Positions 1 through 64,000 of a stretch of 64,000 bases of DNA are shown here, one piece after another. Where the stretch lies: positions 62,001 through 126,000 of the forward strand of contig NZ_NBXD01000019.1 in assembly GCF_003399645.1 (NCBI RefSeq), read 5' to 3'. The stretch's first letter is position 1; the number at the start of each line of letters is the position of its first letter. A model generated the notes under the pieces. It was not told the DNA's origin. It was given only the letters and a program-made list of their open reading frames with translations, and did not search any database. Both the position numbers and the translations under genes were made by a program. The DNA comes from Subtercola boreus. Lineage in GTDB: Bacteria; Actinomycetota; Actinomycetes; Actinomycetales; Microbacteriaceae.

Positions 1-950
1 AAGGTGTCGTTCCAGAGCGTTCCGCCCGACTCCGGAATGGCGAACTGCCATTTGTCGCCCGCCGTCGCGTTCAGCGAGGTGATGTCACCCGACCAGCAGA
101 TCGCGGCGTAGGTGTCTTCGCTCTGCAGGTCGTTGAGGTACTGGTTGCCCTTGATGTTGCGGATCTGGCCGTCGGAGACCTGCTGGGTGAAGACATCCAT
201 CGCGTTCGTGAACTGGTCGGCACCCCACTGGGAGGTGATGTCGGTGCCCTGGTTCAGCATGATGAGGCCGATGGTGTCCCGCATCTCGCTCAGCACGCCG
301 ACGCGGCCCTTCAGGTCGGCGCTCCAGAGGTCGTCAATCGTCTTCAGGCCGTTGGGAACCTTCTCGGTGTTCCAGCAGATGCCGGCGAAACCGCCCTGCC
401 ACGGAACGCTCTTCGCCCGGCCCGGGTCGAAGTCGGGGTTCGCGAACGAGGCGTTCATGTTCGAGAGGTTCGGCATCGCGGAGTGGTCGAGGTCCTGGAG
501 ATAGCCGAGGCGCACCAGGCGCGACACCATCCAGTCGGTCAGGCACACGGTGTCGGTACCGATGTCCTGGCCGAGCGCGAGCTGGTCTTTGACCTTGGCG
601 TAGTACGTGTTGTTGTCGTCGACGGCCACGTTGTAGGTCACGTCGATTCCGCTCTGGGTGCGGAACGCGTCGAGCGTGGGGTTCGCACCGGCGTCGTCTT
701 CGTCCATGTAACCCGGCCAGTTGTCCCAGATCAGCGTCTTCTCGGTCGATGAGAGGTCGGTCGCGGGCGTCAGCGCCTTCTGTGTGGCGGTCACCGGCGC
801 GCATCCGGCGAGCGCGAGGGCGCCCGCACCGAGGCCCACGGCTCCGAGAAAGCTGCGACGGGTCAGGTTCAGCTGCCTGGCGCGCTGCATGGCCTGGGAG
901 TGACGGATGGCCTGGATGATCATCGGATCCTGCGGCGGTTGTAGTGGCAT
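1..950 (-). CDS. Polyamine-type ABC transporter substrate-binding lipoprotein (PotD-like), cut off at the window edge
   Basis: The reading frame is open from an ATG at 950 to the left edge, so about 316 N-terminal residues are visible and the stop lies outside. The N-terminus has a twin-arginine motif (RRSFLG) followed by a hydrophobic stretch and a lipobox ending LAGC, which indicates a membrane-anchored lipoprotein, possibly Tat-exported. The mature part begins with LIWDNWPGYMD and contains VPWQGGFAGICWN, typical of the PotD/PotF spermidine/putrescine-binding family (periplasmic-binding protein fold). A purine-rich Shine-Dalgarno (GAGGGAG) lies about 11 nt upstream. The permease and ATPase genes would be expected beyond the left edge. 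The nearby aminotransferase and Lrp regulator fit polyamine use. The substrate is inferred from family resemblance only. Confidence 0.85.
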   Translation of the reverse strand, partial: MPLQPPQDPMIIQAIRHSQAMQRARQLNLTRRSFLGAVGLGAGALALAGCAPVTATQKALTPATDLSSTEKTLIWDNWPGYMDEDDAGANPTLDAFRTQSGIDVTYNVAVDDNNTYYAKVKDQLALGQDIGTDTVCLTDWMVSRLVRLGYLQDLDHSAMPNLSNMNASFANPDFDPGRAKSVPWQGGFAGICWNTEKVPNGLKTIDDLWSADLKGRVGVLSEMRDTIGLIMLNQGTDITSQWGADQFTNAMDVFTQQVSDGQIRNIKGNQYLNDLQSEDTYAAICWSGDITSLNATAGDKWQFAIPESGGTLWNDT

Positions 951-1135
951 CGGCTCGTGCGCTCCCTCACATCGGTGGGTTCGATGATTGCACAGCCGTC
1001 GAGGGCAGTGGGGCGAAAGAGAGCAAAACGATCATCCTGAAACACAATCTTCACGAAATCAGCATCGCAATCGTTATACGACCGTCGTTATGGTCTGTGG
1101 ACAATCACGTGCACCCTCCGCTACGAATAGCGTTC
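951..1135. promoter_or_regulatory. Divergent promoter region between the binding protein and a membrane protein
   Basis: This 185-nt stretch is less GC-rich than its surroundings and separates two divergent genes. On the minus strand a TATAAC hexamer at 1078-1073 is a candidate -10 for the binding-protein gene. A CGTTAT direct repeat occurs at about 1072 and 1086. On the plus strand ACGAAT lies 7 nt before the ATG at 1136. These are pattern matches only. Confidence 0.35.
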
Positions 1136-1783
1136 ATGAACAGAAGAGTGTTGGGGGCCCTCCGACTCGTCGCCGGGGTCTTTCTGCTGGTGACCATCGT
1201 CATCCAGATCGCCGACCGCGTGGCGGGCGACGCCTTCGACCCGTGGGAGTACTTCAGCTACTTCACGATCGAGACCAGTCTGATGAACATCGTCGTCTTC
1301 CTGGTGGGCGGGATGCTCGCTCTGCGGTTCGATCGAGACACCATGCTCTTCACCACGGTGCGGATGGCCACCCTCACGTACGCCATCGTTACGGCCGGCG
1401 TCTACAACCTGTTGCTTCGCACTGAGCCCTACGAAGGATTCCAGGGGCTCAGCTGGCCGAACGAGGTCATCCATGTGTGGGTGCCCATTCTCATCGTGCT
1501 GGACTGGCTGTTCGCACCGGGGCGCCCGGCGCTCTCCTGGCGAACGCTCCGTGTCGTCATGATCTACCCGTTCGGGTGGCTGGCGTACTCGCTGGTGCGC
1601 GGGGCGGTGTCGGGCGGCATCTACCCCTACCCGTTCCTCGACCCGGCGACAGCGGGCTGGGGCAGCGTCGTGGTGTACATCGTGGCGCTGAGCGTGGTGC
1701 TGCTGGGGCTCGGCGCGCTGGCTGTGCTGTACGGCCGCCGGCGCGAGCCGAGCCTCCGGCGGGTGAACAGCTACAGCGCGTAG
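1136..1783 (+). CDS. Pr6Pr-like six-helix membrane protein
   Basis: The protein has 215 residues and about six hydrophobic segments, starting with VLGALRLVAGVFLLVTIVIQ. It carries the pattern FSYFTIETSLMNIVV near residue 40 and WPNEVIHVWVPILIVLDWL near residue 115, which I recognise from the family annotated Pr6Pr in actinobacteria (related to FAR-17a/AIG1 hydrolase-like membrane proteins). The function is unknown. The frame is open further upstream, but the ATG at 1136 is followed at once by the first membrane helix and preceded by a possible leaderless promoter, so I chose it. The C-terminus is short and basic, consistent with a cytoplasmic tail. Confidence 0.75.
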   Translation: MNRRVLGALRLVAGVFLLVTIVIQIADRVAGDAFDPWEYFSYFTIETSLMNIVVFLVGGMLALRFDRDTMLFTTVRMATLTYAIVTAGVYNLLLRTEPYEGFQGLSWPNEVIHVWVPILIVLDWLFAPGRPALSWRTLRVVMIYPFGWLAYSLVRGAVSGGIYPYPFLDPATAGWGSVVVYIVALSVVLLGLGALAVLYGRRREPSLRRVNSYSA

Positions 1784-1790
1784 GCGCTGC

Positions 1791-2570
1791 CTAGCGCGAC
1801 ACGTCGATCACGAGCACGGTGACATTGTCGCGGCCGCCGTTGCGAAGCGCAGCATCCACCAGTGCCGTCGCGGCCTCCTCGGCGGTCGACAGCTGCTCGA
1901 GGTAGTGCGCGATGCCGTGGTCGGTGAGTTCTTTCGTGAGCCCATCGCTGCAGACCAGCAGTCGCTGCCCCTCCACGATGTCGAGCAGGGTGTAGTCGGG
2001 CACGGGCTTCTCGTGAAAACCGACGGCCCGCGTGATGATGTTGCTGTCGGGGTGGGTCTCGGCCTGCTCCGCGGTGATCAGCCCGGCGTCGACCAGCTCC
2101 TGCACCACCGAGTGGTCGACGGTCACCCGCTCGAGCAGCCCGTCGAGGTACTGGTACACCCGCGAATCACCGATGTTGAAGACAGCCCACTTCGGCTCTT
2201 CATCGACGAGGGTCAGCGCTGCCCCGGTGACCGTCGTTCCGGTGCCGAGGGCGTTCTCGTCACCGACCACATCGATGTCCTCGAGTGCGAGCGCGAGAGC
2301 GCCGTCGATGATGTCGCCCGTCGTGAACGCCGCGCCCTGCACCGCAGCGAGCCGGTTGACCACGGCCGCGCTGGCCACGTCGCCCGCGGCGTGCCCGCCC
2401 ATACCGTCGGCCACGGCGAAGATCGGCGGAATCGCCGCGACGCTGTCTTCGTTCACCTTGCGCTTCTTGCCGAGGTCGGTGATGGCGCACCACGTCACGA
2501 AGAAGGGAGCATCGGATGCACGGGGGCCCGCCACGCGCACGCGCGCCGCGCTCTCGCCAATCTGGGTCAC
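1791..2570 (-). CDS. PP2C-family serine/threonine protein phosphatase
   Basis: This is a soluble metal-dependent phosphatase of the PPM/PP2C family. The visible motifs, in order, are KRKVNEDS (first metal Asp region), FAVADGMGGHAAGD (metal-binding DG), NIGDSRVY, VDHSVVQELVDAG, VCSDGLTKEL (metal Asp) and GGRDNVTVLVID (final metal Asp). It lacks the transmembrane and sensor part of PstP, so the whole protein is one catalytic domain of about 259 residues. The open frame extends to a GTG at 2660. A TAGTCT hexamer inside that extension looks like a -10, which favours the GTG at 2570, but this start is uncertain. Targets are unknown and no kinase gene is adjacent. Confidence 0.85.
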   Translation of the reverse strand: MTQIGESAARVRVAGPRASDAPFFVTWCAITDLGKKRKVNEDSVAAIPPIFAVADGMGGHAAGDVASAAVVNRLAAVQGAAFTTGDIIDGALALALEDIDVVGDENALGTGTTVTGAALTLVDEEPKWAVFNIGDSRVYQYLDGLLERVTVDHSVVQELVDAGLITAEQAETHPDSNIITRAVGFHEKPVPDYTLLDIVEGQRLLVCSDGLTKELTDHGIAHYLEQLSTAEEAATALVDAALRNGGRDNVTVLVIDVSR

Positions 2571-2703
2571 GCCGGAGGTCTTTCTCTGACCGGCTGCGTT
2601 TCGAAGGGCAGCAGCCGCTGCAGACAAGACTAGACGATCGAGCGAGACTCCCCTTGCCACCGACGGTTTCGTGAGTCTGAATCGCAGATGACGACGGAAT
2701 CAC

Positions 2704-2732
2704 TTGCAGCAGCCGTGTTCCACTGACAGAAT
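2704..2732 (+). promoter_or_regulatory. Leaderless promoter of the Lrp/AsnC regulator gene
   Basis: A -35-like TTGCAG (2704-2709) and a -10-like CAGAAT (2727-2732) are separated by 17 nt. The -10 ends 6 nt before the ATG at 2739, so transcription would start at or next to the start codon. No Shine-Dalgarno is present. Confidence 0.55.
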
Positions 2733-2738
2733 CGGTGC

Positions 2739-3206
2739 ATGAATCCTCCGCAGCGTCACGTGCACCTCGATGCCACCGCGAAGGCGATCATCGAACAGCT
2801 GCAGGTCGACGGCCGCCGCTCCTACGCTGAGATCGGCAAAGCGGTGGGCCTGAGCGAGGCCGCCGTGCGGCAACGGGTGCAGAAGCTCACCGACGCGGGC
2901 GTCATGCAGATCGTGGCCGTCACCGACCCCCTGCAGCTCGGGTTCTACCGCCAGGCGATGGTCGGGCTGAAGGTCACCGGAGACACCCGGGTCATCGCAG
3001 ATGCCCTGGCCGCCCTGCCGGCCGTCGACTACGTCGTTCTCACCGCCGGCACCTTCGATCTGATGATCGAGGTCGTCTGCGAGAACGACGACGATCTCAT
3101 CGCGTTGCTGAACAGCGAGATCCGCACCCTGCCCGGTGTGATCTCAACCGAGACATTCGTCTATCTGAAGCTGCACAAGCAGCTCTACAACTGGGGAACA
3201 CGGTAA
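2739..3206 (+). CDS. Lrp/AsnC-family transcriptional regulator
   Basis: The protein has 155 residues, the normal size for the family. The N-terminal winged helix-turn-helix (DATAKAIIEQLQVDGRR, then YAEIGKAVGLSEAAVRQRVQKL) is followed by a RAM ligand/oligomerisation domain ending in VISTETFVYLKLHKQLYNWG. It lies 3 nt upstream of a class III aminotransferase on the same strand, the usual arrangement for a local regulator responding to an amine or amino acid. It probably controls the aminotransferase and perhaps the divergent polyamine transporter. The ligand cannot be read from sequence. The start is supported by the leaderless promoter. Confidence 0.88.
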   Translation: MNPPQRHVHLDATAKAIIEQLQVDGRRSYAEIGKAVGLSEAAVRQRVQKLTDAGVMQIVAVTDPLQLGFYRQAMVGLKVTGDTRVIADALAALPAVDYVVLTAGTFDLMIEVVCENDDDLIALLNSEIRTLPGVISTETFVYLKLHKQLYNWGTR

Positions 3207-3209
3207 ACC

Positions 3210-4676
3210 ATGACCATCACGCCCACACCCGTCGCGCCCGCGACCGATTCGCACGCATCGGCCCCGTCTGCCTCGGCGGCCGTCTCCGATCCCGGTCTCT
3301 CGTCGAAATTCGACGACGCCGACCTGCAGCAGAAGGCTAAAGACCACCTGTGGATGCACTTCTCCCGCCAGTCGGTGATGGAGGACGGTGCCGGGGTGCC
3401 CATCATCGTCAAGGGCGAGGGACACCACATCTGGGACTCCACCGGCAGGAAGTACATCGACGGCCTGTCGGGGCTCTTCGTCGTGAACGCCGGCCACGGG
3501 CGGCAGCGCCTGGCCGAGGTCGCGGCCAAGCAGGCCGCTGAACTCGCGTTCTTCCCTCTCTGGTCGTACGCGCATCCGTCGGCCATCGAACTCGCCGACC
3601 GCCTCGCCGGCTATGCCCCCGGCGACCTGAACCGGGTGTTCTTCTCCTCGGGCGGCGGCGAAGCCGTCGAGACCGCCTTCAAGCTCGCCAAGTACTACTG
3701 GAAGCTGCAGGGCCGCCCCACCAAGCACAAGGTCATCTCACGGGCCGTCGCCTACCACGGCACGACGCAGGGCGCTCTGGCGATCACCGGCATTCCCTCG
3801 ATGAAGGAGATGTTCGAGCCGCTCACGCCCGGCGGGTTCCGGGTGCCGAACACGAACTTCTACCGGGCGACCGAGCACGCCGACGACCTGGGCGCGTTCG
3901 GCATCTGGGCGGCCGACCGCATCGAGGAGATGATCCAGTTCGAGGGGCCCGAGACCGTGGCGGCCGTCTTCCTCGAGCCGGTGCAGAACTCGGGCGGATG
4001 CTTCCCGCCACCCCCCGGGTACTTCAAGCGGGTGCGCGAGATCTGCGACAAGTACGACGTGCTGCTGGTCAGCGACGAGGTCATCTGCGCCTTCGGACGC
4101 ATCGGCCACATGTTCGCCTGCGACGAGTACGGGTACGTGCCCGACATGATCACCTGCGCGAAGGGCATGACCAGCGGGTACTCCCCCATCGGCGCCACCA
4201 TCATCAGCGACCGCCTGTACGAGCCGTTCAAGCACGGCAACACGTCATTCTACCACGGCTACACGTTCGGCGGACATCCGGTGTCGGCTGCGGTCGCCCT
4301 CGAGAACCTGAACATCTTCGAAGAGGAGAAGCTGAACGAACGCGTGCGCACGCTGTCACCGGCCTTCCGTTCCACATTGGAGAAGCTCAACGACCTGCCG
4401 ATCGTCGGTGACGTGCGCGGTGACGGCTACTTCTTCGGCATCGAGCTGGTCAAAGACAAGGCCACGAAGGAGACGTTCGACGACGACGAATCAGAGCGGC
4501 TGCTGCGCGGGTTCCTCTCCAAGGCCCTCTTCGACGCCGGTCTCTACTGCCGGGCGGACGACCGCGGCGACCCCGTCATCCAGCTCGCCCCGCCGCTGAC
4601 CATCGGCCAGCCCGAGTTCGACGAGATCGAGGGCATCCTCCGCGGCGTGCTGACGGAGGCGTGGGCGCGGCTGTAG
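3210..4676 (+). CDS. Class III PLP aminotransferase, probably putrescine/polyamine:pyruvate type
   Basis: This 488-residue enzyme belongs to the class III (omega) aminotransferases. The PLP lysine is K318 in CAKGMTSGYSPIG. VFFSSGGGEAVETAFKLA binds the cofactor phosphate, and VLLVSDEVICAFGR contains the aspartate that contacts the pyridine nitrogen. A Thr/Ala/Ser-rich leader of about 30 residues precedes the catalytic core. The pattern SGLFVVNAGHGR with LWSYAHPSAIELADRLA resembles the putrescine/spermidine aminotransferases (SpuC-like) usually annotated as aspartate aminotransferase family. An Lrp regulator just upstream and a polyamine-type binding protein nearby support amine breakdown feeding the GABA pathway. 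Beta-alanine or another omega-amino acid remains possible as substrate. Confidence 0.85.
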   Translation: MTITPTPVAPATDSHASAPSASAAVSDPGLSSKFDDADLQQKAKDHLWMHFSRQSVMEDGAGVPIIVKGEGHHIWDSTGRKYIDGLSGLFVVNAGHGRQRLAEVAAKQAAELAFFPLWSYAHPSAIELADRLAGYAPGDLNRVFFSSGGGEAVETAFKLAKYYWKLQGRPTKHKVISRAVAYHGTTQGALAITGIPSMKEMFEPLTPGGFRVPNTNFYRATEHADDLGAFGIWAADRIEEMIQFEGPETVAAVFLEPVQNSGGCFPPPPGYFKRVREICDKYDVLLVSDEVICAFGRIGHMFACDEYGYVPDMITCAKGMTSGYSPIGATIISDRLYEPFKHGNTSFYHGYTFGGHPVSAAVALENLNIFEEEKLNERVRTLSPAFRSTLEKLNDLPIVGDVRGDGYFFGIELVKDKATKETFDDDESERLLRGFLSKALFDAGLYCRADDRGDPVIQLAPPLTIGQPEFDEIEGILRGVLTEAWARL

Positions 4677-4698
4677 CGCGCCCACCCTGCGGCGCGCA

Positions 4699-5358
4699 TC
4701 AGGGCTGCAGGCGGGTGACCGTCCAGCCGGTGACGGTATCGGCGGTGCGGGTGTAGACGAGGCGGTCGTGCAGGCGCGAGGTGCGGCCCTTCCAGAACTC
4801 GATGCGGTGGGGGTCCACTACGTAACCGCCCCAGTGCGCCGGGCGCTCGGCCGCCCGCTCAGTGCCGTCCTCGGCCGTCAGTTCGGCCGTGAGTTGCTCG
4901 ACGCGGCGCTCGAGCTCTGCGCGCGACGCAATCGGCTGGGACTGGTCGCTCGCAATGGCCGCGAGCCGCGACCCGCGCGGACGGCTCGCGAAGTAGGCAT
5001 CGCTTTCCTCCGCGCTCAGGCGTGTCACCGCTCCCTGCACAATCACCTGGCGGTGCACCGGGTACCAGGGGAACAGCAGCGAAGCAGAGGGGTTGGTCGC
5101 CAGCGCCAGGCCCTTTCGCGAACCGTAGTTGGAGTAGAAAGCGAAACCCCGGTCATCCACTCCCCGCAGCAGCACCGTACGGCTGCTCGGCACTCCATCG
5201 GGGTCGACCGTGCCGACGACCATGGCGTTCGGCTCCTCAAGGCCCGCGCTCTCCGCCTCGGCCAGCCAGCGTCGGAACTGGGCGAACGGATCGGCGTCCA
5301 GCGAGCCCTCGTCGAGGGCAGCGTCACCGTAGTCGTTGTGTGCAGCAAGGGAATCCAT
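4699..5358 (-). CDS. pdxH: Pyridoxamine 5'-phosphate oxidase
   Basis: The enzyme oxidises pyridoxamine or pyridoxine 5'-phosphate to PLP using FMN. At 219 residues it has the family's usual length. Visible signatures are PNAMVVGTVDPDGVPSSRTVLLRG, FYSNYGSRKG, ASLLFPW and, at the C-terminus, EFWKGRTSRLHDRLVY with the RxH substrate motif. I chose the ATG at 5358 (MDSLAAHND), which has GGAG 5 nt upstream. A much longer in-frame extension upstream is antisense to ogt and is not credible. The gene is convergent with the PLP-dependent aminotransferase, whose cofactor it would supply, but no operon link is visible. Confidence 0.92.
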   Translation of the reverse strand: MDSLAAHNDYGDAALDEGSLDADPFAQFRRWLAEAESAGLEEPNAMVVGTVDPDGVPSSRTVLLRGVDDRGFAFYSNYGSRKGLALATNPSASLLFPWYPVHRQVIVQGAVTRLSAEESDAYFASRPRGSRLAAIASDQSQPIASRAELERRVEQLTAELTAEDGTERAAERPAHWGGYVVDPHRIEFWKGRTSRLHDRLVYTRTADTVTGWTVTRLQP

Positions 5359-5469
5359 GAGGACTCCACGGTACCCCGCCGAACCCCACCTCCTCTCCTC
5401 CACAGGCGGTCTTCGGATGCTGGTTCTCCACAATCTCGCCCGCATCCGCAGAGCGCCAGAACGGAGCGT

Positions 5470-5475
5470 TAGGGT
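5470..5475 (+). promoter_or_regulatory. -10 element of a leaderless promoter for ogt
   Basis: The hexamer TAGGGT ends 6 nt before the ATG at 5482. No clear -35 and no Shine-Dalgarno are seen. Confidence 0.45.
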
Positions 5476-5481
5476 CGATCC

Positions 5482-5973
5482 ATGACCGCACCACTCTTTC
5501 TTGCTCGCACCGAGAGCCCTCTCGGGAGGCTGGAGCTGACCGCCACCGACACCGCCGTCACCTCCCTCTCGATCGAACGCGCCCTCAGGCTCCCGCACGA
5601 CGACGAGCCAGAACGCCCCAACCCCGTGCTCGACGACGCCGTCCGGCAGCTCACGGAGTACTTCGCCGGCACCCGCACCAGGTTCACCGTGCCCGTGCAG
5701 CTCGTCGGCACGACCTTCCAGCAGGAGATCTGGAACGCGCTGTCGTCGGTGGGCTGGGGCGAAGCGCTCTCGTACGCAGAGCTCGGCCTGGCCGCGGGGC
5801 GACCCGGCTCCGGGCGGGCCGTCGGCGGTGCGGTCGGGGCCAACCCCGTTCCCATCCTCATCGGCTGCCACCGCGTGCTCGCCTCCAACCGCCGCCTCAC
5901 CGGCTACAGCGCCGGCAACGGCCTCCCCACCAAGATCTGGCTGCTCGACCACGAACTGATCGAGCACCGCTGA
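5482..5973 (+). CDS. ogt: Methylated-DNA--protein-cysteine methyltransferase (Ogt-like) with an altered active-site motif
   Basis: This protein removes alkyl groups from O6-alkylguanine by transfer to its own cysteine. It has 163 residues. Family signatures are GTTFQQEIWNAL (residues 76-87), SYAELGLAAGRPGSGRAVGGAVGANP, and the C-terminal GYSAG and WLLDHE. The acceptor Cys129 and His130 are present, but the residue before the cysteine is Gly128, giving IGCHRV instead of the near-universal PCHR(V/I). The cysteine is kept, so it is not an alkyltransferase-like (ATL) protein. Activity is plausible but unproven. The stop overlaps the ATG of tag (TGATG), so the two alkylation-repair genes are translationally coupled. 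Confidence 0.88.
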   Translation: MTAPLFLARTESPLGRLELTATDTAVTSLSIERALRLPHDDEPERPNPVLDDAVRQLTEYFAGTRTRFTVPVQLVGTTFQQEIWNALSSVGWGEALSYAELGLAAGRPGSGRAVGGAVGANPVPILIGCHRVLASNRRLTGYSAGNGLPTKIWLLDHELIEHR

Positions 5974-6617
5974 TGCCCTCCCCCACACCCGCGACGGGCA
6001 CTCCCACCGCGCCCGCGCCTGCGTCACCGCGGGCGGCGGTTCTCGTCGGAGAAGACGGAGTGGCGCGCTGCGCATGGGCCGGAACCGACGCCGAATACCT
6101 GCGATACCACGACGAAGAGTGGGGGGTGCCGCTGCACACCGACCGGAAGGTCTTCGAGAAGATCAGTCTGGAGGGGTTCCAGGCCGGGCTGTCGTGGATC
6201 ACGATCCTCCGCCGTCGACCGGCGTTCCGCCTCGCCTTCGCTGACTTCGACATCGACGCTGTCGCAGCCTTCGGGCCCGATGACATCGAGCGACTCGTGG
6301 GTGACGCCGGGATCATCCGCCACCGGGGCAAGATCCAGGCGGTCATCGACAACGCCCGCCTGACCCAGCAGCTGATCGCCGAGAGCGGGGATGGCGCCCT
6401 CGACCGCCTGCTCTGGAGCTTCGAGCCGCCGGAGAAGCTCCCGCGCCCGCGCAGTTTCGCCGACTTCGTCGCAACCACCCCCGAGTCGACCGCCCTCAGC
6501 ACCGAACTACGGCGCCTCGGCTACAAGTTCGTCGGCCCGACCACGATGTACGCCCTGATGCAGTCCGCCGGCCTGGTCGACGATCACGTAACGGGTTGCT
6601 TCCGCGCCTCGCCATGA
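5973..6617 (+). CDS. tag: DNA-3-methyladenine glycosylase I
   Basis: Tag excises 3-methyladenine from alkylated DNA. The zinc-binding residues are all visible: C33 in RCAWAG, H46 in RYHDEEWG, and H205 and C209 in HVTGCF. The core SLEGFQAGLSWITILRRRPAF and the helix-hairpin region around GIIRHRGKIQAVIDNA match the family. A Pro/Ala/Thr-rich leader of about 30 residues precedes the normal N-terminus, and the total is 214 residues compared with roughly 190 in enterobacteria. The gene overlaps the ogt stop codon by one base, forming a two-gene alkylation-repair operon. A strong short hairpin follows the stop. Confidence 0.93.
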   Translation: MPSPTPATGTPTAPAPASPRAAVLVGEDGVARCAWAGTDAEYLRYHDEEWGVPLHTDRKVFEKISLEGFQAGLSWITILRRRPAFRLAFADFDIDAVAAFGPDDIERLVGDAGIIRHRGKIQAVIDNARLTQQLIAESGDGALDRLLWSFEPPEKLPRPRSFADFVATTPESTALSTELRRLGYKFVGPTTMYALMQSAGLVDDHVTGCFRASP

Positions 6618-6621
6618 GTGC

Positions 6622-6637
6622 GAGCCTCCGCAGGCTC
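6622..6637 (+). terminator. Hairpin after the ogt-tag operon
   Basis: GAGCCT, a four-base loop CCGC, and AGGCTC form a perfect 6-bp stem beginning 4 nt after the tag stop codon. No T-tract follows, as is common in GC-rich actinobacteria. Confidence 0.5.
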
Positions 6638-6912
6638 CCCACCCCCACCCACACCCCACCCCCTGTGCCCGCTCCGCGCTCACCGCCCGGCACCCGGTGA
6701 GCTGCACGGCACCCGGGTGCGGCCCGGCACTCGGGGGCTTCCCGACATCCGGTGAGCTGCCCGTTCCCAATTCAGGCCACGGTGGCTCTCGGGGCCGACA
6801 CGAGCTCCGCACGCCCTGCTTCCTGAATAAGCGCTCTGGTCGCGCGTTCTGGCGGCTGAACTGAAGCCGACCGGACGGTCAGGGTGCGGCGGTCAGGGTC
6901 AGACGGGCGGGG
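6638..6912. other. Non-coding gap between convergent tag and yaaA
   Basis: I see no credible gene in this stretch. It holds a C-rich tract, a 10-bp direct repeat GGTGAGCTGC (6696-6705 and 6751-6760), GACCG/CGGTC dyads near 6869-6880, and two copies of GGTCAGGGT close to the yaaA stop. The sequence may include decayed coding DNA or termination signals. Confidence 0.4.
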
Positions 6913-7737
6913 TCAGACGGTGAGGGTGAGCTCTGCCGGGGCAGACAGGCGGAGGTCGAAGCCCGCAGGGCCGGCCCAGGCGAGGAGGTCCTCGGCCGTT
7001 TCGAAGTCGTGGCCCGCCTCAACGAGGGCGCGGGTGAGTTCGCCTTTGGCGTGTTTGTTGAAGTGGTTCAGGGCGCGACGTTCTCCGTCGGCTCCGAGCG
7101 TCGAGACACGGAGGAACGAGGAGTTCGACCGCGTGTTCACCGGGCCGAGGGTGACGTAGCCCTCCGAGCGGAAGTCGAGCAGCAGGCCCGGATGCGCCGC
7201 GAGTGCCGCAGAGACACCCGCGGCCCAGTGCTTCTTCAGTGGGATGGCTCCTGTAGTGTCAAGCGCACCGCGAGATGAGACAGGCGCAAGCGCACCGTGC
7301 AAGCCGGGCGCGGGTGGCGCGAGAGCAGGCACGCGCGAGTCGTGCGACAGCCGGTAGGCCGGGATGCGATCCTCCGCCATGACAGGGCCGAAGAGCGCCG
7401 AGTGCACGGCGACGTGCGCGAAGGCAAAGGCACGGGCATCCGGAGTCAGCGTCACCGCATCGAGTGCGTCGAACACGACCCCGGTGTACCGGTCGAGCGC
7501 CGGCATTGTCGGCGAGAGCGTCACCCGCCGGTTGCGTGAAGACTCCACAGCAGCCAGCTCCGGCGAGACACGCAGCGCAACTGCCGAGGCGGCAGCATCC
7601 CGGCCCAGCGCGCGCACCGCACGAACGAGTTCGGCCCGACGTGTCTTCAGCGTGGGGAAGCTGAGTGAAGACAGGTCGAGCCGATCATCCGTGCCACCGT
7701 CCCTCTTGGTTTCGGAGGGCGGAAGCAGTATCAACAA
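6913..7737 (-). CDS. yaaA: YaaA-family (DUF328) peroxide-stress protein
   Basis: The protein has 274 residues. The N-terminal LLILLPPSETK and the central RYTGVVFDAL and ALFGPVMAEDRIPAYRLS are diagnostic for YaaA, which in E. coli lowers intracellular free iron during peroxide stress. The C-terminal NHFNKHAKGELTRAL is also conserved. No ATG is available. The first residues correspond to tandem TTG codons (7737 and 7734) just 21 nt after the atpC stop, so translation probably starts at TTG, perhaps by coupling to atpC. No clear Shine-Dalgarno is present. It seems to be the last gene read with the ATP synthase operon. Confidence 0.85.
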   Translation of the reverse strand: MLILLPPSETKRDGGTDDRLDLSSLSFPTLKTRRAELVRAVRALGRDAAASAVALRVSPELAAVESSRNRRVTLSPTMPALDRYTGVVFDALDAVTLTPDARAFAFAHVAVHSALFGPVMAEDRIPAYRLSHDSRVPALAPPAPGLHGALAPVSSRGALDTTGAIPLKKHWAAGVSAALAAHPGLLLDFRSEGYVTLGPVNTRSNSSFLRVSTLGADGERRALNHFNKHAKGELTRALVEAGHDFETAEDLLAWAGPAGFDLRLSAPAELTLTV

Positions 7738-7758
7738 CGGTGCAGTACCGACAAAGCG

Positions 7759-8040
7759 CTACGACACCAGCTCTGCAGCACGCGCCACGATCGTCACCCG
7801 GTCGTTCTCGACCGACAGGAAGCCGTCGTCGGCCCGGGCCACGATGCGCTTGCCATCGGCGAGCGTCACGCGAACCTCACCCTCGGAGAGGATCGCCAGC
7901 AGGGGCTCGTGCCCACGCAGGATACCGATCTCGCCCTCGGTGGTCTTCGCGATGACCTGCGTCGCACCACCGGACCACACCTCGTGATCGGCGGCGACGA
8001 CGCTCACCTGCAGCGGCGCGGCGTTCGAGACGTCTGCCAC
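7759..8040 (-). CDS. atpC: F1Fo ATP synthase epsilon subunit
   Basis: This is a short actinobacterial-type epsilon subunit of 93 residues, consisting of the N-terminal beta-sandwich (LQVSVVAADHEVWSG, GEIGILRGHEPLLAILSEGEV, GFLSVENDRVTIVA). It lacks the C-terminal helical hairpin that gives ATP-hydrolysis inhibition in E. coli. I chose the GTG at 8040, 2 nt after the atpD stop with GAAGGA about 11 nt upstream. A GTG or ATG further upstream inside atpD is possible but less likely. It is the last of the atp genes and connects the gamma subunit to the c-ring in the F1 stalk. Confidence 0.9.
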   Translation of the reverse strand: MADVSNAAPLQVSVVAADHEVWSGGATQVIAKTTEGEIGILRGHEPLLAILSEGEVRVTLADGKRIVARADDGFLSVENDRVTIVARAAELVS

Positions 8041-8042
8041 GG

Positions 8043-10461
<2,419 letters not shown>

Positions 10462-10464
10462 TAC

Positions 10465-12102
10465 CTACCTGCGACCTTTGACGATCTGCGCCTGGTTGAC
10501 GTCTTCTTTGTCGGAGGCCACGAACTTCTCCGACCCGACCGAGGCGAGCGGCTTGCCCTCACCGGTCTGGAACTCCTTCTTGAAGGAGTCGACACCCGAC
10601 TCGAGCGCGCTCACGACGTCGTCAGAGAGAACGTTCGTGTCGCGAAGCGTGGTGAGCACGTCGGTGTTGCGACCGAAGTAGTCGAGCAGCTCGCGCTCGA
10701 AACGCAGGATGTCCTCGACCGGAACCTCGTCGAGCTTGCCGTTCGTGCCGGCCCAGATCGAGACGACCTGCTCCTCGACGGGGTAGGGCGAGTACTGCGG
10801 CTGCTTCAGCAGCTCGGTGAGGCGTGCACCCCGGGCGAGCTGGCGACGGGACGCGGCGTCGAGGTCGGACGCGAACATTGCGAACGCCTCGAGGGAGCGG
10901 TACTGGGCGAGCTCCAGCTTCAGGGTTCCCGAAACCTTCTTGATGCTCTTCACCTGTGCATCGCCACCGACGCGCGAAACCGAGATGCCGACATCCACTG
11001 CCGGGCGCTGGTTCGCGTTGAAGAGGTCGGACTGCAGGAAGATCTGGCCGTCGGTGATCGAGATCACGTTGGTCGGGATGTACGCCGAGACATCGTTGGC
11101 CTTGGTCTCGATGATCGGCAGGCCGGTCATCGAACCGGCACCCAGCTCGTCGGAGAGCTTGGCGCAACGCTCGAGCAGACGCGAGTGCAGGTAGAACACG
11201 TCACCGGGGTACGCCTCGCGTCCCGGCGGGCGACGAAGAAGCAGCGACACGGCGCGGTAGGCCTCGGCCTGCTTCGACAGGTCGTCGAAGATGATGAGAA
11301 CGTGCTTGCTGTCGTACATCCAGTGCTGGCCGATCGCCGAGCCGGTGTACGGAGCGAGGTACTTGAAGCCGGCGGGGTCGGAGGCCGGCGACGCCACGAT
11401 GGTGGTGTACTCCATCGCTCCGGCGTCTTCGAGGGCACCCTTCACCGAAGCGATGGTGGAGCCCTTCTGGCCGATGGCGACGTAGATGCAGCGCACCTGC
11501 TTGTTCGTGTCGCCGGATTCCCAGTTGGCCTTCTGGTTGATGATCGTGTCGATCGCGATGGCCGTCTTGCCGGTCTGGCGGTCACCGATGATCAGCTGGC
11601 GCTGGCCACGGCCGATCGGGATCATGGCGTCGATGGCCTTGATGCCGGTCTGCATGGGCTCGTGCACGCTCTTGCGGCTCATGACGCCGGGCGCCTGGAG
11701 CTCGAGGGCGCGGCGGCCGGTGGTCGCGATCTCGCCGAGACCGTCGATCGGATTGCCGAGCGGGTCGACGACACGGCCGAGGTAGCCGTCGCCGACGGGA
11801 ACGGAGAGAACCTCGCCCGTGCGCTCGACCTGCATGCCCTCCACGATGCCGCTGAACTCACCGAGAACGATGACACCGATCTCGTCCTGCTCGAGGTTCT
11901 GGGCGAGCCCCAGGGTGCCGTCGGCGAAACGGATGAGCTCGTTCGCCATCACGCCGGGAAGACCCTGCACGTGCGCGATGCCGTCTGCAGCATCGATGAC
12001 GTACCCCACCTCGACAGCACTGGCTGCGGTGGGCTCGTACGACTTGACGAAGTCCTGAAGAGCGTTGCGGATCTCGTCCGGGCTGATCGTTAGTTCTGCC
12101 AT
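10465..12102 (-). CDS. atpA: F1Fo ATP synthase alpha subunit
   Basis: This is the non-catalytic nucleotide-binding subunit of F1. The P-loop GDRQTGKT is at residues 173-180, and the signature [14 protein letters not shown] is present. The N-terminus ([18 protein letters not shown]) binds the delta subunit. I chose the ATG at 12102. A TTG two codons earlier (12108) is an alternative. The protein has 545 residues with an acidic and polar C-terminal tail. It follows atpH after a 90-nt gap, the largest spacing inside the F1 block. Confidence 0.97.
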
Positions 12103-12192
12103 TGCCAATCCTTAGTGTCTAGGTGAAGCGTAATACGCAGGGGCTGCGGATGCTCCGGTGAGGGAACGGTCGCTGGAGCCCCGGCGGAATCC

Positions 12193-12993
12193 TTAGCCCG
12201 CGAGTTTCTGTCGCAGGTCGTTCAGCCGGGCTTCGATGCTGCCGTCGATCACATCGTCGCCGATCTGAACACGCAGTCCGCCGAGCACCGACGGGTCGAC
12301 GATCTGGTTGATCTTCAACTCGCGGCCGTAGCTGCGGCCGAGGGCGGAACGGAGCCGGTCGAGCTGGGCGGGTGCGATGGGCGAGGCACTGGTGACGAAC
12401 GCGATCGACTGGTTGCTCGCATCGGCCACGATGTTCGCCGCGTTGCCGAGCAGTTCCGCGATGCGCCGGCCCCGCGGCTGCTGAACGAGGTGCCGCACGA
12501 TGACCGCGGTCTGCTCGCTCGCCTTGCCCTCGAGTAGGGCGTTGATAAGCGAGACCTTTGCCTGGGGCGTACCGAGCGACGATCCGATGGCGAGCTCGAG
12601 GCCCGCATCGCTCGACACCGCGGCACCGAACGAGAACAGCTCGGCCTCGATCGACACGTCGGCCGGAGCCGTGGTGGCGATCACGCGCAGGGCGATCTCT
12701 TCGATGCCGGCCAGCAGTTCATCCGGAGTCGACCAGTGCGCGGTCGTGATCGCCGTCAGCAGTGACAGCGCGTCTGCACCCAGCCTGTTCGCAAAAACGG
12801 CGCTGATGAGCGCGCGCTTCTCCGAGGGCTCCGTGGAGGGATCACCGAGGAGCCCGCGGAACTGTGCCGATTCGCCGATGATTCGGCCGGCGGCGAACAG
12901 GTCTTCGCCGGTCGACAGCGTCAACGCACTCTCGGGCAGAGCCTCGAGAGCGAGTTTCGACGAAGCCAGGGCTTCTCTGGTTGCGCTACCCAT
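12193..12993 (-). CDS. atpH: F1Fo ATP synthase delta subunit
   Basis: This is the peripheral-stalk subunit that joins the b subunit to F1. At 266 residues it has the long actinobacterial form (about 180 in E. coli), with the extra sequence in the N-terminal half. The C-terminal signature VDPSVLGGLRVQIGDDVIDGSIEARLNDLRQKL is clear. The start lies 2 nt after the atpF stop. In mycobacteria atpF and atpH are fused, but here they are separate genes. Confidence 0.93.
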   Translation of the reverse strand: MGSATREALASSKLALEALPESALTLSTGEDLFAAGRIIGESAQFRGLLGDPSTEPSEKRALISAVFANRLGADALSLLTAITTAHWSTPDELLAGIEEIALRVIATTAPADVSIEAELFSFGAAVSSDAGLELAIGSSLGTPQAKVSLINALLEGKASEQTAVIVRHLVQQPRGRRIAELLGNAANIVADASNQSIAFVTSASPIAPAQLDRLRSALGRSYGRELKINQIVDPSVLGGLRVQIGDDVIDGSIEARLNDLRQKLAG

Positions 12994-12995
12994 GC

Positions 12996-13607
12996 TTAGG
13001 ACGACACCGCCCCGGAGGCCGGAGCCGTGCTGCCGGCTGCGTTCTCGCTGGCTTCGAGGTCGGCGAGGAAACGGTCGACGATCGCAGCCGAACGACGGTC
13101 GTCGGTCAGGCTCTCGCCGATGACCCCCGACGCCAGGTCGATGGCGAGGGTACCCACCTCTGAGCGCAGCGAGACGACAGCTGCCTGGCGTTCGGCCTCG
13201 ATCTGGGCCTGGGCGTTTGCCGCGATGCGGGCGGCCTCGGTATTGGCCTGGTCTTTGAGCTCGGCAAGGATGCGCTGGCCGTCGTGACGGGCCTGCTCAC
13301 GGATCGTTCCGGCCTCGACTCGGGCGTCAGCGAGCTGCGCCGTGTACTGGGCGAGAACAGCCTCTGCCTCGCGCTGGGCGACGTCGGCCTTCTCGATGTT
13401 GCCCTCGATGGCCTCGCCACGCTCGTCGAGCAGCTTCTTGACGCGGGGCAGAACCGCGCGCCAGAAGAAGATGAGCAGCACGAGGAAGCACACCGCGCCC
13501 CAGATGAGGTCGGGTGTCTCGGGCAGCACCGGGTTGTGGGTGGCGTCACCCTCCGCGGCCGCACGAACGACCGCGTCAGCGGCTGAAGCTGCAAGTGAAA
13601 AAGACAT
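12996..13607 (-). CDS. atpF: F1Fo ATP synthase b subunit
   Basis: This is the peripheral-stalk subunit of Fo. One N-terminal membrane helix (LIWGAVCFLVLLIFFWRAVLPRV) is followed by a long charged, Ala-rich helix (GEAIEGNIEKADVAQREAEAVLAQYTAQLADARVEAG) that would dimerise. The length is 203 residues. A Ser/Ala/Gly-rich tail ends the protein. It lies between atpE and atpH in the standard order. Confidence 0.94.
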   Translation of the reverse strand: MSFSLAASAADAVVRAAAEGDATHNPVLPETPDLIWGAVCFLVLLIFFWRAVLPRVKKLLDERGEAIEGNIEKADVAQREAEAVLAQYTAQLADARVEAGTIREQARHDGQRILAELKDQANTEAARIAANAQAQIEAERQAAVVSLRSEVGTLAIDLASGVIGESLTDDRRSAAIVDRFLADLEASENAAGSTAPASGAVSS

Positions 13608-13644
13608 GCTCTCTCCTTTCTAGATGTAGAACGAGAAAGACGGC

Positions 13645-13971
<327 letters not shown>

Positions 13972-13978
13972 CTAGGGA

Positions 13979-14788
13979 CTAGTGCTCATCTGCAAGTGCG
14001 AGCTGGATATAGACGGTCGTCAGCAGGGTGAAGACATAGGCCTGCAGAACGGCGACCAGGATTTCGAAGAGCGTGAAGGCGAACCCGAACGCCAGTGTGC
14101 CCACGGCGAACAGCGAGAAACCGTTGCCGAGCAGCAGGAAGAACGAGGTGGCCGAGAAGAAGAGCACCAGCAGGAGGTGGCCGACGATCATGTTCATCAG
14201 CAGTCGGAGCGTCAGCGTGATCGGGCGGAGCACGAAGGTGGAGACCAGTTCGATCGGCGCCACGATGATGTACAGCGGCCACGGAACCCCGGGCGGGAAC
14301 AGCGAGTTCCTGAAGAACGAGCCCGGGTGCTTGCGAACCCCCGCGTAGATGAACATGACGTACGCGACGACGGCCAGCACGAGGGGAACGCCGATGACCG
14401 AGGTTCCCGCGATGTTCAGCAGCGGGATGATGCCCGTCAGGTTCATGAACAGCACCATGAAGAACATGGTGGTCAGGATCGGCAGGAAGCGTCGGCCGTC
14501 TTTCTTGCCCAGGAGGTCTTCGGCGATGGAGACCCGCACGAGGTCGAGTCCCATCTCGACCAGGCTCTGGAAACGGCCCGGAACGACCTTCATCTTCCTG
14601 GTGCCGAGCCAGAAGATCAGAATGATGGCCAGTACCGCGATGAACCTGATGAGCATGATGCGGTTGATCTCGAGCGGCGTACCGGCGAAGAGCAGAACAT
14701 CAGGAAAAAATTCATTGATGGAGGGACCCGTAAAGCCACCTTCATCGGTTGCTAACGGGACTAGCAGGTTTACAGCGTTAGATATCAG
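13979..14788 (-). CDS. atpB: F1Fo ATP synthase a subunit, apparently starting at a CTG codon
   Basis: This is the stator channel subunit of Fo. The essential arginine lies in PITLTLRLLMNMIVGH, and the C-terminal helix TLFEILVAVLQAYVFTLLTTVYI is typical. The first in-frame ATG (14656) would give only 225 residues and remove the conserved segment FFPDVLLFAGTPLEINRI. The frame remains open upstream and no ATG, GTG or TTG occurs there. A CTG at 14788-14786 has an ideal Shine-Dalgarno (AGGAG, 6 nt upstream) and gives 269 residues, the normal actinobacterial length. I therefore place the start at CTG. Confidence 0.9.
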   Translation of the reverse strand: MISNAVNLLVPLATDEGGFTGPSINEFFPDVLLFAGTPLEINRIMLIRFIAVLAIILIFWLGTRKMKVVPGRFQSLVEMGLDLVRVSIAEDLLGKKDGRRFLPILTTMFFMVLFMNLTGIIPLLNIAGTSVIGVPLVLAVVAYVMFIYAGVRKHPGSFFRNSLFPPGVPWPLYIIVAPIELVSTFVLRPITLTLRLLMNMIVGHLLLVLFFSATSFFLLLGNGFSLFAVGTLAFGFAFTLFEILVAVLQAYVFTLLTTVYIQLALADEH

Positions 14789-14913
14789 CGCTTTCTCCTG
14801 TATCGGGGCGTGGAGCTCAGCTCTCGCGTCGACGAATGGTGGGGGGTGCTACATGGGCGTGCTGCAGATGAGGTGTCACAACACTCAGCAGCGGAACGAA
14901 CAACCCCACCCTA

Positions 14914-15435
14914 TCAAGCTTTGGGCGTCTGAGACGAATCCTCAGGGCTCGAATCGGGCAGATTTCCGCGGTTCGGGGCCGGGTTTTCGACAATCGGTAG
15001 AACATCGCTGGCGTAGGGCATCCTGCTCCGTACGACGACAACCATGTCCACCACCAGCGTTCCGATGATGCCGATGATGAGGCAGAGGAACAGCACAGGG
15101 GTGTTCACCCAGTCCTGCCCGCGGAGCAGCAGAGCGACCACCAGGAAGATCACGAACTTCACCAGCCACGCCCCCAGCACGATGGCGAAGAAGAGGGCCG
15201 TGAAGATGGGTGAGGCGTAGTACCGGTTGGCGATCAGGATGCTTGCGGCCGTGATCGCGAGAAAGACGAACGCCATCGCCGCCCCGATCACCGCGCTCGT
15301 GACGCCCACCCCGCCCGCCACGAAGTACCCGACCACTCCGCCGACAACGATCAGGGCCACCGTGAACAGAGCTCCCATGCGCAGCGCACGACGGAGGATG
15401 GGGGTCGAGCTGAGGGTCACGGGGGACGCGGTCAC
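14914..15435 (-). CDS. AtpI-like membrane protein upstream of the ATP synthase
   Basis: The protein has 173 residues and four predicted membrane helices (ALFTVALIVVGGVVGYFVAG, AVIGAAMAFVFLAITAASILIA, FTALFFAIVLGAWLVKFVIFLVVALLL, TPVLFLCLIIGIIGTLVVDMVVVV), then a polar tail rich in Ser and Pro. The position between wecA and atpB matches the AtpI-like gene (Rv1303 in M. tuberculosis). AtpI homologues help assemble the c-ring or import magnesium, but here the role is inferred from position and topology. It probably starts at GTG 15435, 4 nt after the wecA stop. Confidence 0.75.
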   Translation of the reverse strand: MTASPVTLSSTPILRRALRMGALFTVALIVVGGVVGYFVAGGVGVTSAVIGAAMAFVFLAITAASILIANRYYASPIFTALFFAIVLGAWLVKFVIFLVVALLLRGQDWVNTPVLFLCLIIGIIGTLVVDMVVVVRSRMPYASDVLPIVENPAPNRGNLPDSSPEDSSQTPKA

Positions 15436-15439
15436 GGTG

Positions 15440-16633
15440 TCAGACTTCCTGTTCGTCGCTGGCCGAGTCCAGAGGATCGAGCACAGCTCCTTCGGTGGAG
15501 ATGAGGCTTGCCGCCGGTGCGAGTTGCACGGTCGCCTCGAGGGCCTTGCGACGGGTCAACGGGGCGAGGGTGAGCACCGTGCAGACGATCATCCCGACCC
15601 CCAGGAAGAAGAACGCCAGCCAGTACGGCTGCAGCACGAAGAAGAGCAGGCAGCCGACGCTGGCGACCGCCGTCCAGCCGTAGAAGATGAATACGGCATG
15701 CAGCTGCGAATGCCCCATGTCGAGCAGGCGGTGGTGCAGGTGCTTGCGATCGGCGCTGAACGGACTCTTGCCCGCCCGCAGGCGCCGGATGATCGCCAGC
15801 CCGAAATCGAGGAGGGGCAGGATGAGAATGGCGAACGGCAGCAGGATGGGCATGAACGCCGGGAGCAACTGGGAACGACCGAGGGTTCCGGGGTCGATCT
15901 GGCCCGTCACAGCGATGGCGCTCGTCGCCATCAGGAGCCCCACCAGCATCGAGCCGGCGTCTCCCATGAACAGCTTCGCCGGGTGCCAGTTCAGCGGCAG
16001 GAAGCCGACGCACGCCCCGATCAGCACGGCGGTGATGAGGGACGCCATGTTGAAGTAGTCGGTGGGTGAGGTGAACTTCGTGAGCAGGTAGCTGTAGAGG
16101 AAGAAGGTGCAGTTCGCGATGATGGCGACGCCGGCGACGAGACCGTCGAGACCGTCGATGAAGTTGATGGCGTTCATCACGAGCACGATGGCGAGCACGG
16201 TGATGAAGAGGGACGCCCCGCTCGAGCCGATCGTGAGCCCGCCGATGGGCAGCGACACGATCTGCACGCCCTGCCAGGCGAGCAGCAGGGCCGCGATGAC
16301 CTGGCCGGCCAGCTTGACGGCCCAGTCGAGATCCCAGATGTCGTCGGCCACGCCGATCAGCACCACGATCAGCGCCGCGCCCAGGATGGCGAGGATTGGG
16401 CCGGGGTTCATGAACACCAGGCTGAACCAGCTCACCTGCGACGCGATGCCGACGGCGATGACGACGCCGATGAACATGGCCACGCCGCCGAGACGGGGGG
16501 TCGGGCGCGTGTGCACGTCGCGTTCGCGGATCTTCGGGTAGAGCCGGAACCGCATGCTCAGCCGGTAGACGAGAATGGCGAGCCCGAAGGTCACGACCGC
16601 TGAGATCGCGCCGATGAGCAGGTAGAAACGCAC
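15440..16633 (-). CDS. wecA: Undecaprenyl-phosphate N-acetylhexosamine-1-phosphate transferase (WecA/TagO/Rfe type)
   Basis: This is a 397-residue polytopic membrane enzyme of the MraY/WecA family, which loads a sugar-1-phosphate on the polyprenyl carrier to begin a cell-envelope polymer. Signatures are the cytoplasmic Asp pair in VADDIWDLDWAVKLAGQ, MNAINFIDGLDGLVAGVA, NWHPAKLFMGDAGSMLVG and the basic loop RKHLHHRLLDMGHSQ. The start is GTG 16633. It lies between tsaC and the AtpI-like gene, as rfe does in mycobacteria. In actinobacteria the linked polymer is typically arabinogalactan linkage or a teichoic-type polymer. Which one applies here is not visible. Confidence 0.9.
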   Translation of the reverse strand: MRFYLLIGAISAVVTFGLAILVYRLSMRFRLYPKIRERDVHTRPTPRLGGVAMFIGVVIAVGIASQVSWFSLVFMNPGPILAILGAALIVVLIGVADDIWDLDWAVKLAGQVIAALLLAWQGVQIVSLPIGGLTIGSSGASLFITVLAIVLVMNAINFIDGLDGLVAGVAIIANCTFFLYSYLLTKFTSPTDYFNMASLITAVLIGACVGFLPLNWHPAKLFMGDAGSMLVGLLMATSAIAVTGQIDPGTLGRSQLLPAFMPILLPFAILILPLLDFGLAIIRRLRAGKSPFSADRKHLHHRLLDMGHSQLHAVFIFYGWTAVASVGCLLFFVLQPYWLAFFFLGVGMIVCTVLTLAPLTRRKALEATVQLAPAASLISTEGAVLDPLDSASDEQEV

Positions 16634-16636
16634 GGG

Positions 16637-17308
16637 TCAGGCAGCCGGTTCGATCAGGGCGTCGCCGACGACCCGGCGGATCTCGTCAACCGAAACGGCA
16701 CCGATGCGGATGATGCTCACATGCTCGGGGTCTGTCGCGTCGACGATGGTGGAGGGGAGGGCGGGCGCATCCGGTGCCGTCTCAGGATGCCCCGACTCGA
16801 GGTAGACCGAGACACTGTCGCCGAGCATCCCGAACGCCGCCTCGGCACTCTCGGCCGCCGGCTGCCCGGTCAGATTCGCCGACGACACCGCGAGCGGACC
16901 GGTCTCGGCGAGCAGTTCGAGTGTGAGGGGGTCGCTCGGCTGACGGAGGGCCACCGTTCCGCGGGTCTCGCCGAGGTCCCACATGAGCGAACTCCGGGCC
17001 GTCACGACGATGGTCAGGCCGCCCGGCCAGAACGCGGCGACCAGGGCCCGGGCCGGCTCGCTCAGCGATTCGGCCAACGCCTCGAGCGTGCGCACATCGG
17101 CGATGAGCACCGGCGGCGGCGACTGCCGGGTACGGCCCTTCGCAGTCAGCAGGCGTTGCACGGCGCGGGGGTCGAAGGCATCGGCGGCGAGCCCGTACAC
17201 CGTGTCGGTGGGGATCACGACGAGTTCACCGCGGGAGATCGCCGCCCGGGCGAGGCGCATTCCGGCGAGCAGCTCACTCGGAACGGTGCAGTCGTAGATG
17301 GCAGACAT
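16637..17308 (-). CDS. tsaC: L-threonylcarbamoyladenylate synthase (Sua5/TsaC family)
   Basis: The enzyme makes the activated threonylcarbamoyl used for t6A37 of ANN-decoding tRNAs. It has 223 residues, a single YrdC domain without the C-terminal Sua5 domain. Visible features are GELVVIPTDTVYGLAADAF, the basic KGRTRQSPPPVLIAD segment, FWPGGLTIVV and GPLAVSSANLTGQPAAESA. It lies 53 nt downstream of prmC and 3 nt upstream of wecA. A TATCAT element 9 nt before the ATG may give a secondary promoter. Confidence 0.92.
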   Translation of the reverse strand: MSAIYDCTVPSELLAGMRLARAAISRGELVVIPTDTVYGLAADAFDPRAVQRLLTAKGRTRQSPPPVLIADVRTLEALAESLSEPARALVAAFWPGGLTIVVTARSSLMWDLGETRGTVALRQPSDPLTLELLAETGPLAVSSANLTGQPAAESAEAAFGMLGDSVSVYLESGHPETAPDAPALPSTIVDATDPEHVSIIRIGAVSVDEIRRVVGDALIEPAA

Positions 17309-17361
17309 ATCGAGGCAATGATACCGGCCTTGTGCTGGGAGGCCGGGAAGGCCCTCCCGCG

Positions 17362-18243
17362 TCAGCGAACAGCCGTGGTCGCGCGGTCGCGCCCGGTCAG
17401 GTCACGGTGGGTCGACGCCGCATGCCAACCGTCGGCAGCGAGCAGGCTCCTGATGCCGGGCCCCTGCAGTTCGCCGTGCTCCAGCACCAGCGTTCCGCCC
17501 GGGCGCACCAGGCGCAGCGCCGTCTGCGAGACGCTCCGCACGACGTCGAGGCCGTCCGCTCCCCCGTACAGCGCGTGCTCGGGGTCGAACAACCGCACTT
17601 CGGGGTCGCGCGGAATCGCGTCGGTGGGAATGTACGGGGGGTTCGAGATCACGACGGAGACGAGCCCGTCGAGCTCGGGCAGCGCGTCGGCGAGGTCGAT
17701 GAACACGAGTCGTGCGTTCTCTGCGGCCACCCGGCCGAAGTTCTGCCGCGCCCAGATGAAGGCAGCGGTGGAGTTCTCGACGGCCCAGACCCGGGCGTGC
17801 GGCACCTCGGTGGCCAGCGCCAGGGCGATCGCACCGCTGCCGGTGCCGAGGTCGACCCCGATGGGTGACTCGTCAGCGGTCGCCCGGAGGCTGTCGATGG
17901 CGATACCCGCCACGAACTCGGTCTCGGGGCGGGGCACGAAGACCCCGGGCCCGACGGCGAGTTCGAGCAGCCGGAAGCCGGCCGTTCCGGTGATGTGCTG
18001 CAGGGGTTCGCGGGTGGCACGACGTTCGACGACCTCCGAGATCGCCACGGCGTCATCGACGGAGACCGGTGAGTCGGTGTAGGCGCTCGCCTGCACCTGG
18101 CCCCTGCTGGCACCGAGAACATGGCCGAGCAGAAGCTGGGCATCCACCTCGGGGTCGGGGACACCGGCACGCCTCAGGACGTCGACCGCATGCTCGAGCA
18201 GCACCCGGACGGTGATCGGCCGGTCGATCTGGATGACGCTCAC
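17362..18243 (-). CDS. prmC: Peptide chain release factor N5-glutamine methyltransferase
   Basis: PrmC methylates the GGQ glutamine of release factors. The protein has 293 residues. It has a helical N-terminal domain, then [12 protein letters not shown], the SAM-binding [16 protein letters not shown] and the catalytic NPPY in [14 protein letters not shown] chose the GTG at 18243, which overlaps the prfA stop (GTGA). The frame remains open upstream inside prfA but that extension is Arg-rich and not credible. The tight coupling to prfA, its substrate gene, is the usual bacterial arrangement. Confidence 0.93.
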
Positions 18244-19322
18244 TCGGCTGTGGCCCCGAGTTCTGCCAGGCGGGCCTCTTCGTCGGCGGTGATGCACGAT
18301 TCGACGACGGGCTCGAGGGCACCGTTCATCACGGCGTCGAGGTTGTACGCCTTGTAGCCGGTGCGGTGGTCGGCGATGCGGTTCTCGGGGAAGTTGTAGG
18401 TGCGGATGCGCTCGGAGCGGTCCATCGTGCGGATCTGGCTCTTGCGAACCGCACTGGCCGCCTCGTCGATCTCCTCCTGCTGCTTGGCGAGCACCCGGGC
18501 ACGCAGCACGCGCATGCCGGCCTCGCGGTTCTGCAGCTGGCTCTTCTCGTTCTGCATGGCGACCACGATGCCGGTCGGAAGGTGGGTGATGCGCACAGCG
18601 GAGTCGGTCGTGTTGACCGACTGGCCGCCGGGGCCGCTCGAGCGGTAGACGTCGATCTTGAGGTCGTTCGGGCTGATCTCGACCTCTTCGGGCTCATCGA
18701 CCTCGGGGTAGACGAGCACGCCCGCCGCGGAGGTGTGGATGCGCCCCTGCGACTCGGTGGCGGGCACCCGCTGTACGCGGTGCACTCCGCCCTCGTACTT
18801 CAGGTGCGCCCAGACGCCCTCTGCGGGGTCGCTCGACCTGCCCTTGATGCCGAGCTGAACATCCTTGATGCCGCCGAGGTCGCTCGAGGTCTGCTCGATG
18901 ATCTCGGTCTTCCACTTCTTGCTCTCGGCGTAGTGCAGGTACATGCGCAGGAGATCCGCGGCGAACAGGGCCGATTCGGCGCCGCCCTCCCCCATCTTGA
19001 TCTCCATGATGACGTCGCGCCCGTCGTTGGGGTCGCGCGGTATGAGCAGGCGCCGCAGCTTCTCGGTGGCCGCGTCGAGCTCCTCGGTCATGCCGGGCAG
19101 CTCAGCCGCGAACGACTCGTCGTCTGCGGCCATCTCGGTCGCCGCAGCGACATCGTCGGTCAGCTGCTGCCACTCGCGCCAGGCCGCGATGATGCGGCTC
19201 AGCTCGGCATAGCGACGGTTGACCTTCTTGGACCGAGCAGGATCCGAGTGCAGTGCAGGATCGGCGAGCTGCTCCTGCAGCTCGTCATGCTCGATCAGCA
19301 GTGTCTCCACTGATTCGAACAT
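18240..19322 (-). CDS. prfA: Peptide chain release factor 1
   Basis: RF1 reads UAA and UAG. The protein has 360 residues. The GGQ motif is in [26 protein letters not shown], and the codon-reading tripeptide appears as PAT in [15 protein letters not shown], which identifies RF1 and not RF2. It lies directly downstream of rho, with 6 nt between the genes, and overlaps prmC. In mycobacteria rpmE lies between rho and prfA; here it is missing. Confidence 0.95.
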
Positions 19323-19328
19323 GATCTT

Positions 19329-22211
19329 CTACTCTCCGTGTGACGCGTTGTGGTTCGCGTGGCCGTTGCCGTTGTGGCCGGTGACCGGTGCCGTCGCGGG
19401 CATCGACTTCTGCACCTGCATCAGGAACTCGACGTTGCTGGTCGTGTCCTTCAGCCGGCCGAGCACGATCTCGAGCGCCTGCTGCTGATCGAGGCCGGCG
19501 AGGGCACGACGCAGCTTCCAGGTGATCTTCGTCTCATCGACGCCCATCAGCAGCTCTTCGCGACGGGTTCCGGAGGCGTTCACGTCGACCGCGGGGAAGA
19601 TGCGCTTGTCTGCCAGCTGGCGTGACAGGCGGAGCTCCATGTTGCCGGTGCCCTTGAACTCCTCGAAGATCACTTCATCCATCTTCGAGCCGGTCTCCAC
19701 GAGCGCACTGGCGAGGATGGTGAGAGACCCACCGTTCTCGATGTTGCGCGCTGCTCCGAAGAACCGCTTCGGCGGGTAGAGCGCCGCGGCGTCGACACCG
19801 CCGCTCAGGATGCGCCCGCTCGGCGGGGCGGCGAGGTTGTACGCGCGGCCGAGTCGCGTGATCGAGTCGAGCAGCACGACCACGTCGTGGCCCAGCTCGA
19901 CGAGTCGCTTGGCGCGCTCGATGGCGAGTTCGGCCACCGTGGTGTGGTCTTCGGCGGGGCGGTCGAACGTGGAGGCGATGACCTCTCCCTTGACCGTGCG
20001 CTGCATGTCGGTGACCTCTTCGGGCCGCTCGTCGACCAGGACGACCATGAGGTGCACCTCAGGGTTGTTCGTCGAGATCGCGTTGGCGATCTGCTGCATG
20101 ACGATCGTCTTGCCGGCCTTCGGAGGGGCGACGATGAGACCTCGCTGGCCCTTGCCGATGGGGGCGACCAGGTCGATGATGCGCTGGGTCAGCTTGCCGG
20201 GCTCGGTCTCGAGGCGCAGGCGCTCCTGCGGGTAGAGGGGGGTCAGCTTGCTGAATTCGACGCGGTTCGCCGCCTCGTCGACGGGCAGGCCGTTGATCGA
20301 CTCGACCTTCACGATGGCGTTGTACTTCTGGCGACCGTTGCTGTCGCCCTCCCGCGGCTGGCGGATGGAGCCGACGACGGCGTCACCCTTCCGCAGGTTG
20401 TACTTCTTGACCTGGCCGAGCGAGACATACACGTCGCTGTTGCCCGGCAGGTAGCCGCTCGTTCGAACGAAGGCGTAGTTGTCGAGGATGTCGAGGATGC
20501 CGGCCACCGGAATGAGCACGTCGTCTTCGCTGATCTCGGGCTCGAACTCGTCGCCGCCGTTCTGGCCGCGGCGCTTGCGGTCGCGGTAGCGGTTGCGCGC
20601 GCTGCGGTCATTGCGGTCGTTCGGGTTCTGGCGGTCGCCGCCGTTGCCGTTCAACTCGTCGAGCTGCTGCTCGTCGAAGCTGTCGGCCTGCTCGCTGCGT
20701 TCACTGCGCTCGGAGTTGCTGCGGTCGTTGCGGGGGCTCCGCTGCGACTGGTTGCTGCCGCGCTGGTTGTTCAGGCGGTCGCTGTTGGTGCGGTCGGCGC
20801 TGCTGCGGTCGTTCTGGGTGCGGTCGTTCTGGCTGCGGTCGTTCTGGCTGCGATCGTCGCCCTGGCCGAGGTTCTGCTGGCTGCGGTCCTGCTGGTTGCG
20901 GTCCTGCTGGTTGCGGTCGGCGTTGCGGTCGCGGCGGTTGCGGCCCCGGCCCTGGCGCGTCTCGCCCTGGTCGCGGTCGCCCTGGTCGCGGTCGTTCTGG
21001 TCGCGGTCGTTCTGGTCGGCATCCTGGGTGCGGTCGGCGTCGTTCTGGTCGCCGTCGTCGGATGAGGCGCTCTCGCCGCCCACGATGGGCAGGTTCGGAA
21101 GGATCGAGTCGGTGCGCGAGCGGTCGACGGCCGGAGCCTCTCCCCCGTTCGCGGCAGCGTCGCGGGCCGCCTGGGCGGCGCGCTGGGCACGGGTGAGTCG
21201 TGGCGTGCGCACCTGCCGCTCGGAGCGGGTGCCCTCGGTACCGTTCTGGCCGGCACCGTTCTGCCCGGCACCGTTCTCGGCGACGAAGTTGTCGATCGCG
21301 GAGTCGATGATCGCGGAGGGATCGATCTGGGGGGCGCCGGTCTGGGGGGCGCCGGTCTGGAGGGCGCCGGTCTGGGGGGCGCCGGTCTGGGCGTCCTCGC
21401 CCAATGAATCGGCGGGGGCGTCCTGCTCGGACCGCTCCTGCTGGGCGCGGGCTCCGGATGCACGGCGGTTGCCACGGCCGCGGCGAGCTTCAGCGGCCTG
21501 GGCCTGGTCGGCGACCGGTACCAGTGGGGTGTGTTCCTCGGCTCCGGCGTTCACGTGCCCGACAGCGGACACCCGGCCGGTCGCGGTCTCGGGTGCGACC
21601 GCTGCCTGGTCGGCCTCAGCATCGGCGGGTGCGGCCTGGGCGGTGGCGGCGACCGGGGCAGCGGGGGCGCTGGTCGGGTCGGCGGAGGTGACGCGGCGCG
21701 ACGCACGGCGGCGCGGGCTGGTCTGGGGCCCGTCGGCGACAGGAGCCGGGGAGGCAGCGGCGGGCGCTTCGGTGACTGCGGCATCAGCGGCCGATGCGTC
21801 AGCAGCGGGCGCCTCGGAGGTGAAGGTGGCGGCAGCCGGAGCCTCACTGGCGGCGGGAGCTTCCGCAGCCGGCGCTTCAGAGGTGAAGGTGGCAACGGTG
21901 GGTGCCTCAACGGCAACCGGCCGAGCGGTGGCAGGAGCCTCGGTGGCGGCATCCGGGGCCTCCGCGGCATCCGGCGCGGGAGCAGCATCGACATGCGGCG
22001 CGGCGTCGGCAGGAGTAGCGGGCGCGGCATCGCCGGCCGGTGCCTCGCTCGGCTGCGCTGCCGAGATGGCGAGCACGAGTTCGCCCTTGCGGAGCTTCGA
22101 TGCCCCGGGGATGTTGAGGGCCGCCGCGAGCGTCTGCAGCTCGGAGACGCGGAGGGCGGCCAGGTCGGCACGTGATTCCACGCGGGGAACCGGGAGGTTG
22201 GAGTCAGTCAC
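19329..22211 (-). CDS. rho: Transcription termination factor Rho with a very large disordered N-terminal insert
   Basis: Rho is a ring helicase that ends transcription. The first 50 or so residues form the Rho N-terminal domain ([33 protein letters not shown]). The RNA-binding cold-shock fold starts near residue 560 ([24 protein letters not shown]), and the ATPase core has [27 protein letters not shown] and the Q/R-loop region. Between them lie about 500 low-complexity residues: an Ala/Pro/Glu-rich half, then an Arg/Asn/Asp/Gln-rich half. The total is 960 residues, against 419 in E. coli and about 600 in M. tuberculosis. I chose the GTG at 22211, with AAGGAAA upstream; a GTG at 22235 is possible. 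Confidence 0.95.
20585..21060 (-). repeat. Imperfect 12-15 bp repeats encoding the Asn/Asp/Arg/Gln tract of Rho
   Basis: The stretch consists of degenerate tandem units based on GTTCTGGTCGCGGTC (plus-strand reading), translated on the minus strand as DRDQN, DRNQQ and SQNDR-like words. It lies entirely in frame within rho, and its third-position GC remains high. Confidence 0.7.
21327..21386 (-). repeat. Four tandem 15-bp units encoding QTGAP in Rho
   Basis: Four copies of CTGGGGGGCGCCGGT (plus-strand reading), the third with one substitution, encode [10 protein letters not shown] repeats. Copy number is a multiple of three bases, so expansion or contraction would keep the frame. Confidence 0.75.
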
Positions 22212-22347
22212 TGAGGATTTCCTTCCTCTGCCCACTCAGAACGGTGGCAGAAGAGCTGAAAGCAGGTGGATGCCGTGAAAAAGACGGCTCTACACATGCC
22301 AGCGGTAATGTGGAGGATGTGCGACCGGGTGCGAGACGCGAGTAAAA
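22212..22347 (-). other. Leader between thrB and rho
   Basis: This 136-nt gap holds no gene. A small dyad GCCGT/ACGGC (22272-22288) with an A/T-rich loop could be a weak terminator of thrB or part of the rho leader. rho often regulates itself in its leader, but no specific element is identifiable here. Confidence 0.3.
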
Positions 22348-23376
22348 CTAGGCGGCTTCGACCGGGTGCGCTATCACTGTAGCACCTTTGAAGTCGACCG
22401 CCAGTACTCGGGAATCCCAGGGTGTCGTCGATGCCTGGGCCACCAGTTCGACAGCCGCGAGCCGCTGTGAGGGGTCGCTGCAGAGCACCAGGATGCTCGG
22501 CCCTGCACCCGAGACGACGGCCGGAAAGCCCTCCGCACGAAGCAGCCGGATGAGCCTGTCGGTCTCGGGCATCGCCGCAGCGCGGTAGCTCTGGTGCAGC
22601 TTGTCCTCGGTCGCTGCGAACAGCAGTTCGGGGCTCTGGATGAGCGCCGCGATCAGCAGCGTCGAGCGCGAGACGTTGAAGATGGCATCTTCGTGTGGCA
22701 CGGTGGCCGGCTGCAGGCTCCGGGCGAGCGCCGTCGACATGGTGGCCTGCGGCACCAGCACCAGCGGAGACACCCCGCGGTGCACGATCAGCTTTTTGAA
22801 CTGCGGGCCTTCCGGCGTGACCCAGGCGATGGTGAGCCCACCGAAGAGTGCGGGCGCGACGTTGTCGGGATGCCCCTCCAGCTCGGTCGCGCGGGCGAGC
22901 AGCCCGAGCGCATCGATCTCGACCACGCCTTCGAGGAGCCCCTTTGCGGCCATGATGCCGCTCACGATGGCGGCCCCGGATGATCCGAGACCGCGCCCGT
23001 GCGGAATCGAGTTGCGGGCGATGAGGTCGAGGCCCGGCATCGGCTGGCCGTACGCGGCGAAGGTGTGGGCGATCGACTGCACCACGAGGTTGGTCGCGTC
23101 GGTGGGCACCTCACCGGCGCCGACACCCCGGACATCCACCGTGGCGCCGGGCTCCGCGCGCACCGTGACCGTCAGCTCGTCGTAGAGCGAGAGGGAGAGC
23201 CCGAGCGTGTCGAACCCCGGGCCGAGATTGGCCGAGGTGGCGGGCACACGAACCGAGACGCTGGTGCCGACAGCGAGCGGCACCGCGCCCGGCACGGCCT
23301 GCCCAGGCGCGGGCTGCGGCGGCACGGCCTTCCCGGGCACGGCCTGCGGGGTCACGGCCGCGGCCGGATCGCTCAT
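22348..23376 (-). CDS. thrB: Homoserine kinase with a Pro/Ala-rich N-terminal extension
   Basis: This GHMP-family kinase phosphorylates homoserine for threonine synthesis. The GHMP start motif is VRVPATSANLGPGFDTLG, the ATP loop is IPHGRGLGSSGAAIVSG, and the C-terminal motif is VVSGAGPSILVLC. Before it lies a roughly 37-residue low-complexity leader with AVPGKAVPPQPAPGQAVPG repeats, which the family does not need. The ATG at 23376 overlaps the thrC stop (ATGA). An internal start downstream of the leader cannot be excluded. The total is 342 residues. Confidence 0.93.
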   Translation of the reverse strand: MSDPAAAVTPQAVPGKAVPPQPAPGQAVPGAVPLAVGTSVSVRVPATSANLGPGFDTLGLSLSLYDELTVTVRAEPGATVDVRGVGAGEVPTDATNLVVQSIAHTFAAYGQPMPGLDLIARNSIPHGRGLGSSGAAIVSGIMAAKGLLEGVVEIDALGLLARATELEGHPDNVAPALFGGLTIAWVTPEGPQFKKLIVHRGVSPLVLVPQATMSTALARSLQPATVPHEDAIFNVSRSTLLIAALIQSPELLFAATEDKLHQSYRAAAMPETDRLIRLLRAEGFPAVVSGAGPSILVLCSDPSQRLAAVELVAQASTTPWDSRVLAVDFKGATVIAHPVEAA

Positions 23377-24479
23377 GCGGTCGCCTTGCTGAGACCCAGG
23401 ACTCCCGCGATCTCGGGAACGTCGACGGGAACGATCGTGGGCGTGATGTCGCTGCCATCGGCTGCGCGGAGCGCCCACTGCGGGTCTTTCAGGCCGTGGC
23501 CCGTCACGGTGAGAACGACGGTGGCGCCCGCGGGGATCTCCCCGGCCTCTGCGCGCTCGAGCAGCCCGGCGACACTGATCGCCGACGCCGGCTCGACGAA
23601 GATGCCGACCTCGGCCGAGAGGATGCGGTGCGCCTCGAGGATGAGTTTGTCGCTGATCGCGCCGAAGTAGCCGTCGCTCGTCTCGCGGGCCTGGGTGGCG
23701 AACGCCCACGACGCCGGGTTGCCGATGCGGATTGCGCTGGCGATGGTGTCGGGGTTCTTCACGACGTGGCCGAGCACGATCGGTGCGCTGCCGGCGGCCT
23801 GGAAGCCGAACATGCGGGGCAGCTTCGTGGTGGCGCCACGCTCGAGCTCTTCGCTGTAGCCGCGGAAGTAGGCGGTGTAGTTGCCCGCGTTGCCGACCGG
23901 CACGATGTGGAAGTCGGGCGCATCCTGAAGCACCTCGACGACCTCGAACGCGGCCGTCTTCTGGCCTTCGATGCGGTCGGGGTTCACAGAATTCACGAGG
24001 TGAACCGGGTAGTTCGCTGCGAGCTCGCGGGCGATGTCGAGGCAGTCGTCGAAATTGCCCTGCACCTGCAGCAGTTCGGCGTCATGGGCGATGGCCTGGC
24101 TGAGCTTGCCCATGGCGATCTTGCCCTCGGGAACGAGCACGGCCGCGGTAATACCGGCGTGGGTCGCGTAGGCCGCGGCCGAGGCCGAGGTGTTGCCGGT
24201 CGAGGCGCAGATGACGGCCTTGGCGCCGTGCTCGACGGCCTTCGAGATGGCCATCGTCATGCCGCGGTCCTTGAACGAGCCCGTCGGGTTCATGCCCTCG
24301 AACTTGACCCAGACCTTCGCTCCCGTGCGAGCAGACAGCGCGGGGGCGGGAATCAGCGGAGTGCCACCCTCACCGAGCGTGATGACCGGTGTGGCCTCGG
24401 TGATGTTCAGACGGTCGGCATACTCGTGCAGCACACCTCTCCACTGCCGCGACGGGATGCGGGGACTGTTCGGGGACAC
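23373..24479 (-). CDS. thrC: Threonine synthase
   Basis: This is a PLP enzyme that converts O-phosphohomoserine to threonine. It has 368 residues, the short actinobacterial form. The PLP lysine is K70 in NPTGSFKDRGMTMA. The phosphate-binding loop region is VPVGNAGNYTAY. The start is GTG 24479, sharing one base with the hom stop (TAGTG). It lies between hom and thrB, and all three are translationally coupled. Confidence 0.95.
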   Translation of the reverse strand: MSPNSPRIPSRQWRGVLHEYADRLNITEATPVITLGEGGTPLIPAPALSARTGAKVWVKFEGMNPTGSFKDRGMTMAISKAVEHGAKAVICASTGNTSASAAAYATHAGITAAVLVPEGKIAMGKLSQAIAHDAELLQVQGNFDDCLDIARELAANYPVHLVNSVNPDRIEGQKTAAFEVVEVLQDAPDFHIVPVGNAGNYTAYFRGYSEELERGATTKLPRMFGFQAAGSAPIVLGHVVKNPDTIASAIRIGNPASWAFATQARETSDGYFGAISDKLILEAHRILSAEVGIFVEPASAISVAGLLERAEAGEIPAGATVVLTVTGHGLKDPQWALRAADGSDITPTIVPVDVPEIAGVLGLSKATA

Positions 24480-25852
24480 TAGGCTCCTTCAACTCTCATG
24501 ACGCTTGTCACGCTCGAAACGGCTGGATTCGCGGCGAGCGAACCGACGGTCGCCGCCAGGGATTTCTCGCTCGCCCGGTGCGTGACAATGACTAGGGTAG
24601 CGGTGATGTGATCGGCGCCCGTCGCGCCGTGCCCGGCTGCGCCGAATGCGGTGGGCTGCACGGTCTCGGGCCGGGCGGCCGGGGCGGCGGACTGCTCGAG
24701 CGTCTCGACCGACACACCGTGGTCGCTGAAGATGCCGGCGATCGTCGCAAGCACGCCGGTGGCGTCAACCACCTCGAGGGTGATCTGGTAACGGGTCTGC
24801 ACCTTGCCGATGTCGAGCACGGGCAGGTGCGCGGTCAGTGATTCGGCGACACCCGGGCCTCCCGCGACGTGCCGGCGCGCGGCCGAGACGAGATCGCCGA
24901 GAACAGCGGATGCTGTCTCCAGGCCGCCCGCACCGGCTCCGTAGAACATCAGGTCACCGGCCGCCTCGGCCTCGACGAACACCGCGTTCTTCGCGCCGTG
25001 CACCGCGGCGAGCGGGTGCAGCCTCGACACCAGCGCCGGATGCACGCGAGCCGCGATACCCTCTTCACCCGTCACGGGGTCGACGACCCGCTCGCAGATC
25101 GCCAGCAGCTTGACGACGTAGCCCGACCGGCGCGCGCGCTCGACCTGCGCGGCCGTCACACCCGTGATGCCCTCGCGGGAGACGGCCTCGACCGGAACGG
25201 CGGAGTGGAACGCCAGGCGGGCGAGGATGGCGGCCTTCTGGGCGGCATCGAACCCCTCGATGTCGGCGGTCGGGTCGGCCTCGGCGTAGCCCAGCGCGGT
25301 CGCCGTGGCGAGGGCGTCTTCGAGGGTGTCGCCGTCGACATCCATGCGGTCGAGGATGAAGTTCGTCGTTCCGTTCACGATGCCGAGGATGCGCTGCACC
25401 CGGTCGCCCGCGAGGCTGTCACGGAGCGGCCGGATGATCGGGATCGCCCCGCCCGCCGCGGCCTCGTAGAACAGCTGCGCTCCGACCTGCTCGGCGGCCT
25501 CGAAGAGTTCGGTGCCGTGCAGCGCCAACAGGGCCTTGTTGCCCGTCACCACGTCGGCGCCCGAGTTCAGCGACTTCAGGATGTAGCTGCGCGCGGGCTC
25601 GATGCCGCCCATCAGTTCGATCACGATGTCGGCCGAAAGGATGAGCGACTCGGCGTCGGTGGTGAAGAGTTCTTTCGGCAGTGTCACATCGCGTTCGGCC
25701 TCCACGTCGCGCACAGCGATCCCCACGAGCTCGAGGCCGGCACCGACCCGCGACGCGAGCTCGTCGCCGTGCTCGAGCAGCAGGGCGGCGACCCGGGAGC
25801 CGACGCTGCCGGCCCCGAGGAGGGCGATCTTGAGGTTGCGGTATTCGATCAT
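24479..25852 (-). CDS. hom: Homoserine dehydrogenase with regulatory ACT domain
   Basis: The enzyme reduces aspartate semialdehyde to homoserine. The N-terminal dinucleotide fold has ALLGAGSVGSRVA, the substrate region contains TGNKALLALHG and FYEAAAGGAIPIIRPLRDSLAGD with GIVNGTTNFIL, and a C-terminal ACT domain (ITLEVVDATGVLATIAGIFSDHGVSVETLEQ) suggests threonine feedback. An Ala/Gly-rich insert of about 25 residues interrupts the ACT domain. The ATG overlaps the lysA stop (ATGA). The length is 457 residues. Confidence 0.95.
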   Translation of the reverse strand: MIEYRNLKIALLGAGSVGSRVAALLLEHGDELASRVGAGLELVGIAVRDVEAERDVTLPKELFTTDAESLILSADIVIELMGGIEPARSYILKSLNSGADVVTGNKALLALHGTELFEAAEQVGAQLFYEAAAGGAIPIIRPLRDSLAGDRVQRILGIVNGTTNFILDRMDVDGDTLEDALATATALGYAEADPTADIEGFDAAQKAAILARLAFHSAVPVEAVSREGITGVTAAQVERARRSGYVVKLLAICERVVDPVTGEEGIAARVHPALVSRLHPLAAVHGAKNAVFVEAEAAGDLMFYGAGAGGLETASAVLGDLVSAARRHVAGGPGVAESLTAHLPVLDIGKVQTRYQITLEVVDATGVLATIAGIFSDHGVSVETLEQSAAPAARPETVQPTAFGAAGHGATGADHITATLVIVTHRASEKSLAATVGSLAANPAVSSVTSVMRVEGA

Positions 25853-27390
25853 GAGGCTCTCTGTGCTGCTGCTTGTGCTGGTGCGGGTTCGGCGTGCGCC
25901 GGGGCAGTGCTGGCCTTGCGGGTCGCCGAACCGATGCCCGGGTCGCGCGCCAGAAGGTCGTCGATACTCTCGCCGCGCATGATGAGCCGCGCCGCGCCGC
26001 CCTTGACCGCGACGATCGGTGGGCGGCCGAGGTAGTTGTAGTTGCTCGACAGCGACCAGCAGTAGGCGCCGGTGGCCGCGACGGCGAGCGTGTCGCCGGG
26101 CTCGACGTCACCGGGAAGGTAGTCCGCGTGAACGACGATGTCGCCGCTCTCGCAATGCTTGCCGGCAACACGCACGAGAGCCGGCTGGGCGGCCGAGACG
26201 CGGTTCGCCATGCGCACGGTGTAGTCGGCCCCGTACAGTGCGGGGCGGGCGTTGTCGCTCATTCCGCCGTCGACGCTGACGTAGGTGCGCACGGCGGTGG
26301 CGGGCTCAGGATGCCCGGCAGCGGCGTGCGCGGAGGGGTCGGTCGAATCATCCGGAGCCGTCTCGAACGCGGCCGGCAGGGCCACCGTGACCCTCTTGAC
26401 CGTGCCGACCGCGTAGAGCGTCACCGTCGACGGGCCGATGATGACCCGCCCGGGCTCGAACGCGAGACGCGGCACCGCGATGCCGAGCCGCGCGCACTCG
26501 CTCGCCACGATGTCGGCGATCTGGCGGGCCAGCACGTCGACCGGCGTGGGGTCGTCGGCCGCGGTGTAGGCGATGCCGAAGCCGCCGCCGAGGTTCAGCT
26601 CGGGGATCGCTCCGCCGGCCAGGAGCTCGTGGTGCAGGCCCAGGAGACGCGCGGCGGACTCTTCGAAGCCGTCGGCGCCGAAGATCTGCGACCCGATGTG
26701 GCCGTGCAACCCGAGGAAGCGCAGCGACGAATGCGACCGGATGCTCGCCACGACACCGGGCGCCTCGGTGAGGCTGATCCCGAACTTCTGGTCTTCGTGT
26801 GCGGTGGCGAGAAAGTCGTGCGTGTGGGCGTGCACGCCGCTGTTCACGCGGAGTCGTACCGCCTGCACCCGGCCGTGCCGCTCGGCGGCCGAGGCGATGC
26901 GCTCGACCTCGATCGGGCTGTCGACGACGATGGCCCCGATGCCGTGTTCGACCGCGGTGTCGATCTCGACGAGCGACTTGTTGTTGCCGTGGAACCCCAT
27001 GCGGGCGGGGGCGACACCGGCAGCGAGGGCGACGGCGAATTCACCGGCACTGCAGACATCGACGCTCAGGCCCTCGCCGGTCATCCATTCTGCGACGGCA
27101 GAACTGAGGAAGGCCTTCGCCGCGTAGTACACGGTGACCCCGGTGCCGATGCGGGCGCACTCGCGCTCGAAGGCCTCACGGAATCCGCGGGCGCGGGCGC
27201 GGGCGTCGGCCTCGTCGACCACGTACAGCGGCGTGCCGAACCGCTCGGTGAGAACGGATGCCGGCACGCCGGCGAACACGAGTTCGTCTGCGGCCGAGCG
27301 CCGGGCGTTGGCCGGCCAGACCGACGCGGCAAGGTCATTGGCGTCTGCGGGTGGGGCAAGCCACGACGGCGCGAGCGGGTTGGCAGTCAT
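25849..27390 (-). CDS. lysA: Diaminopimelate decarboxylase
   Basis: LysA decarboxylates meso-diaminopimelate to lysine. The PLP lysine is K92 in VYYAAKAFLS. Other signatures are HGNNKSLVEI, GLHGHIGSQIF, LNLGGGFGIAY, FEPGRVIIG and the active-site CESGD. A polar insert (ETAPDDSTDPSAHAAAGHPEP) precedes VSVDGGMSDN, and an Ala/Pro-rich tail ends the protein. I chose the ATG at 27390; the frame remains open upstream but that extension overlaps the divergent lipoprotein promoter. It is the first gene of lysA-hom-thrC-thrB, whose members all overlap. Confidence 0.95.
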   Translation of the reverse strand: MTANPLAPSWLAPPADANDLAASVWPANARRSAADELVFAGVPASVLTERFGTPLYVVDEADARARARGFREAFERECARIGTGVTVYYAAKAFLSSAVAEWMTGEGLSVDVCSAGEFAVALAAGVAPARMGFHGNNKSLVEIDTAVEHGIGAIVVDSPIEVERIASAAERHGRVQAVRLRVNSGVHAHTHDFLATAHEDQKFGISLTEAPGVVASIRSHSSLRFLGLHGHIGSQIFGADGFEESAARLLGLHHELLAGGAIPELNLGGGFGIAYTAADDPTPVDVLARQIADIVASECARLGIAVPRLAFEPGRVIIGPSTVTLYAVGTVKRVTVALPAAFETAPDDSTDPSAHAAAGHPEPATAVRTYVSVDGGMSDNARPALYGADYTVRMANRVSAAQPALVRVAGKHCESGDIVVHADYLPGDVEPGDTLAVAATGAYCWSLSSNYNYLGRPPIVAVKGGAARLIMRGESIDDLLARDPGIGSATRKASTAPAHAEPAPAQAAAQRAS

Positions 27391-27525
27391 CGAGGAACTT
27401 TCGAGCGGGTCGGTCAGAACGGCTGTGCCTGACTCGCAGGGCGACAACGAAGGGATGCTCCGAAATTCTATCGGAAGCGGACCGGAGATGACGGATGGCG
27501 TATCGCACGAAAGCGAGGTTTGCTC

Positions 27526-27531
27526 TAGACT
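27526..27531 (+). promoter_or_regulatory. -10 element of a leaderless promoter for the DUF4333 lipoprotein
   Basis: TAGACT ends 6 nt before the ATG at 27538. The 147-nt gap upstream must also hold the divergent lysA promoter, which I could not pinpoint. Confidence 0.5.
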
Positions 27532-27537
27532 GAGGGA

Positions 27538-27912
27538 ATGTCGACAAACTTCTCGCACTCCGGTCGCCCCCTGGGCGCACGGTCCCTCCTGGCGGCCGTG
27601 CTGGCGGCGATACTGCTAGGCGGCACCCTCGCCGGGTGCTCGTTCCAGATCGGTGGCCCGCCCACCATCTCAGCCGAGAAGTTCGCGTCGCAGGTCGCCG
27701 ACGCGGTCGTCGACCAACTGAAGGTTCCGAGGCCCATCGTCACCTGCGGCACCGCCGACATCGAGGTGGTCGAGGGCAAGGTGGTGCATTGCGATTTCAG
27801 CGCGACCGACGACCCCACGACGGTCTACGACTCGCAGACGACCATCAGCCAGGTGCAGGGCACCGACTTCCACATCGAGACGCAGATCGACGACACGCCG
27901 AAGGGCGGGTAG
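27538..27912 (+). CDS. DUF4333-type lipoprotein
   Basis: The protein has 124 residues. A signal peptide with a hydrophobic core (SLLAAVLAAILLGGTLAGC) ends in a lipobox, so the mature protein is anchored at Cys34 or so. The mature part has two cysteines (VTCGTAD and VVHCDFSA) probably forming a disulfide, and matches the small actinobacterial DUF4333 domain as I recall it. The function is unknown. It is divergent from lysA and convergent with the DUF2993-type gene. Confidence 0.7.
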   Translation: MSTNFSHSGRPLGARSLLAAVLAAILLGGTLAGCSFQIGGPPTISAEKFASQVADAVVDQLKVPRPIVTCGTADIEVVEGKVVHCDFSATDDPTTVYDSQTTISQVQGTDFHIETQIDDTPKGG

Positions 27913-27949
27913 AGGCCAGCCGTCGAGGCACCGGTCCCCGCCGCCGGCG

Positions 27950-28699
27950 CTAACCGCAGGTGCCGGTGGTCTTCAGGGCGTCGGCGGTGAGCAGAAGGTC
28001 GGTCGCGTCGGCGGTCACGACGACCTGGCCGGCGGTGGGGCTGATCGAGGTGAGCTGCACCCGCTCGGGCAGGTACTTGGCCACGCAGATCGAGATCGGG
28101 TCGGCGACCACGGCCTTGAGGGCTCCCCCGACGTCGATCGAGGCCGACCCCGCTGAGAGCTTCGCTCCGCTCGGGGCGAGCTGCACGTCCGGCCCGTTCG
28201 GTGTCGCCACAGCCGTCGCGTCGTACCCGAACGTCAGCCCGAGAATCTGGAACGAGCCCGAGTAGCCGATCGTTCCATCGCCGAGCACGATCTCGTCAGA
28301 CCCCGGAATGGTGACGAACGCATTCACCGCCGCCTGAGAGAGCGTCATCGTGACGGATGCCCGGGGTACCGGTTTCGACTGGTCGGTGGGCACATCGTGG
28401 GCGACCACGGTCGCAGCCACCGGCACACCCTTCACCTCGAAGTTCTGGGTCGTGACGGTGACCTCATCGAACGTGCCGGCGGCGTACTGCGCCAGGAACG
28501 AACCGCCGCCGATCTTCACCGACACGTCGCCGGTCACATCGGGCGGGAGGTTGTCGACGATCGCCGAGCGCACGCGGCCTTCGGCGAACGATCGCAGTCC
28601 GAATTCGGCCACGACGACCACCACCCCTATGAGTAGAGCAACCGCCGCGACGATCGCGACGACTTTCGTACGTGTGGAGACGCCGCGGCGGGGCGTCAT
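27950..28699 (-). CDS. DUF2993 (LmeA-like) lipid-binding envelope protein
   Basis: The protein has 249 residues. One N-terminal membrane anchor (VVAIVAAVALLIGVVVVVAEFGL) is followed by an extracytoplasmic domain resembling DUF2993/LmeA (RSFAEGRVRSAIVDNLPPDVTGDVSVKIGGGSFLAQYAAGTFDEVTV). LmeA in mycobacteria binds phosphoinositides and affects mannan length. The role here is inferred. The ATG at 28699 has AGG 5 nt upstream. A GTG at 28762, 8 nt after the argS stop, is an alternative adding 21 Pro-rich residues. It probably belongs to the argS transcript. Confidence 0.75.
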   Translation of the reverse strand: MTPRRGVSTRTKVVAIVAAVALLIGVVVVVAEFGLRSFAEGRVRSAIVDNLPPDVTGDVSVKIGGGSFLAQYAAGTFDEVTVTTQNFEVKGVPVAATVVAHDVPTDQSKPVPRASVTMTLSQAAVNAFVTIPGSDEIVLGDGTIGYSGSFQILGLTFGYDATAVATPNGPDVQLAPSGAKLSAGSASIDVGGALKAVVADPISICVAKYLPERVQLTSISPTAGQVVVTADATDLLLTADALKTTGTCG

Positions 28700-28770
28700 C
28701 TGACCTGCGACACCGCGGGCATGCGAACGGGGAGGCGGCGGCGAGTCGACGGACGGGGTCACGGCGGCCG

Positions 28771-30432
28771 CTACATCCGGTCGGGCGCCGAGACGCCAAG
28801 CAGGGCCAGGCCGTTGCGGATGACCTGACCCGTGGCATCGTTCAGCCACAGGCGGGTGCGGTGCAGGTCGGTGACCGCCTCGTCGCCGAGCGGCAGCACC
28901 CGGCAGCTCGCGTACCACCGGTGGTAGTGCCCGGCGACCTCTTCGAGATAGCGGGCGACGCGGTGCGGCTCTCGCAGCTCCGCCGACTGCGCGACGACGC
29001 GCGGCAGCTCCTGCAGCGATCCGAGCAGTTCGGTCTCGGTCTCGTGCGTCAGAAGTGACGGCTCGAAGGCACTGCGATCGACCCCGGCCGCCTCGGCGTT
29101 CTTCGCCACGGAGCGTGTGCGCGAGTGCGCGTACTGCACGTAGAACACCGGGTTGTCGTTCGTGCGCTCGCGCAACTTCTCGCCGTCGAGCGAGAGGGGT
29201 GAGTCGGCCGGATACCGGGCGAGCGAGTACCGCAGAGCATCCGCCCCCACCCAGTTGAGCAGGTCGTCGAGTTCGACGATGTTGCCGGCGCGCTTGGAGA
29301 GCTTGGCGCCGTTGAGATTCACGAGCTGGCCGATGAGCACCGTGATGTTGACGTCGGGATCGTCGCCGGCAGCCGCCGCGAGCGCCTTCAGTCGACCGAC
29401 GTAGCCGTGGTGGTCGGCGCCCAGCAGGTAGATCTTCTCGGTGAATCCGCGGTCCTTCTTGTTGAGGTAGTAGGCCGCGTCGGCCGCGAAGTAGGTCGTG
29501 ACGCCGTTGCCGCGGGTGAGCACACGGTCTTTGTCGTCGCCGAAGTCGGTGGTGCGCACCCACACCGCGTCGTCCTTCTCGAACACGTGGCCCTGTTCGG
29601 CGAGCCGCACGGCCGCGTCGTCGATGAGGCTCCTGCCCGTCTCGGGGTCGGCCACATGAAGGCTGCGCTCGGAGAAGTACACATCGAAGTGCACGTTGAA
29701 GTTCTCGAGCGACGTCTTGATCTCGTCGAGCTGCTGCAGGTAGCCCAGGTCGCGTGCCAGGGCGATCGCGTCATCGTGCGGGAGTGTGAGCAGGTCGGGT
29801 GCCTTCTCGAGCACGTGAGCGGCGAGCGCCTGCACGTACTCCCCCGGATAGCCGTTCTCAGGAGTCGGCTCACCCTTGGCGGCTGCGAGGATCGAGGCCC
29901 CGAAGTTGTCCATCTGGTTGCCGGCATCGTTGATGTAGTACTCGGTCGTGACCTCGGCTCCGGATGCCGTCAGCACGCGAGCGATCGCGTCACCGAGAGC
30001 GGCCCAGCGCGTGTGGCCGAGGTGCAACGGCCCGGTGGGATTGGCCGAGACGAACTCCATGTTGACGCTGAGCCCGTCGAGCACCGTCGTGTGACCGTAC
30101 CTGTCGCCCTGGTTCAGGATGCTGCGCACGATCTCTCCCGCCGCGGCGGTGTCGAGGGTGATGTTGATGAAACCCGGGCCCGCGACGTCGACCGATGCGA
30201 CGCCGTCGATGGCCTCGATGCCGGGGAGGAGTTCGGCGGCGAACGCGCGTGGGTTCGTTCCGAGCCGCTTCGCGAGCTTCATGGCGATGTTCGAGGTCCA
30301 GTCGCCGTGGTCGCGGTTGCGCGGGCGCTCCAGCAGAACGTCACCCAGAGTGATGCTCACGTCGTCGCCGCGCAGGCGAAGCCGATCGCCCACGATGTCG
30401 AACAGGGCGCTGGAGAGGTCTTCGGGAGTCAC
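28771..30432 (-). CDS. argS: Arginyl-tRNA synthetase
   Basis: This class I synthetase has 553 residues. The N-terminal Add-1 domain has [22 protein letters not shown]. The HIGH motif appears as [25 protein letters not shown]-like segment is [20 protein letters not shown], and the C-terminal anticodon-binding domain ends [43 protein letters not shown] chose the GTG at 30432 ([14 protein letters not shown]); a GTG at 30438 is equally possible. An in-frame extension upstream runs through the palindrome at 30489 and is not coding. In mycobacteria argS directly precedes lysA; here two envelope genes intervene. Confidence 0.95.
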
Positions 30433-30488
30433 GGGCACCAAGTCTACCGCGAGCCCCTCGGCCCTCCCGCGGCGCACAGGGCGGCCCC

Positions 30489-30542
30489 CGTTTTGCGCAA
30501 AAGCACCCAAGCCAGCGGCTTTGGGTGCTTTTGCGCAAAACG
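30489..30542. terminator. Long palindrome with GCGCAAAAGCACC core (copy 1)
   Basis: Two 22-bp arms match perfectly (30489-30510 and 30521-30542), and further pairing continues into the loop (GCC/GGC). Each arm contains TTTTGCGCAAAA, itself a palindrome. It lies 39 nt after the transglutaminase gene and upstream of argS, both on the minus strand. The same GCGCAAAAGCAC core recurs at 62722-62773. A bidirectional terminator is the simplest reading; a dispersed palindromic repeat is the alternative. Confidence 0.65.
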
Positions 30543-30580
30543 CGCGGAGCGGGCGCGGGGGGCGTGCGGGGGGGGGGGCG

Positions 30581-31375
30581 TCAGTGCAGCTGCACGAGTT
30601 CGCGGGTGTCATCGAGTGGCAGGGCATCCGCCGTCGCCGTCACCTCGAGCTCGCGCAGCGTCAGCCAGCCGCCGTGGTTGGTGAGAAAGGCGGTGTCGGC
30701 GGCATCTCTGCCCGTCGCGATGCGCACGAGGCTCTGCCGCGGGGCGAGCGCCGTCGCGTCGATGATGAACCATTCGCCGTCGACGAAGGCCTCGGCCACT
30801 GCGTGGAAGTCCATCGGGCTGAGGCCGGGCGCATAGACCGACACGAGCCGCGCCGGGATGTCGAGTCCGCGCAGCAGCGTGATGACGAGGTGGGCATAGT
30901 CCCGGCACACCCCCCGGCGGCTGAGCAGGGTCTGGATGGCACCGTCGGTCGGCAGGCTCGACCCCGGAACGTAGTTGAGCTTCTCACCCACCCACGAACT
31001 CACGCTGTCGAGCAGCATCCGCCCCGACAGCCCCCGGAACTCGGAGCGCGCGGTCGGCAGCAGGGTGTCGGACTCGCAGTAACGGCTCGGTCGCAGGTAC
31101 GTGATCAGGTCGTTCTTCGTGACCGGTGCCTGCGCAGCACTGCCGTCGACCTCGGCCCAGTAGTTCAGCGTGAGGCGGCCCGCCTCGGCGTCGAATTCGT
31201 GCAGCCGGGTACCGTGCACATCGAGAATGTCGACGGGGGTGATCGGATGCCCGTTGTACAGGTACTCGACCCGTTCGGAGGCGAGGCTCACGTTCGCCGC
31301 CGCGGCGACCGAGAACACGAGGTTCGCGGGAGCGTCGATGTCGCAGACGATGTGGGCGCTGACCGTTCGCTTCAT
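30581..31375 (-). CDS. Transglutaminase-like cysteine protease family protein
   Basis: This 264-residue soluble protein has the papain-like transglutaminase core: Cys157 in [11 protein letters not shown], His191 in [15 protein letters not shown] and Asp206 in FIIDATAL, a complete triad. The N-terminal half forms a beta-rich domain ([16 protein letters not shown]) seen in bacterial transglutaminase-like proteins. Substrate and reaction are unknown; the family includes peptidases and amidases. The ATG at 31375 has GGGAGGA about 9 nt upstream. It stands alone between argS and tRNA-Arg. Confidence 0.85.
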
Positions 31376-31439
31376 GCGTCGATCCTCCCACGGAACACAG
31401 GGCACTCCTCGCCGGTGGTAGCCTAGACACCGCACTCCT

Positions 31440-31514
31440 GGCCCCATAGCTCAGGGGATAGAGCACTGCCCTCCGGAGGCAGGGGCCGCAGTTCGAATCT
31501 GCGTGGGGCCACCA
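31440..31514 (+). tRNA. tRNA-Arg (anticodon CCG)
   Basis: The cloverleaf folds fully. The acceptor stem is GGCCCCA/TGGGGCC with discriminator A and an encoded CCA (31512-31514). The anticodon stem CTGCC/GGCAG encloses the loop CTCCGGA with anticodon CCG, and the T-arm is CGCAG-TTCGAAT-CTGCG. It reads CGG arginine codons, which are frequent in this GC-rich genome. Confidence 0.95.
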
Positions 31515-31577
31515 GCGGCGCGGGGGCACCCCGATCACACGCGACACGCCGGTGTTGGCGGGTATTCCCGGGGCAGA

Positions 31578-31595
31578 GTCCCCTAAAGTGGGGAC
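31578..31595 (+). terminator. Hairpin downstream of tRNA-Arg
   Basis: GTCCCC-TAAAGT-GGGGAC is a perfect 6-bp stem with a 6-nt loop, 63 nt after the tRNA, just before the 16-bp repeat array. It may end the tRNA transcript or belong to the control region of the downstream small gene. Confidence 0.4.
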
Positions 31596-31601
31596 TGTAG
31601 A

Positions 31602-31686
31602 ACCACTCGTAGTACGCACCACTCGTAGTACGCACCACTCGTAGTACGCACCACTCGTAGTACGCACCACTCGTAGTACGCACCAC
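31602..31686 (+). repeat. Five tandem 16-bp repeats (ACCACTCGTAGTACGC) plus a partial unit
   Basis: Five identical, head-to-tail copies occupy 31602-31681, followed by the first five bases of a sixth. Each unit contains CGTA-G-TACG, a 4+4 inverted repeat with one central base. There are no spacers, so this is not CRISPR. The array lies between tRNA-Arg and a small membrane protein gene. Confidence 0.9.
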
Positions 31687-31718
31687 AGACCCAGCGCCGG
31701 GCCAGCCTGTTCTCGCCG

Positions 31719-31738
31719 CGGGGTCGTTCCGAACCCCG
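31719..31738 (+). promoter_or_regulatory. Stem-loop in the leader of the 65-residue protein gene
   Basis: CGGGGT-CGTTCCGA-ACCCCG forms a 6-bp stem ending 18 nt before the ATG at 31757 and just upstream of the Shine-Dalgarno. It might affect translation or mRNA stability. Confidence 0.35.
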
Positions 31739-31756
31739 ACCAGCTAGGAGAACGAC

Positions 31757-31954
31757 ATGGCGCTCATCGTCTTCATCATCGTCTGTGCAGTGGTTCTGTG
31801 GGTGGCGGTGTCATTGCCCCTCGCGGTCATCATCGGCCGCATATCGCACCGGGCCGACCTGGGTTCGGCACCGCGGATGCCCGGCGTGGTCGGCTACCGC
31901 AGCACCGGCAGCTTCGCCAGCTCGACGGGCAGCGTCGGCAGCATCACGCGCTGA
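31757..31954 (+). CDS. Small single-helix membrane protein
   Basis: The gene encodes 65 residues. A long hydrophobic N-terminal helix (ALIVFIIVCAVVLWVAVSLPLAVIIG) is followed by a polar, Ser/Gly-rich tail ending TGSFASSTGSVGSITR. A strong Shine-Dalgarno (AGGAG, 7 nt upstream) and high third-position GC support real translation. No family is recognised. It is preceded by a stem-loop and a tandem repeat array and overlaps the 3' end of the convergent amidotransferase gene by 11 bp. Confidence 0.7.
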   Translation: MALIVFIIVCAVVLWVAVSLPLAVIIGRISHRADLGSAPRMPGVVGYRSTGSFASSTGSVGSITR

Positions 31955-32720
31955 GGCGTGTCGCGCCCAGCTGTTCGCTCGTGCGAGCGGCAGCGGCGCG
32001 TTCGCCGAGCCCGTCCAGCAGCAGCCCAAGCTGTTCACTCGGCGCACCCGGGTCTTCCGGATGGAACTGCACTCCCGTGATCGGCGCCGAGACGTGCTCG
32101 ACAGCCTCCGGCGAGCCATCCGGTGCCACCCCGACGACGACGAGACCGTCGCCCAGCAGGGCGATGGACTGGTGGTGTGCGCTCTGCACTCGCAGGAGAG
32201 ACGACCCGAGGCTCGCGGCCAGAGCACTGTTGCTGTGCAGCACCACAGCGTGCCCCGCCATCGCCCGCGACACGGGGCCGTGCAGGTTCTTGTGGATGGT
32301 GTTCTCGCCGATGTCCTGCTGCAGGGTGCCGCCGAGGGCGACGTTGATGACCTGGTGCCCGCGGCAGATGCCGAGCAGCGGAGTCGAGCGCAGCAGAGCC
32401 CGACGCACCAGCGCGAGCTGCCCCTCGTCGGCGGCTTCGTAGTGCCTGCCCTGGCCGGGGTACCGGGTGGCGCCGTCGTAGAACTTCGGTGCGATGTCTT
32501 CACCGCCCATGATGACCACCGCCTCGGCCGTATCGGTGAGGGCAAGCAGTTCGGCGGTGCCGACATCCGCGGCGCCGATGCGGGTGACCGTCCAGCCCCG
32601 TGACTCGGCTTCGGCGACGACGCGCGAATTGAGCATGTCGACGTAGGAGTGATAGGCGGTGTCGTACGGACGCGTGCGCGTCACCTCGACCACAGCGAGC
32701 CGTCGGGTCTTGCTGATCAT
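31944..32720 (-). CDS. Class I glutamine amidotransferase-type gamma-glutamyl hydrolase (PuuD/peptidase C26 family)
   Basis: The protein has 258 residues. The nucleophile is C119 in GICRGHQ, with His220 and Glu222 in GVQFHPED completing the triad. The family includes gamma-glutamyl-GABA hydrolase of polyamine breakdown. The N-terminus VVEVTRTRPYDTAYHSYVDMLN is somewhat unlike PuuD, so the substrate is uncertain. I chose the ATG at 32720, preceded by GGAAGG; a GTG at 32759 is an alternative. It is not near the aminotransferase, so a polyamine role is only a possibility. Confidence 0.82.
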   Translation of the reverse strand: MISKTRRLAVVEVTRTRPYDTAYHSYVDMLNSRVVAEAESRGWTVTRIGAADVGTAELLALTDTAEAVVIMGGEDIAPKFYDGATRYPGQGRHYEAADEGQLALVRRALLRSTPLLGICRGHQVINVALGGTLQQDIGENTIHKNLHGPVSRAMAGHAVVLHSNSALAASLGSSLLRVQSAHHQSIALLGDGLVVVGVAPDGSPEAVEHVSAPITGVQFHPEDPGAPSEQLGLLLDGLGERAAAARTSEQLGATRLSA

Positions 32721-32828
32721 CCGTTCGCCTTCCGTGTGTTCGAACCTGTCATCTGCCACCTTCAGTCAAGACTACGAAGGCCGAGAGTGACAGCCGACGC
32801 GTAACGGGGCGAAACACGCGGGCCGTGC

Positions 32829-32834
32829 CACACT
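32829..32834 (+). promoter_or_regulatory. Possible -10 of a leaderless promoter for the arginase-like gene
   Basis: CACACT ends 6 nt before the GTG at 32841. It matches the TAnnnT pattern only in part. Confidence 0.3.
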
Positions 32835-32840
32835 GGGATC

Positions 32841-33734
32841 GTGCCAGCAACGTTTCTGATCGTGCCCGAATGGCAGGGTTCCGGGTCGTCCCGGGCCATG
32901 CAGCTGATCGATGGCGCCGAGGCCATCGCCGGTGATCTTCCGAAGGCCCTGACCCGCCGCGTGAGCGTGCCGCTGGGCGCCGGCGAGAGCCTGGGCAGCG
33001 GGGTGCAGCGCATGAGCGCGGTGCGCAGCATCCGTGACGCCGTCGAGGTGGCGATCGCGGCGGTGACGGCTCCGGATGCCCAGCTCCAGGATGACGCGGG
33101 CACCGTTGTGACGATCGGCGGTGACTGCGGGGTCGAGCTGGCCCCGCTTGCCGCCGCGATGCGTCGCACCGAGCAGGCCGGCGGGCGGCTCGCCGTGCTC
33201 TGGTTCGACGCGCACGCCGACCTGCAGGCCCCGGACGACGCGAACCCGCAGCCCTTCTCGGGCCAGGTTCTGCGAACACTGCTCGGCGAAGGGTCGGAGC
33301 TGCTCGTTCCGGAGTTCGACCAGACTCTCGACGCGACCCGTGTCGTGTTGGCCGGAGTGCGCTCGGTCGAGACGTTCGAAGAGGAGTACATCGCCGAGAA
33401 GGGCATCGCGCTGGTACCGGTCGACGAGCTGGGCGACGGGTCGACGCCAGCCGGGGTCGCGCTCGTCAGCGCGCTGGAAGCCACCGGCGCGACGGCGGTG
33501 TACATCCACGTCGACCTCGATGTGCTCGACCCTGCGGTGATCGCGGCGATCAGTTTTCCCGAGCCGTTCGGGCTGAGCCTGCCCGTGCTGGTGGAGAACA
33601 TCACGGCCGTCAGACGGCGCTTCGCGCTGGCCGGAGCCGGCATCACGCAGTTCGCGCCGGCGAGCCCCGACGCGGCATCCGACGACCTGGCTGTCGTGCT
33701 CCGCGTCATCTCGGCACTGACGCGCACACTTTGA
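32841..33734 (+). CDS. Arginase/agmatinase-family (ureohydrolase fold) protein with a Cys-for-His change
   Basis: The protein has 297 residues with the ureohydrolase fold. Two of the three metal motifs are canonical: DAHAD (residues 123-127) and VDLDVLDP (Asp225, Asp227). The first, normally GGDHS, reads TIGGDCGVELAP, with Cys96 in place of the metal-binding His. I recall similar GGDC forms among actinobacterial arginase-family proteins, so this may be a distinct subgroup. It may use a different metal or substrate, and calling it arginase would be unsafe. The start is GTG 32841. Confidence 0.82.
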   Translation: MPATFLIVPEWQGSGSSRAMQLIDGAEAIAGDLPKALTRRVSVPLGAGESLGSGVQRMSAVRSIRDAVEVAIAAVTAPDAQLQDDAGTVVTIGGDCGVELAPLAAAMRRTEQAGGRLAVLWFDAHADLQAPDDANPQPFSGQVLRTLLGEGSELLVPEFDQTLDATRVVLAGVRSVETFEEEYIAEKGIALVPVDELGDGSTPAGVALVSALEATGATAVYIHVDLDVLDPAVIAAISFPEPFGLSLPVLVENITAVRRRFALAGAGITQFAPASPDAASDDLAVVLRVISALTRTL

Positions 33735-33839
33735 CCCGCGCGCGCTGACCCGCTGGCCCACCGCTGTCCCTGCCCTGTCGGCCCACCCCACCCGACGGGC
33801 CGGTCGCGGATGCCTGAATGGCGGTGCGCCGGTGGCGGC

Positions 33840-33845
33840 TAGCAT
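33840..33845 (+). promoter_or_regulatory. -10 element of a leaderless promoter for the crotonase gene
   Basis: TAGCAT ends 6 nt before the ATG at 33852. No Shine-Dalgarno of normal spacing is present. Confidence 0.5.
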
Positions 33846-33851
33846 CGCAGG

Positions 33852-34700
33852 ATGACTACGCGCATCATCGTCGAACGCCGGGGCCACCTTCTGCTGATGG
33901 GGCTGAACCGCCCCGAGAAGCGGAATGCCGCCGACTTCGTCATGCTGCAGGAGCTCGCCGCGGCCTACGGCGAGCTGGACAGCGACCCCGAACTGCGGGC
34001 GGGGCTGGTCTACGGAGTGGGCGACCACTTCACGGCAGGACTCGACCTGGCCGACATCGGGCCCCGGATCGGCGCGGCGGGCAGCGGCGCAGTGGCGGGA
34101 GTCAGCGGGGCGGGCAGCGCAGGCACGGGCGGCGACACGACCGGCGCCCTCGACTTCGTACCCGAGGGGGGCATCAACCCGTGGCAGGTCGAGGGGCGGA
34201 GCCTTCGCAAACCTGTCGTCATCGCGGTGCAGGGCAGCTGCTTCACGCTCGGCATCGAGCTGATCCTGGCGAGCGATATCGCGGTGGCTGCGGAGTCGAC
34301 CCGATTCGGCCAGCTCGAGGTGAGCCGCGGCATCCTGCCCTTCGGCGGGGCGACGCTGCGGTTTCCCCGCGCCGTCGGCTGGGGCGACGCGATGCGCTGG
34401 ATGCTCACGGGCGACCTGTTCGACGCCAGCGAAGCGCACCGCATCGGTCTCGTGCAGGAGGTCGCCGCAGACGGGTCGCAGTTCGACCGCGCCCTCCAGA
34501 TCGCTGAACGGGTCGCAGCCCAGGCCCCTCTCGCCGTGCAGGCGACGCTTGCGAACGCCCGCCTCGCCGTGCGCGAGGGGGATGCTGCGGCCGAAGCGGC
34601 ACTGCAGCCCACCCTTGTCGCCCTCGCCGGCAGTGAAGATGCAGGCATCGGCATGGAAGCGTTTCTCAGCCGGAAGCCCGCCCTCTTCGTCGGACGCTGA
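33852..34700 (+). CDS. Crotonase/enoyl-CoA hydratase-family protein
   Basis: The protein has 282 residues. The N-terminal LLLMGLNRPEKRNAAD and the second oxyanion-hole region AVQGSCFTLGIELILASDIAVAAESTRFGQLEV mark the crotonase fold. The usual catalytic-glutamate pattern (GE/GC pair of enoyl-CoA hydratase) is not intact: SCFTLGIEL and RGILPFGGATLRFPR indicate a different reaction or substrate. A Gly/Ala/Ser insert of about 30 residues (starting near GPRIGAAGSG) interrupts the first oxyanion-hole loop. The CoA substrate is unknown and neighbours give no pathway clue. Confidence 0.82.
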   Translation: MTTRIIVERRGHLLLMGLNRPEKRNAADFVMLQELAAAYGELDSDPELRAGLVYGVGDHFTAGLDLADIGPRIGAAGSGAVAGVSGAGSAGTGGDTTGALDFVPEGGINPWQVEGRSLRKPVVIAVQGSCFTLGIELILASDIAVAAESTRFGQLEVSRGILPFGGATLRFPRAVGWGDAMRWMLTGDLFDASEAHRIGLVQEVAADGSQFDRALQIAERVAAQAPLAVQATLANARLAVREGDAAAEAALQPTLVALAGSEDAGIGMEAFLSRKPALFVGR

Positions 34701-34800
34701 GAGCGCACGCTCGGCCCCCCGACCACTCGGGCGGAGCTAGTCTGAACGAAGAAGCACCAGCCGGCCGCGAACCGATTGCGGCCTGTCGAGAGGATCACCG

Positions 34801-36336
34801 ATGACGCCCACCGATTCCGCCAGCACAGATTCTGCCGGCACAGATTCCGGCACCGAAACGACAGGCCCCGGCACCGGCACCACCGCCACCACCTTCGACG
34901 TCATCGTCATCGGCGCCGGCGCCGTGGGCGAGAACGTCGCCGACCGCGCTGCCCAGGGCGGACTCAGCACCGCAATCGTCGAGGCCGAGCTGGTCGGCGG
35001 CGAGTGCTCGTACTGGGCCTGCATGCCCTCGAAGGCGCTGCTGAGGAGCGGTTCCGTGCTGCGCCAGGCCCAGGCGGTGGGCGGCGCCCGCGAGGCGGTG
35101 ACAGGCGAGCTCGACGTGCAGGCCGTGCTGAACCGTCGCAACACGACGGTCAACGACTTCAAGGACGACAGCCAGGCCGAGTGGGTGGCCGGTGCCGGCA
35201 TCACCCTGGTGCGCGGTCACGCCCGCTTCACCGGCACGAAGTCCCTCTCGGTGACGGATGCCCGGGGCACGGTCACGCACCTCACCGCAAAGCACGCCAT
35301 CGTGGTCTCGACCGGGTCAGCCGCACTGCTGCCCGACATTCCGGGGCTGGCGGATTCGGCCCCCTGGACGAGCCGCGAAGCGACCTCGGCCCAGAGCATC
35401 CCCGCGCGGCTCGCCGTCCTGGGCGGCGGGGTCGTGGGCGCGGAGATGGCGACCGCCTACTCCTCGCTCGGATCGACGGTGACCGTGCTCTCCCGCAGCG
35501 AACTGCTCGGCAACCAGGAGCCGTTCGCCGGCGAGCTGGTGCACGAAGCCCTGGTCGGCCTCGGCGCCGATGTGAGAGTCGGTGTCTCGGCCACGAGCGT
35601 GAGCCGCAACGGCAGCGGCGGCGAGGTCACACTGACCCTCGACGACGGCAGCACGCTCGTGGTCGACGAACTGCTGGTGGCCATCGGCCGGGTACCCAAC
35701 ACCGGCGACCTCGGGCTCGACACGATCGGGCTCGAGCCGAACAGCTGGCTCGACGTCGACGACACCCTGCTCGTGGTCGATGCCGACGAAAAGCCGCTCG
35801 AGGGCGAGTGGCTGTACGCGACCGGCGACGTCAACCACCGCGCCCTCCTCACCCACCAGGGCAAGTACCAGGCCCGCGCAGCCGGTGACGTGATTGTGGC
35901 ACGTGCCCTCGGTAAGCCCCTGTCGACCGCGCCCTGGGGCGCCCACGTCGCCACGGCCGACCATGAGGCCGTTCCCCAGGTCACCTTCACCGACCCCGAG
36001 GTCGCGTCGGTCGGTCTCACGAAGGCGGCGGCCGAGAAGGCCGGCTATACAGTCAAGGCCGTCGACTACGACATGGCGAACGTGGCCGGCGCGAGCGTCA
36101 GTTCTGATACCTACAAGGGCATGGCCCGCATGGTGGTCGATGAGAAACGCCAGGTGCTGCTGGGCGCCACCTTCGTGGGACCGGATGTCGCCGAACTGCT
36201 GCACTCCGCCACGATCGCGGTGGTGGGCGAGGTTCCGCTGAACCGGTTGTGGCACGCCGTGCCGTCCTACCCGACGGTCAGCGAGGTCTGGCTGCGATTG
36301 CTCGAGACCTACGGTCGCGACGCCTCGAGCCACTGA
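34801..36336 (+). CDS. NAD(P)/FAD-dependent pyridine nucleotide-disulfide oxidoreductase
   Basis: This 511-residue class I flavoprotein disulfide reductase has a Thr/Gly/Ser-rich leader of about 30 residues. FAD binding is at VIVIGAGAVGENVADRAA, the redox pair is a CxxxxC in GGECSYWACMPSK (family: CLNVGC), the NAD(P) fold has VLGGGVVGAEMATAYSSLG and the C-terminal dimer interface has WHAVPSYPTVSEVWLRLLE with the catalytic His. It resembles dihydrolipoamide dehydrogenase paralogues whose electron acceptor is unknown. The Shine-Dalgarno GAGAGGA precedes the ATG. The gene ends 9 nt before an HExxH protein, suggesting cotranscription. Confidence 0.87.
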   Translation: MTPTDSASTDSAGTDSGTETTGPGTGTTATTFDVIVIGAGAVGENVADRAAQGGLSTAIVEAELVGGECSYWACMPSKALLRSGSVLRQAQAVGGAREAVTGELDVQAVLNRRNTTVNDFKDDSQAEWVAGAGITLVRGHARFTGTKSLSVTDARGTVTHLTAKHAIVVSTGSAALLPDIPGLADSAPWTSREATSAQSIPARLAVLGGGVVGAEMATAYSSLGSTVTVLSRSELLGNQEPFAGELVHEALVGLGADVRVGVSATSVSRNGSGGEVTLTLDDGSTLVVDELLVAIGRVPNTGDLGLDTIGLEPNSWLDVDDTLLVVDADEKPLEGEWLYATGDVNHRALLTHQGKYQARAAGDVIVARALGKPLSTAPWGAHVATADHEAVPQVTFTDPEVASVGLTKAAAEKAGYTVKAVDYDMANVAGASVSSDTYKGMARMVVDEKRQVLLGATFVGPDVAELLHSATIAVVGEVPLNRLWHAVPSYPTVSEVWLRLLETYGRDASSH

Positions 36337-36345
36337 GTCAACGCC

Positions 36346-36732
36346 ATGGTCCTTCGCATTCTCGCCGCGATTCTGAAGCCCCTCCTTCTCGCGCCGCCGG
36401 TGGTGCGGGCGGGGTATCTGTATGCAACGCTCGTCGGCCTCGTGTGGGGGGCCGCTCTCAGCACCGGCCGCATCCGACGTGTCGAAGGGCTGTTCGTCTG
36501 CCGGGGCGTGCCCACCTGGGCCTTCTCCCGCGGAGGCAGCTGCATCGGCGGCGTGTACCTCACCGACACGAACGACGCGCCGACGGTGTTGGAGCACGAA
36601 GCCATCCACCGCCGGCAGTGGATGACGTACGGGCTCACCTTTCCGCTCGTCTACGCTCTGGCCGGAACCGATCCGCTGAAGAACCGCTTCGAGATCGAGG
36701 CGGGCCTGACGAAGGGCGGGTACCTCCGATGA
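36346..36732 (+). CDS. Small HExxH-containing protein of unknown function
   Basis: The protein has 128 residues. It has a hydrophobic N-terminal half (LAAILKPLLLAPPVVRAGYLYATLVGLVWGAAL), then AFSRGGSCIGGVYLT and the motif EHEAIHRRQW, a zincin-like HExxH, followed by a second hydrophobic patch and NRFEIEAGLTKGGY. Similar short actinobacterial proteins have been labelled Fe-S oxidoreductase without good reason. A membrane-associated metallopeptidase-like role is a guess from the motif. It overlaps the SDR start codon (ATGA). Confidence 0.7.
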   Translation: MVLRILAAILKPLLLAPPVVRAGYLYATLVGLVWGAALSTGRIRRVEGLFVCRGVPTWAFSRGGSCIGGVYLTDTNDAPTVLEHEAIHRRQWMTYGLTFPLVYALAGTDPLKNRFEIEAGLTKGGYLR

Positions 36733-37639
36733 CCGACGCTCGAGAACCCGACGGTCGAGACTCCGACGCCCGAGAACCCCGCGCCGAAGATCCCGTCGAC
36801 AGCACCGCGATGGCCGGCAAGACCGTCGTCGTCACGGGCGCGAGCTCAGGAGTCGGCCGTTCGGCGGCAACCACTCTCGCCGCCATGGGCGCGCGTGTCG
36901 CGGTCGTCGGCGCAACCCCGAGCGCACTCGGGCCGTCGCCGAACGAATCGGCGGCTCAGCATTCATCGCCGACTTCGATGTGCTGGGCGACGTGAGACGA
37001 CTCGCGGATGATCTGCTCACCCGGTACGAACGCATCGATGTGCTGGCGAACAACGCCGGCGGGCTCGTCAAGAGGCGCGCACTCACCGTCGACGGCTACG
37101 AGCGCACCATCCAGTCGAACCACCTGGCCCCCTTTCTGCTCACCACGCTTCTGCTCACCCGGCTGCGGGAGAACGCCGCAGCCGCACCGGTGCGCATTAT
37201 CGCGACGGCGTCGGCAGCGAATCTCTTCGGGCGCATCCGGCCCGACGACCTCGACTCACGAAATCGTGCCTTCTTCGGCGGCTGGCCCGCCTATTGCTCG
37301 GCCAAGCTCGCGAACATCGTGTTCACGCGGGAGCTCGCGCGGCAGACCGCCGGCAGTGGAATCGAGGCGTTCGCCTTCCATCCGGGCTTCGTGGCAAGCT
37401 CCTTCGCGGCCGACACCGCCCTCATGAAGGCCGCGAGCGTGCTCGGCAACGGGCACCTGGGGTCGAGCCCCGAGGCGGGCGCTGCACCGCTGGTGCATCT
37501 CGCATCGGTCGACGACGTGGGTTCGCCGAGCGGAACCTACTTCGACGGCTTCAGGCCGAACGGCCGGGAGTCGAAGCAGGCTGCCGACCAGCGTCTTGCT
37601 GCACAGCTGTGGTCGGCTTCGACCCGAGCTGTGCGATGA
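36729..37639 (+). pseudogene. Short-chain dehydrogenase/reductase broken by a one-base deletion
   Basis: The N-terminal part (from ATG 36729) reads a polar leader and then KTVVVTGASSGVGRSAATTLAAMGARVAVVG, the cofactor-binding TGxxxGxG. After 36911 that frame turns to nonsense and stops, while a frame shifted by one continues as RNPERTRAVAERIGGSAFIADFDVL with NNAGG, a YxxxK motif (YCSAK) and an SDR C-terminus ending at 37639. Adding one C at GGC/CGC (near 36911) restores a complete SDR. It is either a recent inactivation or a sequencing error. The 3' end overlaps the convergent SIP gene by 89 bp. Confidence 0.85.
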
Positions 37640-38030
37640 GCTCCTGGCGCAACTCGTAGACGCGGGTGCCCGCGCCGTCGATCCACACGGTGAGCTCTCC
37701 CCCGTCGAAGTCGGGGTCACCGGTCGTCATCTCGCTGACCCAGGCGCGCACGGCCCGCTCCAGCGCTTGACCGTGTGCGCATCGGCGCGAGGTACCGGGG
37801 TTGCCGCTGCGGCTTTCACGCGTCAGCCATGCGACGCTGACGAGTTCGGGAGTCTCGACAGAGACGATGTCGTCTGCCGACCCGACCTCGACGAACACCT
37901 GGCCCCGGGCCGTGTCGGGCAGGGCCGCGACAACGCCCAGCAGGGAATCGAGTGAAGCCTCATCGGCTGCCAGCAGGATGCGGCCGGTCACCTCGGGCAG
38001 TGTCACCGGGCCGTTCGTCAATACGCTCAT
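37551..38030 (-). CDS. SIP-domain (siderophore-interacting protein C-terminal domain) protein
   Basis: The protein has 159 residues. The sequence RILLAADEASLDSLLGVVAALPDTARGQVFVEVGSADDI and GELTVWIDGAGTRVYELRQELIAQLG resembles the NAD(P)-binding C-terminal domain of siderophore-interacting ferric reductases. The N-terminal FAD-binding half is absent, so it is a stand-alone SIP domain. An IdeR/DtxR-type iron box lies 7 nt upstream of the start, so it should be repressed when iron is plentiful. No siderophore transport genes are adjacent. Confidence 0.78.
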   Translation of the reverse strand: MSVLTNGPVTLPEVTGRILLAADEASLDSLLGVVAALPDTARGQVFVEVGSADDIVSVETPELVSVAWLTRESRSGNPGTSRRCAHGQALERAVRAWVSEMTTGDPDFDGGELTVWIDGAGTRVYELRQELIAQLGSKPTTAVQQDAGRQPASTPGRSA

Positions 38031-38036
38031 TTGTCA

Positions 38037-38055
38037 TAAGCATAGGCTTACCTAA
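38037..38055 (-). promoter_or_regulatory. IdeR/DtxR iron box upstream of the SIP-domain gene
   Basis: Read on the minus strand, TTAGGTAAGCCTATGCTTA matches the 19-bp consensus TWAGGTWAGSCTWACCTWA at 17 positions. It ends 7 nt before the ATG at 38030 and overlaps the last codons and the TAA stop (38048-38050) of the amidase gene. Binding there would block transcription of the SIP gene under iron-replete conditions. Confidence 0.8.
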
Positions 38056-39496
38056 CCTCGCTTTCAAGCGACCAGACGGGTGGGTGCAGAAGTTCCCAGC
38101 GAAGTCTCCGTTCGAGCTGCCGCCCGATCGACAGCAGCGTCGCCTCACCCCCGGGCCGACCGATCAGCTGCACCCCGATCGGCAGGTGCGAGCGCGTCTC
38201 GCCGACCGGCAGGGTGATCGCCGGCAGCCCGCTGACGTTCACGAACGAGGTGAACGGCGAATACAGAACCTGCTGGGCGAAGTTCTTCTCCCCGTCATCG
38301 GGGTCGTACCAGCCGATGGGCCGAGGGGGCAGGGCGAGCGTCGGCGTGACGATGGCGTCGAACGTCGAGAACTGGCGGATGATCGACCGCTCGAACCCCG
38401 ACAGGGTGGCCAGTGCCGACCCGAGTTCGGCCGCTCCGAGCGCACGGCCCCGGTGCATCAGCCAGCGCGTGAGCGGTTCGAGCAGGTTCTCGTTCGAGGC
38501 ATCTGCCGGCAGCAGTGCCGCCCCGGCCTGCCAGATGCTGCGGAAGGCCGGCGGGTACTCCGGGGCCGGCTCGAGCGAGACCGGCTCGATTCCGTGGCCG
38601 AGCGTCGCGAGGAGGTCGACGGTCTGGTCGAAGGTCTCCTGCACCTCCGGGTCGATCACTATCTCGTAGGCCAGGTCCCACGGCGAGTCGGTCATCACCC
38701 CGAGCTGGAATCGTCCCTCGCCGCGCACCGCAGCCCCCAGGAACGGGCCCTCGGTGTTCTCCGGGGCCCGCAGAGAGTACGGCTGGCGGGGCGGCGCCCC
38801 GGTCGGACTGATGAGTCCGTCGAGCAGCAGCGCGGCATCCGTCACCGACCGCGCCAGCGGGCCCGTGACCGGCAGTCCGGCGAGCGAACCGATGCCCGAG
38901 CCCGAGGGCACCCGGCCGCGCGAGGGCTTGAGGCCGACGAGCCCGGTCGCCGCTGCAGGGATGCGGATCGACCCTCCTCCGTCGGAGCCCGGAGCGAACG
39001 GCAGCATGCCGGAGGCGACGGCGACCGCGGCCCCACCGCTGGAGCCGCCGGGCCCCAGCGCCACGTCGTAGGGGTTGCGGGTCGGTGGGCCCACGAGGCT
39101 CTCGGTGTAGCTCGCCAGACCGAACTCGGGCGTAGCGGTCTTGCCGAGGCTCACTCCCCCGGCGGCGTCGAGGTCGGTGGCAGCGTCATCGGAGATCTCG
39201 GGCAGGAAGCCCTCGAACAGTCGGCTGCCGAAGGTGGTGCGCACGCCCTGTCGCCGCACCAGGTCCTTGTCGGCGAACGGCAGACCCCAGAGCGTCGTCG
39301 TGCGGGGCACCTGTCGCTCGACGAACCTCGCCCGCTCGCGCGCCCGGTCTGCCGTCACCTCGAAGAACGCACCCAGCTCGGGGTCGAGCCTCTCGATGCG
39401 GGCGAGATAGTGCTCGGTCAGCTCGAGAACGCCCACCTCGCCCTTCTGGAGGAGACGCCACTGGTCGAGGGCGCTGAGATCGTGCAGCTCTGGCAT
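38048..39496 (-). CDS. Amidase-signature family enzyme
   Basis: This 482-residue enzyme belongs to the amidase signature family (GatA-like fold). The catalytic Lys is in LWGLPFADKDLVRRQG, the cis-Ser and nucleophile regions are GPGGSSGGAAVAVASGMLPFAPGSDGGGSIRIPAA, giving a Ser-cisSer-Lys triad. No GatB/GatC genes are nearby, so a small-molecule or peptide amide is the likely substrate. I chose the ATG at 39496 because a TAGGCT -10 element ends 7 nt upstream, which excludes the long in-frame extension and the GTG at 39502. Confidence 0.88.
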   Translation of the reverse strand: MPELHDLSALDQWRLLQKGEVGVLELTEHYLARIERLDPELGAFFEVTADRARERARFVERQVPRTTTLWGLPFADKDLVRRQGVRTTFGSRLFEGFLPEISDDAATDLDAAGGVSLGKTATPEFGLASYTESLVGPPTRNPYDVALGPGGSSGGAAVAVASGMLPFAPGSDGGGSIRIPAAATGLVGLKPSRGRVPSGSGIGSLAGLPVTGPLARSVTDAALLLDGLISPTGAPPRQPYSLRAPENTEGPFLGAAVRGEGRFQLGVMTDSPWDLAYEIVIDPEVQETFDQTVDLLATLGHGIEPVSLEPAPEYPPAFRSIWQAGAALLPADASNENLLEPLTRWLMHRGRALGAAELGSALATLSGFERSIIRQFSTFDAIVTPTLALPPRPIGWYDPDDGEKNFAQQVLYSPFTSFVNVSGLPAITLPVGETRSHLPIGVQLIGRPGGEATLLSIGRQLERRLRWELLHPPVWSLESEVR

Positions 39497-39503
39497 GCTC
39501 ACG

Positions 39504-39509
39504 AGCCTA
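39504..39509 (-). promoter_or_regulatory. -10 element of a leaderless promoter for the amidase gene
   Basis: TAGGCT (minus strand) ends 7 nt before the ATG at 39496. It lies 22 nt from the divergent DinB-like promoter. Confidence 0.5.
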
Positions 39510-39531
39510 GAACCTCGCACCCCGGTCGCCC

Positions 39532-39537
39532 TACGCT
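39532..39537 (+). promoter_or_regulatory. -10 element of a leaderless promoter for the DinB-like gene
   Basis: TACGCT ends 6 nt before the ATG at 39544. Confidence 0.45.
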
Positions 39538-39543
39538 GAGGGG

Positions 39544-40095
39544 ATGACCAGCGAACCGACTCCCGTGCACGCCACCGGAACGAGCACCGGCACCCTGGCG
39601 CCGGTGACACGACCGGAGGCACCGGAACACGGCGGGGAGCGCGAGAGCATCGAGGGTATTCTCGACTGGCAGCGGGCATCCGTCGTCTACAAGGCCACAG
39701 GTCTCAGCGATGCGGATGCGGCGACCGCCCTCCTGCCGTCGATCACCACGGTCTCGGGGCTGATCAGGCACCTGGCCGACGTGGAGCGCAGCTGGCTGCG
39801 CGACGTGATGGCCGGCGAGCCCGACGTGCCGGCGCGCTGGAGCGATGACGACCCCGACGGCGAGTGGCATGTGACAGCGGCGGACTCGCTCGCCGGGATC
39901 GTCGCCGACTACGAGGCCGCCTGCTCCGAGTCGCGGGCGGTGGCCGCCCGGTTCGCACTCGACGACCTGTGCGCCGGCCGCGACCACCGCTTCTCGCTGC
40001 GCTGGATACAGCTGCACCTCATCGAGGAGACAGCGAGGCATCTCGGGCACCTCGACGTTCTGCGTGAACTGCTCGACGGGGCCACCGGGGAGTAG
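39544..40095 (+). CDS. DinB/DUF664-like four-helix protein
   Basis: The protein has 183 residues. After a Thr/Pro-rich leader of about 30 residues come helices with the DUF664/DinB pattern: GILDWQRASVVYKATGL, TVSGLIRHLADVERSWLRDVMAG and LRWIQLHLIEETARHLGHLDVLRELLDG. The three metal-binding histidine positions of this superfamily appear to be in IRHLADVE, HLIEETARHLGH. Family members include mycothiol-dependent enzymes, which fits an actinobacterium, but the reaction is unknown. Confidence 0.75.
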   Translation: MTSEPTPVHATGTSTGTLAPVTRPEAPEHGGERESIEGILDWQRASVVYKATGLSDADAATALLPSITTVSGLIRHLADVERSWLRDVMAGEPDVPARWSDDDPDGEWHVTAADSLAGIVADYEAACSESRAVAARFALDDLCAGRDHRFSLRWIQLHLIEETARHLGHLDVLRELLDGATGE

Positions 40096-40115
40096 ACCGG
40101 CAGCCGGGCGCCGCG

Positions 40116-40694
40116 CTATTTCAGGTGCTTCTGCAGCAGCACGGTGCCGAGCCAGCGGTTGAACTTGAAGCCGACCCGGCCGAGACGCCCGACCTCCGTG
40201 AAGCCGGCGTTCTCGTGGAGGCGGATGGATCCCTCGGCACCCTTGTCGACGATGACGGCCAGAACCTCGCGGATCTTCGCCGCCTTCGCCCGCGCCAGCA
40301 GCTCCTTGAGCAGGGCCTTGCCGAGGCCCTTTCCGGTGGCCGCGGGGCCGAGGTAGATGGAGTCTTCGACGGTGCGGCGGTAGCCCGCCTTATGCTTCCA
40401 CGGTGACACGTAGGCGAAGCCGATGAGCTGGTCGCTGCCCGAGATCGCGACCAGGAACGGCATTTCGAGCTTGGTGAGCCAGCCGAACTTGACCTTCCAC
40501 TCCTTCAGCGTCATCGCGTCTTCGTCGAGCGTCACGACGGTATTGGCCACGTAATGGTTGTAGATCTCGCGCACGTAGGGCATGTCGGCGGCGGTCGCGT
40601 CGCGGATCGTGTAAGTGAAGGTCGGCTCAGGCGGCGTCTTCGGCCGCAGGCGCACCGGGAGCTGACGACGCGGCTGGTATTCCTCTTCGAGCAT
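40116..40694 (-). CDS. GNAT-family N-acetyltransferase (phosphinothricin acetyltransferase-like)
   Basis: The protein has 192 residues with a basic N-terminal tail (RRQLPVRLRPKTPPEP). The GNAT fold follows: TIRDATAADMPYVREIYNHYV, FAYVSPWKHKAGYRRTVEDSIYLGPAATGKGLGKALLKELL (acetyl-CoA-binding Q/R-x-x-G-x-G/A variant) and SIRLHENAGFTEVGRLGRVGFKFNRWLGTVLLQK. This is typical of the Pat/YncA group acting on amino-acid-like substrates such as methionine sulfone or phosphinothricin. The true substrate is not known. A TAAGCT element ends 7 nt before the ATG, suggesting a leaderless transcript starting inside the 3' end of ung. Confidence 0.82.
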   Translation of the reverse strand: MLEEEYQPRRQLPVRLRPKTPPEPTFTYTIRDATAADMPYVREIYNHYVANTVVTLDEDAMTLKEWKVKFGWLTKLEMPFLVAISGSDQLIGFAYVSPWKHKAGYRRTVEDSIYLGPAATGKGLGKALLKELLARAKAAKIREVLAVIVDKGAEGSIRLHENAGFTEVGRLGRVGFKFNRWLGTVLLQKHLK

Positions 40695-40704
40695 GCCCCA
40701 CAGC

Positions 40705-41400
40705 TTAATCGTCGGGGTCGACCGGCACAGCCCAGTCGACGGGCGCGGCGCCCGCGGCGAGCAGGGCCGCGTTCGCCCGGCTGAACGGTTTCGAGCCGAA
40801 GAAGCCGCGCCGTGCGGAGAGGGGGCTGGGATGCGCTGACTCGATCACCGTCACCCCGGCCAGCAGCGGGCTGAGCTTCGCAGCATCCTTCCCCCACAGA
40901 ATCGCGACCAGCGGGGTGCCGCGGGCGATCAGGGTGCGGATGGCCAGCTCGGTCACCGCCTCCCAACCCCGGCCGCGGTGCGATCCGGCGTCACCGGGTG
41001 CGACAGTGAGCACCCTGTTCAGCAGCATGACCCCGTGCTCGCTCCAGCCGGTGAGGTCGCCGTGCGGGGCTTGGTCGAGACCGAGGTCGTCGGCGAGCTC
41101 CCGGTAGATGTTCGACAGGCTGCGGGGCAGCGGCCGAACGTGCCGTTCGACCGCGAAGGAGAGGCCGATCGGATGCCCGGGGGTCGGGTACGGATCCTGC
41201 CCCACGATGAGCACCCGAACCTCGGCCAACGGGTAGCGAAAGGCGCGCAGCACGTTCTCGGGCGCGGGCAGGTAGCCACGGCCCTCCGCCACCTCGGCCG
41301 CGAGGAAGAGTTCGAGCGTGTCGATGACACCCGCCACCGGCTGAAGCGCCTCGGCCCAGCCGGCATCCATTCGCCGGTCGAGCCCGCCCAGAGACGGCAC
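40705..41400 (-). CDS. ung: Uracil-DNA glycosylase
   Basis: This is a family 1 UDG that removes uracil from DNA. It has 231 residues. The water-activating motif is [17 protein letters not shown], the uracil-binding region is LLNRVLTV, and the Leu-intercalation loop is [25 protein letters not shown] chose the GTG at 41400, 8 nt after the stop of the upstream peptidase-like gene; an ATG at 41370 would also work. The gene is the last of a four-gene minus-strand string with the phosphoribosyltransferase and S51-like genes. Confidence 0.94.
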
Positions 41401-41408
41401 TTCGTCGC

Positions 41409-42134
41409 TCAGCTCTCGCCCATCGTCGCGACGCGCACACTGCCGTCGTCGTCGGTGACCGTCCACACGCTGCCCCGGCCGACGACCCGCAGGGGCCCGT
41501 CACCGACGATCAGCGCAGTGTGCTCGTCGATCGCGATTCCGCCATCGGTGAGGCCGGCCTCCGTCGCGGCGATGAGCCGGGCGAGCGTGCCCCACTGGGC
41601 CGCGTGCACGTCGACCACGAGGTCGATCAGCCCGAGACCCTCGCCGAGCGAGACCTCCTCGAGTTCCTCCGACGCGTCTTCGGGGCAGACGGGTACGTCG
41701 CCGATCTTCCAGCCGCCGAGCAGTGCGCGGTCGGCGGCGATCGCCGCACCCGCCGAGAAGCCGAGGTAGGGGACCCCCGCGGCGACCTGGCGGCGGATCT
41801 CGCCGAACGACCCCGAAATGCTGTCGCGGTAGGCCGGGGTGAGTCCGCCCCAGACGAGGATGCCGTCGACCTCGGCGAGCAGGGCCGAATCGATGGCGAC
41901 ACCCTCCGCCACCACAATCGGCACCGGCTGGAGCTCGGTGAGGAGCGCGAGAGAGGCGGTGAGTTCGGCGTACTTCTCGGCGCCGTCGCCGTCTCGCACG
42001 AGAATCAGCGCGACTCGGGGCCCATCGAGACGGCCGGCCTGCAACGCACGCTCAGCGGCCTCGGAGAGGAACTCGCGGTAGACGGCACCGTCGTCGAGGA
42101 TCGGCCAGCCACCGCCTGTGAGATGGATGCTCAC
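41409..42134 (-). CDS. Peptidase S51 / type 1 glutamine amidotransferase-like protein
   Basis: The protein has 241 residues. The nucleophile Ser lies in the elbow [18 protein letters not shown], preceded by [18 protein letters not shown], as in peptidase E/cyanophycinase-like S51 proteins. The N-terminus [25 protein letters not shown] is typical. It is likely cytoplasmic, acting on small Asp-containing peptides or related amides, but the substrate is not established. The GTG start overlaps the stop of the phosphoribosyltransferase gene (GTGA), so the two are coupled. Confidence 0.8.
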
Positions 42135-42643
42135 ACGGTGACCGGAGGGTGAGCCGACCACGGGAAGACGATCCAGCGGTCGGTCTTCTTCCAGTAGAAA
42201 TCGGGCTCGATCACGGAGCGCGGCTTGGCGTACAGCGTCGCGGTCTTCACGATCACGCCGACGCGCTCGAGCAGCCCGACCACGAGCGCCAGCGTACGGC
42301 CCGAGTCTGCGACGTCGTCGACGAGCAGGATGTTCTTGCCGATGAGGGCGGTGTTGTCCATCATCGGGGGCAGGATGATCGGCTCAGGCAGTGTCGTCTC
42401 GACATCGGTGTAGAACTCCACGTTGAGACTGCCGCAGCTCTTCGTGCCCGTGGCATAGGCCAGCGCACCGGCGGGAAGCAGCCCGCCACGAGCGATCGCG
42501 ACCACGAAATCGGGCACGAAACCGCTCTCGAGCACACTGGTCGCAAGCACCCGTGAGGCCTCACCGAACTCGAGCCAGCCCAGGACCTCCCGCTCGGGTG
42601 GTGCCTCGGTGTCGGGTGCTGTCGGGGATGTGCTCTCGGCCAT
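42131..42643 (-). CDS. Phosphoribosyltransferase (type I PRTase fold)
   Basis: The protein has 170 residues. The PRPP motif is NILLVDDVADSGRTLALV, and VVAIARGGLLPAGALAYATG provides the pyrophosphate loop. The C-terminal W/P-rich VFPWSAH resembles xanthine/hypoxanthine PRTases of the XGPRT type. The base specificity is unclear. A TACCTT element ends 6 nt before the ATG at 42643, fitting a leaderless transcript that continues through the S51-like gene and ung. Confidence 0.85.
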   Translation of the reverse strand: MAESTSPTAPDTEAPPEREVLGWLEFGEASRVLATSVLESGFVPDFVVAIARGGLLPAGALAYATGTKSCGSLNVEFYTDVETTLPEPIILPPMMDNTALIGKNILLVDDVADSGRTLALVVGLLERVGVIVKTATLYAKPRSVIEPDFYWKKTDRWIVFPWSAHPPVTV

Positions 42644-42649
42644 CCACCA

Positions 42650-42655
42650 AAGGTA
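42650..42655 (-). promoter_or_regulatory. -10 element of a leaderless promoter for the phosphoribosyltransferase operon
   Basis: TACCTT (minus strand) ends 6 nt before the ATG at 42643. Confidence 0.45.
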
Positions 42656-42693
42656 GCGGCAATCCCCTCTCCGGGGCGACACCGTAAAGGGTG

Positions 42694-43488
42694 CTAGTGC
42701 TTCACTTCGAGCGGTCCGCGGTGCACTTTGTAGACGGCCGACTGCGCAACCGGCTTGATGATCACCAGATCGAGGCTGATGTGCGGGGCCAGCTCGACCA
42801 TGGTGACGATCGACGAGGCGACGTCGTCGGCCGTGAGCGGGTGGGGAACGTTCGCGTACACCGCAGCGGCCTTCTCCTCATCGCCCCCGAAACGGTTCGT
42901 CGAGAACTCGTCGGTCTTGACCATCCCGGGCGCGATCTCGAGCACGCGGATCGGCTCCCCGCTCAGCTCGAGCCTCAGCACCTCCGACAGGGAGGTGACC
43001 GCGAACTTCGAGGCGTTGTACCCACCGCCCCCGGCGTAGGCGAAATGCCCCGCCGTCGAGGAGACGGTGAGGATGTCGGCCACACCCTCGCCGGTCGGCA
43101 CGCCCGCCATCGATTCGCGAAGCAGCGGCAGGAGGGCGGTGATGACCCTCTTGACCGCGATGACGTTGACCTCGAACATCCATTCCCAGTCCGAGATGGG
43201 GCTGGCCTCGACGGAGTCCATGCCGAGCGCACCGCCGGCGTTGTTGACGAGGGTGCTCACACCGCCGGTGGCACGCAGGTGCTCGGCCAGGGCATCCACG
43301 TCGTCCTGCTTCAGCAGGTCGGCGACGAAATAGGTGGCACCGGTCTCTTCGGCGAGCGCCTTCAGGCGGTCTTCCCGGCGGGCGACACCCACGACGTTCC
43401 AGCCGTGCGAGCGCAGCAGGCGCACAGTGGCCGCCCCGATGCCCGAACTTGCCCCGGTGACGACAGCGCGACGTTTCTGGATGCCCAC
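42694..43488 (-). CDS. Short-chain dehydrogenase/reductase
   Basis: This intact classical SDR has 264 residues. The cofactor motif is VVTGASSGIGAATVRLL with an RR after beta-2 (GVARREDRL), which favours NADP(H). NNAGG, the catalytic Ser in VSSTAGHFAYAG and YNASK follow. The substrate is unknown. I chose the GTG at 43488, with AGAGAGG about 9 nt upstream, because a likely -10 (TAGCGT, 43522-43517) lies just before the alternative GTG at 43515 and would leave that codon outside the transcript. Confidence 0.88.
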   Translation of the reverse strand: MGIQKRRAVVTGASSGIGAATVRLLRSHGWNVVGVARREDRLKALAEETGATYFVADLLKQDDVDALAEHLRATGGVSTLVNNAGGALGMDSVEASPISDWEWMFEVNVIAVKRVITALLPLLRESMAGVPTGEGVADILTVSSTAGHFAYAGGGGYNASKFAVTSLSEVLRLELSGEPIRVLEIAPGMVKTDEFSTNRFGGDEEKAAAVYANVPHPLTADDVASSIVTMVELAPHISLDLVIIKPVAQSAVYKVHRGPLEVKH

Positions 43489-43557
43489 GATGGTGCCTCT
43501 CTTCTGTAGGCTCACAACGCTAGCCGACCTCAGCGTTACCCCGTGTTGCGGCGGCTG

Positions 43558-43586
43558 TTGACCGGCCCGGGGGCCCTGCCTACTGT
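43558..43586 (+). promoter_or_regulatory. Sigma-A-type promoter of metY-metX
   Basis: The -35 TTGACC (43558-43563) and -10 TACTGT (43581-43586) are spaced by exactly 17 bp. The leader would be about 23 nt with GAAGGAG as Shine-Dalgarno before ATG 43616. The spacer holds a GGCCC/GGGCC-type dyad that could be an operator. No SAM riboswitch fits in this short gap. Confidence 0.65.
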
Positions 43587-43615
43587 TGGCCCTACCGACC
43601 CGAAGGAGTCACGCC

Positions 43616-44938
43616 ATGACCGACAACGCCGACTGGCAGTTCGAGACCAAACAGATCCACTCCGGGGCCGCTCCCGACCCCGTGACCAACGCCCGGGCCA
43701 CGCCCATCTACCAGACCACGTCGTACGTCTTCAACGACGCCGACCACGCGAAGAACCTGTTCGCGCTGGCCGAATTCGGCAACATCTACACGCGCATCCA
43801 GAACCCGACGCAGAACGTCGTCGAAGAGCGCGTCGCCGCTCTGGAAGGGGGAACAGCAGCGCTGCTGGTCGCCTCGGGCCAGGCGGCAGAGACCTTCGCC
43901 GTACTGAACATCGCGCAGGCGGGCGACCACATCGTGTCGAGCGCCTCGATCTACGGCGGAACCTACAACCTCTTCAAGTACACCCTCGCGAAGCTCGGCA
44001 TCGAGACGACGTTCGTCGAGAACCAGGACGACTCCGACGAGTGGCAGCGCGCGGTTCGCCCGAACACGAAGCTGTTCTTCGCCGAGACGATCGGCAATCC
44101 GAAGATCAACATCCTCGACATCCGCCTCGTCGCAGACGTCGCCCATGACAACGGTGTGCCGCTGATCGTCGACAACACCATCGCGACGCCGTACCTCATC
44201 CGCCCCTTCGAGCACGGGGCCGACATCATCGTGCACTCGGCGACCAAGTTCCTTGGCGGGCACGGCACGGTCATCGGCGGCGTCATCGTCGACGGCGGCG
44301 TGTTCGCCTGGTCGGAGAACTCGGCGAAGTTCCCGGGCCTGACCACGCCCGACGAGTCGTACCACGGCGTCACGTACACCGAGGCGCTCGGCGACGGCAT
44401 CGCCTACATCATCAAGGCCCGCGTGCAGCTGCTGCGCGACCTCGGCTCCTCCATCGCACCGGCGAGCGCCTGGCAGCTCATCCAGGGCATCGAGACGCTC
44501 TCCCTGCGCATCGAGCGCCACGTGCAGAACGCCCAGGAGGTCGCCGAGTGGCTCGACAACCACGACGATGTCGCCACGGTCTACTACGCCGGCCTGCCGT
44601 CGAGCCCCTGGTACGAGGCCGCGAACCGCTACGCCCCCAAGGGCGTCGGCGCGGTGCTCTCGTTCGAGCTGAAGGGCGGCGTCGACGCCGGCCGTGCGCT
44701 GGTGAACTCGCTGACGCTGTTCTCGCACCTGGCCAACATCGGCGATGTGCGTTCGCTGGTCATCCACCCGGCCTCGACAACGCACTCGCAGCTCACCCCT
44801 GAGCAGCAGCTGACCTCGGGGGTCACCCCCGGCCTGGTGCGGCTCTCGGTGGGGCTGGAGAACATCGACGACATCAAGGCCGACCTCGCCACGGGTCTGG
44901 CCGCCGCCCGGGAGGTCGCCCGCGCGAACGCCCTCTGA
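43616..44938 (+). CDS. metY: O-acetylhomoserine sulfhydrylase
   Basis: This PLP enzyme of the Cys/Met metabolism family makes homocysteine from O-acetylhomoserine and sulfide. The protein has 440 residues. The PLP lysine is K211 in VHSATKFLGGHG. Other signatures are YTRIQNPTQNVVEERVAALEGG, which is longer than in cystathionine synthases, and the C-terminal VIHPASTTHSQL. The ATG at 43616 has an ideal Shine-Dalgarno. The stop shares a base with the metX ATG (TGATG), so the substrate-forming and substrate-using enzymes are coupled. Confidence 0.94.
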   Translation: MTDNADWQFETKQIHSGAAPDPVTNARATPIYQTTSYVFNDADHAKNLFALAEFGNIYTRIQNPTQNVVEERVAALEGGTAALLVASGQAAETFAVLNIAQAGDHIVSSASIYGGTYNLFKYTLAKLGIETTFVENQDDSDEWQRAVRPNTKLFFAETIGNPKINILDIRLVADVAHDNGVPLIVDNTIATPYLIRPFEHGADIIVHSATKFLGGHGTVIGGVIVDGGVFAWSENSAKFPGLTTPDESYHGVTYTEALGDGIAYIIKARVQLLRDLGSSIAPASAWQLIQGIETLSLRIERHVQNAQEVAEWLDNHDDVATVYYAGLPSSPWYEAANRYAPKGVGAVLSFELKGGVDAGRALVNSLTLFSHLANIGDVRSLVIHPASTTHSQLTPEQQLTSGVTPGLVRLSVGLENIDDIKADLATGLAAAREVARANAL

Positions 44939-46143
44939 TGGACTGGCAGATCTCCGAAGACACGGTTCCCAGCGACTTCATCACCGACGCTCAGATCCGC
45001 TCGATTCTCGGCAAGCCGCCGGCGACGGGTGCCTGGCGCGACGGCGACCCCGTCGGCCGGCGCCAGTTCGCCCACATCGGCGACGTCACGTTCGAGGGTG
45101 GCGGCACGGTTCCGGATGCCCGCATAGCGTTCGAGACGTTCGGTACGCTCAATCCGGCTGCCGACAACGCGATTCTCGTGGCACATGCCCTGACGGGTGA
45201 CAGCCACCTCGCGGGAGACGCCGAGCCGGGGCATCCGACAGCCGGCTGGTGGGGCGGCATCGTGGGCCCCGGGCTCGCGCTCGACACGGACCGGTACTTC
45301 GTGGTGGCGCAGAACATGCTCGGTAGCTGCCAGGGATCGACCGGGCCGGCGTCGCTCGCGCCCGACGGCGAGGAATGGGGTTCGAGGTTTCCCTACACGA
45401 GCATCCGCGACCACGTCAGGGCGCAGGAGAAGGTGATGCAGCAGCTCGGAATCCGGTGCTGGGCGGCCGTCGTCGGCGGGTCGATGGGCGGCATGCAGGT
45501 GCTCGAGTGGGGGGCCATCTTCCCGGACAGGGTCGAGAAGCTCGCGATGATCGCAGCTCCCCCGGTCTCGAGCGCCGACCAGATCGCCCTCAACTCGGTG
45601 CAGATCGAAGCGATCAGGGCCGACCCGCTCTTCGCTCACGGCGGCTACTACAACAGGGGCGACGGCGAGGGGCCCCACTCGGGCCTGGCCCTCGCGCGGC
45701 GCATGGCCCTTCTGAACTACCGCAGCCCCACCGAACTCAACGACCGGTTCGAGCGCAGTTGGCAGAGCGGCATCAGTCCGCTCGGGCAGAACGGGCGCTT
45801 CGCCGTGGAGTCGTACCTCGACTTCCACGGCAACAAGTTCACGCGGCGTTTCGACGCGAACGCCTACATCACCCTCGTCGAGGCGATGAACTCGCACGAC
45901 GTCGGTCGCGGGCGCGGCGGTGTTCTCGAGGCCCTGCGCACCGTTACGGCGACCTCGCTCGTCATCGGCATCGACAGCGACCGGCTCTTCCCGGTCGAAG
46001 ACCAGCAGGTGATCGCCCGGCACATTCCGGCGAACATCGACGGCGACGAGGCGAAAGTCATCTCCTCCCGGTTCGGCCACGACGGGTTTCTCATCGAAGA
46101 CGATCTCGTCAGCGCTGAACTGCGGCGCCTCCTCGCCTACTGA
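44938..46143 (+). CDS. metX: Homoserine O-acetyltransferase
   Basis: MetX acetylates homoserine using acetyl-CoA, the first committed step to methionine. The protein has 401 residues with the alpha/beta-hydrolase fold. The nucleophile is S182 in VVGGSMGGMQ, and His381 is in RFGHDGFL with the Asp in GIDSDRLFP. The lid region and LTGDSH before it match the family. It is directly coupled to metY. The homoserine it consumes comes from hom at 24,479-25,852 in the same window. Confidence 0.95.
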   Translation: MDWQISEDTVPSDFITDAQIRSILGKPPATGAWRDGDPVGRRQFAHIGDVTFEGGGTVPDARIAFETFGTLNPAADNAILVAHALTGDSHLAGDAEPGHPTAGWWGGIVGPGLALDTDRYFVVAQNMLGSCQGSTGPASLAPDGEEWGSRFPYTSIRDHVRAQEKVMQQLGIRCWAAVVGGSMGGMQVLEWGAIFPDRVEKLAMIAAPPVSSADQIALNSVQIEAIRADPLFAHGGYYNRGDGEGPHSGLALARRMALLNYRSPTELNDRFERSWQSGISPLGQNGRFAVESYLDFHGNKFTRRFDANAYITLVEAMNSHDVGRGRGGVLEALRTVTATSLVIGIDSDRLFPVEDQQVIARHIPANIDGDEAKVISSRFGHDGFLIEDDLVSAELRRLLAY

Positions 46144-46168
46144 TACCCCCCTTTCTGGGCAGACCCCG

Positions 46169-46174
46169 TAGCAT
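46169..46174 (+). promoter_or_regulatory. -10 element of a leaderless promoter for the sensor kinase operon
   Basis: TAGCAT ends 6 nt before the GTG at 46181. Confidence 0.5.
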
Positions 46175-46180
46175 GGCGAT

Positions 46181-47326
46181 GTGATCAGGCGCCAGGAACC
46201 CTTGCTGCGCACAGCAGCGTGGGTGGAGGGCTGGGTCTTCACCATCGCCTCCCTTGTCTGCATCGCGATCGCCGGTGACACGCCGGGCTTCTCACTCGTC
46301 TTCGCCCTGCCGCTCTACCTCGTCGTGCTGGTCGGATACTTCATAATGGGGCGGTCGTCGGCGACCCTCTGGATCGTCGTCACCACGGTGGCCGGGCTGT
46401 CGGCGAGTGCGCTGCTGGGCGGCGTCGTCGCCTCGAGCCCCAGCGTGATCAGCGCGGTACTGCTGCTCTCGGGCGGCGGCATCGGAGCCTTGGCGATCGT
46501 GCTCCAGGGGTCGCTCTACGGGCGGTTCTACCTCGCGCTGATGTTCGTGGTGAACCTCGCCGTCACGCTGCCCTTCATCGCGAGCGAGAACATCTCGCAG
46601 GCCCTCACGATCTTCGTGGTCGGCTGGTCGGTCAACGTGATGGTGGGCATCTGGATCACCGACAGCGTCAAACGTGCCCGCAGTCGTATCGCCCGGCTCG
46701 GCACCGCGCACCAGGCCGAGCGCCGGGCGAGTGAGCTCGAAGCCCAGCGGCGCCAGAGCGCCCGGCTGCTGCACGACACCGTTCTCGCCACGCTGACGCT
46801 GCTGGCGCACTCCGGCCGCGGGGTCGATCCGGATGCCCTGCGGGTGCAGGCCGCAGAAGACGCCGTTCTGCTGCGGCAGCTGAGGCTCGGCGAGACACCG
46901 ACGCCCCGGTCATCCGGAACCTACAATTTGCGCACCGACGAGTCACCCCCCGTGGCCCAGAGCATCAAGGCCCTGCAGCAGCGCTTCAAGCGACGCGGCC
47001 TGATGGTGCACTGGCACGGTGACGGCGACGTGACGCTGCCTCCCCTCGTTCGCAGCGCCTTCCTGCTCTCGCTCGGCGAGTGCCTCGAGAACGTCAGGCG
47101 GCACGCGCAGGTCGACCAGGCCGACGTGACGATCACCCAGGATGCCGGTGGCGTGCGCGCGATGGTGACCGACTCGGGCATCGGTTTCGAGACCGACGGG
47201 GTGGCCAGCGGCAAGCTCGGCATCGCCGAGTCGGTCGTCGCCCGCATCCGTGACGTCGGTGGCAATGCGCGCATCTTCTCGGCCCCCGGGGCCGGTACGA
47301 CCGTGGTGCTGGAGGTGCCCCGATGA
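46181..47326 (+). CDS. Sensor histidine kinase (NarL-type partner)
   Basis: The protein has 381 residues. About five or six membrane helices (residues 15-160) form the sensor part with very short loops. A short coiled coil then leads to the phospho-acceptor His198 in RLLHDTVLATLTLL. The HATPase domain has ECLENVRRHAQ (N box), MVTDSGIGFE (G1) and APGAGTTVVLEVP (G2). The stop overlaps the next ATG (ATGA). The signal is unknown; the compact membrane domain suggests it senses membrane or envelope state. Confidence 0.88.
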   Translation: MIRRQEPLLRTAAWVEGWVFTIASLVCIAIAGDTPGFSLVFALPLYLVVLVGYFIMGRSSATLWIVVTTVAGLSASALLGGVVASSPSVISAVLLLSGGGIGALAIVLQGSLYGRFYLALMFVVNLAVTLPFIASENISQALTIFVVGWSVNVMVGIWITDSVKRARSRIARLGTAHQAERRASELEAQRRQSARLLHDTVLATLTLLAHSGRGVDPDALRVQAAEDAVLLRQLRLGETPTPRSSGTYNLRTDESPPVAQSIKALQQRFKRRGLMVHWHGDGDVTLPPLVRSAFLLSLGECLENVRRHAQVDQADVTITQDAGGVRAMVTDSGIGFETDGVASGKLGIAESVVARIRDVGGNARIFSAPGAGTTVVLEVPR

Positions 47327-48561
47327 GCGGCGACGACGATCACGCCACCGGACTGCTCACCCGCCTCGTGCGGGCCCGGACCCTCGGCCCCGAGGCACTC
47401 GAGTCGCTGCGACGGGATGTCGCGTCGGACTCCCGGATCGGCATCGGTTACCTCGGCGTGGGGGCCATCGTCGCAGCCATTCTGCTGAGTGTCAGAGGGC
47501 TCGCGATCTTCATCTTCAACTGGGGCGCCTACGACAACCCGTGGCTGACGCTCATCGCCTGGATCGCGGTGGCGATCGCCATCGGGGGCGGCTGCCTCAT
47601 TGCCAACGCCCATGGCAGCCAACTGCCCACCCCCGCCTACGCCGGGGTGCTGATCCTGTTGGCGGGGGCGGTCATCCTCGACCTCGTGTCGGCGCACGGC
47701 TTCGTCGCGGCCTCGCCCGAGGTGACGGTCATCGTCGGGGCCGGCGCCACCCTCCTCTCCCTCGTCGCCTTCCGGCCCCTGAACGAGCTGATTCTCGCGA
47801 CGATCGTCCTGTTCGTCTTCCTGTTCGTCGTGACCCTCGTGGGTGCGGGCGAACAGGCGATCGGCGACCGCCCGCAGATCGAGGTGATCGTGGCCGCCAT
47901 GTCGCCGCCGCTGATCGCCATTCTGATTGTCAAGTCGTTCAGCCGGTTCATCGACCGGGAGCTCGACCGCACGCTGGTCGAGAGCACCCTCTCCTCCCCG
48001 CGTTTCGCGGTGGGCATCCTCGGTTCCGACGAACTGGCGCGGCTCGACCAGAGCGCAGAGGAGCTGCTCTCCGACGTCGCGTCGGGGCGCATCAGCCTGC
48101 CGCTGGACCCGACGCAGGCGGCCGCCGCGTCGTCGCTGGCGAGCGAGCTGCGGCTGCGGCTCATCGCCGGGCGGCGCCAGACCTGGCTGCAGCACGCGAT
48201 CGACGACTCCGAGGTGCTGAGCCCCACCGTGAGCCTCGTCGACCCGGACGGTCTGGCCGGGTATCTCGAGCCCGACCAGCGCGAAGGGCTGCTCTCGGCC
48301 ATCTGGCTGATTGCGGCATCCGCTACCCGGCAGACCCCCTCGATCGTCATCACCGTCGGCCCTCAGGATGACCCCGATCAGGGGGGTATACCCGATATGA
48401 TGAATTTTCCGATAGAGATCTCAATCGACGGCATACCGCGCCGCCGCATCGACGTGACCATCTGGGGGGCTCTTGACAGAGTTGGTCAGCATTCGGAAAG
48501 CGGGCGGCACGGTTCCATTGACATCCGCGTCAATGCGCAGGTTCAGACGCCCGAGTCATGA
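47323..48561 (+). CDS. Membrane protein with a degenerate kinase-like C-terminus
   Basis: The protein has 412 residues. About six membrane helices in the first 210 residues are followed by a cytoplasmic part with a helical stretch (AAAASSLASELRLRLIAGRRQTWLQHAIDD) and a segment (EPDQREGLLSAIWLIAASATR, then IVITVG and EISIDGIPRRRIDVTIWG) that echoes the layout of an HATPase domain. I see no His box, N box or G boxes. It lies between and overlaps a histidine kinase and its response regulator. No family is recognised. It may be a co-sensor, a dominant modulator or a decayed paralogue of the kinase. Confidence 0.7.
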   Translation: MSGDDDHATGLLTRLVRARTLGPEALESLRRDVASDSRIGIGYLGVGAIVAAILLSVRGLAIFIFNWGAYDNPWLTLIAWIAVAIAIGGGCLIANAHGSQLPTPAYAGVLILLAGAVILDLVSAHGFVAASPEVTVIVGAGATLLSLVAFRPLNELILATIVLFVFLFVVTLVGAGEQAIGDRPQIEVIVAAMSPPLIAILIVKSFSRFIDRELDRTLVESTLSSPRFAVGILGSDELARLDQSAEELLSDVASGRISLPLDPTQAAAASSLASELRLRLIAGRRQTWLQHAIDDSEVLSPTVSLVDPDGLAGYLEPDQREGLLSAIWLIAASATRQTPSIVITVGPQDDPDQGGIPDMMNFPIEISIDGIPRRRIDVTIWGALDRVGQHSESGRHGSIDIRVNAQVQTPES

Positions 48562-48609
48562 GTACGGTTTCGCGTCGCACCAGGGGCGGCGCACAAGGGA
48601 GGGCTCGAC

Positions 48610-49308
48610 ATGCCGGTAATGCATGAGAACATCCGACTGGCGATAGTCGACGACCACAGGATGCTGCTCGGGGCCCTCACGGAATGGATCCGGGGTGCGG
48701 CGAGCGACATCAACATGGTTGCGGCCGTGACGACCTGGCCCGACCTGCTCACGAGCCCCGAATTCCCCGTCGACGTCGTCCTTCTCGACCTCGACCTCAA
48801 AGACAACCTGCCGATCTCGGTGAAGCTCCGCGCGCTGAAGTCGGCCGGAGTGAAGACGGTGCTGATGAGCACCTATTCCGAGCCCGTCGTCGTTCGCGAG
48901 GCTCTCGCCGCGGGCGCGCTCGGGTACCTCGTGAAGAGCGAGGAGGCCGACATGATCGTCGAGGCCATCCGCTCGGCCGCCAAGGGCGAGCCCTTCATCT
49001 CCAGCGAGCTCGACCTGGCGCTGAGCGCACAGGAGGTCGGTGGTTCGCCCAAGCTCAGCGCCCAGGAGCGCCGCGTCATGGCGCTGTACGGCGGCGGCGA
49101 GCCGGTGAAACAGGTGGCCGAGCAGCTCAGCATCTCTGAGGAGACGGCGAAGAGCTACCTCAAGCGCATCCGCGAGAAGTACCGCGTGCTGGGCATCGAC
49201 GTGGGCACCAAGGTGGCGCTCCGCAAGCGGGCGATCCAGGATGGGCTGCTGATCCAGGACGACTATCTGACGACGGCCGAGCTGCCCGAGGCCCGGGTCG
49301 GGGAGTAG
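48610..49308 (+). CDS. NarL/LuxR-family response regulator
   Basis: The protein has 232 residues. The receiver domain has acidic residues D14 and D15, phospho-acceptor D60 in VVLLDLDL, the conserved Thr/Ser region LMSTYSE and Lys in GYLVKSEE. The C-terminal LuxR HTH spans about 146-205 (LSAQERRVMALYGGGEPVKQVAEQLSISEETAKSYLKRIREKY). It is the output partner of the kinase 1.3 kb upstream. The last 46 bp overlap the convergent MFS gene. Confidence 0.9.
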   Translation: MPVMHENIRLAIVDDHRMLLGALTEWIRGAASDINMVAAVTTWPDLLTSPEFPVDVVLLDLDLKDNLPISVKLRALKSAGVKTVLMSTYSEPVVVREALAAGALGYLVKSEEADMIVEAIRSAAKGEPFISSELDLALSAQEVGGSPKLSAQERRVMALYGGGEPVKQVAEQLSISEETAKSYLKRIREKYRVLGIDVGTKVALRKRAIQDGLLIQDDYLTTAELPEARVGE

Positions 49309-50573
49309 GTTTCGGCGGTGCTCGCCGTGGCGTCATCCGCTGCAACGAGCTTCGCGCGCGTGCGGCGCTCGACGCTGAACGACACCACCGCTATGGTGAC
49401 ACCGAGCACCGTCAGCACGACGCCCACTCCGATCGGCGCGACGTAACCGAGACCGAACGAGAGCGCGATACCTCCGAGCAGCGGGCCCAGTGCGTTGCCC
49501 GTGTTCAGCGACGAGTGGTTGAGGGCGGCGGCGATCGACTGACTGTCGCCCGCCACATCCATCAGCCGTGTCTGGATCATCGGTGAGATCGACGCGGCGG
49601 CGGTGCCGACGACGAAGAGACCGACGAAGAGCCCCACCGGGTTGGTCACGAACACCAGCAGTTCGATCAGCCCGAGAAGCAGCAGACCGAACAGCAGCAG
49701 CATCGAGCGCTTGAGGTTGTGGTCGGCGGCCCAGCCTCCGAGCAGGTTGCCCACGGTCATCCCGAGCCCCACCACGACGAGCGCCCACGGCACGAACGAT
49801 TCGGGCAGGCCGGTGACGGTCGTGAGGATGGGCGAGACGTAGGTGTAGACGCAGAAGAAGCCGCCGAAACCGATGGCGCCGATGGCGATGGCGAACCACA
49901 CCTGCGGCCGGCCGAACGCTTTCAGCTCGTTGCGCATGGTGGCAGTTCGGTCGCCCGGCAGGTTCGGCACGGTGAGGGTGACAGCGATGAGGGCGAGCAC
50001 GAAGATCGCCGCGACGACGAGGTAGGAGACGCGCCAGCCCGAGTTCTGGCCGATCCAGGTCACGAACGGCACGCCGATCACATTGGCGACGGTGAGCCCA
50101 CCGAGCACGAGGGCGACACCCTGGCCGCGCTTGTTCGGGCCGAGCAGAGAGGCCGCGACGAGGCTTGCGATGCCGAAATAGGCGCCGTGCGGCAGCGCCG
50201 AGACGAAGCGGGCGGCGAGAACGAAGCCGAACGAGGGCAGAACGGCCGAGGCCACGGTACCCACGATGATGAGGCCGAGAAGCGCCATCAGCACCACCTT
50301 GCGGGGCCAGCGGGCCGCGACGGCGGCGATGGTCGGGGCACCGACCACGACACCGGCCGCGTAGGCGGTGATCAGAAGGCCCGCCTGGCCGTTGGCCTGC
50401 TCGGGCGAGACGGCGAAGACGCCGGGCAGCAGGTCACGGGCGAGGTTCGGCAGCAGGCCCATCGCCACGAACTCGGTGCAGCCGATACCGAAGCCGCCCA
50501 GGGTGAGAGCCAGGAGGGCAAGACGAAGACGGGCCGGCGACAGCACAGTCGGCCCAGGAGAAGTGAGGGACAC
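49263..50573 (-). CDS. MFS transporter of the AraJ/DHA1 drug-exporter type
   Basis: The protein has 436 residues and twelve predicted helices. The DHA1 family N-terminus LALLALTLGGFGIGCTEFVAMGLLPNLARDL, the loop-2 region AARWPRKVVLMALLGLI and the motif C-like ALPHGAYFGIASLVAASLLGPNKRGQGVALVLGGLTVANVIGVPFVTWIGQ are typical of AraJ/NepI/YdhP-like exporters. A palindrome overlaps its promoter, suggesting a TetR- or MarR-type repressor encoded elsewhere. It is convergent with the response-regulator gene and overlaps it by 46 bp at the C-terminus. Confidence 0.87.
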   Translation of the reverse strand: MSLTSPGPTVLSPARLRLALLALTLGGFGIGCTEFVAMGLLPNLARDLLPGVFAVSPEQANGQAGLLITAYAAGVVVGAPTIAAVAARWPRKVVLMALLGLIIVGTVASAVLPSFGFVLAARFVSALPHGAYFGIASLVAASLLGPNKRGQGVALVLGGLTVANVIGVPFVTWIGQNSGWRVSYLVVAAIFVLALIAVTLTVPNLPGDRTATMRNELKAFGRPQVWFAIAIGAIGFGGFFCVYTYVSPILTTVTGLPESFVPWALVVVGLGMTVGNLLGGWAADHNLKRSMLLLFGLLLLGLIELLVFVTNPVGLFVGLFVVGTAAASISPMIQTRLMDVAGDSQSIAAALNHSSLNTGNALGPLLGGIALSFGLGYVAPIGVGVVLTVLGVTIAVVSFSVERRTRAKLVAADDATASTAETYSPTRASGSSAVVR

Positions 50574-50579
50574 GTCTCT

Positions 50580-50619
50580 ATGCTAACTCGCCCACCGGCC
50601 GAAATCGAATCGATTCGAT
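50580..50619 (-). promoter_or_regulatory. Promoter and palindromic operator of the MFS gene
   Basis: A TAGCAT -10 (50585-50580) ends 6 nt before the GTG at 50573. The -35 position falls inside the perfect 16-bp palindrome ATCGAATCGATTCGAT (50604-50619). A further half-site ATCGAATCGA lies at 50642-50651. This looks like a repressor site blocking the promoter. Confidence 0.65.
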
Positions 50620-50761
50620 ACCGGGTGCCGGGCCGGGCCCGATCGAATCGACACGGTTGCGGCCACCCGGGCAGCATGACGCGGCGGTTGCCCGAATCCG
50701 TGTCCGTTCGGGGTGCTGGCGGCCGCCGGGCGCCGGGCGCACGGCGCCAGGCGGGCGGGGG

Positions 50762-51079
50762 TCAGTCGCCCAGAGCCTGCTCGAGGCGGTCGAGTTTGGC
50801 CGTGAGCTCTCCGGTGTAACCGGGGCGGATGTCGGCCTTCAGCACCAGCGAGACCCGCGAACCGTAGGCGCCCACGGCCTCGGTGGCACGTTTGACGACG
50901 TCGAACACCTCGTCCCACTCACCCTCGATCGTCGTGAACATCGAGTCGGTGTGGTTCGGCAGGCCGGAATCGCGCACGATGCGCACGGCAGCCGCGACGG
51001 CGGCGTGCACCGAGGCATCCGGGCTCTCGCCGCCCGCCGGGGCGGTACCCGACGGAGCCACTGAGAATGCAACGAGCAT
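50762..51079 (-). CDS. Thiamine-binding protein of the UPF0045 (MTH1187/YkoF) family
   Basis: The protein has 105 residues, the usual length. The sequence LVAFSVAPSG, VHAAVAAAVRIVRDSGLPNHTDSMFTTIEGEWDEVFDVVKRATEAV and RVSLVLKADIRPG matches the small family whose members bind thiamine (hydroxymethylpyrimidine-type ligands). The ATG overlaps the stop of the glycosyltransferase gene (TGATG). The functional link between the two is not obvious. Confidence 0.83.
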   Translation of the reverse strand: MLVAFSVAPSGTAPAGGESPDASVHAAVAAAVRIVRDSGLPNHTDSMFTTIEGEWDEVFDVVKRATEAVGAYGSRVSLVLKADIRPGYTGELTAKLDRLEQALGD

Positions 51080-52410
51080 CAGCTGCCAACCCTTTCTTTG
51101 AGCGCGAATGCGACGGCCGGGGCTTTCAGGCGAGTCTTCAACAGGGCCCGCACCGCCAGAACGAAGAGCACGCAGACCAGGATGTTGCGAACGGTCAGCG
51201 CGAGCAGCATCAGCGGGTCGAGGGAGATCAGCCAGTCGTAGTAGTACGGGTAGATCACCTGGGTGAGCGCCGCGAGCACGGCTGTGATGATCGCGAAGGT
51301 GCGAAAGCCCTTCCCCTGCCAGATGAGGCCCAGGATGACCGGGGCGCTGATCCACAGCATGAACTGGGGCGATCCGACCTTGTTGAACACGATCAGCGAC
51401 GTCACGAGCGCCAGCGCGAGCGGGGGCAGCACGCGCGTGACAGGGGCGCCGGAGCGCACCACCCAGACCCCGAGCAGCAGCACGGCGAGCAGAGCGACCG
51501 CGAGCAGCGGCGTGGTGATGACGTCGGCGATCGATGCTCCGGCACCTTTCACCTGGAAGGTCAGGATGTCCTGGTCGTAGTAGACGAGCTGGGCGCGGGG
51601 CTGGAAGTACGCCGCCCACATCCACGGCGTGCTGACGGGTGCCTCGATCTGCAGCCCGCGACTCGTCTGCTGGCCGATGAAGCTGAACAGGTTGGCGCCC
51701 GCACCGAGCGCGAGGCCGGCCGCCGCGATCGCGACGGCAGCGACGGAGGCGGCGATAGCGACCGTGACGCGGCGCTTCAGCGCGATGACGAGAGCGACGA
51801 CCATCGCGATGGGCCACACCTTGACCCAGGTGGCGGCGGCGAGAAGCACTCCTGCAACGGCCGGGCGACGGATGGCCAGCAGCAGCCCGACGATGACCAG
51901 GTCCACCTCGAAGGTGTCGATGCGACCGAGGGCGACGGGACCGAGCAGCAGCAGGAACGCGAGCCACCACCAGGCGGCCACGAAACGGATGTTCGGCGCG
52001 AAGGCGTCGGGGTGGGCATCCTCGGTCTCGCCCGCCTTCGCGGCGGACCCCACGCCCGCACCCGCCTGCGCCTCGATCGCGGGCGCCACCCGTGTCGCCC
52101 TCGAGTTCAGGATGAACGCCAGCACCGCACCGTTGGCGAGGATGACGAGCACGAACCACCCGGTTCCGTACAGCGCGCTGCCGAACATCTCGGCCGCGAT
52201 CATCGGTGCCAGAGCCAGCAGCGGATACACGAAGGGGCCGTCGAGACCGACCCAGTAGCCGTCGAACCCGTTCTGCACCCAGGAGCTGTAGACGAAGGTG
52301 ACGTCGCCCCACGGCACGGTCGGCGCGGTCAGCCCGATGTAACCGAGCAGCAGGTGCACGGCGGCGAACACCACCCACAGAAGCAGGGGTTTCGTAGCCA
52401 GTCGACGCAC
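51079..52410 (-). CDS. GT87-like polyprenol-linked glycosyltransferase membrane protein
   Basis: The protein has 443 residues with about 10-12 membrane helices. The first extracytoplasmic loop has DVTFVYSSWVQNGFDGYWVGLDGPFVYPLLALAP, where the acidic residue after helix 1 is the expected catalytic position in GT-C enzymes such as the alpha-mannosyltransferases of the DUF2029/GT87 group. It is likely to add mannose or another sugar to envelope lipoglycans from a polyprenyl-phosphate donor. The exact reaction cannot be read from sequence. Confidence 0.78.
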   Translation of the reverse strand: MRRLATKPLLLWVVFAAVHLLLGYIGLTAPTVPWGDVTFVYSSWVQNGFDGYWVGLDGPFVYPLLALAPMIAAEMFGSALYGTGWFVLVILANGAVLAFILNSRATRVAPAIEAQAGAGVGSAAKAGETEDAHPDAFAPNIRFVAAWWWLAFLLLLGPVALGRIDTFEVDLVIVGLLLAIRRPAVAGVLLAAATWVKVWPIAMVVALVIALKRRVTVAIAASVAAVAIAAAGLALGAGANLFSFIGQQTSRGLQIEAPVSTPWMWAAYFQPRAQLVYYDQDILTFQVKGAGASIADVITTPLLAVALLAVLLLGVWVVRSGAPVTRVLPPLALALVTSLIVFNKVGSPQFMLWISAPVILGLIWQGKGFRTFAIITAVLAALTQVIYPYYYDWLISLDPLMLLALTVRNILVCVLFVLAVRALLKTRLKAPAVAFALKERVGS

Positions 52411-52530
52411 CCCGCAATCATATGCGGCGCGCGCCGCCCCGCGCTGCAGGGCGTGCGCAGGTGGGGCGGAGTGGGTGGGGTTGCGCGGATGGGTGGCGCC
52501 GGGTGGCCTCTGCGCGCAGCGCGCCCCGGG

Positions 52531-53460
52531 TCAGAGTCGGCGGAGCTCGGCGATGGTCGCGGGCAGCGCTTCGGCGATGTCGAGCGCCACGAGGGGTCCG
52601 CCGCCGGATGCCCGCTCCCCCGCCAGCCCGTGCAGCACCGCCGCAGTAGCGGCCAGGCGCGCCAGAACGGCAGGGTCGTCATCGACCTGGGCGCGGTGGG
52701 TCGCTACGAGCGCACCCAGGATGCCCGCCAGCACGTCCCCCGACCCGGCCGTCGCGAGCTCAGTGGTGGGTGCCGTCACGCGGAAGCACTCACCCACGAC
52801 AACCCCGCCGCCCACGTCACCGGCACCGGCGTCACCACCCCGCACCGCGCTCACCACGTGCGTCACGTTGCCCTTCAGCAGCACCGTCACCCCCAGCAGC
52901 CGCGCCGCGCGCACCGCCCACGTCGCCGGGTCGGCGGTGACCTCCCCCCTGGACACCTCCACTCCGTGGGCCGCGAGCAGCGTCACGAGTTCCCCCGCAT
53001 GCGGCGTGATGACGACCGCACCGGATGCCCGCCCGACGAGATCGAGGGCCCCTGCGTCGATCACCGCGGGGTCACCCTGTTCGAGCGCCTCGCCGATCGC
53101 CGCGGTCACCGTGTCGTCCCGGCTCGCCGCGTCCATCCCCGATCCGACCAGCCACGCCTGTACGCGCCCCTCCGCCGTCACGATCTCGGGCCGGCGCTGC
53201 ATCACGAGCCGCGTCGCACGCCCCGGACCGAGGTACCGCACCATGCCGACCCCGGTGCGGCTGGCGCCCTCCACTCCGAGCACCGCCGCCCCGGGAAAAC
53301 TCGGCGAACCCGTCATGACACCCAGCACGCCGCGGGAGTACTTGTCGTCACCCGGTGCCGGCGGAGTGACCCAGCCCCGGGCATCCAACGCCCCGAAATC
53401 AGACCAGCGGATGTCGCCCCCACCGGCCGGCGAGGAGTCGGATTCTGCGTTCTGGGCCAT
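52531..53460 (-). CDS. nnrD: ADP-dependent (S)-NAD(P)H-hydrate dehydratase
   Basis: The protein repairs hydrated NAD(P)H. It has 309 residues, a single ribokinase-like domain without the N-terminal epimerase (NnrE). Signatures are KYSRGVLGVMTGSPSFPGAAVLGVEGASRTGVGMVRYL, VITPHAGE and the nucleotide-binding ATAGSGDVLAGILGAL. The ATG at 53460 directly follows GGAGGA, too close for use as a ribosome-binding site. A TATCGT element ends exactly 6 nt before the ATG, so a leaderless mRNA is the better reading. It is divergent from the OYE gene. Confidence 0.9.
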   Translation of the reverse strand: MAQNAESDSSPAGGGDIRWSDFGALDARGWVTPPAPGDDKYSRGVLGVMTGSPSFPGAAVLGVEGASRTGVGMVRYLGPGRATRLVMQRRPEIVTAEGRVQAWLVGSGMDAASRDDTVTAAIGEALEQGDPAVIDAGALDLVGRASGAVVITPHAGELVTLLAAHGVEVSRGEVTADPATWAVRAARLLGVTVLLKGNVTHVVSAVRGGDAGAGDVGGGVVVGECFRVTAPTTELATAGSGDVLAGILGALVATHRAQVDDDPAVLARLAATAAVLHGLAGERASGGGPLVALDIAEALPATIAELRRL

Positions 53461-53466
53461 TCCTCC

Positions 53467-53472
53467 ACGATA
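53467..53472 (-). promoter_or_regulatory. -10 element of a leaderless promoter for nnrD
   Basis: TATCGT (minus strand) ends 6 nt before the ATG at 53460. The intervening bases are GGAGGA. Confidence 0.5.
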
Positions 53473-53528
53473 GGCCCGCGCATGCCCCTGCCGGAATATC
53501 TCGTATGCCATTCGGCGTTGGCTCCCAC

Positions 53529-54614
53529 GTGACCAACGCAACGCTCTTCAGTCCTCTGACCATCCGCGAGACCGAGTTTCGCAACCGGCTCTGGGTGGCA
53601 CCCATGTGCCAGTACTCCGTCGAGAAGCGCGACGGAGTACCGACCGACTGGCACCTCGCGCACCTCGGGTCGTTCGCGACCGGCGGCGTCGGTCTCATCC
53701 TCACCGAGGCGACGGCTGTCAGCCCCGAGGGTCGCATCTCCCCCGAAGACCTGGGGCTCTACAACGATAAGCAGCAGGCGGCATTCTCGCGCATCAACGC
53801 CTTTCTGCACGCCCAAGGAACGGCCACGGGCATCCAGCTGGCGCACGCCGGCCGCAAGGCCTCGGTCTACCGCCCCTGGGCCGAGGAGAAGGGCACCGCC
53901 CCCGCTGAAGACGGCGGCTGGGAGACGTTCGGCCCCTCCGCAGTCGCGTTTCCCGGCTACAGCACGCCGACCGCCCTCACCCTCTCTCAGATCGCGCAGA
54001 TCGTCGAGGACTTCCGCGCCGCCGCCCGGCGCTCCGTCGACGCCGGGTTCGACGTGATCGAGCTGCATGCGGCCCACGGCTACCTCATGCACCAATTCCT
54101 CTCGCCGCTCAGCAACGAGCGCACCGACTCCTACGGCGGCAGCCTCGAGAACCGGGCCCGGATCGTGCTCGACGTCATCTCAGCCGTGCGCGCCGAGGTC
54201 GGCGAGAGTATCCCGCTCTTCGTGCGTTTCTCGGGTACCGACTGGGTCGAAGACGGCGGCTGGGACATCGAGCAGACGACGATCGTCGCCCGCTGGGCCC
54301 AGGATGCCGGAGCCGACTTCTTCGACGTCTCGAGCGGTGGCAATGTGACCGGCGTCACGATTCCCGTGGCTCCGCTCTACCAGGTCGAGCTCGCCGCGCA
54401 CCTGAAGTCCGAGGCCCACGTGCCGGTGAGCGCCGTCGGACTCATCACGACCGCCGCCGAGGCGGAGGACGTCATCGCCTCGGGCCGCGCCGACGCCGTC
54501 ATGATGGCCCGGCAGTTCCTGCGCGACCCGCACTTCGCACTGCGCGCCGCCCACGAGCTCGGCGTCGACCTCGACTACTGGCCCGCCCAGTACACCCGCG
54601 CCCACTTCCGCTAG
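53529..54614 (+). CDS. Old-yellow-enzyme family NADH:flavin oxidoreductase (YqjM-like)
   Basis: This FMN ene-reductase has 361 residues. The N-terminus TLFSPLTIRETEFRNRLWVAPMCQYS carries the YqjM-group cysteine. Substrate-binding His/His are in ELHAAHGYLMHQFLSPLSNERTDSYGGSLENRAR, and the phosphate-binding C-terminus has GRADAVMMARQFLRDPHFALRAA. It reduces activated C=C bonds; the natural substrate is unknown. I chose the GTG at 53529 because the family starts just before LFSPL; an ATG at 53505 adds eight residues. Neither has a good Shine-Dalgarno. Confidence 0.9.
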   Translation: MTNATLFSPLTIRETEFRNRLWVAPMCQYSVEKRDGVPTDWHLAHLGSFATGGVGLILTEATAVSPEGRISPEDLGLYNDKQQAAFSRINAFLHAQGTATGIQLAHAGRKASVYRPWAEEKGTAPAEDGGWETFGPSAVAFPGYSTPTALTLSQIAQIVEDFRAAARRSVDAGFDVIELHAAHGYLMHQFLSPLSNERTDSYGGSLENRARIVLDVISAVRAEVGESIPLFVRFSGTDWVEDGGWDIEQTTIVARWAQDAGADFFDVSSGGNVTGVTIPVAPLYQVELAAHLKSEAHVPVSAVGLITTAAEAEDVIASGRADAVMMARQFLRDPHFALRAAHELGVDLDYWPAQYTRAHFR

Positions 54615-54693
54615 CCGCACACGCCGGGCGCCCGGCCACCGACGGGAGTGGGAGGCCGGCGCTGGGCGCGTAGGGCACGGGCGGGGCGGGGCC

Positions 54694-55731
54694 TCAGACG
54701 CGACGCGTCGCGTCCTGGACCTCACCCACGAGCTCCTCGATCACGTCTTCGAGGAAGAGCACGCCCGTGGTGTTGCCCGAAGCGTCGAAGGCCCGGGCGA
54801 CGTGGGCACCCGTGCGCCGCATCGTCGCCAGGGCGTCCTCGAGCTCGGTTCCGTCGTAGATCGACGCCAGCAGCCGGATGCGCTTCGCCGGCACGGGCTC
54901 GGCGAACTCGTCGTTGTCGAGGTCGATCACGTCTTTCAGGTGCAGGTAGCCGATCGGGTTGCCCGTCGCATCCACCATCACGTAGCGCGAGAAACCGTAC
55001 TTCGCGACGGCGTGCTCGATGTCGGCCGGGGTCGCCGTGCGATCGAGGGTCACCAGGCGTTCCAGCGGCAGCGCCACCGACGCCACCGTCTTCTCGGTGA
55101 ACTCGAACGCGGCGTGCAGCGCACCGGAGTTGTCGTCGAGCACCCCCTCGCGGGTCGACTGGGCCACGATGCTCGAGACCTCGTCGAGCGTGAACGAACT
55201 CGCGGCCTCGCTCTTCGGTTCCACGCCGAACAGTCGCACGACGCCGTTCGCCGTCGCGTTCAGCGCGACGATCACGAACCGGAAGATGCGCGCCACCCAG
55301 ACGAGCGGCGGCGCGAGCAGCAGCACCGCACGGTCGGGCACCGAGAACGACAGGTTCTTCGGCACCATCTCGCCGATCACGACGTGCAGGAACGACACCA
55401 CGACGAGCGTGATGACGAACGCTACGCCGGTGATCACGTCTTCTGACCAGCCGGTGATGCCGAGCGGCACCTCGAGCAGGTGGTGGATGGCCGGCTCGGA
55501 GACGTTCAGGATGAGCAGGGACGCGACGGTGATGCCGAGCTGGCTGGTCGCCAGCATCAAAGTGGCGTGCTCCATCGCCCAGAGCGCCGTCTTGGCGCTC
55601 TGCTTGCCGGCCTCGGCCAGGGGCTCGATCTGCGAGCGCCGGGCCGAGATGACGGCGAACTCCGCCGCGACGAAGAACCCGTTCACCAGAAGCAGCACGA
55701 AGAGCCAGACGATTCCGATCCAGTCGCTCAT
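54694..55731 (-). CDS. CNNM/CorC (hemolysin-type) transporter-like protein, shorter paralogue
   Basis: The protein has 345 residues. The N-terminal DUF21 membrane domain (LFVLLLVNGFFVAAEFAVISARRSQIEPLAE, SLLILNVSEPAIHHLL, VVSFLHVVIGEMVPKNLSFSVPDR) is followed by a CBS pair (VALPLERLVTLDRTATPADIEHAV, GYLHLKDVIDLDN). It lacks the C-terminal CorC/HlyC domain. The family transports or regulates Mg2+/Co2+; the hemolysin name is historical. It is directly coupled to a longer paralogue upstream (TGATG). Confidence 0.87.
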   Translation of the reverse strand: MSDWIGIVWLFVLLLVNGFFVAAEFAVISARRSQIEPLAEAGKQSAKTALWAMEHATLMLATSQLGITVASLLILNVSEPAIHHLLEVPLGITGWSEDVITGVAFVITLVVVSFLHVVIGEMVPKNLSFSVPDRAVLLLAPPLVWVARIFRFVIVALNATANGVVRLFGVEPKSEAASSFTLDEVSSIVAQSTREGVLDDNSGALHAAFEFTEKTVASVALPLERLVTLDRTATPADIEHAVAKYGFSRYVMVDATGNPIGYLHLKDVIDLDNDEFAEPVPAKRIRLLASIYDGTELEDALATMRRTGAHVARAFDASGNTTGVLFLEDVIEELVGEVQDATRRV

Positions 55732-57209
55732 CAGCGCTCACCCGCCTCGGCGCGAAGCGCCGCTTCAGCCTCGGCGCGAAGAGCCGCATCCGCCTCGGCC
55801 GCGACCGATCCCGGACCTGCGCCGGTCAGCGAGTCGACGGATTCGGTGCGCAGCAGTTCGGCGTTCAGCGACTCGGCCCCTTCGATCGTTCCCGGGAGGG
55901 GCTCGGTGGGCGTCGGAGTGAAACGCAGGCGATCGATTCGCCGACCATCCATTCGTTCCACCCGCAGTTCGCCGTCAGGCAACGCGACGGTGTCGTCGAC
56001 GAGGGGCAGCCGCCCGAGCTCGCTCATCACGAACCCCGCGACGGTCTCATAGGGGCCGTCTTCGGGCACAGTCACTCCAGCTCGGTCGAGCAGTTCGTCG
56101 GGGCGCAACTGCCCCGGAAAGGAAATGGTGTTACGACTCCGGATGACGCCCGCACGCGTGCGGTCGTGCTCGTCGTTCAGTTCGCCGACGAGTTCTTCGA
56201 CCAGGTCTTCGAGGGTGACGACGCCGGCCGTTCCGCCGTATTCGTCCATCACGATGGCCATCTGGTAGCCCTTGCCGCGCAGTTCGCCGAGCAGAATGTC
56301 GAGCTTCATCGTCTCGGGCACCCGCAGCGGCTCGCTGATGAGGGCGATGACGGGAACGTCGGCCCGCTTGGCCCGCGGAACCGACACGGCCTGCTTCACG
56401 TGCGCCACCCCGACCACATCGTCGATCGATTCGTCGACGATGGGAAAACGGCTGTATCCCGTCGAGGTGGCCAGGGCGATGACGTCGCTCGCCGAGTCGG
56501 TGCGCTTCAGGGCAGCGATGCGGGGCCGCGGGGTCATGACATCGGAGGCGTCATGCCCGGCGAAGAGCAGTGTGCGGTTCAGCAGGGTCGCCGTGTCGAC
56601 GTCGAGGCTGCCCTCGAGGGCCGAACGGCGAACGAGCGACGAGAGCTCCTCGGCGGTGCGGGCGCCCGACAGCTCCTCCTTGGGCTCGATGCCGAACGAG
56701 CGGATGATCGCATTGGCACTGTTGTTCAGCACCGACACAAAGGGGCGGAACACCGTCGTGAACAGCCGCTGGAACGGAATGACCAGCTTCGCGGTCTGGA
56801 TCGGCAGGGCGAGGGCGAAGTTCTTCGGTACGAGCTCACCGACGATCATCGACAGCAGAGTGGCGATCACGACGGCGACGATCGAGGCCACGACGGTCGT
56901 CACGTCGTCGTTCAATCCGGCGGCGTGGAAGACCGGCCGGAGCAGCCCCGCGAACGCGGGCTCCATCGTGTACCCGGTGAGCAGTGTGGTGAGGGTGATT
57001 CCCAGCTGTGCGCTCGAGAGATGGGTCGACGTGATCTTCAGGGCCGAGATCGTCTGGCCGAGGCCCTTCTCGCCGCGCTCCTGGCGACCCTCGAGGTCGC
57101 TGCGGTCGAGGTTGACGAGCGAGAACTCGCTGGCGACGAAGAACCCGGTACCGACGGTGAGCAGCAGGCCGACGAGAAGCAGGATGAGCTCAGAGCCCAC
57201 GGATGTCAC
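55731..57209 (-). CDS. CNNM/CorC (hemolysin-type) transporter-like protein, longer paralogue
   Basis: The protein has 492 residues. The DUF21 membrane domain ([48 protein letters not shown]) is followed by a CBS pair ([36 protein letters not shown]), then [22 protein letters not shown] and the C-terminal CorC domain ([16 protein letters not shown]). An Ala/Glu-rich tail ends the protein. The start is GTG 57209. Tandem DUF21 pairs of different length are common in actinobacteria and may form a heteromer. Confidence 0.88.
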
Positions 57210-57309
57210 CCCGCTCGGCTACAGGAAAGGAGGAACAGGTGGGTGAGGGAGGGTCATCCATGAGGAGGTCAATACTACCGGCCCGGGACGCCCGAACCTG
57301 AGAGGTTTT

Positions 57310-58749
57310 TCACCAAGAGACGGGTAGCGCCTTCCCCTCCTCGTACCCCGCCGCCGACTGGATTCCCACCAGCGCCCGGTCGTGGAACTGCCCCACCGAC
57401 CGCGCCCCGGCGTAGGTGAACGAGCTGCGCACCCCCGAGGTGATCATGTCGAGCAGGTCCTCGACCGACGGCCGCAGCGGATCGAGGTAGATCATGCTCG
57501 ACGAGATCCCCTCCGCGAAGAGCTGTTTGCGGGCCAGGTCGTAGGCGCCGAGGCGCCCGAACCGGTCGGTGACGGCCTTGGCCGAGGCCATCCCGTAGTT
57601 CTCCTTGTACAACCGGCCCTCGGCATCCCGCCGCAGCACGCCCGGCGCTTCGATCGTGCCCGCGAACCATGAGCCGATCATGACGGATGCCGCACCGGCC
57701 GCGAGCGCCAGAGCGACGTCACGCGGGTAGCGCACTCCCCCGTCAGCCCAGACGTGCGCCCCGTACAGCGTTGCCGCGGCAGCGGTCTCGAGCACCGCAG
57801 AGAACTGGGGGCGACCGACCGCCGTCATCATGCGCGTGGTGCACATCGCACCGGGGCCGACGCCGACCTTGATGATGTCGGCTCCGGCCTGCGCCAGGTC
57901 GCGTACGCCCTCCACCGTCACCACATTGCCCGCCACGATGGGCAGCGCCAGCCCGGCCGCACGCACGGCACGGATCGCGGCGAGCATCCCGTCCTGGTGC
58001 CCGTGCGCCGTGTCGAGCACCAGCACGTCGACGCCGGCCGCGGCGAGAGCCCTCGCCTTCGCCGCGACGTCACCGTTGATGCCGACCGCAGCCGCCACGC
58101 GGAGCCGGCCCTGCGCATCCACTGCCGGCGTGTAGATCGTGGAGCGCAGGGCGCCCGTGCGGCTGAGGGTGCCGATGACCCGGCCGTGCCGGGTGACGGG
58201 TGCGAAGTCGAGGTCGGCGGCGACCATGGCGTCGAAGGCCTGGCGCGGGGTATCGAAGTCGTCGGCCGCGAGGGAGGTGAGCGGGCCGTGCAGCAGGTCA
58301 CCGAGCTGGGCGTCGTGCAGGGCGGAGGCGAGGCGGAGGGCAGGGATGCACCCCAGGTACGACCCCGACTCGTCATGAACCACGATGCCCTGCCCGCCCA
58401 CCGCGGGCAGCACGGTCAGCGCCTCCGCAACGGTCGCCGAGGGGCGAAAGTCGAAGGGGGTGTCGTACTCGACCGACTGCTCCTTCACCCAGCGGATGGC
58501 CGCATCGAGGTCTTGCAGGTGCATGTCCTGCGGAAGCACTCCCAGCCCGCCACGCCGTGCAAGGGTGGCGGCCAGCCTCGGACCGGTCACCGAGTTCATG
58601 TTCGCTGAGACCAGTGGAATGGTCGCACCCGTGCCGTCTCCGGGCGCCAGCGAGACGTCGAGGCGGCTTCCGACGTTCGACCTGCTCGGAACGAGGAAGA
58701 CGTCGGAGTAGGTCAGATCGGTGTGGGAGGGCGCGCTGAGGAACTTCAT
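57310..58749 (-). CDS. guaB1: GuaB1-type IMP dehydrogenase-family protein (GMP reductase activity in mycobacteria)
   Basis: The protein has 479 residues with the IMPDH/GMPR barrel. The catalytic Cys is C303 in VGVGPGAMCTTRMM. A CBS pair is inserted around residues 95-210 (FRPSATVAEALTVL, FAPVTRHGRVIGTLSRTG). The YKENYGMASAKAV flap is GMPR/IMPDH-like. Mycobacterial GuaB1 acts as a CBS-regulated GMP reductase; I infer the same here. I chose the ATG at 58749, where TACCGT ends 7 nt upstream. A GTG at 58758 overlaps that element. Confidence 0.9.
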   Translation of the reverse strand: MKFLSAPSHTDLTYSDVFLVPSRSNVGSRLDVSLAPGDGTGATIPLVSANMNSVTGPRLAATLARRGGLGVLPQDMHLQDLDAAIRWVKEQSVEYDTPFDFRPSATVAEALTVLPAVGGQGIVVHDESGSYLGCIPALRLASALHDAQLGDLLHGPLTSLAADDFDTPRQAFDAMVAADLDFAPVTRHGRVIGTLSRTGALRSTIYTPAVDAQGRLRVAAAVGINGDVAAKARALAAAGVDVLVLDTAHGHQDGMLAAIRAVRAAGLALPIVAGNVVTVEGVRDLAQAGADIIKVGVGPGAMCTTRMMTAVGRPQFSAVLETAAAATLYGAHVWADGGVRYPRDVALALAAGAASVMIGSWFAGTIEAPGVLRRDAEGRLYKENYGMASAKAVTDRFGRLGAYDLARKQLFAEGISSSMIYLDPLRPSVEDLLDMITSGVRSSFTYAGARSVGQFHDRALVGIQSAAGYEEGKALPVSW

Positions 58750-58756
58750 GAAGGCC

Positions 58757-58762
58757 ACGGTA
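58757..58762 (-). promoter_or_regulatory. -10 element of a leaderless promoter for guaB1
   Basis: TACCGT (minus strand) ends 7 nt before the ATG at 58749. It lies within the divergent control region shared with kgd. Confidence 0.4.
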
Positions 58763-58892
58763 GACCCGTTGGGTGATCGATCTCACGGCCGGAGGGTTTA
58801 AGCTGGCTGAGCACGTGTCGGCGCGTGAACACCGCAGCGCTTCTGTCTGGCACGTGATCGATACGTGAGCATACGAAAGTGGGCGATCGGCT

Positions 58893-61800
58893 GTGTCAAG
58901 CCAGTTGACCGGAACGGGAACTGACGACGGTTCGTCGGGCGAATTCGGAGCGAACGAGTGGCTCGTCGACGAGCTGTACGAGCAGTACATCGTCGACAAG
59001 AACTCGGTCGACCAGTCGTGGTGGTCGATTCTCGAGCACTACAGGCCGAGCGGTTCGGCCGAGACGACCGATGCCGGCGCGACCGGCACGGGCGACAGCT
59101 CGACCGGCGAGGCCCAGATCCCCGACGAGATCGCCACACAGGATGTCGCGGCCACCCCCGCACCGAGCGAGACCCCCGCATCATCCGCACCGCCTGCGGC
59201 TCCAGCCACCCAACCCGTGGCCCGCACCACTTCCCGCGAACCCGCTCCGAAGCCCATCCCGGCGGAGGCCACCGTGCGCCCGCAGAGCGACGCCGAGGCC
59301 GAACAGGACAAGGTCAGCCCCCTCCGCGGGCCCGCCAAGTCGCTGGCGACCAACATGGATGCGAGCCTGTCGGTTCCGACGGCGACGAGCGTGCGCAGCA
59401 TCCCGGCCAAGCTCCTCATCGACAACCGCATCGTCATCAACTCGAACCTGAAGCGCGCCCGCGGCGGCAAAGTCAGTTTCACGCACCTCATCGGCTGGGC
59501 ACTCGTTCAGGTGCTCAAGGAGTTCCCCAGCCAGAACGTCTACTACGACGTACAGAACGACAAGCCCGTCGTCGTCTCCCCCGCCCACGTCGGCCTCGGT
59601 ATCGCCATCGACATGCCCAAGCCCGACGGCACCCGATCCCTCGTCGTGCCGGCCATCAAGCGCGCCGACACGATGCACTTCGGTGAGTTCCTCGCCGCCT
59701 ACGACGAACTCGTGGCCAAGGCCCGCGGCGGCAAGCTGACGGCTGCCGACTTCCAGGGCGCGACCATCTCCCTGACGAACCCCGGCGGCATCGGAACGGT
59801 GCACTCGATCCCGCGGCTCATGAAGGGATCGGGTGCCATCATCGGCGCCGGAGCCCTCGAGTACCCGGCCGAGTTCTCGGGCGCCTCTGCGAAGACGCTG
59901 ACCGACCTCGGCATCGGCAAGATCATCACGCTCACCAGCACCTACGACCACCGCGTCATCCAGGGTGCCGGCTCCGGTGAGTTCCTGAAGAAGGTGCACG
60001 AGCTGCTCATCGGCGAGCGGGGCTTCTACGAGAACATCTTCGCCGAACTCCGCATTCCGTACGTTCCGATCCACTGGAACTCCGACATCTCGGTCGACGT
60101 GAGCGATGCGGTCAACAAGACGGCCCGGGTGCAGGAACTCATCAACTCGTTCCGCGTGCGCGGCCACCTCATGGCCGACATCGACCCGCTCGAGTACAAG
60201 CAGCGCACCCACCCCGACCTCGACATCGAGAGCCACGGGCTCACCCTCTGGGATCTCGACCGCGAGTTCGTCACCGGCGGCCTCGGCGGAACCTCGTCGC
60301 TGCTGCTGCGCGACATCCTCGGCATCCTGCGCGATGCCTACTGCCGGAAGACCGGCATCGAGTACATGCATATCCAGGACCCCGAGCAGCGCAAGTGGAT
60401 CCAGGAGAAGATCGAGCGGCCCTATGCCAAGCCGGGGCACGACGAGCAGATGCGCATCCTGTCGAAGCTCAACGAGTCCGAGGCCTTCGAGACGTTCCTG
60501 CAGACCAAGTACGTCGGCCAGAAGCGCTTCAGCCTCGAAGGCGGCGAGTCGACGATCGCCCTGCTCGACGCGGTTCTCCAGGCCGCCGCAGACGAGGGGC
60601 TCGACGAAGTTGCCATCGGTATGGCGCACCGCGGTCGCCTCAACGTGCTGACCAACATCGCCGGCAAGACCTACGGCCAGATCTTCCGCGAGTTCGAAGG
60701 AACGCAGGACCCGCGCACCGTGCAGGGCTCGGGTGACGTGAAGTACCACCTCGGCACCGAGGGCACCTTCACCGGAACCGAGGGCAAGGAGATCCCGGTC
60801 TACATCGCGGCGAACCCCTCGCACCTGGAGGCGGTCGACGGCGTGCTCGAGGGGATCGTTCGCGCCAAGCAGGATCGGAAGCCCAAGGGCACCTATTCCA
60901 CGCTCCCGATCCTGGTGCATGGCGACGCCGCCATGGCCGGCCAGGGAATCGTCTACGAGACCCTGCAGATGGAGAAGCTCCGCGGCTACAAGATCGGTGG
61001 AACGATCCACGTCAACATCAACAACCAGGTCGGGTTCACGACGCGTCCGAGCGATTCACGCTCCTCCGTGTACTCCACCGATGTGGCGAAGTCGATCCAG
61101 GCGCCGATCTTCCACGTGAACGGCGACGACCCCGAGTCGGTCACCCGCGTCGCCCAGCTGGCATTCGAGTACCGCCAGCGCTTCCACGCCGACGTCGTCA
61201 TCGATCTCATCTGCTACCGCCGCCGCGGTCACAATGAGGGAGACGACCCCTCGATGACGCAGCCGCTGATGTACAACCTCATCGAAGCCAAGCGCTCCGT
61301 GCGGAGGCTCTACACGGAGTCGCTGATCGGGCGCGGCGACATCAGCCAGGAGGAGTACGAGGCCGCGCACCGCGACTTCCAGGACCGCCTCGAGCGCGCC
61401 TTCGCCGAGACCCACGCAGCACAGACCTCGTCGATCCCGATCATCACCGACGACATGAACGCCGTGGCCGACCTCGAGCGCCCCGAGGCGCAGCAGGCCG
61501 ACGACAGCTCGGCGGGCGAGCCCGAGACGACCGGCGTCCCCGCCGCGACCGTCGCGCTCATCGGCGACGCGTTCAACAACGCACCGGCCGGTTTCACCGT
61601 GCATCCGAAGCTGCAGCAGCTGCTGCAGAAGCGTGTCGAGATGAGCCGCAACGGCGGCATCGACTGGGCGTTCGGTGAACTGCTGGCCCTCGGCTCGCTG
61701 CTGCTCGAGGGCACCCCGGTGCGCTTCTCGGGCCAGGACACCCGGCGCGGCACCTTCGTACAGCGCCACGCGGTGCTGCACGACCGCGACAACGGCCAGG

Positions 61801-62684
61801 AGTGGCTGCCCCTCGTCAACCTCAGCGACAGCCAGGCCCGGTTCTGGATCTACGACTCGCTGCTGAGCGAATACGCGGCCATGGGCTTCGAGTACGGCTA
61901 CTCGGTCGAGCGTCCCGACGCCCTCGTGCTCTGGGAGGCCCAGTTCGGCGACTTCGCCAACGGCGCCCAGATCATCATCGACGAGTTCATCTCGTCGGCC
62001 GAGCAGAAGTGGGGCCAGCGCTCATCGCTCGTGCTGCTGCTGCCGCACGGGTACGAAGGCCAGGGCCCCGACCATTCCTCCGCCCGCATCGAGCGCTACC
62101 TGCAGCTGTGCGCCGAGAACAACATGACCGTCGCCCGGCCCTCGACTCCGGCGTCGTACTTCCACCTGCTGCGCCGCCAGGCCTACATGCGCCCCCGCCG
62201 CCCGCTGATCGTGTTCACCCCCAAGGCGATGCTGCGGCTGAGAGGTGCGACCAGCGGGGTCGAGGAGCTCACCGAGGGCAAGTTCGAGCCCGTGCTCGAC
62301 GACGCCCGCATCGGCGACAGGACAGCCGTGAAGCGCGTGTTGCTGATGGCCGGCAAGGTCTACTACGACCTGCTGAACGAGCTGCAGAAGACACCGAACG
62401 ACGAGATCGCCCTCGTACGGCTCGAGCAGTACTACCCGATGCCCGCCGCCGAACTCAACCGGGTGCTCGCGAGCTACCCGAACGCTGAGATCGTCTGGGT
62501 TCAGGATGAACCGCAGAACCAGGGGGCGTGGCCGTTTGTGTGCCTCGAGCTGGCCTCGCGCCTGCCCGCCGGCCGCACCGTTCGGGTCACCTCCCGTGCG
62601 GCGGCGGCCTCACCCGCAGCCGGATCGGCGAAGCGCCACGCCCGCGAACAGGCCGACCTGCTGCAGCGGGCCCTGACCCTCTGA
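58893..62684 (+). CDS. kgd: Multifunctional 2-oxoglutarate dehydrogenase/decarboxylase (E1 with fused E2-like domain)
   Basis: This is the actinobacterial KGD/SucA of the TCA cycle, 1,263 residues. The N-terminal ANEWLVDELYEQYIVDKNSVDQSWW contacts partners. A Pro/Ala/Thr-rich linker of roughly 90 residues follows, then an E2-type acyltransferase domain with H353 in TYDHRVIQGAGSGEFL. The thiamine-diphosphate E1 core (IGMAHRGRLNVLTNIAGK near 575, FHVNGDDPESV, YRRRGHNEGDDPSMTQP) completes it. It lacks a lipoyl domain, as in mycobacteria, where it works with DlaT and Lpd and is restrained by GarA. The start is GTG 58893. Confidence 0.96.
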   Translation: MSSQLTGTGTDDGSSGEFGANEWLVDELYEQYIVDKNSVDQSWWSILEHYRPSGSAETTDAGATGTGDSSTGEAQIPDEIATQDVAATPAPSETPASSAPPAAPATQPVARTTSREPAPKPIPAEATVRPQSDAEAEQDKVSPLRGPAKSLATNMDASLSVPTATSVRSIPAKLLIDNRIVINSNLKRARGGKVSFTHLIGWALVQVLKEFPSQNVYYDVQNDKPVVVSPAHVGLGIAIDMPKPDGTRSLVVPAIKRADTMHFGEFLAAYDELVAKARGGKLTAADFQGATISLTNPGGIGTVHSIPRLMKGSGAIIGAGALEYPAEFSGASAKTLTDLGIGKIITLTSTYDHRVIQGAGSGEFLKKVHELLIGERGFYENIFAELRIPYVPIHWNSDISVDVSDAVNKTARVQELINSFRVRGHLMADIDPLEYKQRTHPDLDIESHGLTLWDLDREFVTGGLGGTSSLLLRDILGILRDAYCRKTGIEYMHIQDPEQRKWIQEKIERPYAKPGHDEQMRILSKLNESEAFETFLQTKYVGQKRFSLEGGESTIALLDAVLQAAADEGLDEVAIGMAHRGRLNVLTNIAGKTYGQIFREFEGTQDPRTVQGSGDVKYHLGTEGTFTGTEGKEIPVYIAANPSHLEAVDGVLEGIVRAKQDRKPKGTYSTLPILVHGDAAMAGQGIVYETLQMEKLRGYKIGGTIHVNINNQVGFTTRPSDSRSSVYSTDVAKSIQAPIFHVNGDDPESVTRVAQLAFEYRQRFHADVVIDLICYRRRGHNEGDDPSMTQPLMYNLIEAKRSVRRLYTESLIGRGDISQEEYEAAHRDFQDRLERAFAETHAAQTSSIPIITDDMNAVADLERPEAQQADDSSAGEPETTGVPAATVALIGDAFNNAPAGFTVHPKLQQLLQKRVEMSRNGGIDWAFGELLALGSLLLEGTPVRFSGQDTRRGTFVQRHAVLHDRDNGQEWLPLVNLSDSQARFWIYDSLLSEYAAMGFEYGYSVERPDALVLWEAQFGDFANGAQIIIDEFISSAEQKWGQRSSLVLLLPHGYEGQGPDHSSARIERYLQLCAENNMTVARPSTPASYFHLLRRQAYMRPRRPLIVFTPKAMLRLRGATSGVEELTEGKFEPVLDDARIGDRTAVKRVLLMAGKVYYDLLNELQKTPNDEIALVRLEQYYPMPAAELNRVLASYPNAEIVWVQDEPQNQGAWPFVCLELASRLPAGRTVRVTSRAAAASPAAGSAKRHAREQADLLQRALTL

Positions 62685-62721
62685 CCCCGGGCCCTCGGGG
62701 TGCGAATCCCGCGGGCCGCGC

Positions 62722-62773
62722 GTTGTGCGCAAAAGCACCTAAACCGCAAGGTCTAAGTGCTTTTGCGCACAAC
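62722..62773. terminator. Long palindrome with GCGCAAAAGCAC core (copy 2)
   Basis: Perfect 17-bp arms GTTGTGCGCAAAAGCAC (62722-62738) and its complement (62757-62773) frame an imperfect inner stem (CTAAACC/GGTCTAAG). It lies 37 nt after the kgd stop, between convergent kgd and rsrA, the expected place for a bidirectional terminator. It shares its core with the palindrome at 30489-30542. Confidence 0.7.
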
Positions 62774-62795
62774 CGGGCCGGTTCGTCTCCGCGAA

Positions 62796-62829
62796 AGGAC
62801 CCCGCGCATCGTCAGGCGTGCGGGGTCCT
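62796..62829 (-). terminator. GC-rich hairpin downstream of sigH-rsrA
   Basis: AGGACCCCGCGC (62796-62807) pairs with GTGCGGGGTCCT (62818-62829) through one G-T pair, with a 10-nt loop. It lies 12 nt after the rsrA stop (minus strand) and is followed on that strand by TTTC. Confidence 0.6.
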
Positions 62830-62841
62830 GGGGTAGAACCT

Positions 62842-63084
62842 CTAGTGCGTGCTCTGGATCTGACGGATGCTGAACAGCACCTGGTCACGCAACTGTTCGG
62901 GCGCGACCTCCTTGCAGGCGCGCTGTACGGCGTCGGTCAGCACGCGGCCGACGTGCAGCTCCGACTCGCAGTCGGTGCAGCCGGCGAGATGCTCACGGAT
63001 GTCGGCAGCATCGTCGCTGGCGAGTTCGTTGTGGAGGAACTCCTCGAGTTCGGCCTTGGCCTTCGTGCAGCCGCAGTCAGTCAT
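62842..63084 (-). CDS. rsrA: Mycothiol-system zinc anti-sigma factor (RsrA/RshA type)
   Basis: The protein has 80 residues. The ZAS zinc motif H32-x3-C36-x2-C39 in [11 protein letters not shown], with extra cysteines C4 and C6, marks a redox-sensing anti-sigma factor. Oxidation is expected to release zinc and its sigma factor. The start overlaps the sigH stop (4 bp), so sigma and anti-sigma are coupled. Length and motif match RsrA of Streptomyces and RshA of mycobacteria. Confidence 0.93.
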
Positions 63085-63740
63085 CTGCTGCTTCCCTTCG
63101 GTGCGTCTTTCGCGGTGACGGGGATTCCCCGGCCCTCCGCGTACTCGGTCAGCAGACCGCGGAGCAGACGCCTGCCACGGTGCAGGCGGCTCATCACGGT
63201 TCCGACCGGAGTCTTCATGATGTCGGCGATCTCCTGGTAGGAGAAGCCCTCCACGTCGGCCAGGTACACGGCCAGACGAAAGTCTTCGGGGATGCTCTGC
63301 AGGGCATCCTTCACTGCACTGTCGGGCAGATGGTCGATCGCCTCGGCCTCGGCCGAGCGGGATGATGTCCCGGTCGCCGTCGCCGACTCGGCGTTGCCCA
63401 GCTGCCAGTCCTCGAGGTCGCTCGTCGTGCCCTGGTAGGGGTCACGCTGCTTCTTGCGGTAGACATTGATGAACGTGTTGGTGAGGATGCGGTACAGCCA
63501 CGCCTTGAGGTTCGTGCCTTGCTCGAACTGGGCGAAGGCAGCGTAGGCCTTGACGAACGTCTCCTGTACGAGGTCTTGCGCGTCGGCGGGGTTGCGGGTC
63601 ATGCGAAGGGCAGCGCCGTACAACTGGTCGAGGAACGGAACGGCCTGCTCCTCGAAGAGCGCTCGTGGGTCGGTGTCAACGGAAGTCATCGGGGCCAAGT
63701 CTACGATGTGGGGCCGCTCGAGAACGCTGGTCGCGCCCAT
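63081..63740 (-). CDS. sigH: ECF sigma factor of the SigH/SigR redox-stress group
   Basis: The protein has 219 residues. Region 2 is [48 protein letters not shown], and region 4 is [41 protein letters not shown]. The pairing with RsrA places it in the group that responds to disulfide stress in mycothiol-using bacteria. I chose the ATG at 63740, which has AAGGTGG about 8 nt upstream. An internal ATG at 63689 ([15 protein letters not shown]) is also reasonable, and the frame stays open to 63791. Confidence 0.92.
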
Positions 63741-63794
63741 CCGCACACCACCTTCCTTTTCGATCGGTCGTAACGCCGATACCCTTGACAACTG

Positions 63795-64000
63795 ATGCTG
63801 ATCTCGAGATATTCCGCCCCCGACTTCAACCCCTACGGCGACACCGCTCCCGGGGAGCCGAACGCCGACTGGAAGGCCCCCCGTGCGCGTGGCCCGCTGG
63901 CCGCCTCCGTCAGCCTTCCGGGGTCGAAGAGCCTGACGAACCGTGAGCTGGTGCTCGCCGCCCTCGCCGACGGGCCTTCGAGGCTCCGCGCGCCGCTGCA
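63795..64000 (+). CDS. aroA: 3-phosphoshikimate 1-carboxyvinyltransferase (EPSP synthase), N-terminal part
   Basis: Sixty-eight residues are visible before the window ends. The sequence begins [84 protein letters not shown] is the hallmark of EPSP synthase. It is divergent from sigH, 54 nt away; in mycobacteria aroA is also next to the sigH-rshA locus. The ATG at 63795 has no clear Shine-Dalgarno. Confidence 0.92.

Follow-up and report, generated by a model that had tools for sequence, protein, structure and literature searches.

The window, i.e., the whole stretch of 64 kb analyzed in this work, contains two long dyads. The first one (element 1, 30489..30542, no strand assigned) lies between a transglutaminase-like gene (30581..31375, minus strand), the 3' end of which faces it, and argS, coding for arginyl-tRNA synthetase (28771..30438, minus strand), the start of which is 52 bp from the element. 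The second one (element 2, 62722..62773, likewise unstranded) has the 3' ends of two convergent genes facing it, namely those of 2-oxoglutarate dehydrogenase (58893..62684, plus strand) and of a zf-HC2 protein (62842..63084, minus strand). The latter protein is presumably anti-sigma-like, as read from the sigma-70 gene adjacent to it (63081-63740). Gene bounds were obtained with a codon-based gene finder and product names from Pfam, so the convergent, tandem and divergent context classes used below carry some error. A run of 11 G was observed at 30568-30578, in the gap from element 1 to the 3' end of the transglutaminase-like gene.

The arms of element 1 (30489-30510 and 30521-30542) are 22 nt each, 100% complementary and separated by 10 nt, in full agreement with the earlier note, which described two 22-bp arms parting the transglutaminase gene from argS. 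Those of element 2 (62722-62745 and 62750-62773) are 24 nt each, 92% complementary and separated by 4 nt; the complementary outer flanks claimed for this second copy were seen at both window sites. The core common to both elements is the 12-bp GCGCAAAAGCAC, and its four exact matches in the window form two inverted pairs: the left cores are on the plus strand (30495..30506 and 62727..62738), the inverted right ones on the minus strand (30525..30536 and 62757..62768), with 18 bp between the cores in either dyad. The claim of a long palindrome sharing its core with a second site was thereby upheld for these 12 bp, the 13th letter of the claimed core being absent from the right arm of element 2. 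No Rfam family matched either element.

With two mismatches allowed, the window contained 6 core matches vs 4.86 in shuffled sequences. Since the window alone displays no enrichment at this threshold, the case against chance rests on the exact paired sites and on the genome-wide count: in the own genome (G000; 3.67 Mb, 86 contigs) 75 exact GCGCAAAAGCAC sites were found vs 1 for the reversed control. On these two grounds a chance origin was rejected. In the dyads made up by the 75 exact cores, both cores are exact in 34 cases and one core in 7, and 47 dyads were collected when variant cores were admitted. The search for paired cores throughout the own genome and its relatives revealed many further copies, placed non-randomly, so that neither a lack of further copies nor their random scatter, both of which the earlier note had envisaged, describes the family.

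The spacing of the two halves turned out to be fixed. With gaps of 6-30 bp allowed, 18 bp separated the cores in 34 of the 34 G000 dyads with full cores (33 of them listed directly by the dyad search, the last one derived from core positions), and the same gap was obtained with a shorter core (35/35 in G000) and in five relatives with matches (27/27). On the complete chromosome of G009, a search with a 7-bp arm word and gaps of 4-30 bp gave 34 dyads vs 3 for the control, 33 of which shared one length, the remaining one being a base longer. When 800 kb of G009 was scanned with a degenerate half-site, the motif being fixed (at least 14 of 16 positions per half) and the spacing and place free, with half-site starts at most 119 bp apart, 18 dyads were obtained, all with 16 bp between the 16-bp half-sites. 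The element is laid out over ~50-58 bp as a half-site near TTT-GCGnAnAnGCnCC, a free interior of 16 bp and an inverted half-site. Unpaired half-sites numbered 13 in the same 800 kb vs 26 matches of the reversed motif, and two of these 13, each with a weaker partner next to it, are located in convergent gaps; as there is no excess of lone half-sites, a larger transposon with these ends was rejected. Some loci hold more than one element. Three near-identical ones stand in close tandem between convergent genes (L209, positions 2493, 2629 and 2812; G009 C1 ~3908340-3908700), and in four species one gene cluster (L017, L168, L180, L200) holds two or three elements, their class being different in G009; inspection by eye of the genes flanking a multi-element locus revealed nothing out of the ordinary.

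The distribution of the elements relative to genes is strongly biased. Among 154 elements placed in eight genomes (G002 contributing 13 of the 39 seen in it), 87 were convergent, 58 tandem and 3 divergent, 5 lay within predicted genes and 1 at a contig edge. In the 800-kb scan of G009, 15 of the 18 dyads were convergent, 3 tandem and none divergent or intragenic (P ~7e-9 by intergenic bases), and tandem copies were closer to the upstream stop in 35 of 43 cases. No even spacing or ori/ter bias was detected among 34 G009 copies. In 800 kb of G009, where gaps of 50 bp or more were counted, strong inverted repeats of whatever kind occupied 45% of the 84 convergent gaps, 14% of the 257 tandem gaps and 3% of the 124 divergent gaps; over 195 kb of the element-free G003, such a repeat was found in 1 of 13 convergent gaps. 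An element-like dyad within a predicted gene was observed at matching places in G009 (L194, position 1955) and G006 (L292), where the gene call may be wrong.

Such a location, together with an A-tract/GC-stem/T-tract layout, would be expected of plain bidirectional intrinsic terminators, i.e., an RNA hairpin with a short U-tract after it, similar among copies by common descent and with no further recognition, which we consider quite unlikely to be the whole explanation. One element class, GCGAAAAAGCCCC...GGGGCTTTTTCGC, does possess T5, and element 1 was flagged by the terminator scan on the same strand as the transglutaminase gene. The single match in a viral collection has the appearance of a usual phage hairpin with T5; it led us to reject a phage origin, and also demonstrates that such a hairpin fits the same pattern. 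In G000, however, the T-tract is short, consisting of T4 followed by GCGC (TTTTGCGC), and in the main G009 class it is broken (TTCT, TTCTGCGC), so the mechanism need not be a plain intrinsic one. Over 20 kb the terminator scan gave 2 sites vs 5.8 in shuffled sequences, and the T-tract asymmetry of tandem copies was 8 vs 4 with 5 ties (P 0.39).

The sequences of the elements permit a closer view of what is constrained in them. The 47 collected G000 dyads, like the sets used for the folding, consensus and context tests, came from pattern searches favouring good arms. The arms are near-invariant, and a palindromic consensus extends to the inner bases and to the flanks; conservation of the half-site drops away on either side of the core. 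The earlier note had taken the covarying flanks as a sign of selection on both structure and sequence. The sequence constraint is indeed strong, but flank covariation as a sign of selection on structure was not borne out for this genome: in 46 copies from G000 (one further copy, within a predicted gene, being left out) the paired fraction of the flanks was 0.655 vs 0.654 after random re-pairing of halves, and that of the inner bases 0.577 vs 0.583. The respective values for G009 were 0.681 vs 0.670 (flanks) and 0.494 vs 0.490 (inner bases), i.e., the halves vary independently at the flanks and in the interior in these two genomes. When native elements were folded and compared with chimeras of halves swapped between elements, no hairpin co-adaptation was detected in G000 (n = 34, P 0.34) or G009 (n = 22, P 0.64), in contrast to 21 Mycobacterium palindromes (among the matches listed), for which native folding surpassed all 2000 permutations. 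As in-register pairs alone gave a non-significant 0.22 for the same Mycobacterium control, the in-register test is the less sensitive of the two.

Several other observations are as a hairpin would give. The pooled folding test of G002, G005 and G006 indicated co-adaptation (0.001), and pairing of the inner positions 18-21 in these three reached 0.0005 within genomes (n = 19); it was weaker in larger sets with inner positions 13-21 (0.038, 0.0055 and 0.043), and significance was lost within one arm class (0.10-0.42). Symmetric arm changes, also in keeping with a hairpin, occur at positions 6 and 8 in G000, 4 and 6 in G009, 4, 6 and 8 in G002, and 4, 6, 8 and 11 in G006. These changes track sub-families, of which each genome has several, and pairing at position 8 is at chance in G005 (0.55 vs 0.57, n = 20) and in G021/G223 (0.50 vs 0.53, n = 10), hence arm symmetry is not needed at every position. 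Plain intrinsic terminators would account for the symmetric changes and the inner pairing, but hardly for the chance-level mismatches at position 8, the near-invariant sequence, the fixed interior length and the lack of co-adaptation in two genomes.

The range of the elements is restricted to the lineage, being narrow and patchy within Microbacteriaceae. The family is present in 5 of 12 Subtercola genomes, seven congeners being without it; Subtercola sp. RYN_59, Subtercola sp. RYN_58 and S. lobariae carry matches (among the matches listed), and three more genomes of the genus have a single match to the loosest pattern, two of these matches being seen as unrelated. Beyond the genus, the elements occur in a few species of two further genera: a draw of 299 family genomes, outside which G002, G005, G006, G009 and G010 stood, had 4 positives including G000 (6 matches in G021, 6 in G223 and 1 in G110), and a class-level draw of 393 other genomes had none, with one match for the reversed control. 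The flank differs between species, being GGGTC/GACCC in all 5 loci inspected in G021 and, for the most part, ACTCG/CGAGT in G223. The Y1 transposase of RAYT (PF01797) was found in none of the 12 Subtercola genomes, several of which are drafts, and in 5 of 14 control genomes. On this basis RAYT-driven REP elements were rejected, and the earlier suggestion of a REP-like element is not supported in this strict sense.

Comparison of orthologous sites gives an insight into the history of the elements. Among the loci compared, G000 and G009 have three sites in common with both neighbour genes, and element 2 shares the zf-HC2 gene on one side with a G009 element. In eight sets of orthologous sites, the arms can be aligned but little else between the gene ends. 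From 25 G006 elements, eleven G006/G009 site pairs were set out, four of the same class and seven class-changed (as assigned by reading of alignment rows). In the four same-class pairs 14-18 of the 18 interior positions are alike; in the seven class-changed ones the central 14 bp of the interiors agree at 4.7 positions on average, as do those of non-orthologous pairs (4.7). At the four same-class sites the arms had changed at 3 of 104 positions and the interiors at 10 of 64 (P 0.005), which manifests constraint on the arms; two arm changes in one of these pairs (L291/L196) are symmetric, as would be expected of a hairpin too. Two other palindrome families were observed in G009. Family C, in 800 kb of this genome, has the form GAGAGCGAC..CGGACGAG with a 22 bp interior in 14 of 14 copies, mostly at convergent gene ends (C1 6563, 23240, 158610, 489133 and ten more), none being observed in stretches of the own genome totalling 243 kb; family D has CGAGTTTGTGCGGGT arms and a 13 bp interior in 4 of 4 copies (C1 52963, 182528, 375244, 433717). 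Six sites had both neighbours matched in the 800 kb of G009: a family C palindrome stands there at two of them (the first element of L043, and L165), a hairpin carrying an extended T run takes the place of the element at L179, the same family is kept at L177, and no palindrome was seen by eye at the second element of L043 or at L164.

Dispersal is best shown by two features. The similarity of loci L004 and L028 is confined to the element (47 of 50 positions), their flanks agreeing at 14 and 26 of 56 positions with ~19 expected at random. Similar interiors are in excess: 143 pairs vs 91 in G000, and 26 vs 9 in G009 with tandem copies included, the main class alone giving 6 vs 3.4 (0.13). Both features, along with the patchy range, the multiple sub-families in each genome and the class change at seven of the eleven G006/G009 pairs, would suit non-autonomous mobile palindromes (MITE- or REP-like) with no host role, the arms of which would be ends for a putative transposase and the copies of which would survive where harmless, past gene ends. 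A G006 element (L290) even sits in 121 bp missing from G009, but this difference is wider than the element and no target duplication is visible in it; a second element-free site (L293) is known by BLAST coordinates only. Considering also that no Y1 transposase was found in the 12 Subtercola genomes, the lone half-sites being no more numerous than in the control in 800 kb of G009, the interior length fixed in spite of near-random interiors and the arms constrained at orthologous sites, we hold mobile palindromes of this kind to be rather unlikely.

No paper on these Subtercola elements was found in the open-licence literature searched, and the known systems resemble them in part. TRIT, reportedly the tuberculosis Rho-independent terminator, is said to come from the RNIE paper of Gardner et al. 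2011. Mycobacterium palindromes of the form GCGAGCAGACGCAAAAGCACC, with strong hairpin co-adaptation, were observed at L055, L057, L061, L062, L064 and other loci (among the matches listed), and are perhaps related to TRIT. The palindromes of the Mycobacterium asiaticum group and TRIT are comparable to the Subtercola elements in that many near-identical palindromes occur per actinobacterial genome and an A-tract/stem/T-tract is enclosed in a longer palindrome, the likeness of the Mycobacterium cores stemming from the query used. The Mycobacterium set, unlike the Subtercola elements, which have one interior length and lack hairpin co-adaptation in G000 and G009, shows such co-adaptation and has two interior lengths (5 at 19 and 21 at 20, n = 26 among the matches listed). 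The TRIT name appears in an excerpt of PMC3526491. Repeated palindromes of dispersed stem-loop families favour convergent gaps and 3' ends, according to excerpts of two papers (PMC1590033, PMC2267715); compared with these families, the Subtercola elements are set apart by their fixed interior, by classes swapped at one and the same gene end, and by halves that vary independently in G000 and G009. REP elements with RAYT are likewise extragenic palindromes at 3' ends in many copies, but no Y1_Tnp protein accompanies the Subtercola ones. Bidirectional intrinsic terminators have the same position and layout, while in Subtercola the constraint on sequence and length exceeds pairing, and the T-tract is short or broken in most classes. 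What is unusual here is the combination of constant interior length, independent halves (in two genomes), class change at the same ends and narrow patchy range.

Taken together, the placement of the elements and the fact that a relative has other palindromes or a U-run terminator at corresponding gene ends suggest a gene-end function, most simply bidirectional termination, and the sequence statistics point to a constraint on two half-sites in fixed phase, like that of a protein on double-stranded DNA. Beyond the observed copy number, fixed spacing, gene-end placement and arm constraint at four orthologous sites, we infer that transcription would end at the elements from both sides, and that a putative sequence-specific factor would recognise the two halves in the double-stranded state; fixed spacing without hairpin co-adaptation would thereby be accounted for. 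We regard the chances as evenly balanced that the elements terminate transcription in both directions, or act as boundaries, where convergent and tandem units meet, and as a little short of even that double-stranded recognition is part of the gene-end function. The short or broken T-tract, the terminator scan below its shuffled level, the six matched G009 sites in so far as one keeps the same family and two show no palindrome, the symmetric arm changes, the inner pairing in G002, G005 and G006, and the lack of the family in seven of 12 congeners count against this terminator and double-strand reading. Of the options raised in the earlier note, a genome-wide class, lying at gene 3' ends, was supported (75 vs 1 cores in G000; 154 elements placed), and 'terminator class' and 'protein-binding site' may both be right.

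Alternatively, the elements could be bound as double-stranded DNA by a protein that serves not termination but chromosome organisation, supercoiling or regulation. This would agree with the fixed spacing, with half-site conservation fading on both sides of the core, with the independent halves in two genomes and with the species-specific flanks of G021 and G223. Such a role would seem quite unlikely, as the 34 G009 copies are neither evenly spaced nor biased to ori or ter, a candidate factor was not found in a search that covered PF01797, and a U-run terminator or other palindromes stand at corresponding gene ends in a relative. Returning to termination by a factor on the half-sites, a more specific version, which we deem unlikely, is a roadblock terminator: a DNA-binding protein of some Microbacteriaceae would bind fixed-phase half-sites at tens of gene ends and block RNA polymerase both ways, with species-dependent specificity (arm positions 4, 6, 8 and 11, and the flank) and with sites exchanged class by class at the same ends.

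Gene-end palindromes are usually taken as RNA hairpins; here the many-copy statistics of two genomes speak for double-stranded recognition in fixed phase and against pairing as the principal constraint. The swapping of element classes at a given gene end constitutes a natural experiment, and, if the proposed recognition is true, protein-based ending or insulation of convergent transcription in GC-rich actinobacteria would become testable.
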